In this document: piece after piece, positions 1 to 46,471 of the stretch
How the letters are laid out: each line of letters starts with the position of its first letter
Position numbering within the stretch: the stretch's first letter is position 1
From: Planctomycetota bacterium
Lineage (GTDB): Bacteria; Planctomycetota; Phycisphaerae; Sedimentisphaerales; Anaerobacaceae
Length of the DNA stretch: 46,471 nucleotides
Reading direction: 5' to 3'
Assembly: GCA_014384025.1 (NCBI GenBank)
Contig: JACNGQ010000174.1
Location: 1 to 46,471 of the forward strand
Position numbers and translations under genes: made by a program
The notes under the pieces: generated by a model
What the model saw: the letters and a program-made list of their open reading frames with translations, nothing else
Told to the model about the DNA's origin: nothing
The model's database searches: none

Positions 1-25
1 AATTCAATTCTTAGGAGGTACCGCA

Positions 26-2026
26 ATGAAGAAGTCATTAATTTTCGTAATAGTGGGATTTATTGTGGCGTTGTGTCTGCCCCTCTCGCCTGTTACGGCT
101 GGCCAACGGGATATCTTTGTGCCGGATGCGGGCTTTGAAGACCACGTCTTAAATGATGAGGTTGATTGGTTCTATCTTGCTGACGACACTATTACTGCCT
201 GGAAAAGTGTTGCAGGCACCGGCGGTGCCTGGATTGGTTGGAATTATTACGGGGTGTGGCTGGCCTTCAATGGCAACAACAAAGTGTACGGGTACTATGA
301 AACCGACAATGACTATATCTACCAGATTCTTGACGAGACGTTTATTGAAGGCAAAACATATACCTTAAGTGTCTGGGTAGGATCAGGCTGGAGCGGCTAC
401 GACCATGGCTGGTGGCTTTATTTTACAGGGGAAGATTATACAAACGAGCTGACTCAGGCAAGCGGCAGCGCACCGGTGTTCTCCTGGCAGCAGGTTTCCT
501 GTGTATATACCGCCACCGCCGCCGATGCCGGCAAAAAGATCGGTATAAAACTTCAGGGTGATGCCTGGGTCACATTTGATGACGTAACGCTTTCCTATGG
601 CCCCCCGAAAACAAGGAATCCAAATCCCGCTGATGGTGCTCTTGTTTTGGATACCTGGGCAAACCTTTCATGGTCGCCGGGTGATAAAGCGACCTCACAC
701 GATGTGTATATCGGCGATAATTTTGACAATGTGAACGCCGGAGCCGAAAGTACGTTCCAGGGCAATCAGACCGCAATGCTTGTTACTGTCGGCTTTCCTG
801 GATTTCTTTATCCTGATGGTCTTGTCCCTGGCATGACTTACTACTGGCGGATTGACGCAGTCAATGAAGCTGAGCCGAATAGTCCCTGGAAAGGCGACAT
901 CTGGAGCTTTAGTATTCCTCCCAGGACTGCATACAATCCCGACCCGGCTGATAGTGCCGATTCTGTAAAAACGAATGCAGAACTTAGCTGGACGGGAGGT
1001 TTCGGTTCGAAGCTGCACACCATATATTTCGGTGATAACTTTGACGAAGTTAACAATGCCGCCGGAGGTCTGCCTCAAGGGACATTGACCTACAACCCCG
1101 GCCCGCTCCAATTGGCCAAAACTTACTACTGGCGCGTCGATGAATTCGATGTTGTCGAAACGCATAAAGGCGATGTCTGGAGCTTCACTACTGAAGGCGC
1201 CGTCCAGAGCGTAATCCCATTGAACGGCGCTGTGGATGTAACACAAACACCTGTTCTCACATGGGCACCGGGATTTGGTGCTTCACATGAAGTCTATTTT
1301 GGTGCAGATGCAGCCTCTCTGGAGTTAAAAGCCAGTGGAAACTTCGGTTCTGAGAGCTATGACCCCGGACAACTCGAATGGAACACAACTTATTACTGGC
1401 GTGTTGATGAGGCAAATAACGCAAACGCCGACAGCCCGTGGACAGGGCCATTATGGAGCTTCACGACGGCCAACTTCCTCATCGTAGATGACTTTGAGAG
1501 CTATAATGACCTTGATGAAGGTGACCCCGGGAGTAACAGGTTATATCTGGCCTGGATAGACGGATTCGACAGCCCGGCTACAAACGGTTCTGTTGTTGGA
1601 AACCTTAATCCTCCATTTGCCGAGCAAACCATTGTCCACAGCGGTTTGCAGTCGATGCCTATGGCTTATGACAACACTGTTGGTAAATCCGAGGCGACTT
1701 CTGTCTTGACTTCTTCTCGTGACTGGACAGTCAAAGGCGTTAACACACTGACAATTTGGTATCGAGGTGCTTCAGCCAACGCCGCAGAACCGATGTATGT
1801 TGTTATAAATGACGGCGCGGTGGTCACTAATGATAATCCGAATGCAGCGCTGGCATCTTCCTGGACCGAATGGAATATCGATTTGCAGACTTTTGCCGAC
1901 CAGGGTGTAAACCTCGCCAATGTCAATTCGATTACTCTTGGCCTTGGCAACAGAAGTAATCCTGTCGCTGGCGGCTCGGGTATGATGTACTTTGATGACA
2001 TTCGTCTTCATCCTCCGACACCATAA
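26..2026 (+). CDS. Secreted modular protein with three Fn3-like TYYWR repeats
   Basis: A 666-residue exported protein of unknown substrate. Residues 1-26 form a Sec signal peptide. Residues ~28-192 look like a galactose-binding/carbohydrate-binding beta-sandwich (starts near DAGFED, ends FDDVTLSYG). Three paralogous fibronectin-III-like modules follow at about 200-300, 305-395 and 397-485. Each opens with a proline/aspartate-rich linker and ends with TYYWR[IV]D followed by WSF. The C-terminus (~488-664) is a second sandwich-like domain opening DDFESY and closing YFDDIRLH. No catalytic motif is visible, so an adhesin or glycan-binding role is inferred. The ATG is chosen because AGGAGGT lies 7 bases upstream. 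It precedes a Tat-exported oxidoreductase by 58 bp on the same strand. No membrane anchor or sorting signal is seen at the C-terminus. Confidence 0.85.
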   Translation: MKKSLIFVIVGFIVALCLPLSPVTAGQRDIFVPDAGFEDHVLNDEVDWFYLADDTITAWKSVAGTGGAWIGWNYYGVWLAFNGNNKVYGYYETDNDYIYQILDETFIEGKTYTLSVWVGSGWSGYDHGWWLYFTGEDYTNELTQASGSAPVFSWQQVSCVYTATAADAGKKIGIKLQGDAWVTFDDVTLSYGPPKTRNPNPADGALVLDTWANLSWSPGDKATSHDVYIGDNFDNVNAGAESTFQGNQTAMLVTVGFPGFLYPDGLVPGMTYYWRIDAVNEAEPNSPWKGDIWSFSIPPRTAYNPDPADSADSVKTNAELSWTGGFGSKLHTIYFGDNFDEVNNAAGGLPQGTLTYNPGPLQLAKTYYWRVDEFDVVETHKGDVWSFTTEGAVQSVIPLNGAVDVTQTPVLTWAPGFGASHEVYFGADAASLELKASGNFGSESYDPGQLEWNTTYYWRVDEANNANADSPWTGPLWSFTTANFLIVDDFESYNDLDEGDPGSNRLYLAWIDGFDSPATNGSVVGNLNPPFAEQTIVHSGLQSMPMAYDNTVGKSEATSVLTSSRDWTVKGVNTLTIWYRGASANAAEPMYVVINDGAVVTNDNPNAALASSWTEWNIDLQTFADQGVNLANVNSITLGLGNRSNPVAGGSGMMYFDDIRLHPPTP

Positions 2027-2084
2027 TCAGTTATAGTATGAATTGGTTAATATACCCAAAAAATAAGATAGAAGGAATTTTTCC

Positions 2085-3455
2085 GTGGCAAAAGTTAGCA
2101 AAATCAAAAAACAGATCGGTCGTCGTGAATTTCTCAAGGCTGCAACGGTTGCCTCAGCGTTTGTAATCGTTCCCCGGCATGTGCTTGGCGGTCCGGCGCA
2201 TACGCCGCCGAGTGAAAAGCTTAATATAGCCGGCATTGGCGTCGGCGGTATGGGCGGCGGCAATCTGAGACAGTGTGAAAATGAGAATATCGTTGCGTTG
2301 TGCGATGTTGACAGCAATTATGCGGCAAAAACCATCAAGAGATATCCGAAGGCAAAGCTGCACAAAGACTACCGGGTGATGTTCGACAAACAAAAGGATT
2401 TCGACGCCGTTGTCATTGCTACACCGGATCATACTCATGCGGTAATCACAATGGCCGCAATGGAGTTGGGAAAACACGTATATTGCCAAAAACCCTTGAC
2501 CCATACCGTTTATGAAGCCCGAAAGATAATAGAGGCCGCACGCAGATATAAGGTTCAGACTCAAATGGGTAATCAGGGGCACTCCTCCGAGCAGATACGT
2601 TTACTGAAAGAATGGCTTGCTGACGGTGCGATTGGAAATGTGACGCAGGTGTATGCCTGGACGGACAGGCCGGTGGGAGGCGATCCCTGGTCGGATTTTG
2701 CAGTAAGGGCAAGACCCAAAGATACCCCTCCGGTGCCGGAATCACTTGATTGGGACTTATGGCTGGGACCGGTTCCATACAGGCCGTATCATCCCGAATA
2801 TCATCCGATGAAATGGAGGGCGTGGCTTGATTTCGGAACGGGCGCTTTGGGCGATATGGGCTGTCATATAATCGATCCTGCGTTTTGGGCGTTGGATCTT
2901 GGCGCCCCGGAGACCATTCAGGCCACTTCGACTCATTGGCGCAAGGAAGTCAGCTCTGAAACTTTTCCAAGGGCCTCAATTGTTCGATACGAATTCCCCG
3001 CTCGTGGTAACAGACCTCCCGTCAAATTAACCTGGTATGATGGCAGGCTCCTTCCTCCGATTTCGGATGAAATGGAAAAGGGCCGAAAAATACCCGGCAG
3101 CGGTGCTTTTATTATTGGCGATAAAGGGTGTATGCTGCACGGTTCACATGGTGCCGGGGGATTAAGAATCGTTCCTGAAACAAAAATGCGCGAATACAAA
3201 AGACCTGAAAAGACAATACCGAGAGTCAATAACAGCCACGAAGGCGACTGGTTGCGCGCGTGCAAAGAAGGCAAACCGGCAAGCTCGAGTTTTGAGTACG
3301 GTGGAGCATTGACCGAGATGGTGCTTCTGGGAATGGTCGCAATTCGAATGAAAGATCAGAAGCTCCGATGGGATGCCGAAAACCTGAAGTTTAAGAACAG
3401 CGATGCTGCCAATGAACTCCTTCACATCGGATACCGTGACGGCTGGCATCTGTAA
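2085..3455 (+). CDS. Tat-exported Gfo/Idh/MocA family oxidoreductase
   Basis: NAD(P)-dependent sugar or polyol dehydrogenase family; the substrate cannot be read from sequence. The start is GTG with GAAGGAA upstream. The N-terminus carries a twin-arginine signal (GRREFLK at residues ~12-18, then a hydrophobic stretch). The Rossmann dinucleotide loop is GIGVGGMGGG near residues 50-59, followed by the acidic cofactor residue in CDVD. The family's EKP active-site triad reads QKP (residues 135-137), so the lysine and proline are kept and the glutamate is replaced. The C-terminal half carries the usual LDWDLWLGP and DMGCHIID motifs. The length of 456 residues is normal for exported planctomycete members. 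It is co-directional with the secreted modular gene upstream and converges on the exported nuclease gene 23 bp downstream. Confidence 0.93.
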   Translation: MAKVSKIKKQIGRREFLKAATVASAFVIVPRHVLGGPAHTPPSEKLNIAGIGVGGMGGGNLRQCENENIVALCDVDSNYAAKTIKRYPKAKLHKDYRVMFDKQKDFDAVVIATPDHTHAVITMAAMELGKHVYCQKPLTHTVYEARKIIEAARRYKVQTQMGNQGHSSEQIRLLKEWLADGAIGNVTQVYAWTDRPVGGDPWSDFAVRARPKDTPPVPESLDWDLWLGPVPYRPYHPEYHPMKWRAWLDFGTGALGDMGCHIIDPAFWALDLGAPETIQATSTHWRKEVSSETFPRASIVRYEFPARGNRPPVKLTWYDGRLLPPISDEMEKGRKIPGSGAFIIGDKGCMLHGSHGAGGLRIVPETKMREYKRPEKTIPRVNNSHEGDWLRACKEGKPASSSFEYGGALTEMVLLGMVAIRMKDQKLRWDAENLKFKNSDAANELLHIGYRDGWHL

Positions 3456-3478
3456 GAAGAAGGAGAGTAAAGAATAGA

Positions 3479-4885
3479 TCATTTTTTCCGGGAATCTGAA
3501 AACTGAAAATCGACAGTTATTAACAAATGATCGCTTAGTTTGCTGTCGGCAGCATCTAATTTTAATTGCCTGCATTCGGTTCGATTTAAGAGTTCGGAAT
3601 TGAGTAGGAATCCATTTTTGGGTATAAGAGTCCCGGCGCTGTAGACAATGTAATCCAGCTTACCCGGCGAAAAGGAGGCGCGTGGTCCTCCACGCCAGGT
3701 TATAACTGATTCACCAATCAAGTTGGGTATCAGCCAATCTTTCAAGCCATAAACCTTCTTGTCGATGAACATTTCCAAAGGTTTTCTGGATCCTACCAAA
3801 TTGAAATCACCGAGCATTACTATTGCCGGTTGTTTGTCTGGTGCATCATCTTCTTTATATTTTCCTTTGTGAATTTCATCGATCGTGGCAAGAATATCAT
3901 TCACCTGCTGGATGCGAAGTCGATCCTCCCTGCTATCAATATATCCCATAGCCTTCAGATGAACATTAATAATGAACAATTGTTTTTCAGCCAACCCGAT
4001 ATACCCCGACGCATAACTGTCATTTTTTGACGGCAAAACTTTCAGGGGATGCTTTGAAGCAATGACATTGCCGTGCACTTTGTGGATATGCCATCGACCT
4101 TTACTATCCAGCGGCATCAAACATTTCAGGATTTCACCGTGACCTTCGGTTTTCCATTCCTCCTGAAAACAATAGACATCACCATTAACAGAATTCAATA
4201 AACGGCCCATCGCCTCTTGGCGATTAGGGTCGCTTAAGCCTTCGAAATATGTATTAAAACTCACAATTCTCACATCTGTTCCGGGGTATCGGCTATGGGA
4301 ACGGCGTTCAGGAGTTTCCGAAGGTTGTGAAAATGTAAATGCAACCGGGGCGCTGAGCTGATCGGAGCCGTCAAATTGAATGCTTATGGAATCGCCTTCA
4401 TTTACATTAAATCCACCTAAGTCAACCTGTATTTCAAACTCATTCTGGGCAAAGGTCGGTCCGACAATGTACTTCAAACGATCCCAGGGGATTCGTTCCT
4501 TTAAGCTGTCGTTTAGAAAGGCCCGCCTGCCTCTCATATCGAGGACCAGTTCCTGCTTGTTCGGTAGATCGATTATAACTGATAAAGTTCCTTCAGCTTC
4601 CGGACCATTCTGGAGGTTCAGGAGGTTTGTTGTGTCGAACCGAAGATAAAGGATAGAGCCCTGACTTGCGGCATATACTTTCGTAATATCAAATGTGCCT
4701 TTGGCGTCCCCCTTAGGGTCATTTGCACATATTTTGATATCTTTCCAGTCTTCAAATCCCCCATCAATTCTAATGACTGATGCCGACAACTTGCCGATCA
4801 AGATCAGCGAAAGAGCGATTGCAAATAGGCGAGAGTGAATCTGTCTGTGAAGCAGTGATTTTCCGTTGAATATTTCTGAGAGCAC
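3479..4885 (-). CDS. Exported endonuclease/exonuclease/phosphatase-family protein
   Basis: A 468-residue two-domain protein. A hydrophobic signal lies at ~19-36. Residues ~38-190 form a beta-rich domain resembling CBM9/DOMON-type modules (FEDWKD, then TKVYAAS and LYLRFD). Residues ~203-464 are a DNase I-like EEP domain with the expected active-site blocks: N211 in SFNTY, E242 in CFQEEW, H309 in NVHLK, D360/N362 in GDFN and D452-H453 in SDHLL. Hydrolysis of a phosphodiester (nucleic acid or phospholipid headgroup) outside the cytoplasm is therefore likely. The start is GTG with AAAGG upstream. It lies 24 bp downstream of the nucleoside transporter gene on the same strand, which favours nucleic acid as substrate (inference). 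Sphingomyelinase-like activity is the main alternative. Confidence 0.87.
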   Translation of the reverse strand: MLSEIFNGKSLLHRQIHSRLFAIALSLILIGKLSASVIRIDGGFEDWKDIKICANDPKGDAKGTFDITKVYAASQGSILYLRFDTTNLLNLQNGPEAEGTLSVIIDLPNKQELVLDMRGRRAFLNDSLKERIPWDRLKYIVGPTFAQNEFEIQVDLGGFNVNEGDSISIQFDGSDQLSAPVAFTFSQPSETPERRSHSRYPGTDVRIVSFNTYFEGLSDPNRQEAMGRLLNSVNGDVYCFQEEWKTEGHGEILKCLMPLDSKGRWHIHKVHGNVIASKHPLKVLPSKNDSYASGYIGLAEKQLFIINVHLKAMGYIDSREDRLRIQQVNDILATIDEIHKGKYKEDDAPDKQPAIVMLGDFNLVGSRKPLEMFIDKKVYGLKDWLIPNLIGESVITWRGGPRASFSPGKLDYIVYSAGTLIPKNGFLLNSELLNRTECRQLKLDAADSKLSDHLLITVDFQFSDSRKK

Positions 4886-4909
4886 TTTTAGGCCTTTCAG
4901 TTGTACATA

Positions 4910-6169
4910 TTAAATCAACATTCCAACAATACACGCAGTCGTAAAAGCGGCCAACGTACCGCCGACCATAGAGCGCAGAGACAGTTGGGCAATGTCCTCC
5001 CGGCGGGACGGGACCATAGAACCTATGCCGCCGATCTGGATTGCGACGGAGCCGAAGTTGGCGAACCCGCATAGAGCATAAGTGGCAATGGTGAACGAGC
5101 GTGGACTTAACTGGTCCTGCAGTTTTACGAGATCAATATAGGCGATGAACTCATTGAGCACAGTTTTTTGACCAAGTAAAGATGAGACCTTGAGCACATC
5201 CTCAGTGCGGATTCCCATGACCCATGCGAATGGACAGAAAATCCATCCCATGATTCTCTCGAATGTCAGCGGAGCGGCGGCAGTTATCTTCTCTGCGGCC
5301 TCAGCGCCGCGAGAGAGGTAAATCACAAGGAACTGCCCGCGATCGAGGCCCCAATTGATCAGGGCGATAAGACACACAAAGGCCAACACCATAGCGCCGA
5401 CATTAAGAGCGAGTTTGAGACCTACTGATGCGCCGTTGCAGGCTGCATCGATAACATTTCGGCCCTGGCGCGGAACTTCCACTCGAACCTGCCCCTTGGT
5501 CATTGAAATCTCTCTTTCGGGCACCATAATCTTGGCGATTACGAGAGAGGCCGGCGCGGACATAATCGATGCGGCCAGCAGATGCCCTGCATCAATACCA
5601 AGACCGACATAAGCCGCCATAACACTGCCTGCAATGGTGGCCATCCCTCCTGTAAGCATGGCCATAAGTTCCGAACGCGTCATGGATTCCAGATAAGGAC
5701 GAACCATGAGTGGAGCCTCCGTATGTCCGAGGAAAACATTAGCAGCGGCAGCCAGTGATTCTGAACCGGATACATCCATCACACGCACCATGGACCAGGC
5801 TAATACTTTGACAATCTTTTGAATTACGCCCCAATGAAACAGAACTGCTGTTAGACATGAAAAGAAAATGATTAACGGCAATACGGAAAACGCAAAATAA
5901 TGTTCTCGAAATCCATCTCCGAACAAAAAGCTCGACCCTTCGTTCCCGCAAGCAATAATCCCATTTACAAATCGCTTCAGCGCATCAAAGACCATGCGGC
6001 CGGGAGTTGTCCTTAGAATCAGCAATGCAAAGACGAACTGAAACAGCATCCCCGTTACGATTAGCCGCACATGAACGCTCTTGCGGTTTTCCGATAGCGC
6101 CCATGCCAGGCCCAACATAACCCAAAGTCCTAAGAAGCTAATCAATTTGGGCGTTATTTCCTGCATCAT
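4910..6169 (-). CDS. Concentrative nucleoside transporter (CNT/NupC family)
   Basis: A polytopic inner-membrane protein of 419 residues with about nine to ten hydrophobic segments, expected to import nucleosides with an ion gradient. The CNT signature is visible as GQKTVLNEFIAY (NEF at ~339-341), followed by GFANFGSVAIQIGGIG and the C-terminal R-S-M-V-G-G-T-L-A segment characteristic of the family. The start has two consecutive ATG codons with GAGGTGA just upstream. The gene lies 50 bp downstream of the tandem phosphoribosyltransferase and 24 bp upstream of the exported nuclease, so the three probably form one operon. Purine versus pyrimidine specificity cannot be decided from sequence. Confidence 0.94.
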   Translation of the reverse strand: MMQEITPKLISFLGLWVMLGLAWALSENRKSVHVRLIVTGMLFQFVFALLILRTTPGRMVFDALKRFVNGIIACGNEGSSFLFGDGFREHYFAFSVLPLIIFFSCLTAVLFHWGVIQKIVKVLAWSMVRVMDVSGSESLAAAANVFLGHTEAPLMVRPYLESMTRSELMAMLTGGMATIAGSVMAAYVGLGIDAGHLLAASIMSAPASLVIAKIMVPEREISMTKGQVRVEVPRQGRNVIDAACNGASVGLKLALNVGAMVLAFVCLIALINWGLDRGQFLVIYLSRGAEAAEKITAAAPLTFERIMGWIFCPFAWVMGIRTEDVLKVSSLLGQKTVLNEFIAYIDLVKLQDQLSPRSFTIATYALCGFANFGSVAIQIGGIGSMVPSRREDIAQLSLRSMVGGTLAAFTTACIVGMLI

Positions 6170-6219
6170 TTCACCTCTTTGCCAAACACAAATATATATT
6201 ATGAAATTAATTGTTGAAT

Positions 6220-7422
6220 TTAGGCTGAATATCTATCATATGTCACTTGGGTCTTGTCCCCTGCGATTGAGACATCCAGTATCTTATGAACATTTATGCC
6301 TGTTTCTTCCTGAATTCTATGAATTCCTCTGTATTCTTTCTTTACTACTGCAGTTACTGCTCCTTCTATATAGACATCATTATTCCGAAGCAAATTGATT
6401 AAGCCTATTAAAGTTCCTCCGCTGCTTACAGTGTCTTCAATGATATAAACGGTGTCGCCCCGCTGAATCCCGTATGGGTACAGGTTACCTTGATAATATT
6501 CCATAGAAAAAGCAGTTCCCTGCGATTCGGGCCCTGGAAACCATTTTGCTCCGGCAATCGACATATTTGTGTATAGTGAGACCGCTCCCAAAATATGCGA
6601 GCACCTGTCAAATTCCGAGACTATTTTATCTATTTGTGCTCTTGGAATATACTGGCCAATCTTAAAAGCTGTTTCTCTAAGGAGGTCTGCCTGAGTGAAT
6701 GGATAGTGCTCACTTAACGGGACAACCATAAACTGCACTTCTTTTCCTTCCGGACTCGTTATTTCAATTAAATCTTTTCCTTCATATGAAGAATGCAGCA
6801 AATTCTTCGAAACATCAATTTCCGGATTATCACAATACTTGGTGAAGCGACAGTTGGCTGTTTCCACCCTGCTTCTTCTGCCGCCAACTTCAACGGTGAG
6901 TAATGATTTAATGTTTCGGTCTGATAAGTTTGCTCTTCCAAAGCTTTTGCCGCCGTATGTTTTTTCAGCTAAAACGTATATTTCATCGATAGTCGCTCCT
7001 CTTGCCTCTATAAGGTCAATTAATGTTCCAAGCGTTTCGCCTCTGTCTAAAACGTCATCAACTATAGTGACTTTATCACCGGATTGCACCCCCTGAAGGA
7101 CAAGACGGCCTCCCCTGTAATGTGCATTTTTGCCAAAATAGGGAATAAGCTTATCTGCCAATTCATCCGAAGTCCAACGGGCAATTGCAATATCATTTCC
7201 ATTAAGAAAAGAAAGTGCGCCTGCAATATGACCCGCACCATGTTCTTCAGCTACAACTTTTCTGTTGGGTTCTATGGAGCTTGCAAGGATTGACGCACAA
7301 ACTCTCAGGGTTTCGGGGTCTAATCTTGGAGTTAACTCTGATATCGTGCTGATTATTCTTTTTCTGTCATCATTTGCCGGAATAGTGGGCTGGTCGTCAT
7401 ATGCTCGAATAAATTTATGCAT
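6220..7422 (-). CDS. Tandem-domain phosphoribosyltransferase-like protein
   Basis: A 400-residue cytoplasmic protein containing two type I phosphoribosyltransferase domains in tandem. Each has its own PRPP-binding loop: VTIVDDVLDRGET at ~118-130 and VYIIEDTVSSGGT at ~325-337. Upstream of the first loop, EEHGAGHIAGAL resembles the APRT/OPRT fold entry. A nucleobase plus PRPP to nucleotide plus pyrophosphate reaction is expected, though one domain may be regulatory. Ordinary family members have one domain of ~180-220 residues, so this is a duplication or fusion. The ATG is preceded by GGTGG and, further up, by a perfect TATAAT. It heads a minus-strand operon with the nucleoside transporter and exported nuclease and diverges from the uridine kinase operon. 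The base specificity is unknown. Confidence 0.88.
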   Translation of the reverse strand: MHKFIRAYDDQPTIPANDDRKRIISTISELTPRLDPETLRVCASILASSIEPNRKVVAEEHGAGHIAGALSFLNGNDIAIARWTSDELADKLIPYFGKNAHYRGGRLVLQGVQSGDKVTIVDDVLDRGETLGTLIDLIEARGATIDEIYVLAEKTYGGKSFGRANLSDRNIKSLLTVEVGGRRSRVETANCRFTKYCDNPEIDVSKNLLHSSYEGKDLIEITSPEGKEVQFMVVPLSEHYPFTQADLLRETAFKIGQYIPRAQIDKIVSEFDRCSHILGAVSLYTNMSIAGAKWFPGPESQGTAFSMEYYQGNLYPYGIQRGDTVYIIEDTVSSGGTLIGLINLLRNNDVYIEGAVTAVVKKEYRGIHRIQEETGINVHKILDVSIAGDKTQVTYDRYSA

Positions 7423-7447
7423 TATTCCACCATGCTTTTGGTTTAAT

Positions 7448-7453
7448 ATTATA
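7448..7453 (-). promoter_or_regulatory. Candidate -10 element of the phosphoribosyltransferase operon
   Basis: The minus strand reads a perfect TATAAT about 26 bases upstream of the ATG of the tandem phosphoribosyltransferase gene. No convincing -35 lies at 16-18 bp (a TTGATG sits only 12 bp away), so this is a single-element prediction. Confidence 0.3.
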
Positions 7454-7656
7454 TACCAGTTTCAGCATCAATATGACTATACAGCCAGGGCGAAGTTACG
7501 TCAAAACAAGTTAAACAGGTGACACGGTCCAAAGTAATCTCATAGTCATTTATTATTAAAAACGAGTTTTATTAAAAAGGCAATATTAAAAGGGAAAGAT
7601 TGGTCGATAGCCGATAGAAAGGTTGAAACTATGGATATGTAAAATCAGGAGGTTAT

Positions 7657-7761
7657 GTGAACGGTAATTGGCGAATCACCTTAAGCAGAGATATTCTTTG
7701 CCTGCACGGTTCATATATATTACACTTTCTTCAGCAACAGAATTATCGAGGCAAAGTATGA
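7657..7761 (+). CDS. Possible 34-codon leader peptide overlapping the uridine kinase start
   Basis: A short GTG-initiated frame sits 4 bases after a perfect AGGAGG (7647-7652). It runs 34 codons, and its TGA overlaps the ATG of uridine kinase as ATGA (7758-7761), the classical geometry of translational coupling. The predicted peptide is mixed, Leu- and Gln-containing, with no recognised domain and no hydrophobic segment. The GTG spacing is tight, and an ATG at 7655 in another frame is followed directly by TGA. The alternative is that AGGAGG is a chance match or belongs to a structured untranslated leader. Confidence 0.3.
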   Translation: MNGNWRITLSRDILCLHGSYILHFLQQQNYRGKV

Positions 7762-8387
7762 AGAAAGGAATACTAATAGGCATCTCCGGAGCCTCCGGTT
7801 CAGGTAAAACACATGTTGCTAAAAGCATCATTGAACGTTTTGGATCAGATAAGGCGGTGGTAATTCAGGAAGATTCATATTACAAGGATCTATCCGATGT
7901 ACCATATGAAGAGAGAGCAGGCAGAAACTTCGACCATCCCGATGCATTTGATTACGATCTCCTGGCCAAAGATATATTGCAGCTGTTGAATGGCGAGGCT
8001 GTCTCACATCCAGTTTATGATTATAAGCTCCACACCCGCTCGAAAGAAACAAAGACTGTGGGACCATGCGTTTTGATTATTCTGGAGGGCATTTTGATTC
8101 TTAATAACGCGAAACTGCGAGAGCTAATGGATTATCGAGTATTTATCGATACGGCCCTGGATATTTGTTTTGTTCGTCGCTTGAAACGGGACATAGAAGA
8201 AAGAGGACGGACTGCGGATTCTGTGATACAACAATACACCGAAACGGTTCGGCCCATGTATCTTCAGTTTATCGAACCTTCCAAACGATATGCAGACATC
8301 TTGATTTCTGGAGATGGAAGGAATGCTGAGGCTGTTGATATTTTGACCACCAAGATTAATACTCTGCTGACTAATATCGACCAATAG
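7758..8387 (+). CDS. udk: Uridine kinase
   Basis: Phosphorylates uridine or cytidine to the monophosphate with a nucleoside triphosphate; cytoplasmic pyrimidine salvage. The 209-residue product has the Walker A motif GASGSGKT at residues 11-18, then QEDSYYKD, the family block FDHPDAFDYDLL, and the lid-type segment RRLKRDIEERGRT. The length matches bacterial Udk. I chose the ATG at 7758 because the P-loop then falls at the normal position. The in-frame TTG at 7668 would add 30 residues with no homologous role. The gene starts an apparent plus-strand operon, followed 21 bp later by a LOG-family gene, and diverges from the phosphoribosyltransferase-transporter operon. Assignment to uridine kinase rather than a phosphoribulokinase relative rests on the FDYDLL block and the context. 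Confidence 0.93.
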   Translation: MKKGILIGISGASGSGKTHVAKSIIERFGSDKAVVIQEDSYYKDLSDVPYEERAGRNFDHPDAFDYDLLAKDILQLLNGEAVSHPVYDYKLHTRSKETKTVGPCVLIILEGILILNNAKLRELMDYRVFIDTALDICFVRRLKRDIEERGRTADSVIQQYTETVRPMYLQFIEPSKRYADILISGDGRNAEAVDILTTKINTLLTNIDQ

Positions 8388-8408
8388 AGAACAAATCAGG
8401 AACGCACT

Positions 8409-9182
8409 ATGGCGAAAAAGAAGAAAATTACAAAAGCTTATGATAACCTTGAGTTCTTACATGGTCGCTCTGCTCGGCATCTGCGAGTTTTAGCAGAATT
8501 TATCGAACCTGAAGAGCGGTTAAGAAAGCACGGTATTTGTAACACAATAGTATTCTTCGGTTCATCGCGGTCTGTCGATAATTGTACTTTCAGAAAGCAG
8601 AGATTAGATAAAACATTAGTGCCTGAAAAAGCCATTCGTGTGAGTAACGCGCATGAATCCTGTATCGAACTGGCGAAACGCATCACGGCCTGGTCGCAGA
8701 AGATAAAAGAGCCGGCAAAGCGGTTTTATGTCTGTTCGGGTGGCGGACCAGGCATAATGCAAGCGGTTAATAAAGGCGCAAAACTGGCGGGTGGAAAATC
8801 TATTGGCTTTAATATTACTCTTCCTCTTGAACAGCTTCTGAATCCCTATGTTTCACCGGAGCTTAGTTTCAACTTTCATTATTTTTTCATACGCAAGTTC
8901 TGGTTCCTGTACTATGCCAAAGCGCTAATCGGCTTTCCAGGTGGTTTTGGCACAATGGATGAGATTTTTGAAATGCTTACCTTACTGCAAACTGGGAAGA
9001 TTGAAAAACAGATTCCTGTCGTACTCTTCGACAAAATGTTTTGGAACGAAGTCATTAATTTTCAAGCGTTGCAGGAATATGGCACCGTCAGGGCGGTTGA
9101 CTTAAAACTCTTTAAGATTTTAGATAGTGTCGATGAGGCCTTTGAGTATATTACGGGGCAACTAACAAAGTTGTATCTCTGA
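8409..9182 (+). CDS. LOG-family (TIGR00730-like) nucleotide 5'-monophosphate nucleosidase
   Basis: A Rossmann-fold protein of 257 residues. Family members hydrolyse nucleoside monophosphates to free base plus ribose 5-phosphate (PpnN and plant/bacterial LOG enzymes). The diagnostic motifs are both present: GGGPGIMQA at ~111-119 and PGGFGTMDE at 177-185, which form the phosphate-binding and catalytic site. An N-terminal extension (residues 1-45) beyond the minimal LOG domain is visible, as in longer members. AGGA lies upstream of the ATG. It sits 21 bp after uridine kinase and 106 bp before a PfkB kinase, so it is likely co-expressed in nucleotide salvage. Older annotation often calls such proteins lysine decarboxylase, for which there is no support here. 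Confidence 0.92.
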   Translation: MAKKKKITKAYDNLEFLHGRSARHLRVLAEFIEPEERLRKHGICNTIVFFGSSRSVDNCTFRKQRLDKTLVPEKAIRVSNAHESCIELAKRITAWSQKIKEPAKRFYVCSGGGPGIMQAVNKGAKLAGGKSIGFNITLPLEQLLNPYVSPELSFNFHYFFIRKFWFLYYAKALIGFPGGFGTMDEIFEMLTLLQTGKIEKQIPVVLFDKMFWNEVINFQALQEYGTVRAVDLKLFKILDSVDEAFEYITGQLTKLYL

Positions 9183-9195
9183 TTATATTCCCAAA

Positions 9196-9238
9196 ATGGG
9201 CACCAAGCGAAAAGCGGGCATTAGCCGCTGTTGCCCAT
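9196..9238. other. Nested inverted repeat between LOG and PfkB genes
   Basis: The outer arms ATGGGCA (9196-9202) and TGCCCAT (9232-9238) enclose inner arms AGCGG (9213-9217) and CCGCT (9225-9229). This could fold as a stem with an internal loop in the mRNA between the two coding regions. There is no T-run after it, so it is not a standard intrinsic terminator. An mRNA stability or expression-tuning element is possible. Confidence 0.35.
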
Positions 9239-9288
9239 CATTGCAAAAATAATGTTTCTAAAAGGATAAAAGATTTCATGAGGTGCTT

Positions 9289-10296
9289 ATGGAGCTTGAT
9301 GTATATGCTCTTGGTAACGCTTTAATGGATATCCAGGTGCAGGTTGAAGATTCGCTTCTTACTGAACTCGGCCTTCAAAAGGGAAATAGGTACCTCACCG
9401 AGCGCTATCGTCAGGAAGAGATCTTGCAGAAGCTGCTCAGGTCGGACAACCTGGACAGTGCCCTGAAAGCCGGCAAACTGCAGACAGCCGCAGGTGGGAG
9501 CGCGGCGAACACGATGTATGGCATTTCACAACTGGGCGGCCGGGCAGGATTTTGTGGAAAGATTGCAACCGACGGACTCGGGGCCCTTTACTCAGCACAC
9601 ATGCAGCAAAGCGGTATTGTATTCAATGAAAAATCTGTGCAGGGGATGACGGGGACATGCATTGTCTTAATCTCTGATGATGCCCAGAGAACCATGCTCA
9701 CCTGCCTGGGTGTGTCAGGTGAGATCGATTACGAAGATATTGATGAGGAACTGCTCAAGCACAGCCGGTATATCTATCTGGAAGGATATCTTTTTGAAAG
9801 CGAATGTGCAGCCAAGACCATGCTCCGGGCGGTTGCGGCTGCCAGAAAAAATGGTGTGAAGGTAGCTCTGACTGCGTCCGATGCAAGCTGTATCAACCGG
9901 CACCGGAACATGCTCGTACAGCTCATTCAGAATGATGTTGATCTGCTTTTGGCCAATGCCCGGGAGGCACAGGCGCTCAGCGGCGCCGATAACAATGATG
10001 CGGCTTTACAGGTGCTTTCCGGCTGGTGCGAAGGTGTTGCCGTGACCAACGGAGAGCATGGTTCAATGGTTAGTTTTAACGGTGACTTTATGAAGATAGC
10101 GCCGAACAGGGTATCCGCTGTGGACACTACCGGCGCCGGCGATGCGTACGTGGCCGGACTGTTGTACGGAATCATCAGCGGCCGTACGATCAGGGAAAGC
10201 GGCATGATAGCAAGTTTGTTTTCTGCCAAGGTTGTCGCGCAAATCGGACCCCGCTACAACGGCGACATACAGCCCGAGTTGAAAAAACTGCTGTGA
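9289..10296 (+). CDS. PfkB-family carbohydrate/nucleoside kinase (adenosine-kinase-like)
   Basis: A ribokinase-superfamily enzyme of 335 residues, likely phosphorylating adenosine or a related nucleoside in the cytoplasm. PfkB signature 1 is present as GGSAANTMYGISQLGG starting near residue 69, and signature 2 with the anion hole and catalytic base as DTTGAGDAY (279-287, base D285). The early YALGNALMDIQ segment and the GMTGTC lid region are typical of the adenosine-kinase-like branch. The ATG at 9289 is preferred over the GTG two codons earlier because GAGG sits 5 bases before it and the protein then begins at the expected strand. The gene closes the plus-strand salvage operon. Fructokinase or ribokinase activity cannot be excluded by sequence alone. 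Confidence 0.9.
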   Translation: MELDVYALGNALMDIQVQVEDSLLTELGLQKGNRYLTERYRQEEILQKLLRSDNLDSALKAGKLQTAAGGSAANTMYGISQLGGRAGFCGKIATDGLGALYSAHMQQSGIVFNEKSVQGMTGTCIVLISDDAQRTMLTCLGVSGEIDYEDIDEELLKHSRYIYLEGYLFESECAAKTMLRAVAAARKNGVKVALTASDASCINRHRNMLVQLIQNDVDLLLANAREAQALSGADNNDAALQVLSGWCEGVAVTNGEHGSMVSFNGDFMKIAPNRVSAVDTTGAGDAYVAGLLYGIISGRTIRESGMIASLFSAKVVAQIGPRYNGDIQPELKKLL

Positions 10297-10346
10297 CGGA
10301 CAGGAAGTTTGATTTCCACCGACAGGAGTAATTGTCTCTGTTCTAA

Positions 10347-13300
10347 TCACCTCTTGAAATCAGCAATTTGCACAGTAACGGGGCCAAGCAAACCGGATTG
10401 CAATAGAGGTAATTTCATTTTGCCAAAACGTTTTGTTGTATAAGTATAACGACCGGCCGGCCACTCCTTACCCTCAAGTAATCCCGAAGGCCACTTTACT
10501 GTTCTGACGTTAGTGTCCGGTTCCTGCTGGTCACCGAGCAAACGGTTGGTCCAGAGATTAGCCACTTCGATCTCAAGGTGATTGTTCTTTGCCCGTATTA
10601 GATTGGTAATCTTCACACGCCAGGGTGCAGTCCATATAACGCCAAGGTTTTTCCCGTTTAGGCGTACCCTGGCTATATGATAAACATCGCCCAGGTCAAG
10701 GTAGAGATCCCCATCTGAAGGATGAAAATCAGGCAGATCGAAAGATTTTCTGTAGGTCGCGAGACCCGAGTAATATTTAATACCACGTTCACTACGTTGC
10801 GTCCAATCCTCAAGCTTGTTGAACACAATCTTTTCCGGGCCGCCCCATTCAGTATCAAAAGAAACATCCCATGGTCTATCCACTACAACTATAGGCTTCT
10901 GTTGTGGGAAGTTTGTCTCTCGCGAGGCATTCCTGGGTTGCTCTACTTGCTGGCGTGAAAAGACCACAAAGAAGCTCTCATAAGGCTCAAAACGCATAGG
11001 TATCGTGGTCCGTCCATTTTCATAATAAGAATATTGCGAAAGACTGTGTATATCGCCTGTAATCGGTATCCACAGTTCGGGTTGGTCACTGCCGTCCCTG
11101 AATGTGCAATCAGCTTTAATCACATGGGGGCTTTTATTAGCAACAAAATAAATATCGTGATTTTTTGTGCGGCGATGAGTGTAGCGGACAGGTCCGGTAG
11201 CGCTGAAATCTTCCGGCACGCCCATATCGGCCAGCAGTTCGGCAGTAACCTCATAGCCGGGATACAACTCATTCTCTGACTTCGAAAATGGACCACCCCA
11301 ATAAATTCGGCCCATACCGTATTTTCGTTCCGAGAGCATTGCGGGCGTATCCAGTGAACCCCAGAGACGCCGAGCGATATTCTGCAATTCCTGATCACAC
11401 CGTGGATAGTCCATCAGACTGGGTGACTTAAGCGGTGGAGAGCCGATGATATTAGCGCCGGCAATAACGAGTTTTTCTATTTTCCTCAGAACGGCCGGGA
11501 GCATGGTGTCAAAGCCGGAAAGAACAAGCAGACTATAGGCAGTTCCCCCGGGAAATGCAATGCGTCCGTCAATCACTTGAGCCCGCTCTATCAGAATATC
11601 CGGCGAACAGCCGTCAAAAGAATATCCTCGTTTATCAGCTAAAACTCCATCACCATTTAATGCGCTTAGTGGAGGCTGAAAAACATGCGGCGCCCCCCCG
11701 GGAGTCAGATAAAGAATATCAACAACTGTCACCCCTTGTCGCAGTATATAAGAACAACGGGTGATATAACGATGATAATCCGAAACCATAGGCCACCAGG
11801 TCTGTCCCCTGTCCCAGTGCACACCATAGGGGCCCATAGTCATGCCCGGTCGATGTTCTTCTCCAAGCGGTTTATGGGCAAAAGTATGGTAAACAAAACG
11901 GTTTATTCCCATACAAAATGCCCAATCCCCCTGATTTTTCATCGAACCAGGATACTGTTGCCAGGATTCCTCAGATCCTGCAGTAAAAGCCTCTACCGCC
12001 AAAATCGGACGTCCCATTGTATGCGCAATGGATGCACCCTCAATACAACTATAAATGGTATTAAAATAACCTTCACTCCAAAACTCGCACATCGGTACAT
12101 CCGCAACAGCACCCAGGTCCAAATCGGCAATCGGATTCATGTCATAAGGCTCGATAGACAACCCTAAGCCGTACTTATGTCCAAGTGATTTTAAGTGCTG
12201 CGCATGGTTATCAAGAACCAATTCCTGCCCGGTCAAACGTAAGTCCCACAAAAAACGCTCAGTAAGTTCAGGGCTTCCAACAATAAGCCCTGTGTAAGCC
12301 GGATAAAACGGTTGTGGATCGTAGCCCCGCCGTCTGCGAAACTCCTGGCGAAAATTCTGTGTCCAGTTCTGTGCTCCCATTTCCCAACTATCAATATGAA
12401 GCATCGTCCATCCGGCACCAGTTTTCCTATGACCAACTTTCTTCAATAGCTTACCAATATAATTTTCGAAATGATCGTCCAAAGCCCTCTTAGAGAATTT
12501 ATCACTTTCGAATCCATAACCAGGCTGTGGTGCCGGGCGAGTATTGGCTCCATTGTTGCGACTGACAAAACGCATAATCGTCCAGTCACCGGCCGGTACT
12601 TCCCAATCCAATATTCCATCCGATTTAAGTCGATCAGTCAAATCGACAATTTTATCTATATCTATACATGCCGACCTGGGCGTTGAAAAATACTTAGCCG
12701 GTGCTGGTAAATAAGGCTTAACACCCTTGACGGATGAAAAGGGTGCACGATAATATAAAGCTTTCTCGTCAATAAAATCGACCTTTACTTCTGCTTTAAA
12801 CGTGGGATATGCCAGTACTGCCACTTCCTCGAAGTAAGTCTCTCTTTTTTCCTGCAACTCCTTTGTGACGGTGGGAAAGTAGGGGCTGCGAGGCTCGGGA
12901 ACAGGTAGCCTCTTATTGAAGTGGACAGGCCCTTTAACCTCGATGGAACCGGCCACTAAGTGCTGCATTGACTGTTCCGGCTCAACCCAGGGGCCCCCAC
13001 TACCGGTCCAACCAGGACCGCTACCCAAAGTAATCTCAATACCCAACCGCTCAGCTTCACGAACGGCATGGACAAAGAGATTTTGCCACTGTTCGCTCAT
13101 AAAATCCACAGGTCCGCGCGGCACGCCGACATTGACTTCCAGAAAAACCAGATTACCAATACCGGCTTCTTTCATAGATTCCAGATCAGCCGTCATTTCT
13201 TCTCGGTTCAGATTACCATCCATAAAATACCAATATACACCAGGTCGGGCTGAGTCCGGTGGATTGTGGAATCTTTTGGCAAGTACATTGTATTCATGAC

Positions 13301-13430
13301 TATTTTCAGGCTTAATGAAAGTAACTTCTCCAGACTCAATACTGTTTTTTGGGGATGATTCCGCCAAAACCAATTGAGCAACTAACAAGACGCTCATTAA
13401 AATGACGTTTAACTGGATAATAATTTTCAT
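10347..13430 (-). CDS. Exported GH106-like glycoside hydrolase (alpha-L-rhamnosidase family)
   Basis: A 1027-residue secreted enzyme with a Sec signal (residues 1-~24, ending LVLAESS). The N-terminal catalytic region shows the family hallmark in which a tryptophan-rich PGVYWYFMDG strand is followed by E-M-T-A-D-L-E-S-M and EAGIGNLVFLEVN. A GSGPGWTGSGGPWV block follows, as in GH106 (Glyco_hydro_106) proteins. The C-terminal ~150 residues form a galactose-binding-like sandwich (LYLDLGDV, VRLNGKNLGVIWTAPW). Removal of terminal alpha-L-rhamnose from a polysaccharide is the family expectation. The ATG at 13430 is chosen because GGAGGA lies 4 bases upstream and a signal peptide follows. It diverges from the GH172 gene, sharing a 288-bp regulatory region. 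The length is normal for the family (~1000). Confidence 0.85.
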   Translation of the reverse strand: MKIIIQLNVILMSVLLVAQLVLAESSPKNSIESGEVTFIKPENSHEYNVLAKRFHNPPDSARPGVYWYFMDGNLNREEMTADLESMKEAGIGNLVFLEVNVGVPRGPVDFMSEQWQNLFVHAVREAERLGIEITLGSGPGWTGSGGPWVEPEQSMQHLVAGSIEVKGPVHFNKRLPVPEPRSPYFPTVTKELQEKRETYFEEVAVLAYPTFKAEVKVDFIDEKALYYRAPFSSVKGVKPYLPAPAKYFSTPRSACIDIDKIVDLTDRLKSDGILDWEVPAGDWTIMRFVSRNNGANTRPAPQPGYGFESDKFSKRALDDHFENYIGKLLKKVGHRKTGAGWTMLHIDSWEMGAQNWTQNFRQEFRRRRGYDPQPFYPAYTGLIVGSPELTERFLWDLRLTGQELVLDNHAQHLKSLGHKYGLGLSIEPYDMNPIADLDLGAVADVPMCEFWSEGYFNTIYSCIEGASIAHTMGRPILAVEAFTAGSEESWQQYPGSMKNQGDWAFCMGINRFVYHTFAHKPLGEEHRPGMTMGPYGVHWDRGQTWWPMVSDYHRYITRCSYILRQGVTVVDILYLTPGGAPHVFQPPLSALNGDGVLADKRGYSFDGCSPDILIERAQVIDGRIAFPGGTAYSLLVLSGFDTMLPAVLRKIEKLVIAGANIIGSPPLKSPSLMDYPRCDQELQNIARRLWGSLDTPAMLSERKYGMGRIYWGGPFSKSENELYPGYEVTAELLADMGVPEDFSATGPVRYTHRRTKNHDIYFVANKSPHVIKADCTFRDGSDQPELWIPITGDIHSLSQYSYYENGRTTIPMRFEPYESFFVVFSRQQVEQPRNASRETNFPQQKPIVVVDRPWDVSFDTEWGGPEKIVFNKLEDWTQRSERGIKYYSGLATYRKSFDLPDFHPSDGDLYLDLGDVYHIARVRLNGKNLGVIWTAPWRVKITNLIRAKNNHLEIEVANLWTNRLLGDQQEPDTNVRTVKWPSGLLEGKEWPAGRYTYTTKRFGKMKLPLLQSGLLGPVTVQIADFKR

Positions 13431-13536
13431 TATGTCCTCCAAACAGAGTTCTGACGTTTGGCATTTGAGCACTTACCCCACACATAATACTCCAACTTCA
13501 GTGAACTGTCAAAATGGGAAGCAAATGACCGGCGGC

Positions 13537-13587
13537 AATCCAAGAACTAATGACTTCATTGGATTCTCGGAGTCTCGCATCTATAAA
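13537..13587 (+). promoter_or_regulatory. Candidate promoter with overlapping inverted repeat upstream of GH172
   Basis: TTGGAT (13559-13564) and TATAAA (13582-13587) are separated by exactly 17 bp. The -35 lies in the right arm of an inverted repeat AATCCAA (13537-13543)/TTGGATT (13559-13565), which could be an operator. The -35 matches consensus only in TTG. A start of transcription near 13594 would give a leader of about 125 bases. Confidence 0.3.
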
Positions 13588-13718
13588 AGTTGCAAGAAGG
13601 ATGGCAGAGCATTACAATAAACGAATATGCTCGACATTATAACGAAATCAAGAATTCCGGAATTACTGCTGCTTTTTCACATCCGGTGATATTCCAGTCT
13701 ATTTGGAAAGAGAAAGAG

Positions 13719-15725
13719 ATGAGAGTTCATGTATTGTATAGTTTAATTCGCCTTCTTGTTATCCTGCTATTTTCTATATCAATCTGCTCAACTGAGCTAT
13801 CGGCGGCAGATGATTGGGTCCCTGGGATTCAAGAACTGTACAGGCTCGATCGGCTCGGAGTATTAAAGAAGTCAATCAAGGTTGCTTCGGTATCCAGCTA
13901 TGATCGAACAGGCGGAAATAACGACGGCTTCGGCGGACAATATTCCTACGTACGTAAGGAAAAGGATGGTTTGGTTCTGGTCGACCTGCAGGGACCGGGA
14001 ATAATCTACAGAATCTGGACTCCCACGCCAACAGACGACATGCTCGAGTTCTACTTTGATGGTGAGAGTGAGCCGAGCATACGGGTCAGATTTCGTGATC
14101 TTTTCTTAGGCAAACATCCTGCCTTTATTAGGCCGTTAGTCGGATATGGAGCCGGAGGATTTTACAGTTATGTGCCGCTCACTTATGAGAAGTCATGCAA
14201 GGTTTTCATCAGGGCTGAGCGTTTCCAATTCTATCAGATAAATTATGCAACATATCCTCAAGGAACGGCAATAGTAAGCTCTCCTAAGCAGCCAGCAGAT
14301 GAATACGGATATCATCTGGAGAAAGCCAGAAAACTTTTCGAATCGTATGGTATGGACATCAGTTCTTATGGTGTCCCGGCCGGGGGGCGGATTGAGAAAT
14401 TCAAATCCAAAGTCCAGTTGAAGGCGGGAGAGACTGTGAAAATCTTCGAAATCGATCGTCCGGGAAGAATTGTCGGGATTCGCATTTCGCCTCCGGAGGC
14501 TTTGGTTGATAAGGAGCGCAGAGTTGTCCTTCGCGCATACTGGGATGATAACAAGGAACCTGCAATACTCAGTCCTGCCGGAGATTTCTTCGGCTATGCA
14601 TGGGGTAAGCCGGCAACAAAGTCTCTGCTGGTGGGATCAGCCAATGGAGTGAACTATTGTTACTTGCCGATGCCGTTCGATAAATCCGCCAGAATCGAAC
14701 TGCTTTCTGATCGGCGATTGGCTAAAGAGACAGAGCTTGAGATAGAAGTGCTGTTTGTCCCCGTAGCCCGGCGGGAGAATGAAGGCAGATTTTACGCTAT
14801 ATGGCGACGAGAAAATCCTACAACTAAAGGCAAATCCTTCACATTTGTCGAAACCGCAGGCCGGGGGCATATCGTTGGAGTTATCCAGCAATCGCAGGGA
14901 TTTGAGTCGGGCAATACTTATTTTTTTGAGGGTGACGATCAGACGACGATAGACGGCGAGCTTGTCATTCATGGTACGGGATCGGAAGATTTGTATAATG
15001 GTGGTTGGTATGATGTCACAGGCCGATGGGACTCAAAGAGGTCATTTCCACTGAGCGGCTGTCTCGGATATATGAAGCATCTGGGAAGAACCGGTGGATA
15101 CCGGTTCTTTTTGGGTGATGCCTATTCGTATCGCAAAAGTGTGCTGCAGACAATTGAGCATGCTCCAACCGGGAACGACCTTCTAAATGACTACTGTGCC
15201 GTGACGTTTCTGTATTCGCTGGAAAGGCCGACCTGTGAATTTGACCTTCCGCCGGCGGAGGAAAGGAAAGTAATCGACCCGAAGCGCATCGTCTTCGCGA
15301 CCTGGTGGAATATTCCGATTAGCGCATTTTCATATCGTGATGGATCGCTCACAAAGAAAGAGGAGAAAATCGGCGGTAAGAATATTCGGTTCCTTTCGCT
15401 GCGGGCCAAAGGGAACGACACTTTTGGACATCATTTCATCTGCTTTGTTTGTGAACTTCCGGCGGCCGGCAAATACAAAGTCAGCCTTGACGCAGTCAAG
15501 GGACCATCGCAGGGAAAGGTACAGATGTTTCTGGATGAAGCACCGGTTGGGCCGGAAGTGGACCTATATGACCCTGAAAGAGAATGTGCATTGGACAAAT
15601 ATGTTGGCACACTTAATCTGGCAGAGGGGTCAAACAGATTATTATTCAAGCTCGTAGGCAAGCACACAGAATCTCAGGGCCTTGGTGTGGACCTTACAAA
15701 TATCATTTGCCAGCGGGTGGATTAA
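13719..15725 (+). CDS. Exported GH172 (DUF2961) glycoside hydrolase
   Basis: A 668-residue protein with a Sec signal peptide (hydrophobic ~8-28, cleavage near LSA-AD). The DUF2961/GH172 fold is recognisable from SSYDRTGGNNDGFGG at ~59-73, the QGPGIIYRIW strand at ~91-100, FFEGDDQ at ~402-408 and GTGSEDLYNGGW at 419-430. The last two motifs hold the glutamates (E404, E423) that align with the family's conserved acidic residues. Characterised GH172 enzymes act on alpha-linked D-arabinofuranose or D-fructofuranose. The C-terminal ~100 residues form an extra sandwich domain. The ATG at 13719 is chosen for the signal peptide; the ribosome site (GGAAAGAGA) is weak. It is followed after 35 bp by a Gfo/Idh/MocA gene, suggesting co-transcription. 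Confidence 0.88.
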   Translation: MRVHVLYSLIRLLVILLFSISICSTELSAADDWVPGIQELYRLDRLGVLKKSIKVASVSSYDRTGGNNDGFGGQYSYVRKEKDGLVLVDLQGPGIIYRIWTPTPTDDMLEFYFDGESEPSIRVRFRDLFLGKHPAFIRPLVGYGAGGFYSYVPLTYEKSCKVFIRAERFQFYQINYATYPQGTAIVSSPKQPADEYGYHLEKARKLFESYGMDISSYGVPAGGRIEKFKSKVQLKAGETVKIFEIDRPGRIVGIRISPPEALVDKERRVVLRAYWDDNKEPAILSPAGDFFGYAWGKPATKSLLVGSANGVNYCYLPMPFDKSARIELLSDRRLAKETELEIEVLFVPVARRENEGRFYAIWRRENPTTKGKSFTFVETAGRGHIVGVIQQSQGFESGNTYFFEGDDQTTIDGELVIHGTGSEDLYNGGWYDVTGRWDSKRSFPLSGCLGYMKHLGRTGGYRFFLGDAYSYRKSVLQTIEHAPTGNDLLNDYCAVTFLYSLERPTCEFDLPPAEERKVIDPKRIVFATWWNIPISAFSYRDGSLTKKEEKIGGKNIRFLSLRAKGNDTFGHHFICFVCELPAAGKYKVSLDAVKGPSQGKVQMFLDEAPVGPEVDLYDPERECALDKYVGTLNLAEGSNRLLFKLVGKHTESQGLGVDLTNIICQRVD

Positions 15726-15760
15726 GCAAGCTGTTTTGGCTCCCGACGAGAAATAGACAG

Positions 15761-17089
15761 ATGGATAACTATAGAATAACTCGGCGAAATTTCGTCAGAA
15801 ATACTGCACTCTCAGTAGCAGAGATTGTGGGATTTCCATACATCGTCCCATCATCTGTGTTCGGTAGCGACGGAGCAGTACTGCCAAGCAATCGCATAAC
15901 ACTGGGTCTCATTGGTGCTGGTAATATCAACACGCACCACCGTGAGACCTTTCTGGCGGAGAAGGATACCCGTATTGTTGCTGTCTGCGATCCGGTTGAG
16001 AGCCGGCGCAAGGCCTATCAGAACCGCATCAATCAGGCATATCGGGGCAGAGTATGTGTTGATTGCCGCGACTACCGTGAGATGCTGGATTGCACGGGCA
16101 TTGATGCTGTTTGTATCGGCACACCTGACCACTGGCATGCGGTGCAGGCTGTCGCGGCCATGCAGGCTGGCAAAGATGTTTATTTAGAAAAACCCCTCAC
16201 ACTCACAGTGGCCGAGGGTCAACGCGTAGTCGAGACAGCCACAGCATATGGCCGAATCCTACAAAACGGCCTGCAGCGTCGATCACATGGAGCCTTCCGT
16301 CATGCCTGTGAACTGGTTCGCAACGGCCGGATCGGGCGGCTGACCAGCGTAGAGGTTGGTATCATTGGTATTAACAAAGGCGTAGAGGTAGGACGGAACT
16401 TCCCCATATCGCCAGTGCCAGACGGTTTCGACTTCGACCTGTGGCTAGGACCGGCTCAAGAGTCTGCTTTCTGCCCCCAACGCGTCGCCCGTGGCAACGA
16501 AGTCTGCTACTGGTACTACATCTCCGATTATACCACAGGCTTTATTAGCGGTAACGGTGTACACTTCGTGGACATTGCTCAATGGGGTATTGGCGACGAG
16601 GTCAAGCCATTGGAGGTGAACACGCCATCAGCCGACATCCCTGCTGACGGCCTGGTTGACGATGCAATCGCCTGGCAATCTGAGGTCGTCTACGAAAACG
16701 GAGTACGGATGAGTTACAGCAGTGAGGGCAACCCACATCCCGATGGCATTCGTTTTATAGGTACAGAGGGCTGGATTTACATCACCGACGGCGGGACATT
16801 AAGTGCCAGCTCCATGAACGTGCTGAAGTCTGTGATCGGCCCCAGTGAGGTTCACCTCTACGTTAGTCCGGGGCATCATCGCAACTTTCTGGATTGTATC
16901 AAGACACGCCAACCCGCGGCAACTTCCGCCGAAATCGGGCATCACGCTGCTACTACTTGTAATCTGGTGGAGATTTCCACACACTTGGGCCGTAAAGTAA
17001 GGTGGGATTCACGGGCTCAACGCATTGTTAACGACGAAACTGCCAACCGCTTGTTATCACGGGCTATGCGGGCGCCATGGCGGCTATAA
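15761..17089 (+). CDS. Gfo/Idh/MocA family oxidoreductase with Tat-like N-terminus
   Basis: A 442-residue NAD(P)-binding oxidoreductase, probably acting on a sugar released by neighbouring hydrolases. The N-terminus has TRRNFVRNTALS, a twin-arginine-type motif with a weak hydrophobic stretch behind it, so export is likely but less certain than for the paralogue at 2085. The Rossmann loop is LIGAGNINTHH near residues 50-60. The canonical active-site triad EKP is intact at 143-145. LDFDLWLGPA-type and GNGVHFVDIAQW motifs are also present. The ATG at 15761 places the Tat motif correctly; the ribosome binding site is poor, consistent with coupling to the GH172 gene ending 35 bp upstream. The two oxidoreductases in the window are distant paralogues. 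Confidence 0.9.
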   Translation: MDNYRITRRNFVRNTALSVAEIVGFPYIVPSSVFGSDGAVLPSNRITLGLIGAGNINTHHRETFLAEKDTRIVAVCDPVESRRKAYQNRINQAYRGRVCVDCRDYREMLDCTGIDAVCIGTPDHWHAVQAVAAMQAGKDVYLEKPLTLTVAEGQRVVETATAYGRILQNGLQRRSHGAFRHACELVRNGRIGRLTSVEVGIIGINKGVEVGRNFPISPVPDGFDFDLWLGPAQESAFCPQRVARGNEVCYWYYISDYTTGFISGNGVHFVDIAQWGIGDEVKPLEVNTPSADIPADGLVDDAIAWQSEVVYENGVRMSYSSEGNPHPDGIRFIGTEGWIYITDGGTLSASSMNVLKSVIGPSEVHLYVSPGHHRNFLDCIKTRQPAATSAEIGHHAATTCNLVEISTHLGRKVRWDSRAQRIVNDETANRLLSRAMRAPWRL

Positions 17090-17206
17090 AAAGGATTTTA
17101 AGCGGCAATCCAATCTTCGCCGGATATATGGATTGCCACATTTGCCCGGCTTTATGTAAATCAGAGACTGAAACGAGTAAAGCCTACTTAGATTGGAAGG
17201 TGAATA

Positions 17207-20011
17207 ATGAAAAAAATACAGTTTGTTCTTGGCCTGATCGCAGTCTTATCGTCGGCAGGCAGTGCACAGCAGAATCATATCGTGATAGAGAACGCACACG
17301 TGCGATACACCATATCTTCAGAGGGGAAGAACCTTACATTTGTCGACCGCGCATCGGGAATTGATTATCTCAGACGCGATACACCTTCAGCTTGCGCACT
17401 GGTCCGGTGTAGTGGGGTGGAATACCCTGCAACTTCAGTCTTTTTGGCTAATGGCCGTTTGACTATCGAGTTCAGCGAGGCGAATGCCAAAGCAGTTCTC
17501 CATGTTGAATCTCGGGACTCATATATCCGCGTGGCACTTGAGTCGATGAGCGGTGATAATATCGAATCGCTCCTGTTCCTGAATATACCGCTTACTTTAA
17601 AGGGTCGGCCCGACGAGTCATTCGGATCGTGCGCTCTGTCTCTTAATCTCATCACGCGGGTAACCCAACTGCCCGCACTTCAGACAAGTTTACAGGCATC
17701 ATGCTATGACAAGTTTGGCATGAAAGGGGCCAAGGTTGCGATTGTAGCGATGCCAATGGAGAAGATGCTAACGGCTCTCAAGCAGGTTTTAACCGACGCC
17801 GACGAAATGCCGCACTGTACAGTCGCCGGGCCGTGGGCACATGATGTCCCGTTTAACCACGGCTCATATCTGTTCAATTTCGGCTCGCTTACGGAATCAA
17901 ATGTGGACGAATGGATAGCGATGGCCAAGAGCCTTGGGGTGACTCAGATCGACCATCACGGCGGAGGGCGATTTTTCCGATTCGGCGATTTCGTTCTAAA
18001 TCAACAGAAATGGCCAAAAGGGTGGGATACTTACCGTAGTATTGTAAAACGCCTGCACGATGCCGGTATCGGGTCTATTTTCCATACCTATGCATTTTTC
18101 ATCGACAAGCAGTCAAAGTATGTTACTCCAGTTCCTGATAGACGGCTTGATGCCTTTCGAACCTTCACTATTGCTGAAGCCATTGATCCCAATGCCGTGG
18201 AAATTACAGTCAATGAATCCACACATGGCATGAACACCGTTACCGGTTTTTTCGAGCACAACAGTGTCATACTCCATATCGGTGATGAGCTGATTACCTT
18301 CGGCGCTGTGAGCCAGGAGCCTCCATGGCGATTCACGAAGGTCCGGCGAGGCGCATTCGGAACAAAGACGGCAGCCCATAAGAAAGGGGCGAAGGCCCGT
18401 CATATTAAGGAATGCTTCGGCCTTCTTGTACCGGATCCCAAGTCGTCACTTCTTGAAGAGATTGCGAGGAATCATGCAGACATCGTGAACTCGTGTAACT
18501 TCGACGGAATTTACCTCGACGCTATTGACGGCAGCAGTATCTTGCGAGGCCCGGATGAGTGCTGGTATTGGGCGGACAAATTCGTTTTTGAAATCCAGAA
18601 GCATCTCAAAAAACCAGTGGGTATGGAAATGAGCGCTATGTGGCATCACTTCTGGCAGTACCGAACCCGATGGCAGGCATGGGACTATCCACAACGTGGA
18701 CACAAACGCTTCATTGATATCCACGCTGCCTCTGTTAACAGTGGGCTCCTGCTTCCTCTGCATCTTGGATGGTGGAACTTTCAGCAGTTTAATCCACCGC
18801 AGGTTGAGCCAACCTATCCTGACGTAATCGAGTATCTCGGCGCCAAGCTCATCGGATGGGATGCCGGCATTTCACTTACCGGTGCGATAAATCGTAATCG
18901 TCTTGGTACGGTGCCATTGTTTCGTCGAACAGTGGATATCCTGCGTACATGCGAAGAACTCCGCCAAAGCAACGCATTCGATGAAAAAGTCAGAGCGAAA
19001 TTGCGGGAGCCTGGAAAAGAATTCTCGCTATTTAAGAACAAAAGTGGAAAATGGCGATTCCGCCCGGCTCACTATGACTCACATACGGCCTCATGTTCGG
19101 AGCCATGGACTCTGTCATGGGAAACACAGAATCCCTTCGGTGAGCAACCGGTGAAATTCCGCATTGAGGCTCTTATGTCGGCAGCCGCTTATAATGATCC
19201 ATGTAATATCATTCTGTCCGATTTTTCAGATCCGAACAAGTTAGGGGCACAGCGAGCTGCAGATGGAGTTACTATGTCTTTAGGCAAAGCATCCAATGGA
19301 CCGAAAGAGGCGTTTATTTTCAGTGCAACGAATTCGGGCAAGGTTCCTCGCAACGCTGCATGGGCCAGGCTTGACCGCAAGTTCTCACCCTGTCTCAATC
19401 TAAAAGAGCGTGAGGCAATAGGTGTCTGGATTGATGGGGACGGCCAGGGACAGATCATCGCTGTCCGGCTTGAGAGCCCGCGTCACATTTCCTATGGCGC
19501 AGTGGCGGACCATTATATCACGGTCGATTTCACCGGTCCAAGACTGTTTACACTCGTAGAGACCGAATCGGCCCGTTGGAGCGACTACGTTTGGAACGAC
19601 GGCAAACAGCTCTATAACGTTTACCGTGAGTCCATAGATTTTGGCACTGTTGAATCCTTCAGCATCTGGTACAACAATCTGGCCAGGGACAAAGAAACAA
19701 AGTGTATCCTTGGTCCGATTAAGGCCCTGCCGATGGTTGCCTGTACGCTGAAGAATCCCGTTGTGACTGTCAATGGCAAGGCAATAGTCTTCCCGGTGGA
19801 AATGCAATCGGGTAGTTATTTGGAATTTAATGCAGGCAATGACTGCATACTCTATGGCTCAAAGGGTGAAATGCTTAGCCGGGTGATACCGGACGGCGAG
19901 ATTCCTATGCTTTCTGTGGGAGAGAATCAGGTTCGGTTCTCATGCGATGCAGGAGATGGAACTGCCCCCCGTCTGAAACTTACAGTCATTTCGCACGGTG
20001 AACCTCTTTGA
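17207..20011 (+). CDS. Exported 934-residue protein, probable barrel-type glycosidase
   Basis: I do not recognise the family. Residues 1-20 are a Sec signal ending SSAGSA. Residues ~22-200 are beta-rich, like the N-terminal super-sandwich of clan GH-D/GH31-type enzymes. Residues ~215-590 read as an alternating barrel: TQIDHHGGGRFF, IGSIFHTYAFF, DGIYLDAIDG and HLGWWNFQ are strand-like with acidic or aromatic tips. The DGIYLDAIDG segment is where a catalytic aspartate would lie in a GH27/GH36-like barrel. The last ~300 residues contain a galactose-binding-like module (RLDRKFS, then AVRLESP and VDFTGPR). It is preceded by GGAAGG and lies between an oxidoreductase and a ceramidase-like gene. Its function is inferred only from fold-like patterns and the glycan-rich context. 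Confidence 0.7.
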   Translation: MKKIQFVLGLIAVLSSAGSAQQNHIVIENAHVRYTISSEGKNLTFVDRASGIDYLRRDTPSACALVRCSGVEYPATSVFLANGRLTIEFSEANAKAVLHVESRDSYIRVALESMSGDNIESLLFLNIPLTLKGRPDESFGSCALSLNLITRVTQLPALQTSLQASCYDKFGMKGAKVAIVAMPMEKMLTALKQVLTDADEMPHCTVAGPWAHDVPFNHGSYLFNFGSLTESNVDEWIAMAKSLGVTQIDHHGGGRFFRFGDFVLNQQKWPKGWDTYRSIVKRLHDAGIGSIFHTYAFFIDKQSKYVTPVPDRRLDAFRTFTIAEAIDPNAVEITVNESTHGMNTVTGFFEHNSVILHIGDELITFGAVSQEPPWRFTKVRRGAFGTKTAAHKKGAKARHIKECFGLLVPDPKSSLLEEIARNHADIVNSCNFDGIYLDAIDGSSILRGPDECWYWADKFVFEIQKHLKKPVGMEMSAMWHHFWQYRTRWQAWDYPQRGHKRFIDIHAASVNSGLLLPLHLGWWNFQQFNPPQVEPTYPDVIEYLGAKLIGWDAGISLTGAINRNRLGTVPLFRRTVDILRTCEELRQSNAFDEKVRAKLREPGKEFSLFKNKSGKWRFRPAHYDSHTASCSEPWTLSWETQNPFGEQPVKFRIEALMSAAAYNDPCNIILSDFSDPNKLGAQRAADGVTMSLGKASNGPKEAFIFSATNSGKVPRNAAWARLDRKFSPCLNLKEREAIGVWIDGDGQGQIIAVRLESPRHISYGAVADHYITVDFTGPRLFTLVETESARWSDYVWNDGKQLYNVYRESIDFGTVESFSIWYNNLARDKETKCILGPIKALPMVACTLKNPVVTVNGKAIVFPVEMQSGSYLEFNAGNDCILYGSKGEMLSRVIPDGEIPMLSVGENQVRFSCDAGDGTAPRLKLTVISHGEPL

Positions 20012-20167
20012 TTTAACTGCTGAACTATCTCCTCCACGTCTGTGTTGATGTATGGAATGAATAATCATGCTTGTATGAAAATATCGGGGAAGGTTTAATT
20101 GATTTCTGGCCAATTTCCGGAATTTCTTGTAGGCTGTGTGAGGCTATTTTATGTAAAGGGTGTTTCT

Positions 20168-21577
20168 ATGAAGCGCATATACAAAATCCTGCTTCTCTTG
20201 ACTGCATTTTTGGTTGTCATCACCGGATGTTTTGTGATTCTTGCCGGACCATGGCCCACGTACAAAAGCGGCTTTGAAGATAAGTCCTACTATAAAGAGG
20301 CCATCACTGAAATTGAACGAAATAGAGAACGCTTGTCTCATAGTTCCAACATCGGCCGATTCGAAGCGGGCTGGAGTTCACGTTCTATCACCCCACCAAC
20401 AGGTACTCCCATGGCAGGATTTGGAGACCGCAAAGGCAAACTATCGACTGGTGTGCACGATGAGATTTTTGTCAAGGCACTGGCGGTCAGCGACGGCACG
20501 GACACGGCCGTTATTGTCGGTGCGGATATGCTGATTATCCCCGAGAATGTAGCCGAGCTGGTTCGGGCCCGTGTCTCAAAGCAGACGCCGATTACTGCAA
20601 ATGAAATTCTCTTTAACGCCAGCCACAATCATTCTGGCCTCGGTGGATTTGCCCCCGGATTTGCTTCAAAAGCCTTCAACGGTCCATACAACCCGAATAT
20701 CCCGGTTTTTTTGGCAAGAGCTTTCACAGAAGCCATTGTCGAGGCTTACCGGTCGCTTGAACCGGCAAAAATGGCACATGGCGGGCTGGATGCTCCGGAG
20801 TATATCAGAAATCGCACACGCAGAGACGCCCCGGTGGACAGCGAACTCAGCTATATGCTTGTCGAACAAAAAGACGGAGATCGATGTTTCGTGGTAAGTT
20901 ACTCTGCACATCCGACTATTCTCGGCGCAGACAATATGCAGTTTACCGCCGAATATCCGGGCTTCCTTGTACGCCGTATTACTGAGCGGACAGGCGCCGA
21001 AGCGATTTATCTCGGCGGAGCTGTTGGCAGTATGAGTCCCCGGCCTCCGGATGGAGATAATGCTTTTGAGCGCTGCCGCGCCATGGGTGAAGCGTTGGCG
21101 GACAAAGTTCTGGAAGCGACTGCAGATGTCAAACCGTTCAAAAATAAGGTGGATGTTGCATCCATTGGACTTCCTGTTCAACTGCCGCCTTTTCAATTGC
21201 GTCTTAGTAAAAACTGGCGTGTATCGAAATTCTTGTTTCCAATTCTCGGCATTGATGACGATGGCTGGATGCACGCCCTGCGCATTGGGGATATAGTTTT
21301 GGTGGGAACGCCGGCCGACTATTGTGGAGAAATCAGCATAGACCTGAAATCACGGACGCAAAATCGCATTGATGATCTTTGGGTATTGAGCTTCAACGGT
21401 GACTATGTTGGATATATCTCACCTGACAGGTATTACTACGACAAAGATGAGAAAGGCGGCTACGGATATGAACGGGGCGTCATGTCGTGGATTGGGCCGG
21501 ACCAGGAAGCTTTTACTGTATCGCTCATTATGCATATGATTGATGCCCTATTCCCTGAATCTAACAAGAATCTGTAA
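20168..21577 (+). CDS. Neutral/alkaline ceramidase N-terminal-domain protein
   Basis: A 469-residue exported protein of the neutral/alkaline non-lysosomal ceramidase family (PF04734-like). AGWSSRSITPPTGTPMAGFGDR near residue 45 is the family opening. NASHNHSG carries zinc-ligand histidines, and YSAHPT and YLGGAVGSMSPR follow as further conserved blocks. Only the N-terminal catalytic-type domain is present; full-length ceramidases are ~650-750 residues. The hydrophobic N-terminus contains VVITGC, which fits a lipobox, so it may be a lipoprotein or simply membrane-anchored. The ATG at 20168 has AAAGGG upstream. In many soil and marine bacteria these truncated forms have no proven ceramidase activity, so N-acyl hydrolysis of some amidated glycan or lipid is only a possibility. 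It ends 48 bp from the convergent propeller gene. Confidence 0.85.
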   Translation: MKRIYKILLLLTAFLVVITGCFVILAGPWPTYKSGFEDKSYYKEAITEIERNRERLSHSSNIGRFEAGWSSRSITPPTGTPMAGFGDRKGKLSTGVHDEIFVKALAVSDGTDTAVIVGADMLIIPENVAELVRARVSKQTPITANEILFNASHNHSGLGGFAPGFASKAFNGPYNPNIPVFLARAFTEAIVEAYRSLEPAKMAHGGLDAPEYIRNRTRRDAPVDSELSYMLVEQKDGDRCFVVSYSAHPTILGADNMQFTAEYPGFLVRRITERTGAEAIYLGGAVGSMSPRPPDGDNAFERCRAMGEALADKVLEATADVKPFKNKVDVASIGLPVQLPPFQLRLSKNWRVSKFLFPILGIDDDGWMHALRIGDIVLVGTPADYCGEISIDLKSRTQNRIDDLWVLSFNGDYVGYISPDRYYYDKDEKGGYGYERGVMSWIGPDQEAFTVSLIMHMIDALFPESNKNL

Positions 21578-21625
21578 TAGACTTCCGGCAATTGAAATAT
21601 TTGTGTGTGCTATCTACCTTTTCAG

Positions 21626-24600
21626 TCAGAACTTAGTGAAGATTGCGTGGCGGACGTCACTCATTTTGCCCAGTTCCTTCCAAAAAGTTATGGACTTGAT
21701 GGTAGTGCAGCGGGTAAGTGTAATTGGGCCGGTATATACAGGTGAAAATGTGTTTGGTTCGGTCCCGTCGAGTGTGTAATGTATCCGCCCGATGCCATTG
21801 CGGTCGGCAAGTTCAACTTGCATTGAACTTTCAAAATTCCGTTGAGAGGTTAATATTATTGGTGAACTGTAATAATCTTGCGGGGCAAAAGCCACAGAGC
21901 TTTGGAGTGAGTATCCGCATGTACACCCGGAACTGGATTCCGGCACAAGAATCAAGCCCCCTGCAGGAATTATGTTAAGCCAGCATCCCGGCCGAGTGAC
22001 TTTAGTCAACGGGATTCCTCTGGTGCTTTCGACTTCGATCGGATACATGCGTGGATTTGCCCCTCGACCGTAAAGATAATAGGACGAACCGGTCAGTCCA
22101 CCGCAGCCATTGCCTCCACGATAGACGTAGTATTGCTTCTTCTCGCCGGTATGGAGATCGAAGGCATAAGGCCGCGAATAGATAGTCTGCCCGTTGATTA
22201 CCGGGTGCTGCCATTGTTCGCCGTGTTCACCGCCTGTACCGAATGGTTCTGTCCCGGCAGAATTCAAACCTATGTAATCAGTCTGCCACTTTTCTTCTTC
22301 CGTATCGGCGGCGAAAGCGAACAGACCGTAGTTGACAAGATTGTCCTTGTTGTATGTGCCCGTGAAAAGTATGGTGTTCTCGGCATAATTGAGAAACATG
22401 ATATGTTCGTATGGGAACTGGAAGGGGCGTTGCCATATTTTTACGCCGGTTTCCGCGTCGAGCGCTATAATGAACAGGTCCTTTTCACAGAACTTATCGA
22501 TTCGAAGCCGGCCGTCATCGTCCTTCATTATTTCCGGATTTCGGCATTCTGCGAAATAGATTCGGCCATCACCGACAGTAATGGCACTGTTCATAATCGA
22601 TCCATCTTTGTAGGTCCACCGAACCGTACCGGTGTGCCGGTCCATGGCAAAGAGATAATCACTTACGATAACTGACCTGAAGTCACCTTCCAGTACGTGG
22701 CTTCCGTTATCAGGTTGGCCATGAAAATCCTGTTTGTAAAATGAGGCCCTGACTTTCTGGCCGGTACCTACAAGGCAATCGCCAAGATGGTTCAGGTAAC
22801 CCCAGTCATATTTGTAGTGATCATCCAATTGAGGGGCTTTGAGAGTAACTTTGCGTACACCGGTAGCAACATCGACAGCCCAACACTTCTCCTCGGCAGC
22901 AATATAAACGTATTCGTCGGTGGCCAGCATATGGCCGCTGTCCTTGAGCGCGCCGATACGCCTTGAGTTGGGCACATCAAGCTGCCACAGTTCTGTGCCG
23001 TTATACGCATCAACACAGATGATACCCTCGACAGTGGGAACAAATATGCGTCCGTCCTTCACCAGTGATGACATCGGCCTATGGTGTCGGTCGATTATAG
23101 ATCGGGGCCCGGGCTTGCCAAACCACTGCAGGGCCATCGGCCCACGGAGCTGGTCGCCGCTACAGGCCGTATGGGCGGCATCTGCATAAAGCTGGGCCCA
23201 GTCTCCGCTGCCCAGGAGGGCTCCACGCCTGATGACTGCCCATAATCCATTGTCTCTATTGATTCTCCAACCTGGAATCGTCGCGTCATTGAGCCAATGT
23301 TCAAGGTTGGATGGTTTGAGTTTATTCCTTTTCCTGTCGGTTTCCTTGAATTGGCCGATAATTGCTGCACCGCCACATGGCCTAAGCACGCGATACAACT
23401 CGGTTGCAGATGGGGGCAGTTCGCCCGAGAGCAGTGTACTTTCGGAGACGATTAGGTTAGCAAAATAAGCTGGATATGGAAGCTCATCCAACATGCCGTG
23501 ATGTACAGTAATCCTGGAACCGTAATACCCGGCTCTGTGGAGTTTTTTGCGAGCGGTGATTACTTTCTGAGTATCTTGCTCTACTGCGATAACCTGTAGT
23601 TTCGTGCGTTTGGCGATTTCGTACGCAAGGCGACCTTCCTCACAGCCAAGCACCAGACAATATCCCTGATGTATATTTGCCTCTTCAACGATTTGCTGAG
23701 CTGCCAAAGAGTACATATCAGTCAAGTCGTCCTGAGGATAAGGATCGACTTCAGTTCCTAAATGGACGAGTTCTGGTTTCCCGGTAGATACAGTCGAGCG
23801 ATTGCTGAAGCAGTGAATCGTTCCTTCGTCGGTGCAGACAAATAAGCGGCCATTAGCGACGCTTAATCCGTAGGCATCGCCGTTAACAGGTGAGTTCCAG
23901 GACTCGCGACCGTCGGAAGCACTAAGCGCCACTACTTCATCTTTTCCACCAATAAACAGTGTATTCCCGGCCATAATTAGTGAGTATGGATTATCGCAGG
24001 CGTGTTTCCAGATAAAGCATTGTTCCAGCGATTCTTTGTTTTGTCCCAGGGAAAGTTGGATATTCCGCAAGTCGTCCTTTAATTTGTTTGCCGGGGGGCT
24101 GTTCTTAGCAAGTTTTTTAAGCTGATCGCTAATCTGTTTTTGCCGGCGCTCGAGAGTTATTCTTTGCTTCGAAAGTGCAAGGTATTTCTTTCGATCAAGC
24201 GCTCTCAGCTCTTTCTCCGATTGCATATATGCCATATCATCCTTAACGACCATACGCAACCCGCCAAATGTTGCTATTGTCTCCTTCGTTGTGACATCGG
24301 AGGCATTGAGCTGTTTTGGGCCACGGCCGGGCCCTGTCACGAGAGTGTTTTCTGCTAATAGTGTATAAGCTCCGCCGGCGCTGCCGAATTCCCCTTGGAA
24401 TGTACCGTTTTCACGCGAAAAGGACACAGGGCCTGTCCGGCCAGTCGGTACGTACAGATTTTGAGTCGAAGCGAGCACATAACCTTGTGGCGAGACATCG
24501 AGTTTTTGCTGCCACAGAACCTCCCCATTTTCAGCGTCCAGAGCAAATAAAAAAGCACCCTGAATCGGAAACAGGCCTGCTGCGAAAAACACCTTACCTG

Positions 24601-25174
24601 CATCGACTACTAATCCGGTCCGAACGGGAAACAACGATATCATTCGTCCATTGCCCGGCACCATGCTGTTTTTAGCAGCGACATCAAATTTCCAAATCAA
24701 TGAACCGTTGTCAGTTGAAAGGCAATATACACAGCCATCATCAGATCCAACGTAAAGTTTGTTTTCAGCTACAACAGGTGCCAGTCGGACAGGTCCGGCG
24801 GCAAAGAATACCCATCGCACTTTCCCGGTTTTAGCGTCAAGAGCGTAAACGCTGAAGTCGGCGGAGGAAGCAAAATAGACTGCATCACGTACAACCACTG
24901 CATGAAAGGCACGGTCGTAAATTACGGTTGGTCTTAGTTGGTTGTGGTTGTGCCAGAAGTCCTGGGCGGCTGGTGGCGGCCAGGCAGGTTCAGGTGGGTT
25001 GTTAGACTGGAATCGCCAGCATTCGGAGAGCTCCAGAGGCAATTGTTCTGAGGTTATACCGCTTCGTGATTTGTCGTGGTTATATGTTGGCCAATCATCA
25101 CCCCGGGACACATTGGCTATCAGCAAGGTCATGAAGCTCATCAACGTGAGCAGCCGGTATGTGCTTCTCATCAT
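21626..25174 (-). CDS. Exported PQQ-propeller / methyltransferase / PQQ-propeller fusion
   Basis: A 1182-residue protein. Residues 1-24 are a signal peptide. PQQ-type beta-propeller 1 spans ~28-460, with repeated LDAxxG[KE]xxW blades such as ALDAKTGKVRW and ALDAENGEVLW. An inserted lysine/glutamine-rich coiled coil lies at ~327-385. Residues ~485-650 match a class I SAM methyltransferase: VLGCEEGRLAYEIA is motif I, VIAVEQD gives the ribose-binding acid, then HHGMLDELPY and LYRVLRPCGGAAI. A second propeller (~655-1110) follows, with blades ending W and MDRHTGTVRW. The last ~65 residues (IHYTLDGTEPN, YTGPITL) resemble the chitobiase C-terminal module. The protein has no haem motif. A methyltransferase outside the cytoplasm would lack SAM, so the domain may be a degenerate binding module. 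No good ribosome site was found. Confidence 0.85.
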   Translation of the reverse strand: MMRSTYRLLTLMSFMTLLIANVSRGDDWPTYNHDKSRSGITSEQLPLELSECWRFQSNNPPEPAWPPPAAQDFWHNHNQLRPTVIYDRAFHAVVVRDAVYFASSADFSVYALDAKTGKVRWVFFAAGPVRLAPVVAENKLYVGSDDGCVYCLSTDNGSLIWKFDVAAKNSMVPGNGRMISLFPVRTGLVVDAGKVFFAAGLFPIQGAFLFALDAENGEVLWQQKLDVSPQGYVLASTQNLYVPTGRTGPVSFSRENGTFQGEFGSAGGAYTLLAENTLVTGPGRGPKQLNASDVTTKETIATFGGLRMVVKDDMAYMQSEKELRALDRKKYLALSKQRITLERRQKQISDQLKKLAKNSPPANKLKDDLRNIQLSLGQNKESLEQCFIWKHACDNPYSLIMAGNTLFIGGKDEVVALSASDGRESWNSPVNGDAYGLSVANGRLFVCTDEGTIHCFSNRSTVSTGKPELVHLGTEVDPYPQDDLTDMYSLAAQQIVEEANIHQGYCLVLGCEEGRLAYEIAKRTKLQVIAVEQDTQKVITARKKLHRAGYYGSRITVHHGMLDELPYPAYFANLIVSESTLLSGELPPSATELYRVLRPCGGAAIIGQFKETDRKRNKLKPSNLEHWLNDATIPGWRINRDNGLWAVIRRGALLGSGDWAQLYADAAHTACSGDQLRGPMALQWFGKPGPRSIIDRHHRPMSSLVKDGRIFVPTVEGIICVDAYNGTELWQLDVPNSRRIGALKDSGHMLATDEYVYIAAEEKCWAVDVATGVRKVTLKAPQLDDHYKYDWGYLNHLGDCLVGTGQKVRASFYKQDFHGQPDNGSHVLEGDFRSVIVSDYLFAMDRHTGTVRWTYKDGSIMNSAITVGDGRIYFAECRNPEIMKDDDGRLRIDKFCEKDLFIIALDAETGVKIWQRPFQFPYEHIMFLNYAENTILFTGTYNKDNLVNYGLFAFAADTEEEKWQTDYIGLNSAGTEPFGTGGEHGEQWQHPVINGQTIYSRPYAFDLHTGEKKQYYVYRGGNGCGGLTGSSYYLYGRGANPRMYPIEVESTRGIPLTKVTRPGCWLNIIPAGGLILVPESSSGCTCGYSLQSSVAFAPQDYYSSPIILTSQRNFESSMQVELADRNGIGRIHYTLDGTEPNTFSPVYTGPITLTRCTTIKSITFWKELGKMSDVRHAIFTKF

Positions 25175-25324
25175 ATATTCTCAGCTTAATATGACTACTT
25201 TATTTTTCGGTAGAACACTTGGTTACATAGACAAGTTGTCACATTTCCCTATGGTACTGGATTTCTTTAAGAAAAACAACTATTTGCTGTGTTATCCTCG
25301 CCGGCCATATCCGTTTAATACGAC

Positions 25325-26569
25325 TCAGCGATAAGGCAGGGGTTTCGGATTTAGCCACTGAATTACTCTGTCCTTGATTGCCCAGGCAGTAAAGAAATTG
25401 CCCCTGGGGGTATGATGGCCGTTATAAAAAGGCGCAAGGTACTGATCGATATCTACTCCGTACTTTGTGTAATCTGCGGCGAAAACATCCCGCATATCAA
25501 CGACCGGATAGGCCTTATCTTTTAACCAGTCAACAAAACCCTGGTCAAAACGGGGCTCTCCAGCCAAATGTCTCGCTACATTGCCTTGGCCAAAGGTAAG
25601 CATGATCATAAGTTTTTTCCCGGTATCTTTGGCAAATTCCTGCGCCCAGGTGACAACGTTTTTGGTTGCAAACAAGGCCGCTTCGGTATGAATCTTTTTA
25701 ATCTTTTTCGCTGTCTCGGTATCTGCTATCTTTTCGTCAGGAATTCCAAACGTAACCGCAACAGGATTTATCAGTGTCTCTGAAATATTCTTGCCGCCCC
25801 TGCGTGCGGCCATCACCATCTTCAGGATTGGGTCATCTTTGAAGATTTGCCCCAGGTAATCTTCGTCACAAAGTTTGTAAAGATCTTTAGGCCTCTTCGA
25901 GATGTTCTCTATCTGTTTACAGATTCCATTAGCCACATCTACCCTTAAATGGGGCAGAGTAAATCCGCATCTTGAACCATAACCGAAGCGGATGCTTCGC
26001 CAGGCATCGAGGTTACGGTAGTGATCGTCATCCCATATATTAAGGATGATATATCCGCCTGAAGTTTGCTTTTCGACCTTCAGCATCCGTCTGTAGGCCT
26101 GATAGACACTATGACCGCCGACTCCATAGTTACGAACAGGTTCTTGAATGTGGGCCGCAAGATATTCTTCCCACGTTTCATTATTGTTTGCCTGGCTGCA
26201 ATGTGTGAAACTATTACCATAAGTACGAATACGGCTGGGTCTGCCAGGAAAGTGAATAACTTTGCGGGCACCGTCGGATTCATAGTTATAGAACACCTTA
26301 GAACCGTCAACACCGGTACTGCCTATCGCCTCATGATGGACCCAGCCCAGTTCGGAATCGTATTGAAAAATCTCGCCGGGGCTCTTGTCTCTGGGACCGT
26401 ATTCGCCCGTGATAAAGTCTTCGACCCTCTGACGGCTGGGTATAATCGTTCGAAGATATTCTCTAGTGCGTCTTTCAAAGTCGTCTTCCTGGCCTTTCAA
26501 TACTCCGTCAAGAGATAACACCGCCAAAGAAGTCCCAATCATCTTGCCCAAAAATTCACGTCTCTTCAT
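25325..26569 (-). CDS. Tat-exported SGNH/GDSL-like hydrolase
   Basis: A 414-residue protein starting MKRREFLGK, a twin-arginine-type signal. The start is fixed by GGAGGT 7 bases upstream of the ATG at 26569. SGNH blocks can be followed: TYGNSFTHC with candidate nucleophile S120 (block I), NYGVGGHSVYQA near 148-158 (block II, oxyanion glycine), LNIWDDDH near 170-180, and YNGHHTPRG near 382-390 as block V. The usual block V aspartate is replaced by asparagine (N-G-H-H), so the catalytic dyad may differ. Carbohydrate or glycolipid esterase activity is the expectation for such an exported protein. It lies 150 bp upstream of the propeller fusion gene on the same strand and diverges from the metallophosphoesterase gene. 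Confidence 0.72.
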   Translation of the reverse strand: MKRREFLGKMIGTSLAVLSLDGVLKGQEDDFERRTREYLRTIIPSRQRVEDFITGEYGPRDKSPGEIFQYDSELGWVHHEAIGSTGVDGSKVFYNYESDGARKVIHFPGRPSRIRTYGNSFTHCSQANNNETWEEYLAAHIQEPVRNYGVGGHSVYQAYRRMLKVEKQTSGGYIILNIWDDDHYRNLDAWRSIRFGYGSRCGFTLPHLRVDVANGICKQIENISKRPKDLYKLCDEDYLGQIFKDDPILKMVMAARRGGKNISETLINPVAVTFGIPDEKIADTETAKKIKKIHTEAALFATKNVVTWAQEFAKDTGKKLMIMLTFGQGNVARHLAGEPRFDQGFVDWLKDKAYPVVDMRDVFAADYTKYGVDIDQYLAPFYNGHHTPRGNFFTAWAIKDRVIQWLNPKPLPYR

Positions 26570-26892
26570 TATCTGACCTCCATAACTATACCATCTTCTC
26601 ATTACTTTTATTACGTAGATAATACAATAAAATTGCCGAATAAGAAACCAACAAAACAATAACAAAACATCCCTGTTCATCAAACGAGTGTATAAAATCA
26701 ATCCGTTGGTCTGTCCGGACTAAAAGGGCCGGGCGAAGACAGTGGCTTTTATCTTCTCATAGTGTTATTCCTTGAAATATTAAGGATATGTGATAATCTC
26801 GTGCTATGAAATACACCTTGAAAATATCGATTGAATGGTTATGTCTCAGTTCCTTGGCACACTAATAAGACAGTTTTGAAAAGGAGAGCGCG
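26570..26892. other. Divergent intergenic region, 323 bp
   Basis: It holds no gene I can support. A possible extended -10 TGTGATAAT ends at 26797, with TTGAAA at 26772-26777 but a spacer of only 14 bp, pointing toward the metallophosphoesterase gene. CCTT/AAGG arms flank an AT-rich centre near 26770-26785. An open frame of about 22 codons from TTG 26831 to TGA 26894 overlaps the downstream ATG but lacks a ribosome site. Confidence 0.4.
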
Positions 26893-27837
26893 ATGAGTAT
26901 TGGATTTACACGGCGGGATATGTTGCGGCTTATAGGCATCGGAGCAACATCAATAGCACTACCAAAAAGACTACAGGGCGCACAGAAAGATGACGAGGGT
27001 AAACAGGCAGCGATAAAACCGTTAACCTTTTTTGGCTGGTCGGATACCCATATACCGGTCCATGGCGATGGGAGCAAGTTGTGGCCGGCCATTGATGCTA
27101 TGAATCTATTGCCGGGCAAGGCGTACCCAAAGAATATCGGCGGCGTTGTTGATACACCGGCGTTTGTATTTAATTGTGGGGATATTACTCAATGGCCCAC
27201 GCATCAGGCAAAAAAGACCTATCAGGACCTGATTACAAAACGATTGAGGTTTCCCAGTTATGAAATATTAGGCAATCATGATGAGGCCGGGGCTGATGGC
27301 GTCGAGGGAGCACCGCCGATTATGAAAGAGTGGTTCAAAAGACGTTATGGGGATTTGAGCTATACCTTCGATCAAGGCGGGATTCACTTTGTGTGCCCCT
27401 TCTCAGCATACGATGAAAGTCTGGGGAATCCGGCGCAGGACATAACGACCGAAGCGATGGATTGTATCAGGAAGAATCTACACCGGCATTATTCGCCCGG
27501 CCTTGTGCCGGAAAAGTTGGCATCCATACCTCAAAGGACGCCAATCGTTGTGGCAACGCATTTATGTTTCGATGCGATGACCAATCGGGACGCCTTTGTA
27601 GATGCCCTGGGTGATGCTAATGTGATTATGGTCTTGGGCGGGCATTATCACAAGGCAAAGGTGACGGTTTATCGGGGTGTGAATTTTGTGCAGCTTCCGT
27701 CGGTGAATTCGGACTGGCCGGAGGTGACAGTGATTCGAATCACGTCGAAACGGCTAATTGCGGTTCCATATGATTACACTAAGTGCCAATGGATAAGTAA
27801 TCCCGGGAAGATTTTGGATGTGGAGATATCGAGGTGA
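26893..27837 (+). CDS. Tat-exported calcineurin-like metallophosphoesterase
   Basis: A 314-residue exported phosphohydrolase. The N-terminus TRRDMLRLIGIGATS is a Tat-type signal. All five metal-site blocks are readable: D51-x-H53 in SDTHIP, GD at 96-97 in CGDITQ, GNHDE at 127-131, the histidine in VATHLCF near 220, and GHYHKA near 252-257. These define the binuclear metal centre of calcineurin-like phosphoesterases. Substrate is unknown; exported members act as phosphodiesterases or phosphatases. AAGGAGAG lies upstream of the ATG. It is isolated on the plus strand, diverging from the SGNH-like gene and converging on the GH120 gene 42 bp away, so it may serve phosphate release from glycans (inference). 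Confidence 0.9.
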   Translation: MSIGFTRRDMLRLIGIGATSIALPKRLQGAQKDDEGKQAAIKPLTFFGWSDTHIPVHGDGSKLWPAIDAMNLLPGKAYPKNIGGVVDTPAFVFNCGDITQWPTHQAKKTYQDLITKRLRFPSYEILGNHDEAGADGVEGAPPIMKEWFKRRYGDLSYTFDQGGIHFVCPFSAYDESLGNPAQDITTEAMDCIRKNLHRHYSPGLVPEKLASIPQRTPIVVATHLCFDAMTNRDAFVDALGDANVIMVLGGHYHKAKVTVYRGVNFVQLPSVNSDWPEVTVIRITSKRLIAVPYDYTKCQWISNPGKILDVEISR

Positions 27838-27879
27838 GTTAGAGCAATGTGTGCGTGTCCACTCCTGCGTTTACAAATT

Positions 27880-29721
27880 TTACCATACTTTTAGCGTAAG
27901 TTTCCCATCTCCCGGATTCTCAAAGGGGCCTGCGGAAGGATGCGCTTCACTTCGCTTTTTGCCGAAATAATCGGTATCGATTTTCAAAGGCGTACCGTCG
28001 GGATTCTCATAAGCTGCGTTTGGTATTTTGGCCCGGCCTAAAAGCGCTGTTGTCACCAGGCGGTTATCTAAAGCATGATAAGAATCATCCAGCGTAATGT
28101 GAAGAAACACACTATCGCCTTTTTCAACAACCTTGACCTCCGGATTAAACTCTGCTTTCTCAAGGTAATTTTTTTCCTTAAAGTAGGGTTTGGCGCCGTT
28201 ATAGTAAACATTGCCTTCTATCTGCACCGGCAGCGCCGCCTTGTCATATCCGTCCAAACCGCCTGGCTGGATAATCAGATTGTTATAGAACCGGTCATCA
28301 CCGCCCTTGATGTTCAGCAGGCCCGCGACCTCGGTGGAGTGGGCTTTGTGGAACGGGGTCTCGCGTCTTAATTCAGGCCGAAGCGTGATGCGACCGGCGA
28401 ACAGGTTGTGCACGTATGCCCCACCTTGCGACATGTCAAAGATTGAACGGCCAGAAAGAAAGAGATTGTTGTCGATGAGGAACGGTCCGTGGTTAACTTC
28501 AACAAAAAGGTCTTCACTGGTGTTGTTATCGTGTAAGAGGTTTCTGGTCACGCGCGCTCCCTGTGCCATCCAGTCCAGCCAGATACCCCGGCACGTACGG
28601 TAGATGTGATTCCGGCTGATCTCGGTGTCAATAGCCCCGTGAATCTTGATACCGGCCATCTCGGCCCCGGTAAACAGTTGCCGGATATGTATGTCGTGGA
28701 TGATGTTGTCTGAGATGGTACTGAAAACAGCGCCCATGCTTCCGACGATACCAGCCTGCTCGCAATGCGAGATATGGTTGTTCCATACGACATGGTGGCC
28801 GATGTTTTCCTTCGACCAGCCTTGTTCTACGGCGCGCTCGATAGTTTTGACATAGCCTTCGGCAGTATTCGCCGACGTGTTGTCCCATTGATCACCGTGT
28901 TTGCCGAGGGTTATCCCCACGCACGTCGAATAGCGGATATCGTTGTTCTCGATGATCCATCCCTTGCTCCAGTGGGTGCCGATCAAGCCTATCTGCTCTG
29001 CCGTGGGCGGTGCCCATGGTGTTGCCGCGTGCATTATTGTAAAGCCGCGCACGGTTATGAAATTAACGCCCGGCTTCTCAGGGTAGAACACCGCTTGGCG
29101 AACGTTAATCTCGACCTCAGCCTCGTTGGGATTGACGTCCCCGAACTGCGCCCAGATTGTAGTGTTCGCCTGGCCCACCTGCCCGAACCACAGCGGGGTG
29201 TTTCCGATGGGTTTCAGCACATCATCAAGATTGGCTGCTTCAGTGAGCCAGTGGTTATTGAGATAAACCGCTCCCGTGTGGTGATTCCGTCCCTTAGGAT
29301 TGAACCAGTCACCATGAATCAAGTCATTGTACGGGTTGAAATCCCCAAAAAAGTTATTAGCAATGGTAACCTTCCATGTATCGTTTTGTTCCTTTTGCCA
29401 GCCTTTGATGACTTCGGAGCCTTTGATAACGACTTTCTCGCCGGGGATGACCTGATAAACGATGCGCTTCTTATCAGACTCGCCGCCTCGCGGCGGATTA
29501 ATCCGCTCGCGATAGATCCCCTTATGCACTGTAATGAAGTCGCCGGGCTGTGCAACATTCGCAGCCCTGGATATTGTCTTAAAAGGGGCCTTGGCTGTCC
29601 CTTTGCTTTTATCATCACCTTTAGTCGAAACATGATACTCCCGAGCTTGTACGGCTCCGGATAATAAAAGCAGCATGCAAAGTATAAGTGATATCCGTTT
29701 AGAGTTATTTTGAATAATCAT
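27880..29721 (-). CDS. Exported GH120-family beta-xylosidase
   Basis: A 613-residue right-handed beta-helix enzyme. Residues 1-26 form a Sec signal (LSGAVQA). The mature start EYHVSTKGDD and the blocks GDFITVHKGIYRERI, VVIKGSE, MHAATPWAPPTAEQ, GWIIENN and STEVAGL closely follow the GH120 pattern I know from Thermoanaerobacterium XylC. The two catalytic acids described for that enzyme (Asp and Glu about 23 residues apart) are both here: D383 in WLDWMAQG and E408 in FVEVNHGP. Hydrolysis of xylo-oligosaccharides in the periplasm is therefore expected. The ATG at 29721 has GGAGGT 5 bases upstream. It lies 52 bp downstream of a sulfatase in the same direction. Length matches the family with a small loop insertion. 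Confidence 0.87.
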   Translation of the reverse strand: MIIQNNSKRISLILCMLLLLSGAVQAREYHVSTKGDDKSKGTAKAPFKTISRAANVAQPGDFITVHKGIYRERINPPRGGESDKKRIVYQVIPGEKVVIKGSEVIKGWQKEQNDTWKVTIANNFFGDFNPYNDLIHGDWFNPKGRNHHTGAVYLNNHWLTEAANLDDVLKPIGNTPLWFGQVGQANTTIWAQFGDVNPNEAEVEINVRQAVFYPEKPGVNFITVRGFTIMHAATPWAPPTAEQIGLIGTHWSKGWIIENNDIRYSTCVGITLGKHGDQWDNTSANTAEGYVKTIERAVEQGWSKENIGHHVVWNNHISHCEQAGIVGSMGAVFSTISDNIIHDIHIRQLFTGAEMAGIKIHGAIDTEISRNHIYRTCRGIWLDWMAQGARVTRNLLHDNNTSEDLFVEVNHGPFLIDNNLFLSGRSIFDMSQGGAYVHNLFAGRITLRPELRRETPFHKAHSTEVAGLLNIKGGDDRFYNNLIIQPGGLDGYDKAALPVQIEGNVYYNGAKPYFKEKNYLEKAEFNPEVKVVEKGDSVFLHITLDDSYHALDNRLVTTALLGRAKIPNAAYENPDGTPLKIDTDYFGKKRSEAHPSAGPFENPGDGKLTLKVW

Positions 29722-29773
29722 AGTAAACCTCCATATAAATAGTTCATAAAAAATCTTTAGCTTTTTGAGGTTG

Positions 29774-31321
29774 TCAGTATGGCCGCGTATGTCCATCGTC
29801 TTTGATTTTCTTGAGCAGAGCAGCCAGTTCACGAACAATTTCCGGATGTTCTGAGGCCACGTTGTGTCTTTCACCGATATCACTCTTCAAATTGTAAAGC
29901 TGAGGTTTCGGGTCATTACCAAGTTCGATGTTTACATTTCGATTGATCCTCGCCCCCCTGCTCGGCTCAATATACTTCCAGTCTCCTTTAATAAGGGAAA
30001 GAGCGCCGGCATGTTCGACCAGATGATTACGGCCCCTGGATGTTTTTCCAAGCAGGGCAGAAAGGACATCAAAACTATCCGGTGCATCGTCACGGGAAAG
30101 TTTCTGACTTGTTAAAGATGCAAAGGACGCCAGGAAGTCAATTTGACAAACGAGTGCATTCGAGAGACCGGCTTTCACCCGCCCGGGCCAGCGTACAATT
30201 AACGGTATGCGCGTTCCGGCGTCGAATGCACTGTACTTGCCCCCGCGCAACGGCCCGGCAGGTTTGTGCCCGCTTAGCTTCTCCACAGCCTGGTCCTTGT
30301 AACCGTCATCCACGACGGGTCCGTTGTCGCTCGTGAAGATTACCATGGTATTCTCAGTTAGATTAAAACGTTCCAGAGTCTTGATAATTTCGCCGGTACA
30401 CCAGTCAAGTTGCAGAATCACATCGCCGCGGGGGCCAAGGCCGCTCTTGCCGGCGAACCGGGAGTGAGGTACGCGCGGCACGTGAATATCGTGTGTCGAG
30501 AAATAGAGAAAGAATGGCTTGTCCTTGTTGTTCTCGATGAAGTACCTGGCTTTGCCGGTGATAACATCGGCTATATCTTCGTCGACCCAGCGTGCAGCTT
30601 TTCCTCCACTCATGTAACCAATCCGGCTAATGCCATTGACAATCGTCTGGTTGTGTCCATGGCTCGGATGCATCTTGAGTAGTTCAGGATGGTCTTTGCC
30701 GGTCGGCTCGTTGCCGATGGGCTTGTCGAAGCTTACCTGGATAGGGTCGTCCGGATCCAGCCCGACAACACGGCGGTTTTCCATATACACACACGGCACA
30801 CGGTCACCCGTGGCAGGAATCAGGAAACAATAATCGAAGCCGATATCGAGTGGGCCGGGCTTAATATCAACGTTCCAGTCGAGTTCGCGACCTTGTGCCC
30901 CAAGCCCAAGGTGCCACTTGCCGACGGCGCCGGTCTTATAGCCGGCCCTTTGCATGACTAACGGCAAAGTCGTCCGCCCGGGTTGGATGATCATGCGGGC
31001 ATCGCCCCGAGCGATGCCCGTGCCTTTCCGGCGCCAGGCATATTCGCCGGTGAGCATGGCATAACGCGAAGGCGTGCATGTGGCCGAGGGCGAATGAGCG
31101 TTCGTAAAACGCAAGCCTTGAGATGCCAGCTTGTCTATGTTCGGGGTCTTAATTTCTTTTGCACCGTAGCAACTGACGTCGCCATAACCAAGATCGTCCG
31201 CGTAAATCACCACGATGTTGGGACGATCTTTCTCGGAAAAAGCGGCTCGTGTTGTGGGGCGAGGAAGGGTGGCTGCCATTGCGCCCGCGGCGATACTGGT
31301 AAGGAAGTGACGTCGATTCAT
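29774..31321 (-). CDS. Tat-exported sulfatase (Cys-type)
   Basis: A 515-residue sulfate-ester hydrolase for glycans. The signal MNRRHFLTSIAAGAMA is Tat-like. The formylglycine motif is C-T-P-S-R with C82, followed by YAMLTG as in the family. The metal site begins D42-D43 in YADDLGYGD, and the second metal block FTSDNGP is present further on. The C-terminal LYNLKSDIGERHNVA segment is also typical. The start has GAGGAG upstream. It lies between a second sulfatase (58 bp upstream) and GH120 (52 bp downstream), so desulfation and xylose release are probably linked. C82 must be converted to formylglycine by an enzyme not encoded in this window. Confidence 0.94.
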   Translation of the reverse strand: MNRRHFLTSIAAGAMAATLPRPTTRAAFSEKDRPNIVVIYADDLGYGDVSCYGAKEIKTPNIDKLASQGLRFTNAHSPSATCTPSRYAMLTGEYAWRRKGTGIARGDARMIIQPGRTTLPLVMQRAGYKTGAVGKWHLGLGAQGRELDWNVDIKPGPLDIGFDYCFLIPATGDRVPCVYMENRRVVGLDPDDPIQVSFDKPIGNEPTGKDHPELLKMHPSHGHNQTIVNGISRIGYMSGGKAARWVDEDIADVITGKARYFIENNKDKPFFLYFSTHDIHVPRVPHSRFAGKSGLGPRGDVILQLDWCTGEIIKTLERFNLTENTMVIFTSDNGPVVDDGYKDQAVEKLSGHKPAGPLRGGKYSAFDAGTRIPLIVRWPGRVKAGLSNALVCQIDFLASFASLTSQKLSRDDAPDSFDVLSALLGKTSRGRNHLVEHAGALSLIKGDWKYIEPSRGARINRNVNIELGNDPKPQLYNLKSDIGERHNVASEHPEIVRELAALLKKIKDDGHTRPY

Positions 31322-31379
31322 ATATTTTTTTCTCCTCAAAGCATACAATGTCTGTCATGATATCACTCGATGGTCTCAA

Positions 31380-32888
31380 TCACAAGCTGTTGCTGTCTTT
31401 TCTATCTGCACGGTACTGTGACTGGCCGAACAGGAAAACGTCGGAATTTGTGCGAGCCTGCCTCATAATCTGTTCCATCTGGCGAACGATATCCGGCTGC
31501 TGCGAAGCAATGTTACTCTTTTCGTATGGATCCGTCTTTAAATTATAGAGTTCCAAAGGACCGTTAGGGTCTTTCTTGACCTGAAGACGAATCGCTTTAT
31601 AATTACCTTTGCGAACAGCTTGTTTTCCGCCTTGTTCATGAAATTCCCAATATAGAAAATCATGCTCTTTTTGTTTATGCTTCTTACCCACAAGAGTAGG
31701 CAGAAAAGATATGCCGTCGATATCTTCCGGCACATCGGCCCCCGCAAGTTCAGCAAAAGTCGGCATTACATCCCAGAAGGCGGAGATATGACCAGTATTA
31801 GACCCGGGGATGATTTTACCCGGCCACCATGCTATCATGGGCACTCTTATTCCGCCTTCGTAAAGGTCCCGCTTCTGACCGCGAAGCCCCCCGCTGCTGT
31901 CAAAGTAATCAGGATTCGCCCCGCCTTCGGCATGAGGCCCGTTATCGCTTGTGAAAATCACAAGTGTTTTTTTATCCAATCCGGTTTCGCGGAGTTTATC
32001 GAGTATCTCGCCTACTTGTCTATCCAGACGCGTTATCATTGCTGCAAAATTGGCACGCGGCGTTTTGGCCGAACCGTATCCTCCTATCTTATAATTAGGC
32101 CCGTCATCGATACCTTCGTAGGGCTTTTCCGGGAATTTGCCCCTATAGCTTCTGACAATTTCATCATCAGGAACCAGCAATTCCGCGTGTGGAATCACGT
32201 TAGGTACATACAGAAAAAACGGATTGTCTTTGTTTGTCTCGATAAACTTCAGAGTCTGTTCCTGAATCAGATCAGGTGCATACTGTTCCGTTTTCTTCCC
32301 TTCATTACCAGACAATATTACTTTCTTATAGTTGTGCCATAGAAAGTAAGGGTAGTAGTTATGAGCAAACCGCTGGCAATTGTAGCCGTAAAACTCGTCG
32401 AAGCCCTGGTTATTTGGGTCGCCATCTGAACCGGGGTATCCCAAACCCCATTTGCCAAATGCGCCGGTGGTATAGCCCGACTTCTTCAATATCTCAGCTA
32501 TTGTCACGGCTTTAGCGGGCAAAGGATGCTGGCCTTCCGGGTAATATTCCTTGTTGCCGCGAATGGGCGTATGCCCGGTATGCAGACCGGTCATAAGACA
32601 AGAGCGGCTGGGTGCGCACACGGTACTTCCCGAATAGTGCTGGGTAAAACGCATGCCTTCATGTGCCATACGATCGAGATTAGGTGTGCGGATATCTTTC
32701 TGGCCGAAGCATCCCAGGTCACCATAGCCCAGATCGTCGGCAAGAATATAGATTATATTCGGCCTTTTGGTATCACTTGTACCAGAAGAACTTGTTTGGT
32801 GTGAAACGGATATACAGCCTGAAATGGTTGCGGTGATACCTGTCATAGCGGCTGTTTTTAGAAAATCTCGACGTGATGTAGTTGTCAT
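31380..32888 (-). CDS. Exported sulfatase (Cys-type), possible lipoprotein
   Basis: A 502-residue arylsulfatase-family enzyme. The N-terminus TSRRDFLKTAAM is Tat-type, and TISGC at 21-25 fits a lipobox, so it may be a Tat-exported lipoprotein. The formylglycine motif is C-A-P-S-R with C91, in the block STVCAPSRSCLMTGLHTG. The metal residues begin D51-D52 in ADDLGYGD, and FTSDNGPH supplies the second metal set. The C-terminal DFLYWEFHEQGGKQAVRKG block is typical of arylsulfatase A-like enzymes. AGGAG lies upstream of the ATG. It is first in a minus-strand run with a second sulfatase and GH120. The two sulfatases are clearly diverged, so different sulfate positions or sugars are likely. Confidence 0.94.
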   Translation of the reverse strand: MTTTSRRDFLKTAAMTGITATISGCISVSHQTSSSGTSDTKRPNIIYILADDLGYGDLGCFGQKDIRTPNLDRMAHEGMRFTQHYSGSTVCAPSRSCLMTGLHTGHTPIRGNKEYYPEGQHPLPAKAVTIAEILKKSGYTTGAFGKWGLGYPGSDGDPNNQGFDEFYGYNCQRFAHNYYPYFLWHNYKKVILSGNEGKKTEQYAPDLIQEQTLKFIETNKDNPFFLYVPNVIPHAELLVPDDEIVRSYRGKFPEKPYEGIDDGPNYKIGGYGSAKTPRANFAAMITRLDRQVGEILDKLRETGLDKKTLVIFTSDNGPHAEGGANPDYFDSSGGLRGQKRDLYEGGIRVPMIAWWPGKIIPGSNTGHISAFWDVMPTFAELAGADVPEDIDGISFLPTLVGKKHKQKEHDFLYWEFHEQGGKQAVRKGNYKAIRLQVKKDPNGPLELYNLKTDPYEKSNIASQQPDIVRQMEQIMRQARTNSDVFLFGQSQYRADRKDSNSL

Positions 32889-33067
32889 AGAACATCTCCT
32901 GTCAATGTTTTCGCATGTCATCGGCCGTATTCTACAAGTAACACCAGCATAATTCAACATTAGAGTTTCCACAGCAGCAGGAAAGAACAAATATATTCAC
33001 GTTCTTTCAATTGTTCAATAATCTGTAACCTTCCACAATATTTGAGAATTATGCTGACTAAGAAATA

Positions 33068-33095
33068 TTGACAACCGTATTTAATTGACTACAAT
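33068..33095 (+). promoter_or_regulatory. Candidate sigma-70-type promoter of the isomerase-fold gene
   Basis: A perfect TTGACA (33068-33073) is separated by 16 bp from TACAAT (33090-33095). Transcription would begin near 33102, giving a leader of about 90 bases that contains a short coupled frame. A TATAAT at 33099-33104 lies too far (25 bp) from TTGACA to pair with it. Confidence 0.45.
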
Positions 33096-33141
33096 TACTA
33101 TAATGTGGAAAGTTCGCCATGATATGTTACAGGAGATTTGG

Positions 33142-33198
33142 ATGGCAAATCAACAGGAGATAAATCGAAATACTACTAACTCTGGAGGTCAATTATGA
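33142..33198 (+). CDS. Possible 18-codon leader peptide coupled to the isomerase-fold gene
   Basis: ATG at 33142 follows AGGAG with a 6-base spacer, and 18 codons later its TGA overlaps the next gene's ATG as ATGA (33195-33198). The main gene's own site GGAGGT is read inside it as Gly-Gly. The predicted peptide is short and polar (Asn/Gln/Thr rich) with no domain. Its site and geometry are better than those of most chance frames. It could regulate or simply boost translation of the following gene, or it could be coincidental. Confidence 0.4.
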   Translation: MANQQEINRNTTNSGGQL

Positions 33199-34760
33199 AG
33201 ACGCGTAAATCAATTTCCGGATATGCTTGCTGCGGCGTGAGTCGTCGTCAATTTCTGGCTGCCGGATGTGCCGCCTGCACCGGAGCAGTAGGACTCCTTG
33301 CAAATACGGAACGGCTGCATGCGGCTCAAAATGACAGTAAGCTGCGTATTCGTATCATCTATTCTCTACACGCACCAAAGCAGCCCGGCCCGGACTGGCC
33401 GAATGTAGGATTTGACTTCCGTCCGGTGATGAAGCGGATTGATGCGGATTTAGCCGAACAGTGCAAGGGCTTCGATTTTATCTCGTCGATAGCAAACGGT
33501 CCGGAACAGGCCGAGAAAATCCTTGAACGGGACAAATCCGCCGCTATTGACGGCTATCTTGTTTACCAGATGAACTGTTGGAACCGGGTAGTCCAGACAA
33601 TTGCAACTTCAGGCAAACCAGTGCTCTATGCTGATTTTCAATATGGCGGCAGTGGCGGTTTCCTGGTTTACACCGCGGGTTTCCTGAGAAACCAGGCACA
33701 GAATGTGGGCTTTGTAGCATCTTCGCAAATTGAAGATTTGGTTGAAGCGGTTAAGTGCTTTGAATTGGTCAAAAAAGGTGGCTCTGTCTCTGACTTCGTA
33801 GCGGCGACGCAGCGCGTCAGGGTATCTCGAACTCCAATGGCTGGAAGCATGGCCTGTACACCGGATAATCTCAAGACCATCTCACCGCAGGAATGTCTTC
33901 GCCAAATGAAGGAATCGAAAATCCTTTCCGTTCGCAATCAGGAGTCCGGGCCGGCCGAATCTATCATGGGCATCCCGGTTGTGAAAGTTCCGTTTGAAGA
34001 AGTTAATGATGCCTGGAAGGCCGCAGACAAAAATCAGGCAAGAGAAATTGTAAACCGTTGGGAAAATACTGCCTTACAGGTTACTCGTGTCAAGCGTGAT
34101 ACCCTCCAGACCTCAGCGGAAATGTATTTGGGTATGAAGAATGTTTTGAAGAAACATCAGGCAAACGCAATAGCAATCAACTGCCTTGGCGGTTTTTATG
34201 GTGGACATATCCATGCATACCCCTGCCTTGGCTTCCACGAACTGAACAACGAGGGATTGGTTGGAGCCTGCGAATGCGACTTAAGGTCCACTGCGACGAT
34301 GGTTGCAATGACGGCCTTGACCCGGGGCCGTCCCGGTTACATTTCCGACCCTGTCATTGATTCCTCGAAGCGGCAGATTATCTATGCCCATTGTGTGGCA
34401 TCGAACAGGGCTTTCGGACCGAAGGGCCAGGCGAATCCATTCCAGATTCTTACCCACTCTGAGGACAGACAGGGTGCATCCGTTCGTTCTATCATGCCGC
34501 TGGGTTATATGACCACTACTGTCGAGTTCTCACATGACCGAAAAGAAGTTCTCTTCCATCAGGGCAAAGCGGTGGCTAATGACCCCGACGATCGGGCCTG
34601 CCGAACAAAACTGGCCGCCGAACCGGTCGGTGACATAGAGAAGCTCTTTACTATGTGGGACCAATGGGGCTGGCACCGGGTAACCTATTATGGCGACCTT
34701 AAAGAGCCAGTCTTCGCCCTCGCCGACGCACTCGGCTATAAGATGATCGAAGAGGCATAA
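33195..34760 (+). CDS. Tat-exported protein with L-fucose/L-arabinose isomerase-like fold
   Basis: A 521-residue protein. SRRQFLAAGCAACTGAVGLLA near residues 16-36 is a Tat-type signal. The C-terminal ~190 residues follow the FucI/AraA pattern: INCLGGFYGGHIHAYPCLGFHELNNEG at ~328-354, then GACECDLRST (E360, D362 at the position of the metal acids), GRPGYISDP, YAHCVASNR with a candidate metal histidine, and HSEDRQGASVRS. The N-terminal half has an alternating alpha/beta pattern compatible with the isomerase N-terminal and middle domains. Known FucI and AraA are cytoplasmic aldose-ketose isomerases, so an exported version is unusual. GGAGGT lies 6 bases before the ATG. It ends only 14 bp from the convergent multihaem gene. 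Isomerase activity is not proven. Confidence 0.75.
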   Translation: MKTRKSISGYACCGVSRRQFLAAGCAACTGAVGLLANTERLHAAQNDSKLRIRIIYSLHAPKQPGPDWPNVGFDFRPVMKRIDADLAEQCKGFDFISSIANGPEQAEKILERDKSAAIDGYLVYQMNCWNRVVQTIATSGKPVLYADFQYGGSGGFLVYTAGFLRNQAQNVGFVASSQIEDLVEAVKCFELVKKGGSVSDFVAATQRVRVSRTPMAGSMACTPDNLKTISPQECLRQMKESKILSVRNQESGPAESIMGIPVVKVPFEEVNDAWKAADKNQAREIVNRWENTALQVTRVKRDTLQTSAEMYLGMKNVLKKHQANAIAINCLGGFYGGHIHAYPCLGFHELNNEGLVGACECDLRSTATMVAMTALTRGRPGYISDPVIDSSKRQIIYAHCVASNRAFGPKGQANPFQILTHSEDRQGASVRSIMPLGYMTTTVEFSHDRKEVLFHQGKAVANDPDDRACRTKLAAEPVGDIEKLFTMWDQWGWHRVTYYGDLKEPVFALADALGYKMIEEA

Positions 34761-34774
34761 ACCAACCCGACAAT

Positions 34775-37324
34775 CTACATAGCCGACGGCTGTTTCTTGT
34801 CACTCGGGCCGGTTGTACGACTAATCTGGGCTTTATATATTTCAGGTTTATAATGAAACATTTCCCAGTATCGCCGATCAGTTTCGTATGGATCTACGTC
34901 CTTTGCATGAGTGTTTTCTGGCAGAATTCCAAAACGCACCATTTCACGTATGTACTGGTGGTTGACCTGGAAAGTCGGTGAACCGAAAGCACAGGATTTT
35001 TGCCATTCTGCTTGCCAGTTTGCCGCGGCGCTCGACATTATTTCATAGTCGGGATCGTCCTTGGACTTGAAGATATCAGGACATATCCCCCACCCCCCTG
35101 CTTCTTTTCCGAGAGGTGCAAGGAGGACTGCGGATTTTTCGGGACGTGTTGCGTTTATCAATACATTCCAGGAAAAATAGCATGCCGGGTCATCCTTTAA
35201 GACAAGGCGTTCATGCCGGCCGGTGGGACGACTTATGAACTTTCTTCGTTGTTCCCACCAATCAAAGTGGTCGACAAGAGAATTCTGCGGCCCTTTTCCG
35301 TTGGGATTGTGGCATGAGTAGCAGCGTTTTTGAAGAACGCCGCCAACCTGACTTGCGAAAACGCCTACTTTTGTATTTTGCTGTTTTTGATTTCTAAGAC
35401 CTCCATAAGTTCCACAAAATGGTGCGGCGGCCTCGGTCCATGCCCAGACTTTCAGCCAGTCTTGGCGTGAAGCCTTTACGTCGTAATGGCCTCCTTCGAG
35501 CTTACGAAGCAAAGGTGATGCGCTTGAGCCGAGTGATCGCGGAGGTTGGTTGCCGAGTCCGTTACGACCGTCGCCAATTTGGCTTCTCATGGCAAGTGAA
35601 TAGTAACTTATTGAATATGTGGCTCCCATATCACCTTCGAGACAGAGGCGTCCCTCTCGTTTTTCAGTGTTATGGCATCCGATGCAATATTTGTCGAGGA
35701 CCGGCTGGACATCTCGTGCGAAGTCCGGCACAGCCGCTATACCTTCGATTTTTTTGATTTTCGAAGGAGGTCGTTGGACCGCCTTAATTCTGCGTGCGTT
35801 GCCAATGTTTGCATTTGAATGGCTCCGTAAGTTGTGACATCCGATGCAGGATGTTGTTTCGCCGGGCCTTACGCATGTGAAGCTCTGCATTCGTCTGCAA
35901 GAAAGATCATTCTCGTCAAGTGCGACGTAAAAAACGGGGCGGTTTGCGGGCAGTTCAAAGTACGCTGAGCCATCGGATTCGACAGGGACCGTGCCAAGAA
36001 TTCGTTCGAGATTGAATGAACCGAGCCAGCTTAGCGTATCCGGCCCGCCGGAAAAGTTGACAGCTTTGGGAAGGGTTTCGATAATGAGCAGCTTTTTTAT
36101 CTCCCCGCGTTTGATTCCTTTTAAGTTCTGCGAATTATAAATATCAACCATTATGTGCGTTCCTGTGGGGCTTCCCGAATCGGAACGTTTTGCGATGATT
36201 CTTTCACGCGGGCGTTTTATGATGGGACGGGGCGACTGAGTAATCCATTTATTTTTGTTATTCTTAATTTCGTAGATTGCATGCGGCGTGTATTTGTCGT
36301 CGTCTTTGTTCTTTGTAACGAAAACAAGCCGGGATTTGCCCAGTTCGGCAGCGAGTATTGTTTTCGCGCTAAGCGGCCAGGGATCGGCGAGGTATCCTTT
36401 GCCCCATGGGAACTGGATATGTTCAAGTCCACGAGGATCATCGGGACCATATTTTCTGGAGAAGAAGGAAAGCCAGCCGTATTGGTCGCGGTGTCCGTGG
36501 CCGGGTGAGTAGATTCCCATAACGCGCTCATCGTTCGGGATTGGCTGGCAGGAAAGGAAAACTCCCCATGAAACTTCATTGCCGTAGTATATCTCCTGAT
36601 TTGTGCCGTCCGGATTCATCGTCCAGAGATGGTGGAACTCTACCTGGGAGCGGTCGACGTATTCCCATCGCATATAGAGAATCTGTCCATTGGGCAGCAC
36701 AGAAGGTGTGTTGTCGTGTTCGATATTGCATGAGAGCATTTCAATATTCCTGCCGTCCCCGTCGCAGCGGTGGATCGTGCCGACCTGGGTCATCCAGCAT
36801 CCGACCCATCGCCGGGCACGGGTAGAGATGAAAACGATGCCGCCGTCAGGGAGGTACTCGGGTTCGTAATCATCGAAAGGCCCTGAAGTAACTTGGCGGA
36901 CGTTGGTACCATCGACGTTAATCTCATAGAGATTGTAATTCTGCAAATTCTCTTTTCGCCAGGCAAAAATTATTTTCTTTGCGTCGTAGTGGACCTTCGG
37001 GTCGCGGATACAGCCTTTGACTGCTTCCAACAGGATGGTAATCTTGCCGGTTTTTAAGTTTAGTTTGCAAAGCTGTGCGCCCGTAGTATAGGCGGGATCA
37101 TTCTCATTGTCACAGAAGGAGCCAATATTTGCGTACCAGTGTGGATCTTCATACCCGCCTCGCTGGACGAATATGATTTCTTCAATATTGTCAAACTCGT
37201 TCGGTAGAGATTCCAGGGACTGTCTGAAAACACCGTTGTCGAGGGTTTCGTGCGAGGGGAGATTCGCTAAAGTCACTGGTGTTGTCAGGATTACGGCACA
37301 AAATAAAATATTGTATTTCATCAT
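34775..37324 (-). CDS. Exported hydrazine-synthase-alpha-like propeller with three haem c motifs
   Basis: About 849 residues with a Sec signal (FCAVILTTPVTLA). The first ~440 residues are a TolB/PD40-like propeller with blades such as YNLYEINVDGTNVRQVT and HHLWTMNPDGTN, matching the HZS-alpha-type family. The C-terminal half carries three CxxCH motifs: CIGCH at ~493-497, CIGCH at ~547-551 and CYSCH at ~668-672. Hence up to three covalently bound c-type haems and an electron-transfer or peroxidase-like role outside the cytoplasm. Many non-anammox planctomycetes carry such relatives, so hydrazine synthesis is not implied. No other hydrazine-pathway gene is in the window. Two ATG codons (37324, 37321) are possible; neither has a clear ribosome site. 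Confidence 0.85.
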   Translation of the reverse strand: MMKYNILFCAVILTTPVTLANLPSHETLDNGVFRQSLESLPNEFDNIEEIIFVQRGGYEDPHWYANIGSFCDNENDPAYTTGAQLCKLNLKTGKITILLEAVKGCIRDPKVHYDAKKIIFAWRKENLQNYNLYEINVDGTNVRQVTSGPFDDYEPEYLPDGGIVFISTRARRWVGCWMTQVGTIHRCDGDGRNIEMLSCNIEHDNTPSVLPNGQILYMRWEYVDRSQVEFHHLWTMNPDGTNQEIYYGNEVSWGVFLSCQPIPNDERVMGIYSPGHGHRDQYGWLSFFSRKYGPDDPRGLEHIQFPWGKGYLADPWPLSAKTILAAELGKSRLVFVTKNKDDDKYTPHAIYEIKNNKNKWITQSPRPIIKRPRERIIAKRSDSGSPTGTHIMVDIYNSQNLKGIKRGEIKKLLIIETLPKAVNFSGGPDTLSWLGSFNLERILGTVPVESDGSAYFELPANRPVFYVALDENDLSCRRMQSFTCVRPGETTSCIGCHNLRSHSNANIGNARRIKAVQRPPSKIKKIEGIAAVPDFARDVQPVLDKYCIGCHNTEKREGRLCLEGDMGATYSISYYSLAMRSQIGDGRNGLGNQPPRSLGSSASPLLRKLEGGHYDVKASRQDWLKVWAWTEAAAPFCGTYGGLRNQKQQNTKVGVFASQVGGVLQKRCYSCHNPNGKGPQNSLVDHFDWWEQRRKFISRPTGRHERLVLKDDPACYFSWNVLINATRPEKSAVLLAPLGKEAGGWGICPDIFKSKDDPDYEIMSSAAANWQAEWQKSCAFGSPTFQVNHQYIREMVRFGILPENTHAKDVDPYETDRRYWEMFHYKPEIYKAQISRTTGPSDKKQPSAM

Positions 37325-37499
37325 AATACCATTAACAGCCAAAGCAGATTCTTAACGCTGTTATGCTCCAGATAATACAGTGCTTAATGATCCTTAAGAA
37401 TATTTCAATATTATACAGAGATTCAAAGGGATTGTCCAGAATCTATATGGTCGATACAATTAGCTTCCTGCCATATTCACACTGATTCGAAGCAAAGCC

Positions 37500-37528
37500 T
37501 TGACCTTAAACTCAGGAGGATATACTAT
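37500..37528 (+). promoter_or_regulatory. Candidate promoter of the DUF1080 lipoprotein gene
   Basis: TTGACC (37500-37505) and TACTAT (37523-37528) are 17 bp apart, placing transcription near 37535, about 40 bases before the ATG at 37574. A second pair, TTGTCC (37432-37437) and TACAAT (37455-37460), is also spaced by 17 bp upstream. Confidence 0.35.
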
Positions 37529-37573
37529 ATTGTGAATAACGAGCTCAACAATCATATATTCCTTGGAGTTACT

Positions 37574-38260
37574 ATGAGAAACATGGCACGAGTACTTATT
37601 ATCACTGCAATTTTCTTTTTGGGCATTAGCTGCACAACACAAGAGGGCTATCAGGCAAGCTCTTCACTTATCAGCGACAGTCTTGAGGCCTGGGAGTGCT
37701 ACTTGGAAGATCCAGAGGCCAAAGTGCAGGATGTGTGGTATGTAGAAGACGGCGTGCTCATTTGTAGCGGTAAGCCATTGGGGTATTTGTACACAAAGCG
37801 GGACTATGATAACTTCGTGCTCAAACTCCAGTGGCGATGGCCTCCCGAAAAGAAGGCGGGCAGCGGCGGAGTACTGATCCGGATGATCGGCGAACATAGG
37901 ATCTGGCCCAAGAGTCTCGAAGCTCAACTCAATGCCGGCAGCGCCGGTGATTTTTGGGGTCTTGCCGGATACCGACTGTCCGGCCCTGCAGAAAGAATGC
38001 AAACTTCAAATCACCAGGAATTCGGCAAACTGACCAATCTGAAGAAGATCAAGGCCCTTGAGAAGTCGCCGGGTCAGTGGAATACCTATGAAATCATTGC
38101 CAAAGGTGATACAGTCACGCTGATCATCAACGGTGAGGAAGTCAACAGGGCCACCGGATGTGATCTTAATCCCGGCAGGATATGCCTGACTTCAGAAGGC
38201 AGCGAGATACACTTCCGAAACGTGGTAGTCACTCCTGTAAATATGGAGTTCGCTCATTAG
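37574..38260 (+). CDS. DUF1080 (3-keto-disaccharide hydrolase-like) lipoprotein
   Basis: A 228-residue protein with a lipoprotein signal: LGISC places the acylated cysteine near residue 19. The rest is a concanavalin/LamG-like jelly roll of the DUF1080 family (WYVEDGVLICSGKPLGYLYTKRDYDNFVL, then GSGGVLIRM and SLEAQLNAGSAGDFW). Some members hydrolyse 3-keto-disaccharides; others appear only to bind sugar. The ATG at 37574 follows GGAG at good spacing. An in-frame GTG at 37532 with AGGAGG 11 bases upstream is an alternative giving a longer n-region. It diverges from the multihaem gene and precedes a flavoredoxin-like gene by 84 bp. Confidence 0.88.
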   Translation: MRNMARVLIITAIFFLGISCTTQEGYQASSSLISDSLEAWECYLEDPEAKVQDVWYVEDGVLICSGKPLGYLYTKRDYDNFVLKLQWRWPPEKKAGSGGVLIRMIGEHRIWPKSLEAQLNAGSAGDFWGLAGYRLSGPAERMQTSNHQEFGKLTNLKKIKALEKSPGQWNTYEIIAKGDTVTLIINGEEVNRATGCDLNPGRICLTSEGSEIHFRNVVVTPVNMEFAH

Positions 38261-38344
38261 CCTGTAATCTACCGCCAGGGTGTGTTTATTTCGAAAACGA
38301 CATCGGCTTACTGATAATGTTTTGTCTAAAGAAGGAGAGCCGTT

Positions 38345-38917
38345 ATGAAAAAATCATTTGGTGCCAAAACCCTGATATTTCCCACGCCGGTTTGGTGCGT
38401 TGGTTCGTATGATACGAATGGCAATCCTAATGTGATGACAATTGCCTGGGGAGGTATCTGCTGCTCTAAACCCCCCTGTGTAACTATTTCTCTTCGCAAA
38501 GCCACCTATACCTACGGCAATATAATGGAAAGACAGGCTTATACTCTCAGCGTGCCGTCTGAAAAATATGTCCGGGAAGCAGATTATTTTGGGATTGCCT
38601 CTGGTCGAGAGGTGAATAAATTTAAGGAAACTAATCTCACACCGGTGAAATCAGAACTTGTCGATGCACCTTATGTGGGAGAGTTTCCCATGGTCTTGGA
38701 ATGCAAGTTGATTCATCATCATGAGATAGGCCTGCATACGCATTTCATAGGTGAGATATTGGATGTGAAAATTGAAGAAAGCTTGTTAACCGACGAAGGT
38801 AAGGTGGATGTTGAAAGAATTCGACCGATAGTTTTCAGCCCCGAATCCAGACAGTACCATGCGATCGGCGAGTTCCTCGGAAAGGCTTTTCAGATCGGGA
38901 AAAAAAGTGAAAATTGA
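38345..38917 (+). CDS. Flavin reductase-like / flavoredoxin family protein
   Basis: A 190-residue cytoplasmic FMN-binding split-barrel protein. The opening [49 protein letters not shown] pattern (residues ~12-60) is characteristic of flavoredoxin and flavin-reductase-like proteins. GREVNKF and the C-terminal [16 protein letters not shown] segment are also typical. It would bind FMN and shuttle electrons between pyridine nucleotide or ferredoxin and a partner. AAGGAGAG precedes the ATG. No partner gene is adjacent, so the role is unknown. The length is normal for the family and no export signal is present. Confidence 0.9.
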
Positions 38918-38976
38918 AGTGTAGCCCTATTCTAATCGGATAGATTCCATCCAAATGTGTATTTACGACCACAGCT

Positions 38977-39001
38977 TCACTCGGAACGAGTGACAGGCTT
39001 T
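38977..39001. terminator. Hairpin between convergent genes, possible terminator
   Basis: TCACTCG (38977-38983) and CGAGTGA (38987-38993) form a perfect 7-bp stem with a GAA loop. On the plus strand CAGGCTTTT follows, a short T-run. It lies between the convergent flavoredoxin-like gene and the minus-strand gene ending at 39014, where a terminator is expected. The T-tract is weak. Confidence 0.42.
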
Positions 39002-39013
39002 TGGTAGAATGTG

Positions 39014-40858
39014 CTATTTGTCTTCGGCCCAGATTGCTTTTATCGTTTCCTCCTGGCCGAAGCCGGTTGGGACGACTTTGGAAGGGGTGTTCGCCCAGTA
39101 CCAGATATTCTTTCCAACAGGGTTGGCCAGTGTTCTGCTGCCGGGCATTTGGAGGTAGCCGTTGGGATCGTGTCGGCGGATCCATTCCCAGGCATATCTG
39201 AGCCAGAAGTTGCGGTAGTCGGCAGGCTGATGAGCGAACCAGCAGATTTCGTCGTAGCCCCATATGTAGTGCATTCCAATGTTCTGGCCGGGCCTGCCGC
39301 TTGAGCCGAAGTTGTCCAGTTCAACGATGTAGGGCAGGTTGCCACATCGCCAGCCACTCGGGCTTATACCGCCTTTGCTGCGGGTGAAGATGCTATCCAG
39401 GTAGCCAACCTTCAAGACGCCCTTCTGGGGCTCGGTGACGACCTCATCGATTCGCAGTGGAAAGGAGTGAAAGTCGAACAAAAGCCTGTCGTCATGGACA
39501 ATACCGCCGCTGGGGACGTGTGCATCAGTGAGTAGAAAATGGCGTCTTGCATGTTTGGCGGCGTATTGGCGGACGCGGATCATCATGTCGCGCCAGCCAT
39601 GGTGGTCTTGGTCGCGGTCGTCCATGATCTCGACCTGACCGAAGTGTATGGCTTCGACGCCGATATCCACATAACGTGCGGCAAGATAGAAGAACCACAT
39701 GCGAGTCTCGAGCTTGCTCATATCGGGGACGGATGAGCCGGTGCGCCAGTGATTTACGAGGTGGCCGTCGGGGTACAGCATAGCTTCGTAGTCAAAGTTG
39801 CGATTCTCCCATTCAAGGGCAAATTCGTCGAAGACCCACTTGGGAACTTTGAGAGTTTCGACCTGCTTGCTTACTATTTCGAAGGCGGCGGCTTGCAGAA
39901 CTATATCGGGGTCGGCAGCATGGATTTCTTTTACAATCGGGCGGGCTTCTTCAAGCAGCCCATCGAGGCGGCTCTCACCTCCCCACATGTAGATAGCTCG
40001 GCCGGCGAACTTAGCGCCGACATCTACGAGCATTCGGATATTGTCGTCGGTATTGCCTTGCAACTGTTTCTCGACGCGCTCGCCGTTGAGCAGCTCCGCA
40101 AAAGTAATCGCTCGCGAAAGGTAATTCTCGAGCACGGTGCGGGATATCTTGCCATCGAAGGAATAATTTCGTTCTGCCTTGGTCTCAATGATGGAATTAA
40201 TCTTAAGTCCTGTAATCCGCGCCCAGTGCGGATTCTGAGGATCTCCCTGATAGCACTGGATGCTCACAAGGGGCTTGTCGCTACTTTCGGCCGGCCTCGG
40301 TTCCGTGCAGACCCCAACGTCGGTCCATTTGTCCTCGGCAGCGAGACGGTAGTATCCTCGCACCTGCCCTCCCGTAACCTTTAGCCGAACCGTGACCTCA
40401 TCTCTTTCTATAGGAATTATCTTAATCGTGCGAGTTCGATCGTCCTCTTCGCGTCCCATTACAACCGAGTTTTTCCCGTGCTCGAGTTCCAATCCGATCT
40501 TTACCATGTGGCTGTCTCGGTAGTACCACACAAGATCAACCTGTTCCCACCGCCGCGTGGGCGAATTCGCTAACGTCACCCGGACATCCGTACCGGATTC
40601 CTGCAGATCTTCGGCAATGGGGATTAACAGCACGTTCTTGGCATCATTCTTCCCGCCCCACATATTTCCGGGTTCGATTTTAATCTCAAGCCCTTGGTTT
40701 CGCAGTCGCCATGCTTCAGGATTCGCCCGCTTCCATGTCCATCCATTTGGCAGTGACTCTCCGGCAAATGGATTCTTATCTTCTCCGCCATGCATAGGAA
40801 CGTTGCCAAGCAACACCATCAGCATAACAACTGAGAACTTACTCACTCTTTTCTTCAT
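39014..40858 (-). CDS. Exported concanavalin-like plus barrel-like protein, unrecognised family
   Basis: A 614-residue protein with a Sec signal (VVMLMVLLGNVPMHG). Residues ~30-210 resemble the DUF1349/beta-xylosidase C-terminal concanavalin fold (WTWKRANPEAWRLRNQGLEIKIEPG, then DLVWYYRDSHMVKIGLELEHGK and GYYRLA). The remaining ~390 residues are unassigned but have barrel-like strands with acidic or aromatic ends: FAGRAIYMWGGES, IVLQAAAFEIV, VEAIHFGQVEIMDDR, HFLLTDAHVP and RLLFDFHSF. HFGQVEIMDDRD and LLTDAHV are plausible active-site strands. GGAG lies upstream of the ATG. It lies 129 bp downstream of an alpha/beta-hydrolase lipoprotein gene, same strand. A glycosidase or glycan-binding role is a guess from fold and context. 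Confidence 0.72.
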   Translation of the reverse strand: MKKRVSKFSVVMLMVLLGNVPMHGGEDKNPFAGESLPNGWTWKRANPEAWRLRNQGLEIKIEPGNMWGGKNDAKNVLLIPIAEDLQESGTDVRVTLANSPTRRWEQVDLVWYYRDSHMVKIGLELEHGKNSVVMGREEDDRTRTIKIIPIERDEVTVRLKVTGGQVRGYYRLAAEDKWTDVGVCTEPRPAESSDKPLVSIQCYQGDPQNPHWARITGLKINSIIETKAERNYSFDGKISRTVLENYLSRAITFAELLNGERVEKQLQGNTDDNIRMLVDVGAKFAGRAIYMWGGESRLDGLLEEARPIVKEIHAADPDIVLQAAAFEIVSKQVETLKVPKWVFDEFALEWENRNFDYEAMLYPDGHLVNHWRTGSSVPDMSKLETRMWFFYLAARYVDIGVEAIHFGQVEIMDDRDQDHHGWRDMMIRVRQYAAKHARRHFLLTDAHVPSGGIVHDDRLLFDFHSFPLRIDEVVTEPQKGVLKVGYLDSIFTRSKGGISPSGWRCGNLPYIVELDNFGSSGRPGQNIGMHYIWGYDEICWFAHQPADYRNFWLRYAWEWIRRHDPNGYLQMPGSRTLANPVGKNIWYWANTPSKVVPTGFGQEETIKAIWAEDK

Positions 40859-40987
40859 AGCAGACTCCATATCAAACAGCCAAATCCGTCATATCCGGCC
40901 TTTTCCTGTGCAGTATAACTCTCCTGGAACACAATAGCAAGCCAGGTCTGTGATGTAATCAACTTCTGAAAAAGTGTAGCCGAATTT

Positions 40988-42241
40988 CTATTTGGCCGAG
41001 AAAACCAGCTCACTTGATACGACAGTTCGGCGACTATCGCTGACGGTAAGAAACCAGATTGTCGCTTCATCCGGCGGCGCAGGCGAGATAATACTCTTGC
41101 CTTCAATGTGTGCAGACATACTCTTCCAGTCGAGTTTGTTGATTGGCACAGTTCCCGTAGTATAGTGGAGATTAGCGGAAGTAAGGTTTGTTTTGCTCTT
41201 AACCTTGGCACGGACTTGCCTTTCGGTTATCTCCGGCTTCATGACAATCGGCAGCGGCGTACCATCCTTCAAATATTGATCTACAAAAAGTCCAATTTCT
41301 TCCGGTTCCCAGCCCTGCTGATGACCGTGAGGCATATTAACAGTAATTCGGAAGTTGCGTTTGCTCTTAACAAGTCCATAGGTCCTGGAGTAACTGTCGA
41401 GAGGATAAGCGAAATCATTAGTACCATTAATGAAAAAAACCGGCATTGTTGCTGATCCGACATACATGGATGGATCCCATAAACTAATCCATTTACTTTT
41501 CTGCTGTTGTGTCATTTGTGCAAATTGATTCAGCCATACACTGTTTTCATGTAAAAATCCGCAGCCGTAAACAGGCACGGCCGCGTTAAAGCGATTATCA
41601 AGTCCAGCCACGATACATGTCAGGTACCCACCCCAGCTGATTCCCGTAACAGCCGTGCGACTTGCATCCACTTCTTGGAAGCTGCGTATCAGTGAATGGG
41701 CCAGGATAGCATTTGCGACAGCATGATAGGTCCACTGATTTTCTGCTGGTTGGTCAATAGCACCAAACTTCTCATTATCACTTTGGCCGGGTCCGCCATC
41801 CGGAAGTCGTTGACGCTCCAGACCACAACCGGCAAGATCCATGGCAATAGCTGCATACCCACGCCTGGCCCATAGTTCCGCCCATTCCCTGAAGGCTGTC
41901 CCGCCCCCGCCATGCACGAGCACAACGGCCGGTAAGCTGTGGTCTTTCACAGATTGACCGGTCAAGGTAGTTGGAGCAGCGTAATAGGCAAAAATACGAG
42001 TTGCCTTTCCTTGATAGGGTCTGCCTTGATAATAAAGTGACCACACATTTCCTTCGCGAGCAAGCCAGCCAAAATGAGGCGGCTGACTCAAATCGGTTAA
42101 GTCCCAGGGTATTGTTTGAGGTAATAATTTGGCAGGACGGATAACATTACGGTCCTGCTGTGTGCTCAAACAACCACTGCTCGCAAATACCAACACCAGG
42201 AAGTATAGTAAAGATTTATTCCGTAATCTCACCAGGAACAT
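40988..42241 (-). CDS. Alpha/beta-hydrolase lipoprotein, acetylxylan-esterase/DLH-like
   Basis: A 417-residue exported esterase- or peptidase-like protein. LVFASSGC ends a lipobox with C24. The alpha/beta-hydrolase core is clear: the oxyanion strand VVLVHGGGGTA at ~106-116, nucleophile S202 in TGISWGGYL, D276 in GTNDFAYP, and a histidine (H305 or H307) in MPHGHQ. The last ~100 residues are a separate small beta domain (VKSKTNLTSANLHYTTG). Removal of acyl groups from polysaccharide fits a locus with GH120 and sulfatases, but peptidase activity is possible. AAGGAA precedes the ATG. It diverges from the subtilase gene across 377 bp and leads a two-gene minus-strand run. Confidence 0.83.
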   Translation of the reverse strand: MFLVRLRNKSLLYFLVLVFASSGCLSTQQDRNVIRPAKLLPQTIPWDLTDLSQPPHFGWLAREGNVWSLYYQGRPYQGKATRIFAYYAAPTTLTGQSVKDHSLPAVVLVHGGGGTAFREWAELWARRGYAAIAMDLAGCGLERQRLPDGGPGQSDNEKFGAIDQPAENQWTYHAVANAILAHSLIRSFQEVDASRTAVTGISWGGYLTCIVAGLDNRFNAAVPVYGCGFLHENSVWLNQFAQMTQQQKSKWISLWDPSMYVGSATMPVFFINGTNDFAYPLDSYSRTYGLVKSKRNFRITVNMPHGHQQGWEPEEIGLFVDQYLKDGTPLPIVMKPEITERQVRAKVKSKTNLTSANLHYTTGTVPINKLDWKSMSAHIEGKSIISPAPPDEATIWFLTVSDSRRTVVSSELVFSAK

Positions 42242-42618
42242 GTCCAGTTCCTTTCTATTTATTTCCGTGCAATGTTCCATCTAACAGATTCACGAACGAT
42301 TCCGTGTCTCTAATATTCCCAATAGAGATGGGTGATTATAATCTCTCCTGCAATGATCGGCAACACATTACCAATACTAGGATATACTCTCAAACAGAGC
42401 TTAATAATCAAAAATATCTAACACACATTGAGTGTAGAATGTTAAGATGGAAAGAAATTAGCAAACAGGAGAACAAGAGCTTACTGCTGCGTACACGGCT
42501 AATGGTGGTCAACCGAGAGCAGAAAACCACTCAGAGTTTTAGACCGATTACAGTCGCAAAAGATTATGCGAAAGTGTAAAATAATAAATGCCACAACCGA
42601 TTTCTTGAACTAACGAAA
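42242..42618. other. Divergent intergenic region, 377 bp
   Basis: It lies between the alpha/beta-hydrolase and the subtilase starts. It is AT-rich and holds no gene I can support. The longest plausible frame (42439-42579, 46 codons, basic) lacks a ribosome site. No clear -35/-10 pair or long inverted repeat was seen. Confidence 0.4.
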
Positions 42619-43959
42619 ATGAAGCCTTTTCACAAACGCAAATATCGAAGATTGCTTGTATTCATTCTTATGGCGACGATTTGCCTTGTGTTCCTCGATC
42701 CTGCTCAATTCTTAAAAGACAGGAGGGAGCCGAAAATTATAGCATTCGTCATCGATTCAGCTTCCAGTATGATGGAGAAAGAACGGAATATCCTGAACCT
42801 CTTTGAAGACCTGACTCACGGTCAAGTAGTGCGCAGCATATTGAGAAGATATGGCGAACCTGACAAACTTGATTTTTACAGTGTGGACGATACACAAGGC
42901 AATATTGACGGAGAAAGCTATCTCAATGCTCTTACTCTCATAAGGAATTATCTCCGGGATAATCCACGCGACCGGGTAGTAATAAACATAAGTCTCGGGT
43001 CGTATTCTCCTAAAGCTCTTGAGAGAAAGCTCATCAAAGACATTCTTGAGCTGGGCGCTATCGTAGTGGCAGCCGCAGGCAATGACGGTGTAAAGGATTC
43101 CATTTATCCGGCTGCCCTGGATGGGGTCATTTGTGTAGGGGCCTCTGGTGGCTCAGTTCGCCAGAGCTACTCTAATTATGGCGATATAGATATATTTGCC
43201 GATGGAACCTACCAAACCACGCAAACGCTTTCCCTTCCTTCAGAGACCGGCATAGAAACTCATACCCGCGCTGTGAAGCTTAATGGAACATCTTTTGCCG
43301 CTCCGAAGGTATCCGGCCTGATAGTGAAAATGTTGCAGTTGAAACCTTCCCTTGAAAACCAGCAGATATTGGAGATCATCCAAAACACTTCCGACGAGGT
43401 ACTCGGTTTTGAGCAAGGTTCCATAAACCGCCTTAATGCTCTTGCTGCAATAAGTGAAAAATATGCCGCCTTGAGAAAGACAGGTCAGGTGTTTCTCATA
43501 ATCCTCGAAGCCATATGCATTATTGTTTTTGTTTGTGTAGGGCTGCTTATTGTCATTCCTATACCGGAATTCCTGTTCAGGGTAGTTTTTCCTTCCCGCT
43601 GGATGGCCATTAAGATAAGAAGAATTGACAGGATAATGGGCAATGACAGAAAACGCCCCAGAGATATCAGATATATCATCAACTGCCTGTTTCCGGGCTA
43701 TAGCGGGCTTTTTGAAAGAGCAAACAAAGCTTTGTTCAAAATTGGCGAGCCGGCAGTTAAACATCTCATAAGAGCCTATCCGTATAAATCCTGTAATGAA
43801 TTTGGGGATTTTACGACATGTATTTACAACCTTATAAAAGAGATCGGCGGCAGCGAAGCTGAAGAGTTTCTCCGCTCGGAACAAGAAAGTCAAGATGATA
43901 TTCTTCAACCAGATTCTCAACAGAATAATGAAAAGGATACGGCCAGATATTCTGTTTGA
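42619..43959 (+). CDS. Membrane-anchored compact subtilisin-like (S8) protease with HEAT-like tail
   Basis: A 446-residue protein. One membrane segment lies at ~11-27 and a second at ~291-313. Between them is a subtilase domain with D46 in AFVIDSASS, H67 in LTHGQVVRS, oxyanion N155 in AAAGNDG and S225 in NGTSFAAPKVSG. The full triad is present, but the Asp and His motifs are divergent (normally DTGV and HGTHVAG). The Asp-His spacing is 21 residues, against 32 in subtilisin BPN'; the His-Ser spacing (158) is normal. With both termini cytoplasmic, the protease domain would face outside. The last ~130 residues include ALFKIGEPAVKHLIRAY and IYNLIKEIGGSEAEEFL, a HEAT-like pattern. No ribosome site is obvious. 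An HU-type gene follows 67 bp downstream. Confidence 0.82.
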   Translation: MKPFHKRKYRRLLVFILMATICLVFLDPAQFLKDRREPKIIAFVIDSASSMMEKERNILNLFEDLTHGQVVRSILRRYGEPDKLDFYSVDDTQGNIDGESYLNALTLIRNYLRDNPRDRVVINISLGSYSPKALERKLIKDILELGAIVVAAAGNDGVKDSIYPAALDGVICVGASGGSVRQSYSNYGDIDIFADGTYQTTQTLSLPSETGIETHTRAVKLNGTSFAAPKVSGLIVKMLQLKPSLENQQILEIIQNTSDEVLGFEQGSINRLNALAAISEKYAALRKTGQVFLIILEAICIIVFVCVGLLIVIPIPEFLFRVVFPSRWMAIKIRRIDRIMGNDRKRPRDIRYIINCLFPGYSGLFERANKALFKIGEPAVKHLIRAYPYKSCNEFGDFTTCIYNLIKEIGGSEAEEFLRSEQESQDDILQPDSQQNNEKDTARYSV

Positions 43960-44026
43960 TTGAATGCAATACTTCACTTATACTGTCCTCTGTAATCTAA
44001 CACAATCTGGTTTTGGGGATTAGCTA

Positions 44027-44323
44027 ATGGCGACAATAACAAAAAAAGAACTTATTGACCGAATCACAAAGAAGACTCGATGTAAGAATATTACCTGCAA
44101 GGAAATAGTGCAGCAATTCCTCGATGAGATAGCAGCGGAGCTTGGCAAGAACAACCGCCTGGAGTTTCGCGATTTTGGAGTCTTCGAAGTCAAAGAACGA
44201 GCTGCAAGAACTGCACAGAACCCCAAAACTCTGGAGAAAGTCCATGTCTCGGCAAAACGGAAAGTAAAGTTCAAAATGGGGCGTGTGATGGGAGAGAGGC
44301 TGAATGACCACAAGGCTAAGTAA
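44027..44323 (+). CDS. HU/IHF-family DNA-binding protein
   Basis: A 98-residue histone-like protein. TKKELIDRITKKTRCKNITCKEIVQQFLDEIAAEL forms the two N-terminal helices. LEFRDFGVFEVKERAARTAQNPKT is the beta-arm core, in which the family's usual GRNPxT arm tip reads AQNPKT (proline retained). The C-terminal VSAKRKVKFKMGRVM completes the fold. It bends or compacts DNA as a dimer. GGGGATTAGCTA precedes the ATG. It lies 67 bp after the subtilase gene and 63 bp before a DUF1080 gene, all co-directional. Whether it is the main chromosomal HU or an accessory paralogue cannot be told from this window. Confidence 0.94.
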   Translation: MATITKKELIDRITKKTRCKNITCKEIVQQFLDEIAAELGKNNRLEFRDFGVFEVKERAARTAQNPKTLEKVHVSAKRKVKFKMGRVMGERLNDHKAK

Positions 44324-44386
44324 TACACTATAGTTTTCCCATCGCTCATTAACAAGTTTGATTCCAAGAGAAATAAGGAGAAGCTG

Positions 44387-45508
44387 ATGATTCGTAAATT
44401 CATACCCTTAACTTTCATAATTGCTTTATCCGTAATCCTATGTGCTTCGGTTGGCGAATCAGCCTCAGCAGAAGAAAATTATGTTACATTGTTCAACGGT
44501 AAAGATCTTAGTGGCTGGGTTCCTGTGGGAACGCCACTCGCATTTACTGTTAAGGAAAACTCCATTTATTCAACCGGAGCCGGACCCTACCCTTCATGGC
44601 TTCGCACCGAGAAAGAATACGAGAACTTTGTCCTCCGTTTCGAGTACCGAACGGATGGATGGTACGAAGGCGGTATTTTGATTCACTGTCCGCTTTATGG
44701 GCCGGGATCTAAAATCGGATTTAAACTCCATCTGCGGCATGATCAGAAAGAATATGGAACCAGGTCTCCAGGAGCCATTTACGATGCGGTGGCACCACGC
44801 AGTATCGCGAATTTGCCTTCGGGCAAATGGAATCGATGTGAAGTGGTATGTGATTGGCCGCGGCTGCGCATTTCGCTCAACGAGACAGTCATCCATGATA
44901 TCGATATGGAAGCCGACGATGCGTTCAGATATAGAATGCGCAAAGGTTTTATGGGTATTCAGAACATTGGCTGCAAAGCATCTTTCAGAAATATTCAAAT
45001 CCGGCCACTTCCGGGTAGGGAGAAATGGATTAATCTGTTCACATCCGGTATGGACAGATTCCGCACGCAAGGAGAGGCGGATTGGCAGATCCAAAACGAT
45101 ATCCTCACCGGCAAGGGTAAAGACGGTACGGCGATCACTAAGGAAGAATTTGAGGGGCCGTTCGAACTTCAGGCATGGGTTAAGACTATCGTCAATGGAA
45201 ATGGCGGCGTGCTCTTTAATTATGGGAAAAGCGGCGTCGAGGTACAATGCTTTAATTCTCCAGACAGTACGAATCCTACAGGTAGTATCTATGGTATAGC
45301 TTCTGCGAAGCGGGTCGTTAGTTATGATGAGGAATGGTTTCTGCTCCAAATCTTTAATAATGGACCAAAAGCTATGGTAATCGTTAATGGCGAAAGAGTC
45401 TGTCAAACCAATAAGCTTAAACCGCCGTATAAAGGGGGTATTGCTTTTCAACAACATACGCCGGGAGCTGTGATTCTCTATCGAGGCGCCAGGATTAAGA
45501 AGCAATAG
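44387..45508 (+). CDS. Exported double DUF1080 (3-keto-disaccharide hydrolase-like) protein
   Basis: A 373-residue protein with a Sec signal (residues ~1-28, ending SASA). Two DUF1080 jelly rolls follow. The first (~30-210) has LFNGKDLSGWVPVG, ENFVLRFEYRT, GILIHC and SGKWNRCEVVCDWPRLRISLNE. The second (~215-370) has INLFTSGMDRFR, FELQAWVKT, NGGVLFNYGKSG and GIAFQQHTPGAVILYRG. Single-domain DUF1080 proteins are ~200-250 residues, so this is a tandem form. It probably binds or cleaves an oxidised disaccharide in the periplasm. AAGGAG precedes the ATG. Repeats begin 11 bases after the stop codon. Confidence 0.9.
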   Translation: MIRKFIPLTFIIALSVILCASVGESASAEENYVTLFNGKDLSGWVPVGTPLAFTVKENSIYSTGAGPYPSWLRTEKEYENFVLRFEYRTDGWYEGGILIHCPLYGPGSKIGFKLHLRHDQKEYGTRSPGAIYDAVAPRSIANLPSGKWNRCEVVCDWPRLRISLNETVIHDIDMEADDAFRYRMRKGFMGIQNIGCKASFRNIQIRPLPGREKWINLFTSGMDRFRTQGEADWQIQNDILTGKGKDGTAITKEEFEGPFELQAWVKTIVNGNGGVLFNYGKSGVEVQCFNSPDSTNPTGSIYGIASAKRVVSYDEEWFLLQIFNNGPKAMVIVNGERVCQTNKLKPPYKGGIAFQQHTPGAVILYRGARIKKQ

Positions 45509-45519
45509 GTCTCTTGAAA

Positions 45520-45772
45520 TTGGCTTTGTATTGGCTTTGTTTTGGGTTTGTTTTTTTCTGGCCATATCCGCATTTTTCTTCATAATCTTTTGTAAATACA
45601 CACTTTGCATCAATTTTGCCCTTTCGACAAATTGGGTTTGAATTGGGTTTGTTTTGGCTTTAATTGGGTTTGAATTGGCTTTGTTTTTTGGCCTGAGCCA
45701 GCGTCTAAAATTACATATATCATTGATACATAAGTACTTATATTCATTTTGCCATTTCTGAAATTGGGTTTG
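45520..45772. repeat. Nine copies of TTGG[GC]TTT[GA] at ~11-bp spacing
   Basis: The 9-mer occurs at 45520, 45531, 45542, 45632, 45643, 45654, 45664, 45675 and 45764. Within the clusters the spacing is 11, 11 / 11, 11, 10, 11 bp. The clusters are separated by 90 and 89 bp. The separating stretches share their right ends (ATTTTGCC, then AATTGGGTTTG), so the whole looks like a degenerate longer unit repeated in tandem. From memory, similar runs are common between genes in Phycisphaerae-type planctomycetes; this could not be checked here. Confidence 0.85.
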
Positions 45773-45821
45773 TTTTGCATAAAAAGGTGTGTCTGGAAAT
45801 ATGTTATAATTGAAAGAGTGC

Positions 45822-45856
45822 CTAAAGTGACTAAAGTGCCTAAAGTTAGCTAAAGT
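45822..45856. repeat. Four direct copies of CTAAAGT
   Basis: CTAAAGT starts at 45822, 45831, 45840 and 45850, i.e. spacings of 9, 9 and 10 bp, with the linker bases GC/GA/TA varying. It is distinct from the 9-mer array upstream. Confidence 0.8.
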
Positions 45857-45989
45857 TGGATAATTGATGCTCATAATTGTTCATTATAGTTAATTATGGA
45901 TACCCGATTACGACATTCGAGGACAAGCTTCCTCCTTCGCCTTTGGCTATGGAGGACAGGCAGGGCAGGCCCCCACAGAATACACCCGC

Positions 45990-46010
45990 TTAGAGTGCAA
46001 AGCACTCTAA
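45990..46010. repeat. Perfect 9-bp inverted repeat
   Basis: TTAGAGTGC (45990-45998) and GCACTCTAA (46002-46010) flank an AAA loop. This is a strong hairpin inside the repeat tail. There is no following T-run and no adjacent gene, so it is more likely part of a mobile or structural repeat than a terminator. Confidence 0.75.
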
Positions 46011-46014
46011 ATAA

Positions 46015-46062
46015 GGGGGCAGGCGGCATTCTAAATGTGGGGGCAGGCGAAAAAAAGCCTGC
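46015..46062. repeat. Duplicated GGGGGCAGGCG and a GCAGGC/GCCTGC hairpin
   Basis: GGGGGCAGGCG occurs at 46015-46025 and 46039-46049. GCAGGC (46043-46048) pairs with GCCTGC (46057-46062) across an A-rich loop. The GC-rich elements contrast sharply with the AT-rich surroundings. Confidence 0.7.
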
Positions 46063-46093
46063 TTCTATAATTAGAGCAATGGACACTTTTGAG

Positions 46094-46366
46094 CTGAAAA
46101 AAGTCTCGATTTTCGATGCTGGATTCTTGTAACTCGTTATATTGGAAGGAGATAGAAAATTATGAAAATTTAGATTTTTGTTTTTAACAGTGAGCGTTTT
46201 TGAACGAAAACGGGGAAAGTTCAAAGTTAAAAGTGTAAAGTGAAAAGTTAAAAGGGAAAAGTTAAGAATTCAAAACGTGGCAAGAATGTGGTTGATTTTG
46301 TCGTTTTTTTGCGGTTTTTCTTAGTTATTTAGCGTTTTTGACTGAAAAATGCTCGATTTTTCGAGG
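46094..46366. repeat. Two dispersed direct-repeat pairs
   Basis: Pair one: CTGAAAAA, then CTCGATTTT and TCGA or CGA, at 46094-46118 and 46342-46366. Pair two: AGCGTTTTTGA followed by two variable bases and GAAAA, at 46193-46210 and 46331-46348 (16 of 18 bases identical). The second copies of both pairs are adjacent, while the first copies are ~75 bp apart, so the segment was duplicated and rearranged. Confidence 0.7.
46216..46264. repeat. Heptanucleotide-period tract, seven units
   Basis: AAAGT (AAAGG in the sixth unit) recurs exactly every 7 bp at 46216, 46223, 46230, 46237, 46244, 46251 and 46258. The unit approximates AAAGTTA with variation in the last two bases. It is a short tandem repeat of the kind that can vary in copy number. 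Confidence 0.85.
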
Positions 46367-46387
46367 TATAGATGATGGAAAGAAATA

Positions 46388-46417
46388 TCGAATATCCAAC
46401 AAGGAATGTCGAATATC
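46388..46417. repeat. Direct repeat TCGAATATC
   Basis: TCGAATATC occurs at 46388-46396 and 46409-46417, 21 bp apart, close to the window end. The repeat tail probably continues beyond the window. Confidence 0.6.
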
Positions 46418-46471
46418 GGGTTCATCCGGGAAATGGGTAGGTGCATTCGGTGTTTCGGACGACCGAGAAAA

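Follow-up and report, generated by a model that had tools for sequence, protein, structure and literature searches.

Two PQQ-type propellers around a class I methyltransferase fold: an apparently undescribed bacterial protein family with export signals and a graded SAM site

The protein described here contains two propellers (P1 and P2) and a methyltransferase-fold domain (MT), and each of these parts is of a known kind. Class I methyltransferases bind SAM through motif I (D/E-x-G-x-G-x-G), through the acidic ribose-binding position that ends strand 2 and, often, through an acid after strand 3. The closest described relatives of MT (Methyltransf_25/11; 3DLC, RebM 3BUS, and UbiG 4KDR) have the complete fold and the strand-2 acid in common with it; unlike them, MT has a degenerate motif I (in our protein and in most of its relatives), is probably exported, and is set between propellers. 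The propellers share their repeat type with BamB/PQQ_2-type propellers (3Q7M; tetrathionate hydrolase, 6L8A), which Foldseek also matches; however, our protein has two propellers plus MT and scores 87.6 bits against the BamB equivalog model (TIGR03300), for which the cut-off is 285.2 bits. The propellers also resemble those of PQQ-dependent alcohol dehydrogenases, but the score with the model for that family (TIGR03075) is 59.7 bits versus a cut-off of 480.05 bits. Finally, pseudo-enzymes generally, as described in a review (PMC10211241), conserve a fold after a catalytic or cofactor motif has been lost; the fold is conserved and the cofactor motif lost in our protein also, but, unlike pseudo-enzymes in general, the family is probably exported, fused to propellers, and includes members in which the motif is intact.

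No model in Pfam or NCBIfam covers the full protein, and we found nothing on a P1-MT-P2 family in the open-licence literature on exported or periplasmic Planctomycetes methyltransferases and on propeller-methyltransferase fusions or permutations. Because this search covered papers outside subscription, we describe the family, which is large, as apparently undescribed.

Architecture of the window protein

The window, that is, the whole 46,471-nucleotide stretch of DNA from a Planctomycetota bacterium that we analyzed, encodes the protein on its minus strand (25174 to 21626) in a single open frame of 1182 residues (Table 1); the plus-strand reading of this segment was dropped because stops occur throughout its translation. 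The continuous frame of the original prediction is real. The window comes from a 448-contig draft genome, and an assembly or frame artefact could have fused three genes; we regard the chance of this as negligible, because orthologs from two other independently assembled MAGs (L029 and L030) have exactly the same length and 85–87% identity to the window protein, and because relatives occur in closed single-contig genomes, with zero internal stops in the matched stretches listed. These same observations exclude the assembly-error join that the original prediction had named as its refutation. The window genome also encodes 19 proteins with the MT-P2 junction (E 8e-15 or better), that is, the window protein and 18 further members.

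The two propellers, the chitobiase-type C-terminal module, and the export signal proposed from the sequence were all borne out. The PQQ_2 family is recognized with 126.8 bits (Pfam gathering score 27.6), Methyltransf_25 with 34 bits at residues 507–601 (cut-off 27), and CHB_HEX_C_1 with 52.8 bits (cut-off 22). The AlphaFold2 model of the whole protein (pLDDT 88.8, pTM 0.87, 56 aligned sequences) places in order an N-terminal helix (residues 2–22), P1 with a two-helix hairpin inside it, an alpha/beta domain (residues 483–649), P2, and a C-terminal beta module; the leader immediately precedes the start of the propeller (DDWPTY). The hairpin corresponds to the coiled coil that had been thought to interrupt the first propeller; some relatives have it and others do not.

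The Foldseek list for the full-length model was filled by propellers, so we modeled MT alone (pLDDT 95.8, pTM 0.92). Among solved structures, 3DLC, a SAM-dependent methyltransferase, matches best (Foldseek E 2e-13, TMq 0.80; Z 21.4, rmsd 2.4 over 171 residues), the best 50 solved matches are all class I methyltransferases or close relatives, and the family MT profile also detects 3DLC by sequence (E 1.6e-17). The structure prediction suggested earlier as a check on this domain thus returned a complete class I SAM-dependent methyltransferase fold (seven-strand, Rossmann-like).

Table 1. Coordinates and assignments for the parts of the window protein and for the two-gene relatives.
Feature	Residues	Coordinates	Strand	Basis or remark
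Signal peptide	1–25	25100..25174	(-)	Sec-like, no twin arginine; MMRSTYRLLTLMSFMTLLIANVSRG then DDW; read from sequence
Propeller P1	26–462	23789..25099	(-)	Pfam PQQ_2; high-pLDDT strands
Lysine-rich helical hairpin in P1	328–384	24023..24193	(-)	Modeled helices 328–354 and 360–384
MT, class I methyltransferase-fold domain	484–652	23219..23725	(-)	Methyltransf_25; model; 3DLC match; dN/dS
Degenerate SAM motif I	508–514	23633..23653	(-)	VLGCEEG versus D-x-G-x-G-x-G; profile of 88 type A domains
Acid at end of strand 2	E532	23579..23581	(-)	E or D in 82/88 relatives
Propeller P2	655–1100	21875..23212	(-)	Model; profile match to type B middle propeller
Four conserved P2 cysteines	C1024, C1064, C1084, C1086	21917..22105	(-)	Pattern C-x(25-60)-C-x(15-26)-C-x-C
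Chitobiase/hexosaminidase-type C-terminal module	1113–1174	21653..21838	(-)	PF13290, CHB_HEX_C_1
Two-gene form		L104:4981-9278; L105:3102-7925		MT with intact SAM motif

Fused, permuted, and split relatives

Searching the contigs of genomes identified at least 533 relatives, of which the best 80 loci were kept. The fetched loci encode 88 proteins with the order signal-P1-MT-P2 (type A) and 11 with the order signal-MT-P2-P1 (type B; one weak further match, L094, was set aside); both orders are present in the window genome. The 88 type A proteins have the architecture for which a search had been proposed, with the qualification that the C-terminal module varies: among 35 relatives the additions include Malectin (15), CHB_HEX_C (5), CBM9 (2), and CBM96 (1), and LamG is found also.

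In profile comparisons, every domain best matches its own counterpart in the other order: P1 of type A matches the C-terminal propeller of type B end to end (E 1e-57), P2 matches the middle propeller (E 4e-35), and MT matches MT (E 8e-27); crossed pairings of P1 with P2 reach approximately 1e-11, that is, general propeller similarity, and pairings of MT with propellers are not significant. These matches identify MT-P2-P1 as a circular permutation of P1-MT-P2. In a quick tree built from MT and the beginning of P2, a branch with SH-aLRT 99 has all type B sequences on the same side, so that a single permutation event is enough to explain them. A third arrangement is found in L104 (a complete chromosome) and L105, in which a gene for MT-P2 is directly followed on the same strand by a P1-only gene with its own leader; these MT-P2 genes start with a purple-acid-phosphatase-type (fibronectin-like) part, L105 also contains LamG, and together they are sister to the window clade (support 93). 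Because the same three parts occur fused, permuted, and split, P1, MT, and P2 look like one functional unit.

On two Planctomycetota contigs, type B and type A-like genes are same-strand neighbors within a few kb (L036:1561-3969 with L036:5980-9213; L090:105-3119 with L090:5980-7449). In two other loci (L098:5986-9150 and L094:1853-5014), P2 is split into a second open frame, perhaps by a sequencing frameshift or in a decaying gene.

The MT-P2 junction occurs in 53 of the 294 sampled genomes of the phylum, and the type A MT domain in 41 (E 1e-25). Most of the 88 type A proteins are from Planctomycetota and Verrucomicrobiota; the other MAG labels are Kiritimatiellota, Lentisphaerota, Armatimonadota, Poribacteria, Sumerlaeota, Omnitrophota, and Bacteroidota. 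Some labels (e.g., Nealsonbacteria) are probably binning errors; the three Bacteroidota members (L063, L072, and L075) look genuine, since they group in one clade and their leaders are lipoprotein-like. A search of a plasmid collection returned propeller matches only.

Export signals, the SAM site, and gene context

By a simple hydropathy test, 84 of 86 type A and all 11 type B proteins (95/97 in total) have a hydrophobic N-terminal leader ahead of their first domain, that is, before P1 in type A and before MT in type B; twin-arginine-like motifs are present in only six leaders. The window protein is therefore probably secreted, judging from its leader and those of its relatives. If the leader were instead a membrane anchor or mis-called, the protein would stay in the cytoplasm and MT would act there; we consider this highly improbable given the position of the leader directly ahead of the first domain in both orders, the lipobox-like leaders of the Bacteroidota members, and the carbohydrate-binding C-termini. 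A four-cysteine pattern in P2 (type A, 77 of 78 proteins; type B, 10 of 11; shuffles, 0.8%) is compatible with disulfides or a metal site and also speaks for export. Sec exports unfolded chains, which would leave SAM no way to cross the membrane bound to the protein; the difficulty that the original prediction saw in an exported SAM-binding domain is thereby upheld.

In the window protein the positions of the SAM site are occupied by V508, G510, E512, G514, E532, and M561; relative to the textbook site, D508 is replaced by V and G512 by E, motif I reads V-L-G-C-E-E-G with a carboxylate at the position of the central glycine, the motif III position (561) is M, and the strand-2 acid is retained. 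Across the 88 type A domains, D508 is found in 20, G510 in 49, G512 in 57, G514 in 81, acid 532 in 82, and D561 in 39. When the whole of motif I (A or S accepted at the first glycine) and acid 532 are both required, the site is kept in 19 of the 88 and incomplete in 69. The type B sequences divide into a group that retains the acid and shares a conserved loop (mostly VHxG(C/S)G(D/N)G) and a group in which both loop and acid are absent. These residue counts and the two type B groups show a SAM site that decays in grades inside one family.

Despite these losses, the domain itself is conserved in the window protein. Comparing the window gene with its two orthologs, dN/dS for MT is 0.13 and 0.18; in the same three genes the values are 0.16–0.17 for P1, 0.17–0.21 for P2, and 0.27–0.30 for the C-terminal module. 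The window protein and both orthologs agree at every position of GYCLVLGCEEGRLAYEIAKRTKLQVIAVEQD, and their loop and acid region is unchanged. The dN/dS values show purifying selection on MT of the window protein. The original prediction had left a choice between an unusual exported enzyme and a scaffold with a repurposed Rossmann domain; the scaffold is the better fit, given that the window protein has lost two landmark residues of the SAM site yet conserves the domain, but approximately one-fifth of the P1-MT-P2 members keep the textbook SAM motif.

The window is rich in genes for polysaccharide breakdown, with two sulfatases, a GH106 protein, a beta-helix protein with a GH120 insert, and Gfo/Idh/MocA, 3-keto-disaccharide hydrolase, and acetyl xylan esterase-like proteins. 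Of 99 genes next to family members, none proved to be a conserved partner that could point to a pathway. A neutral ceramidase-like gene (window:20099-21577, plus strand) is convergent with the window gene, and a ceramidase-like gene also adjoins the L029 ortholog. In the same polysaccharide-degradation setting, an 855-residue protein (window:34775-37342, minus strand) matches the middle domain of hydrazine synthase alpha (PF18582, E 3.5e-21). Elsewhere in the window genome, two free-standing, 3DLC-like class I methyltransferases (L125:1267-2010, G000:C141; L124:1267-2040, G000:C326) have lipoprotein-type leaders (FCGTGC, FCGAGC) and textbook SAM motifs (IDLGSGPG), and one of them shares its strand with a type B gene and lies approximately 55 bases downstream of it. 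This type of methyltransferase (P0002) was dropped as a candidate conserved partner of the family because it occurs in only 1 of the 294 phylum genomes (E 1e-20). A 244-residue methyltransferase of the window genome with a signal-like N-terminus and the motif VVVDIGAGDGW (L132, G000:C158:18438-18728) is a further candidate exported methyltransferase.

A probable propeller assembly with a pseudo-methyltransferase hub

We assign a probability of roughly 0.6 to the interpretation that the window protein is an extracytoplasmic, carbohydrate-associated propeller assembly in which a pseudo-methyltransferase is retained as a hub. The window gene product would be exported by a Sec-type route, and its two PQQ-like propellers and class I methyltransferase fold would constitute one unit; MT of the window protein would most likely be non-methylating, serving as a structural hub between the propellers that possibly binds a ligand or has a re-fitted pocket. 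The propellers and the C-terminal module would then contact or bind extracytoplasmic polysaccharide or surface material, or help to process it. The carbohydrate association draws on the Malectin, CHB_HEX_C, and CBM additions of the relatives and on the polysaccharide-breakdown genes of the window. Several observations count against this interpretation: the intact-motif relatives, including the split pairs L104 and L105, keep the textbook SAM motif despite near-universal export signals; E532, G510, and G514 remain in the window protein, which could allow it to bind SAM or a nucleoside weakly; and no conserved neighbor gene points to a pathway.

If the pocket is emphasized over the scaffold, MT could be a Rossmann fold re-fitted to another small molecule (a nucleoside, sugar nucleotide, or glycan end), making the protein a sensor or an enzyme of other chemistry. 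The high conservation of G514 and the strand-2 acid, the variant loop of one type B group, in which H replaces D, and the unchanged loop and acid region in the three closest orthologs are all consistent with this proposal; however, pocket residues vary widely over the family and the other type B group has neither glycine loop nor acid, so we consider it somewhat unlikely. We consider it decidedly unlikely that MT is an active methyltransferase that works outside the cytoplasm on SAM reaching it there (e.g., by lysis or an unknown exporter): motif I and the acid are kept by 19 of 88 type A proteins, nearly all with export signals, and the window genome also encodes the two lipoprotein-type methyltransferases with textbook motifs, but D508, the motif III acid, and the central glycine of motif I are all missing from the window protein, Sec-type export delivers an unfolded, ligand-free chain, and we found no evidence for SAM outside. 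It is unlikely, too, that the intact-motif minority are working SAM-dependent methyltransferases that modify polysaccharides or surface proteins with SAM available in the periplasm or farther out, with the window protein as a partner or decayed copy of them.

A fold that binds a cofactor of cytoplasmic origin has undergone fusion, permutation, and splitting within a widespread, probably exported family while its cofactor site decays in grades. The family therefore makes it testable whether SAM chemistry takes place outside the bacterial cytoplasm and what use is made of a cofactor fold once its cofactor is unreachable; for the way in which the three domains assemble, the naturally permuted and two-gene forms provide a built-in test.
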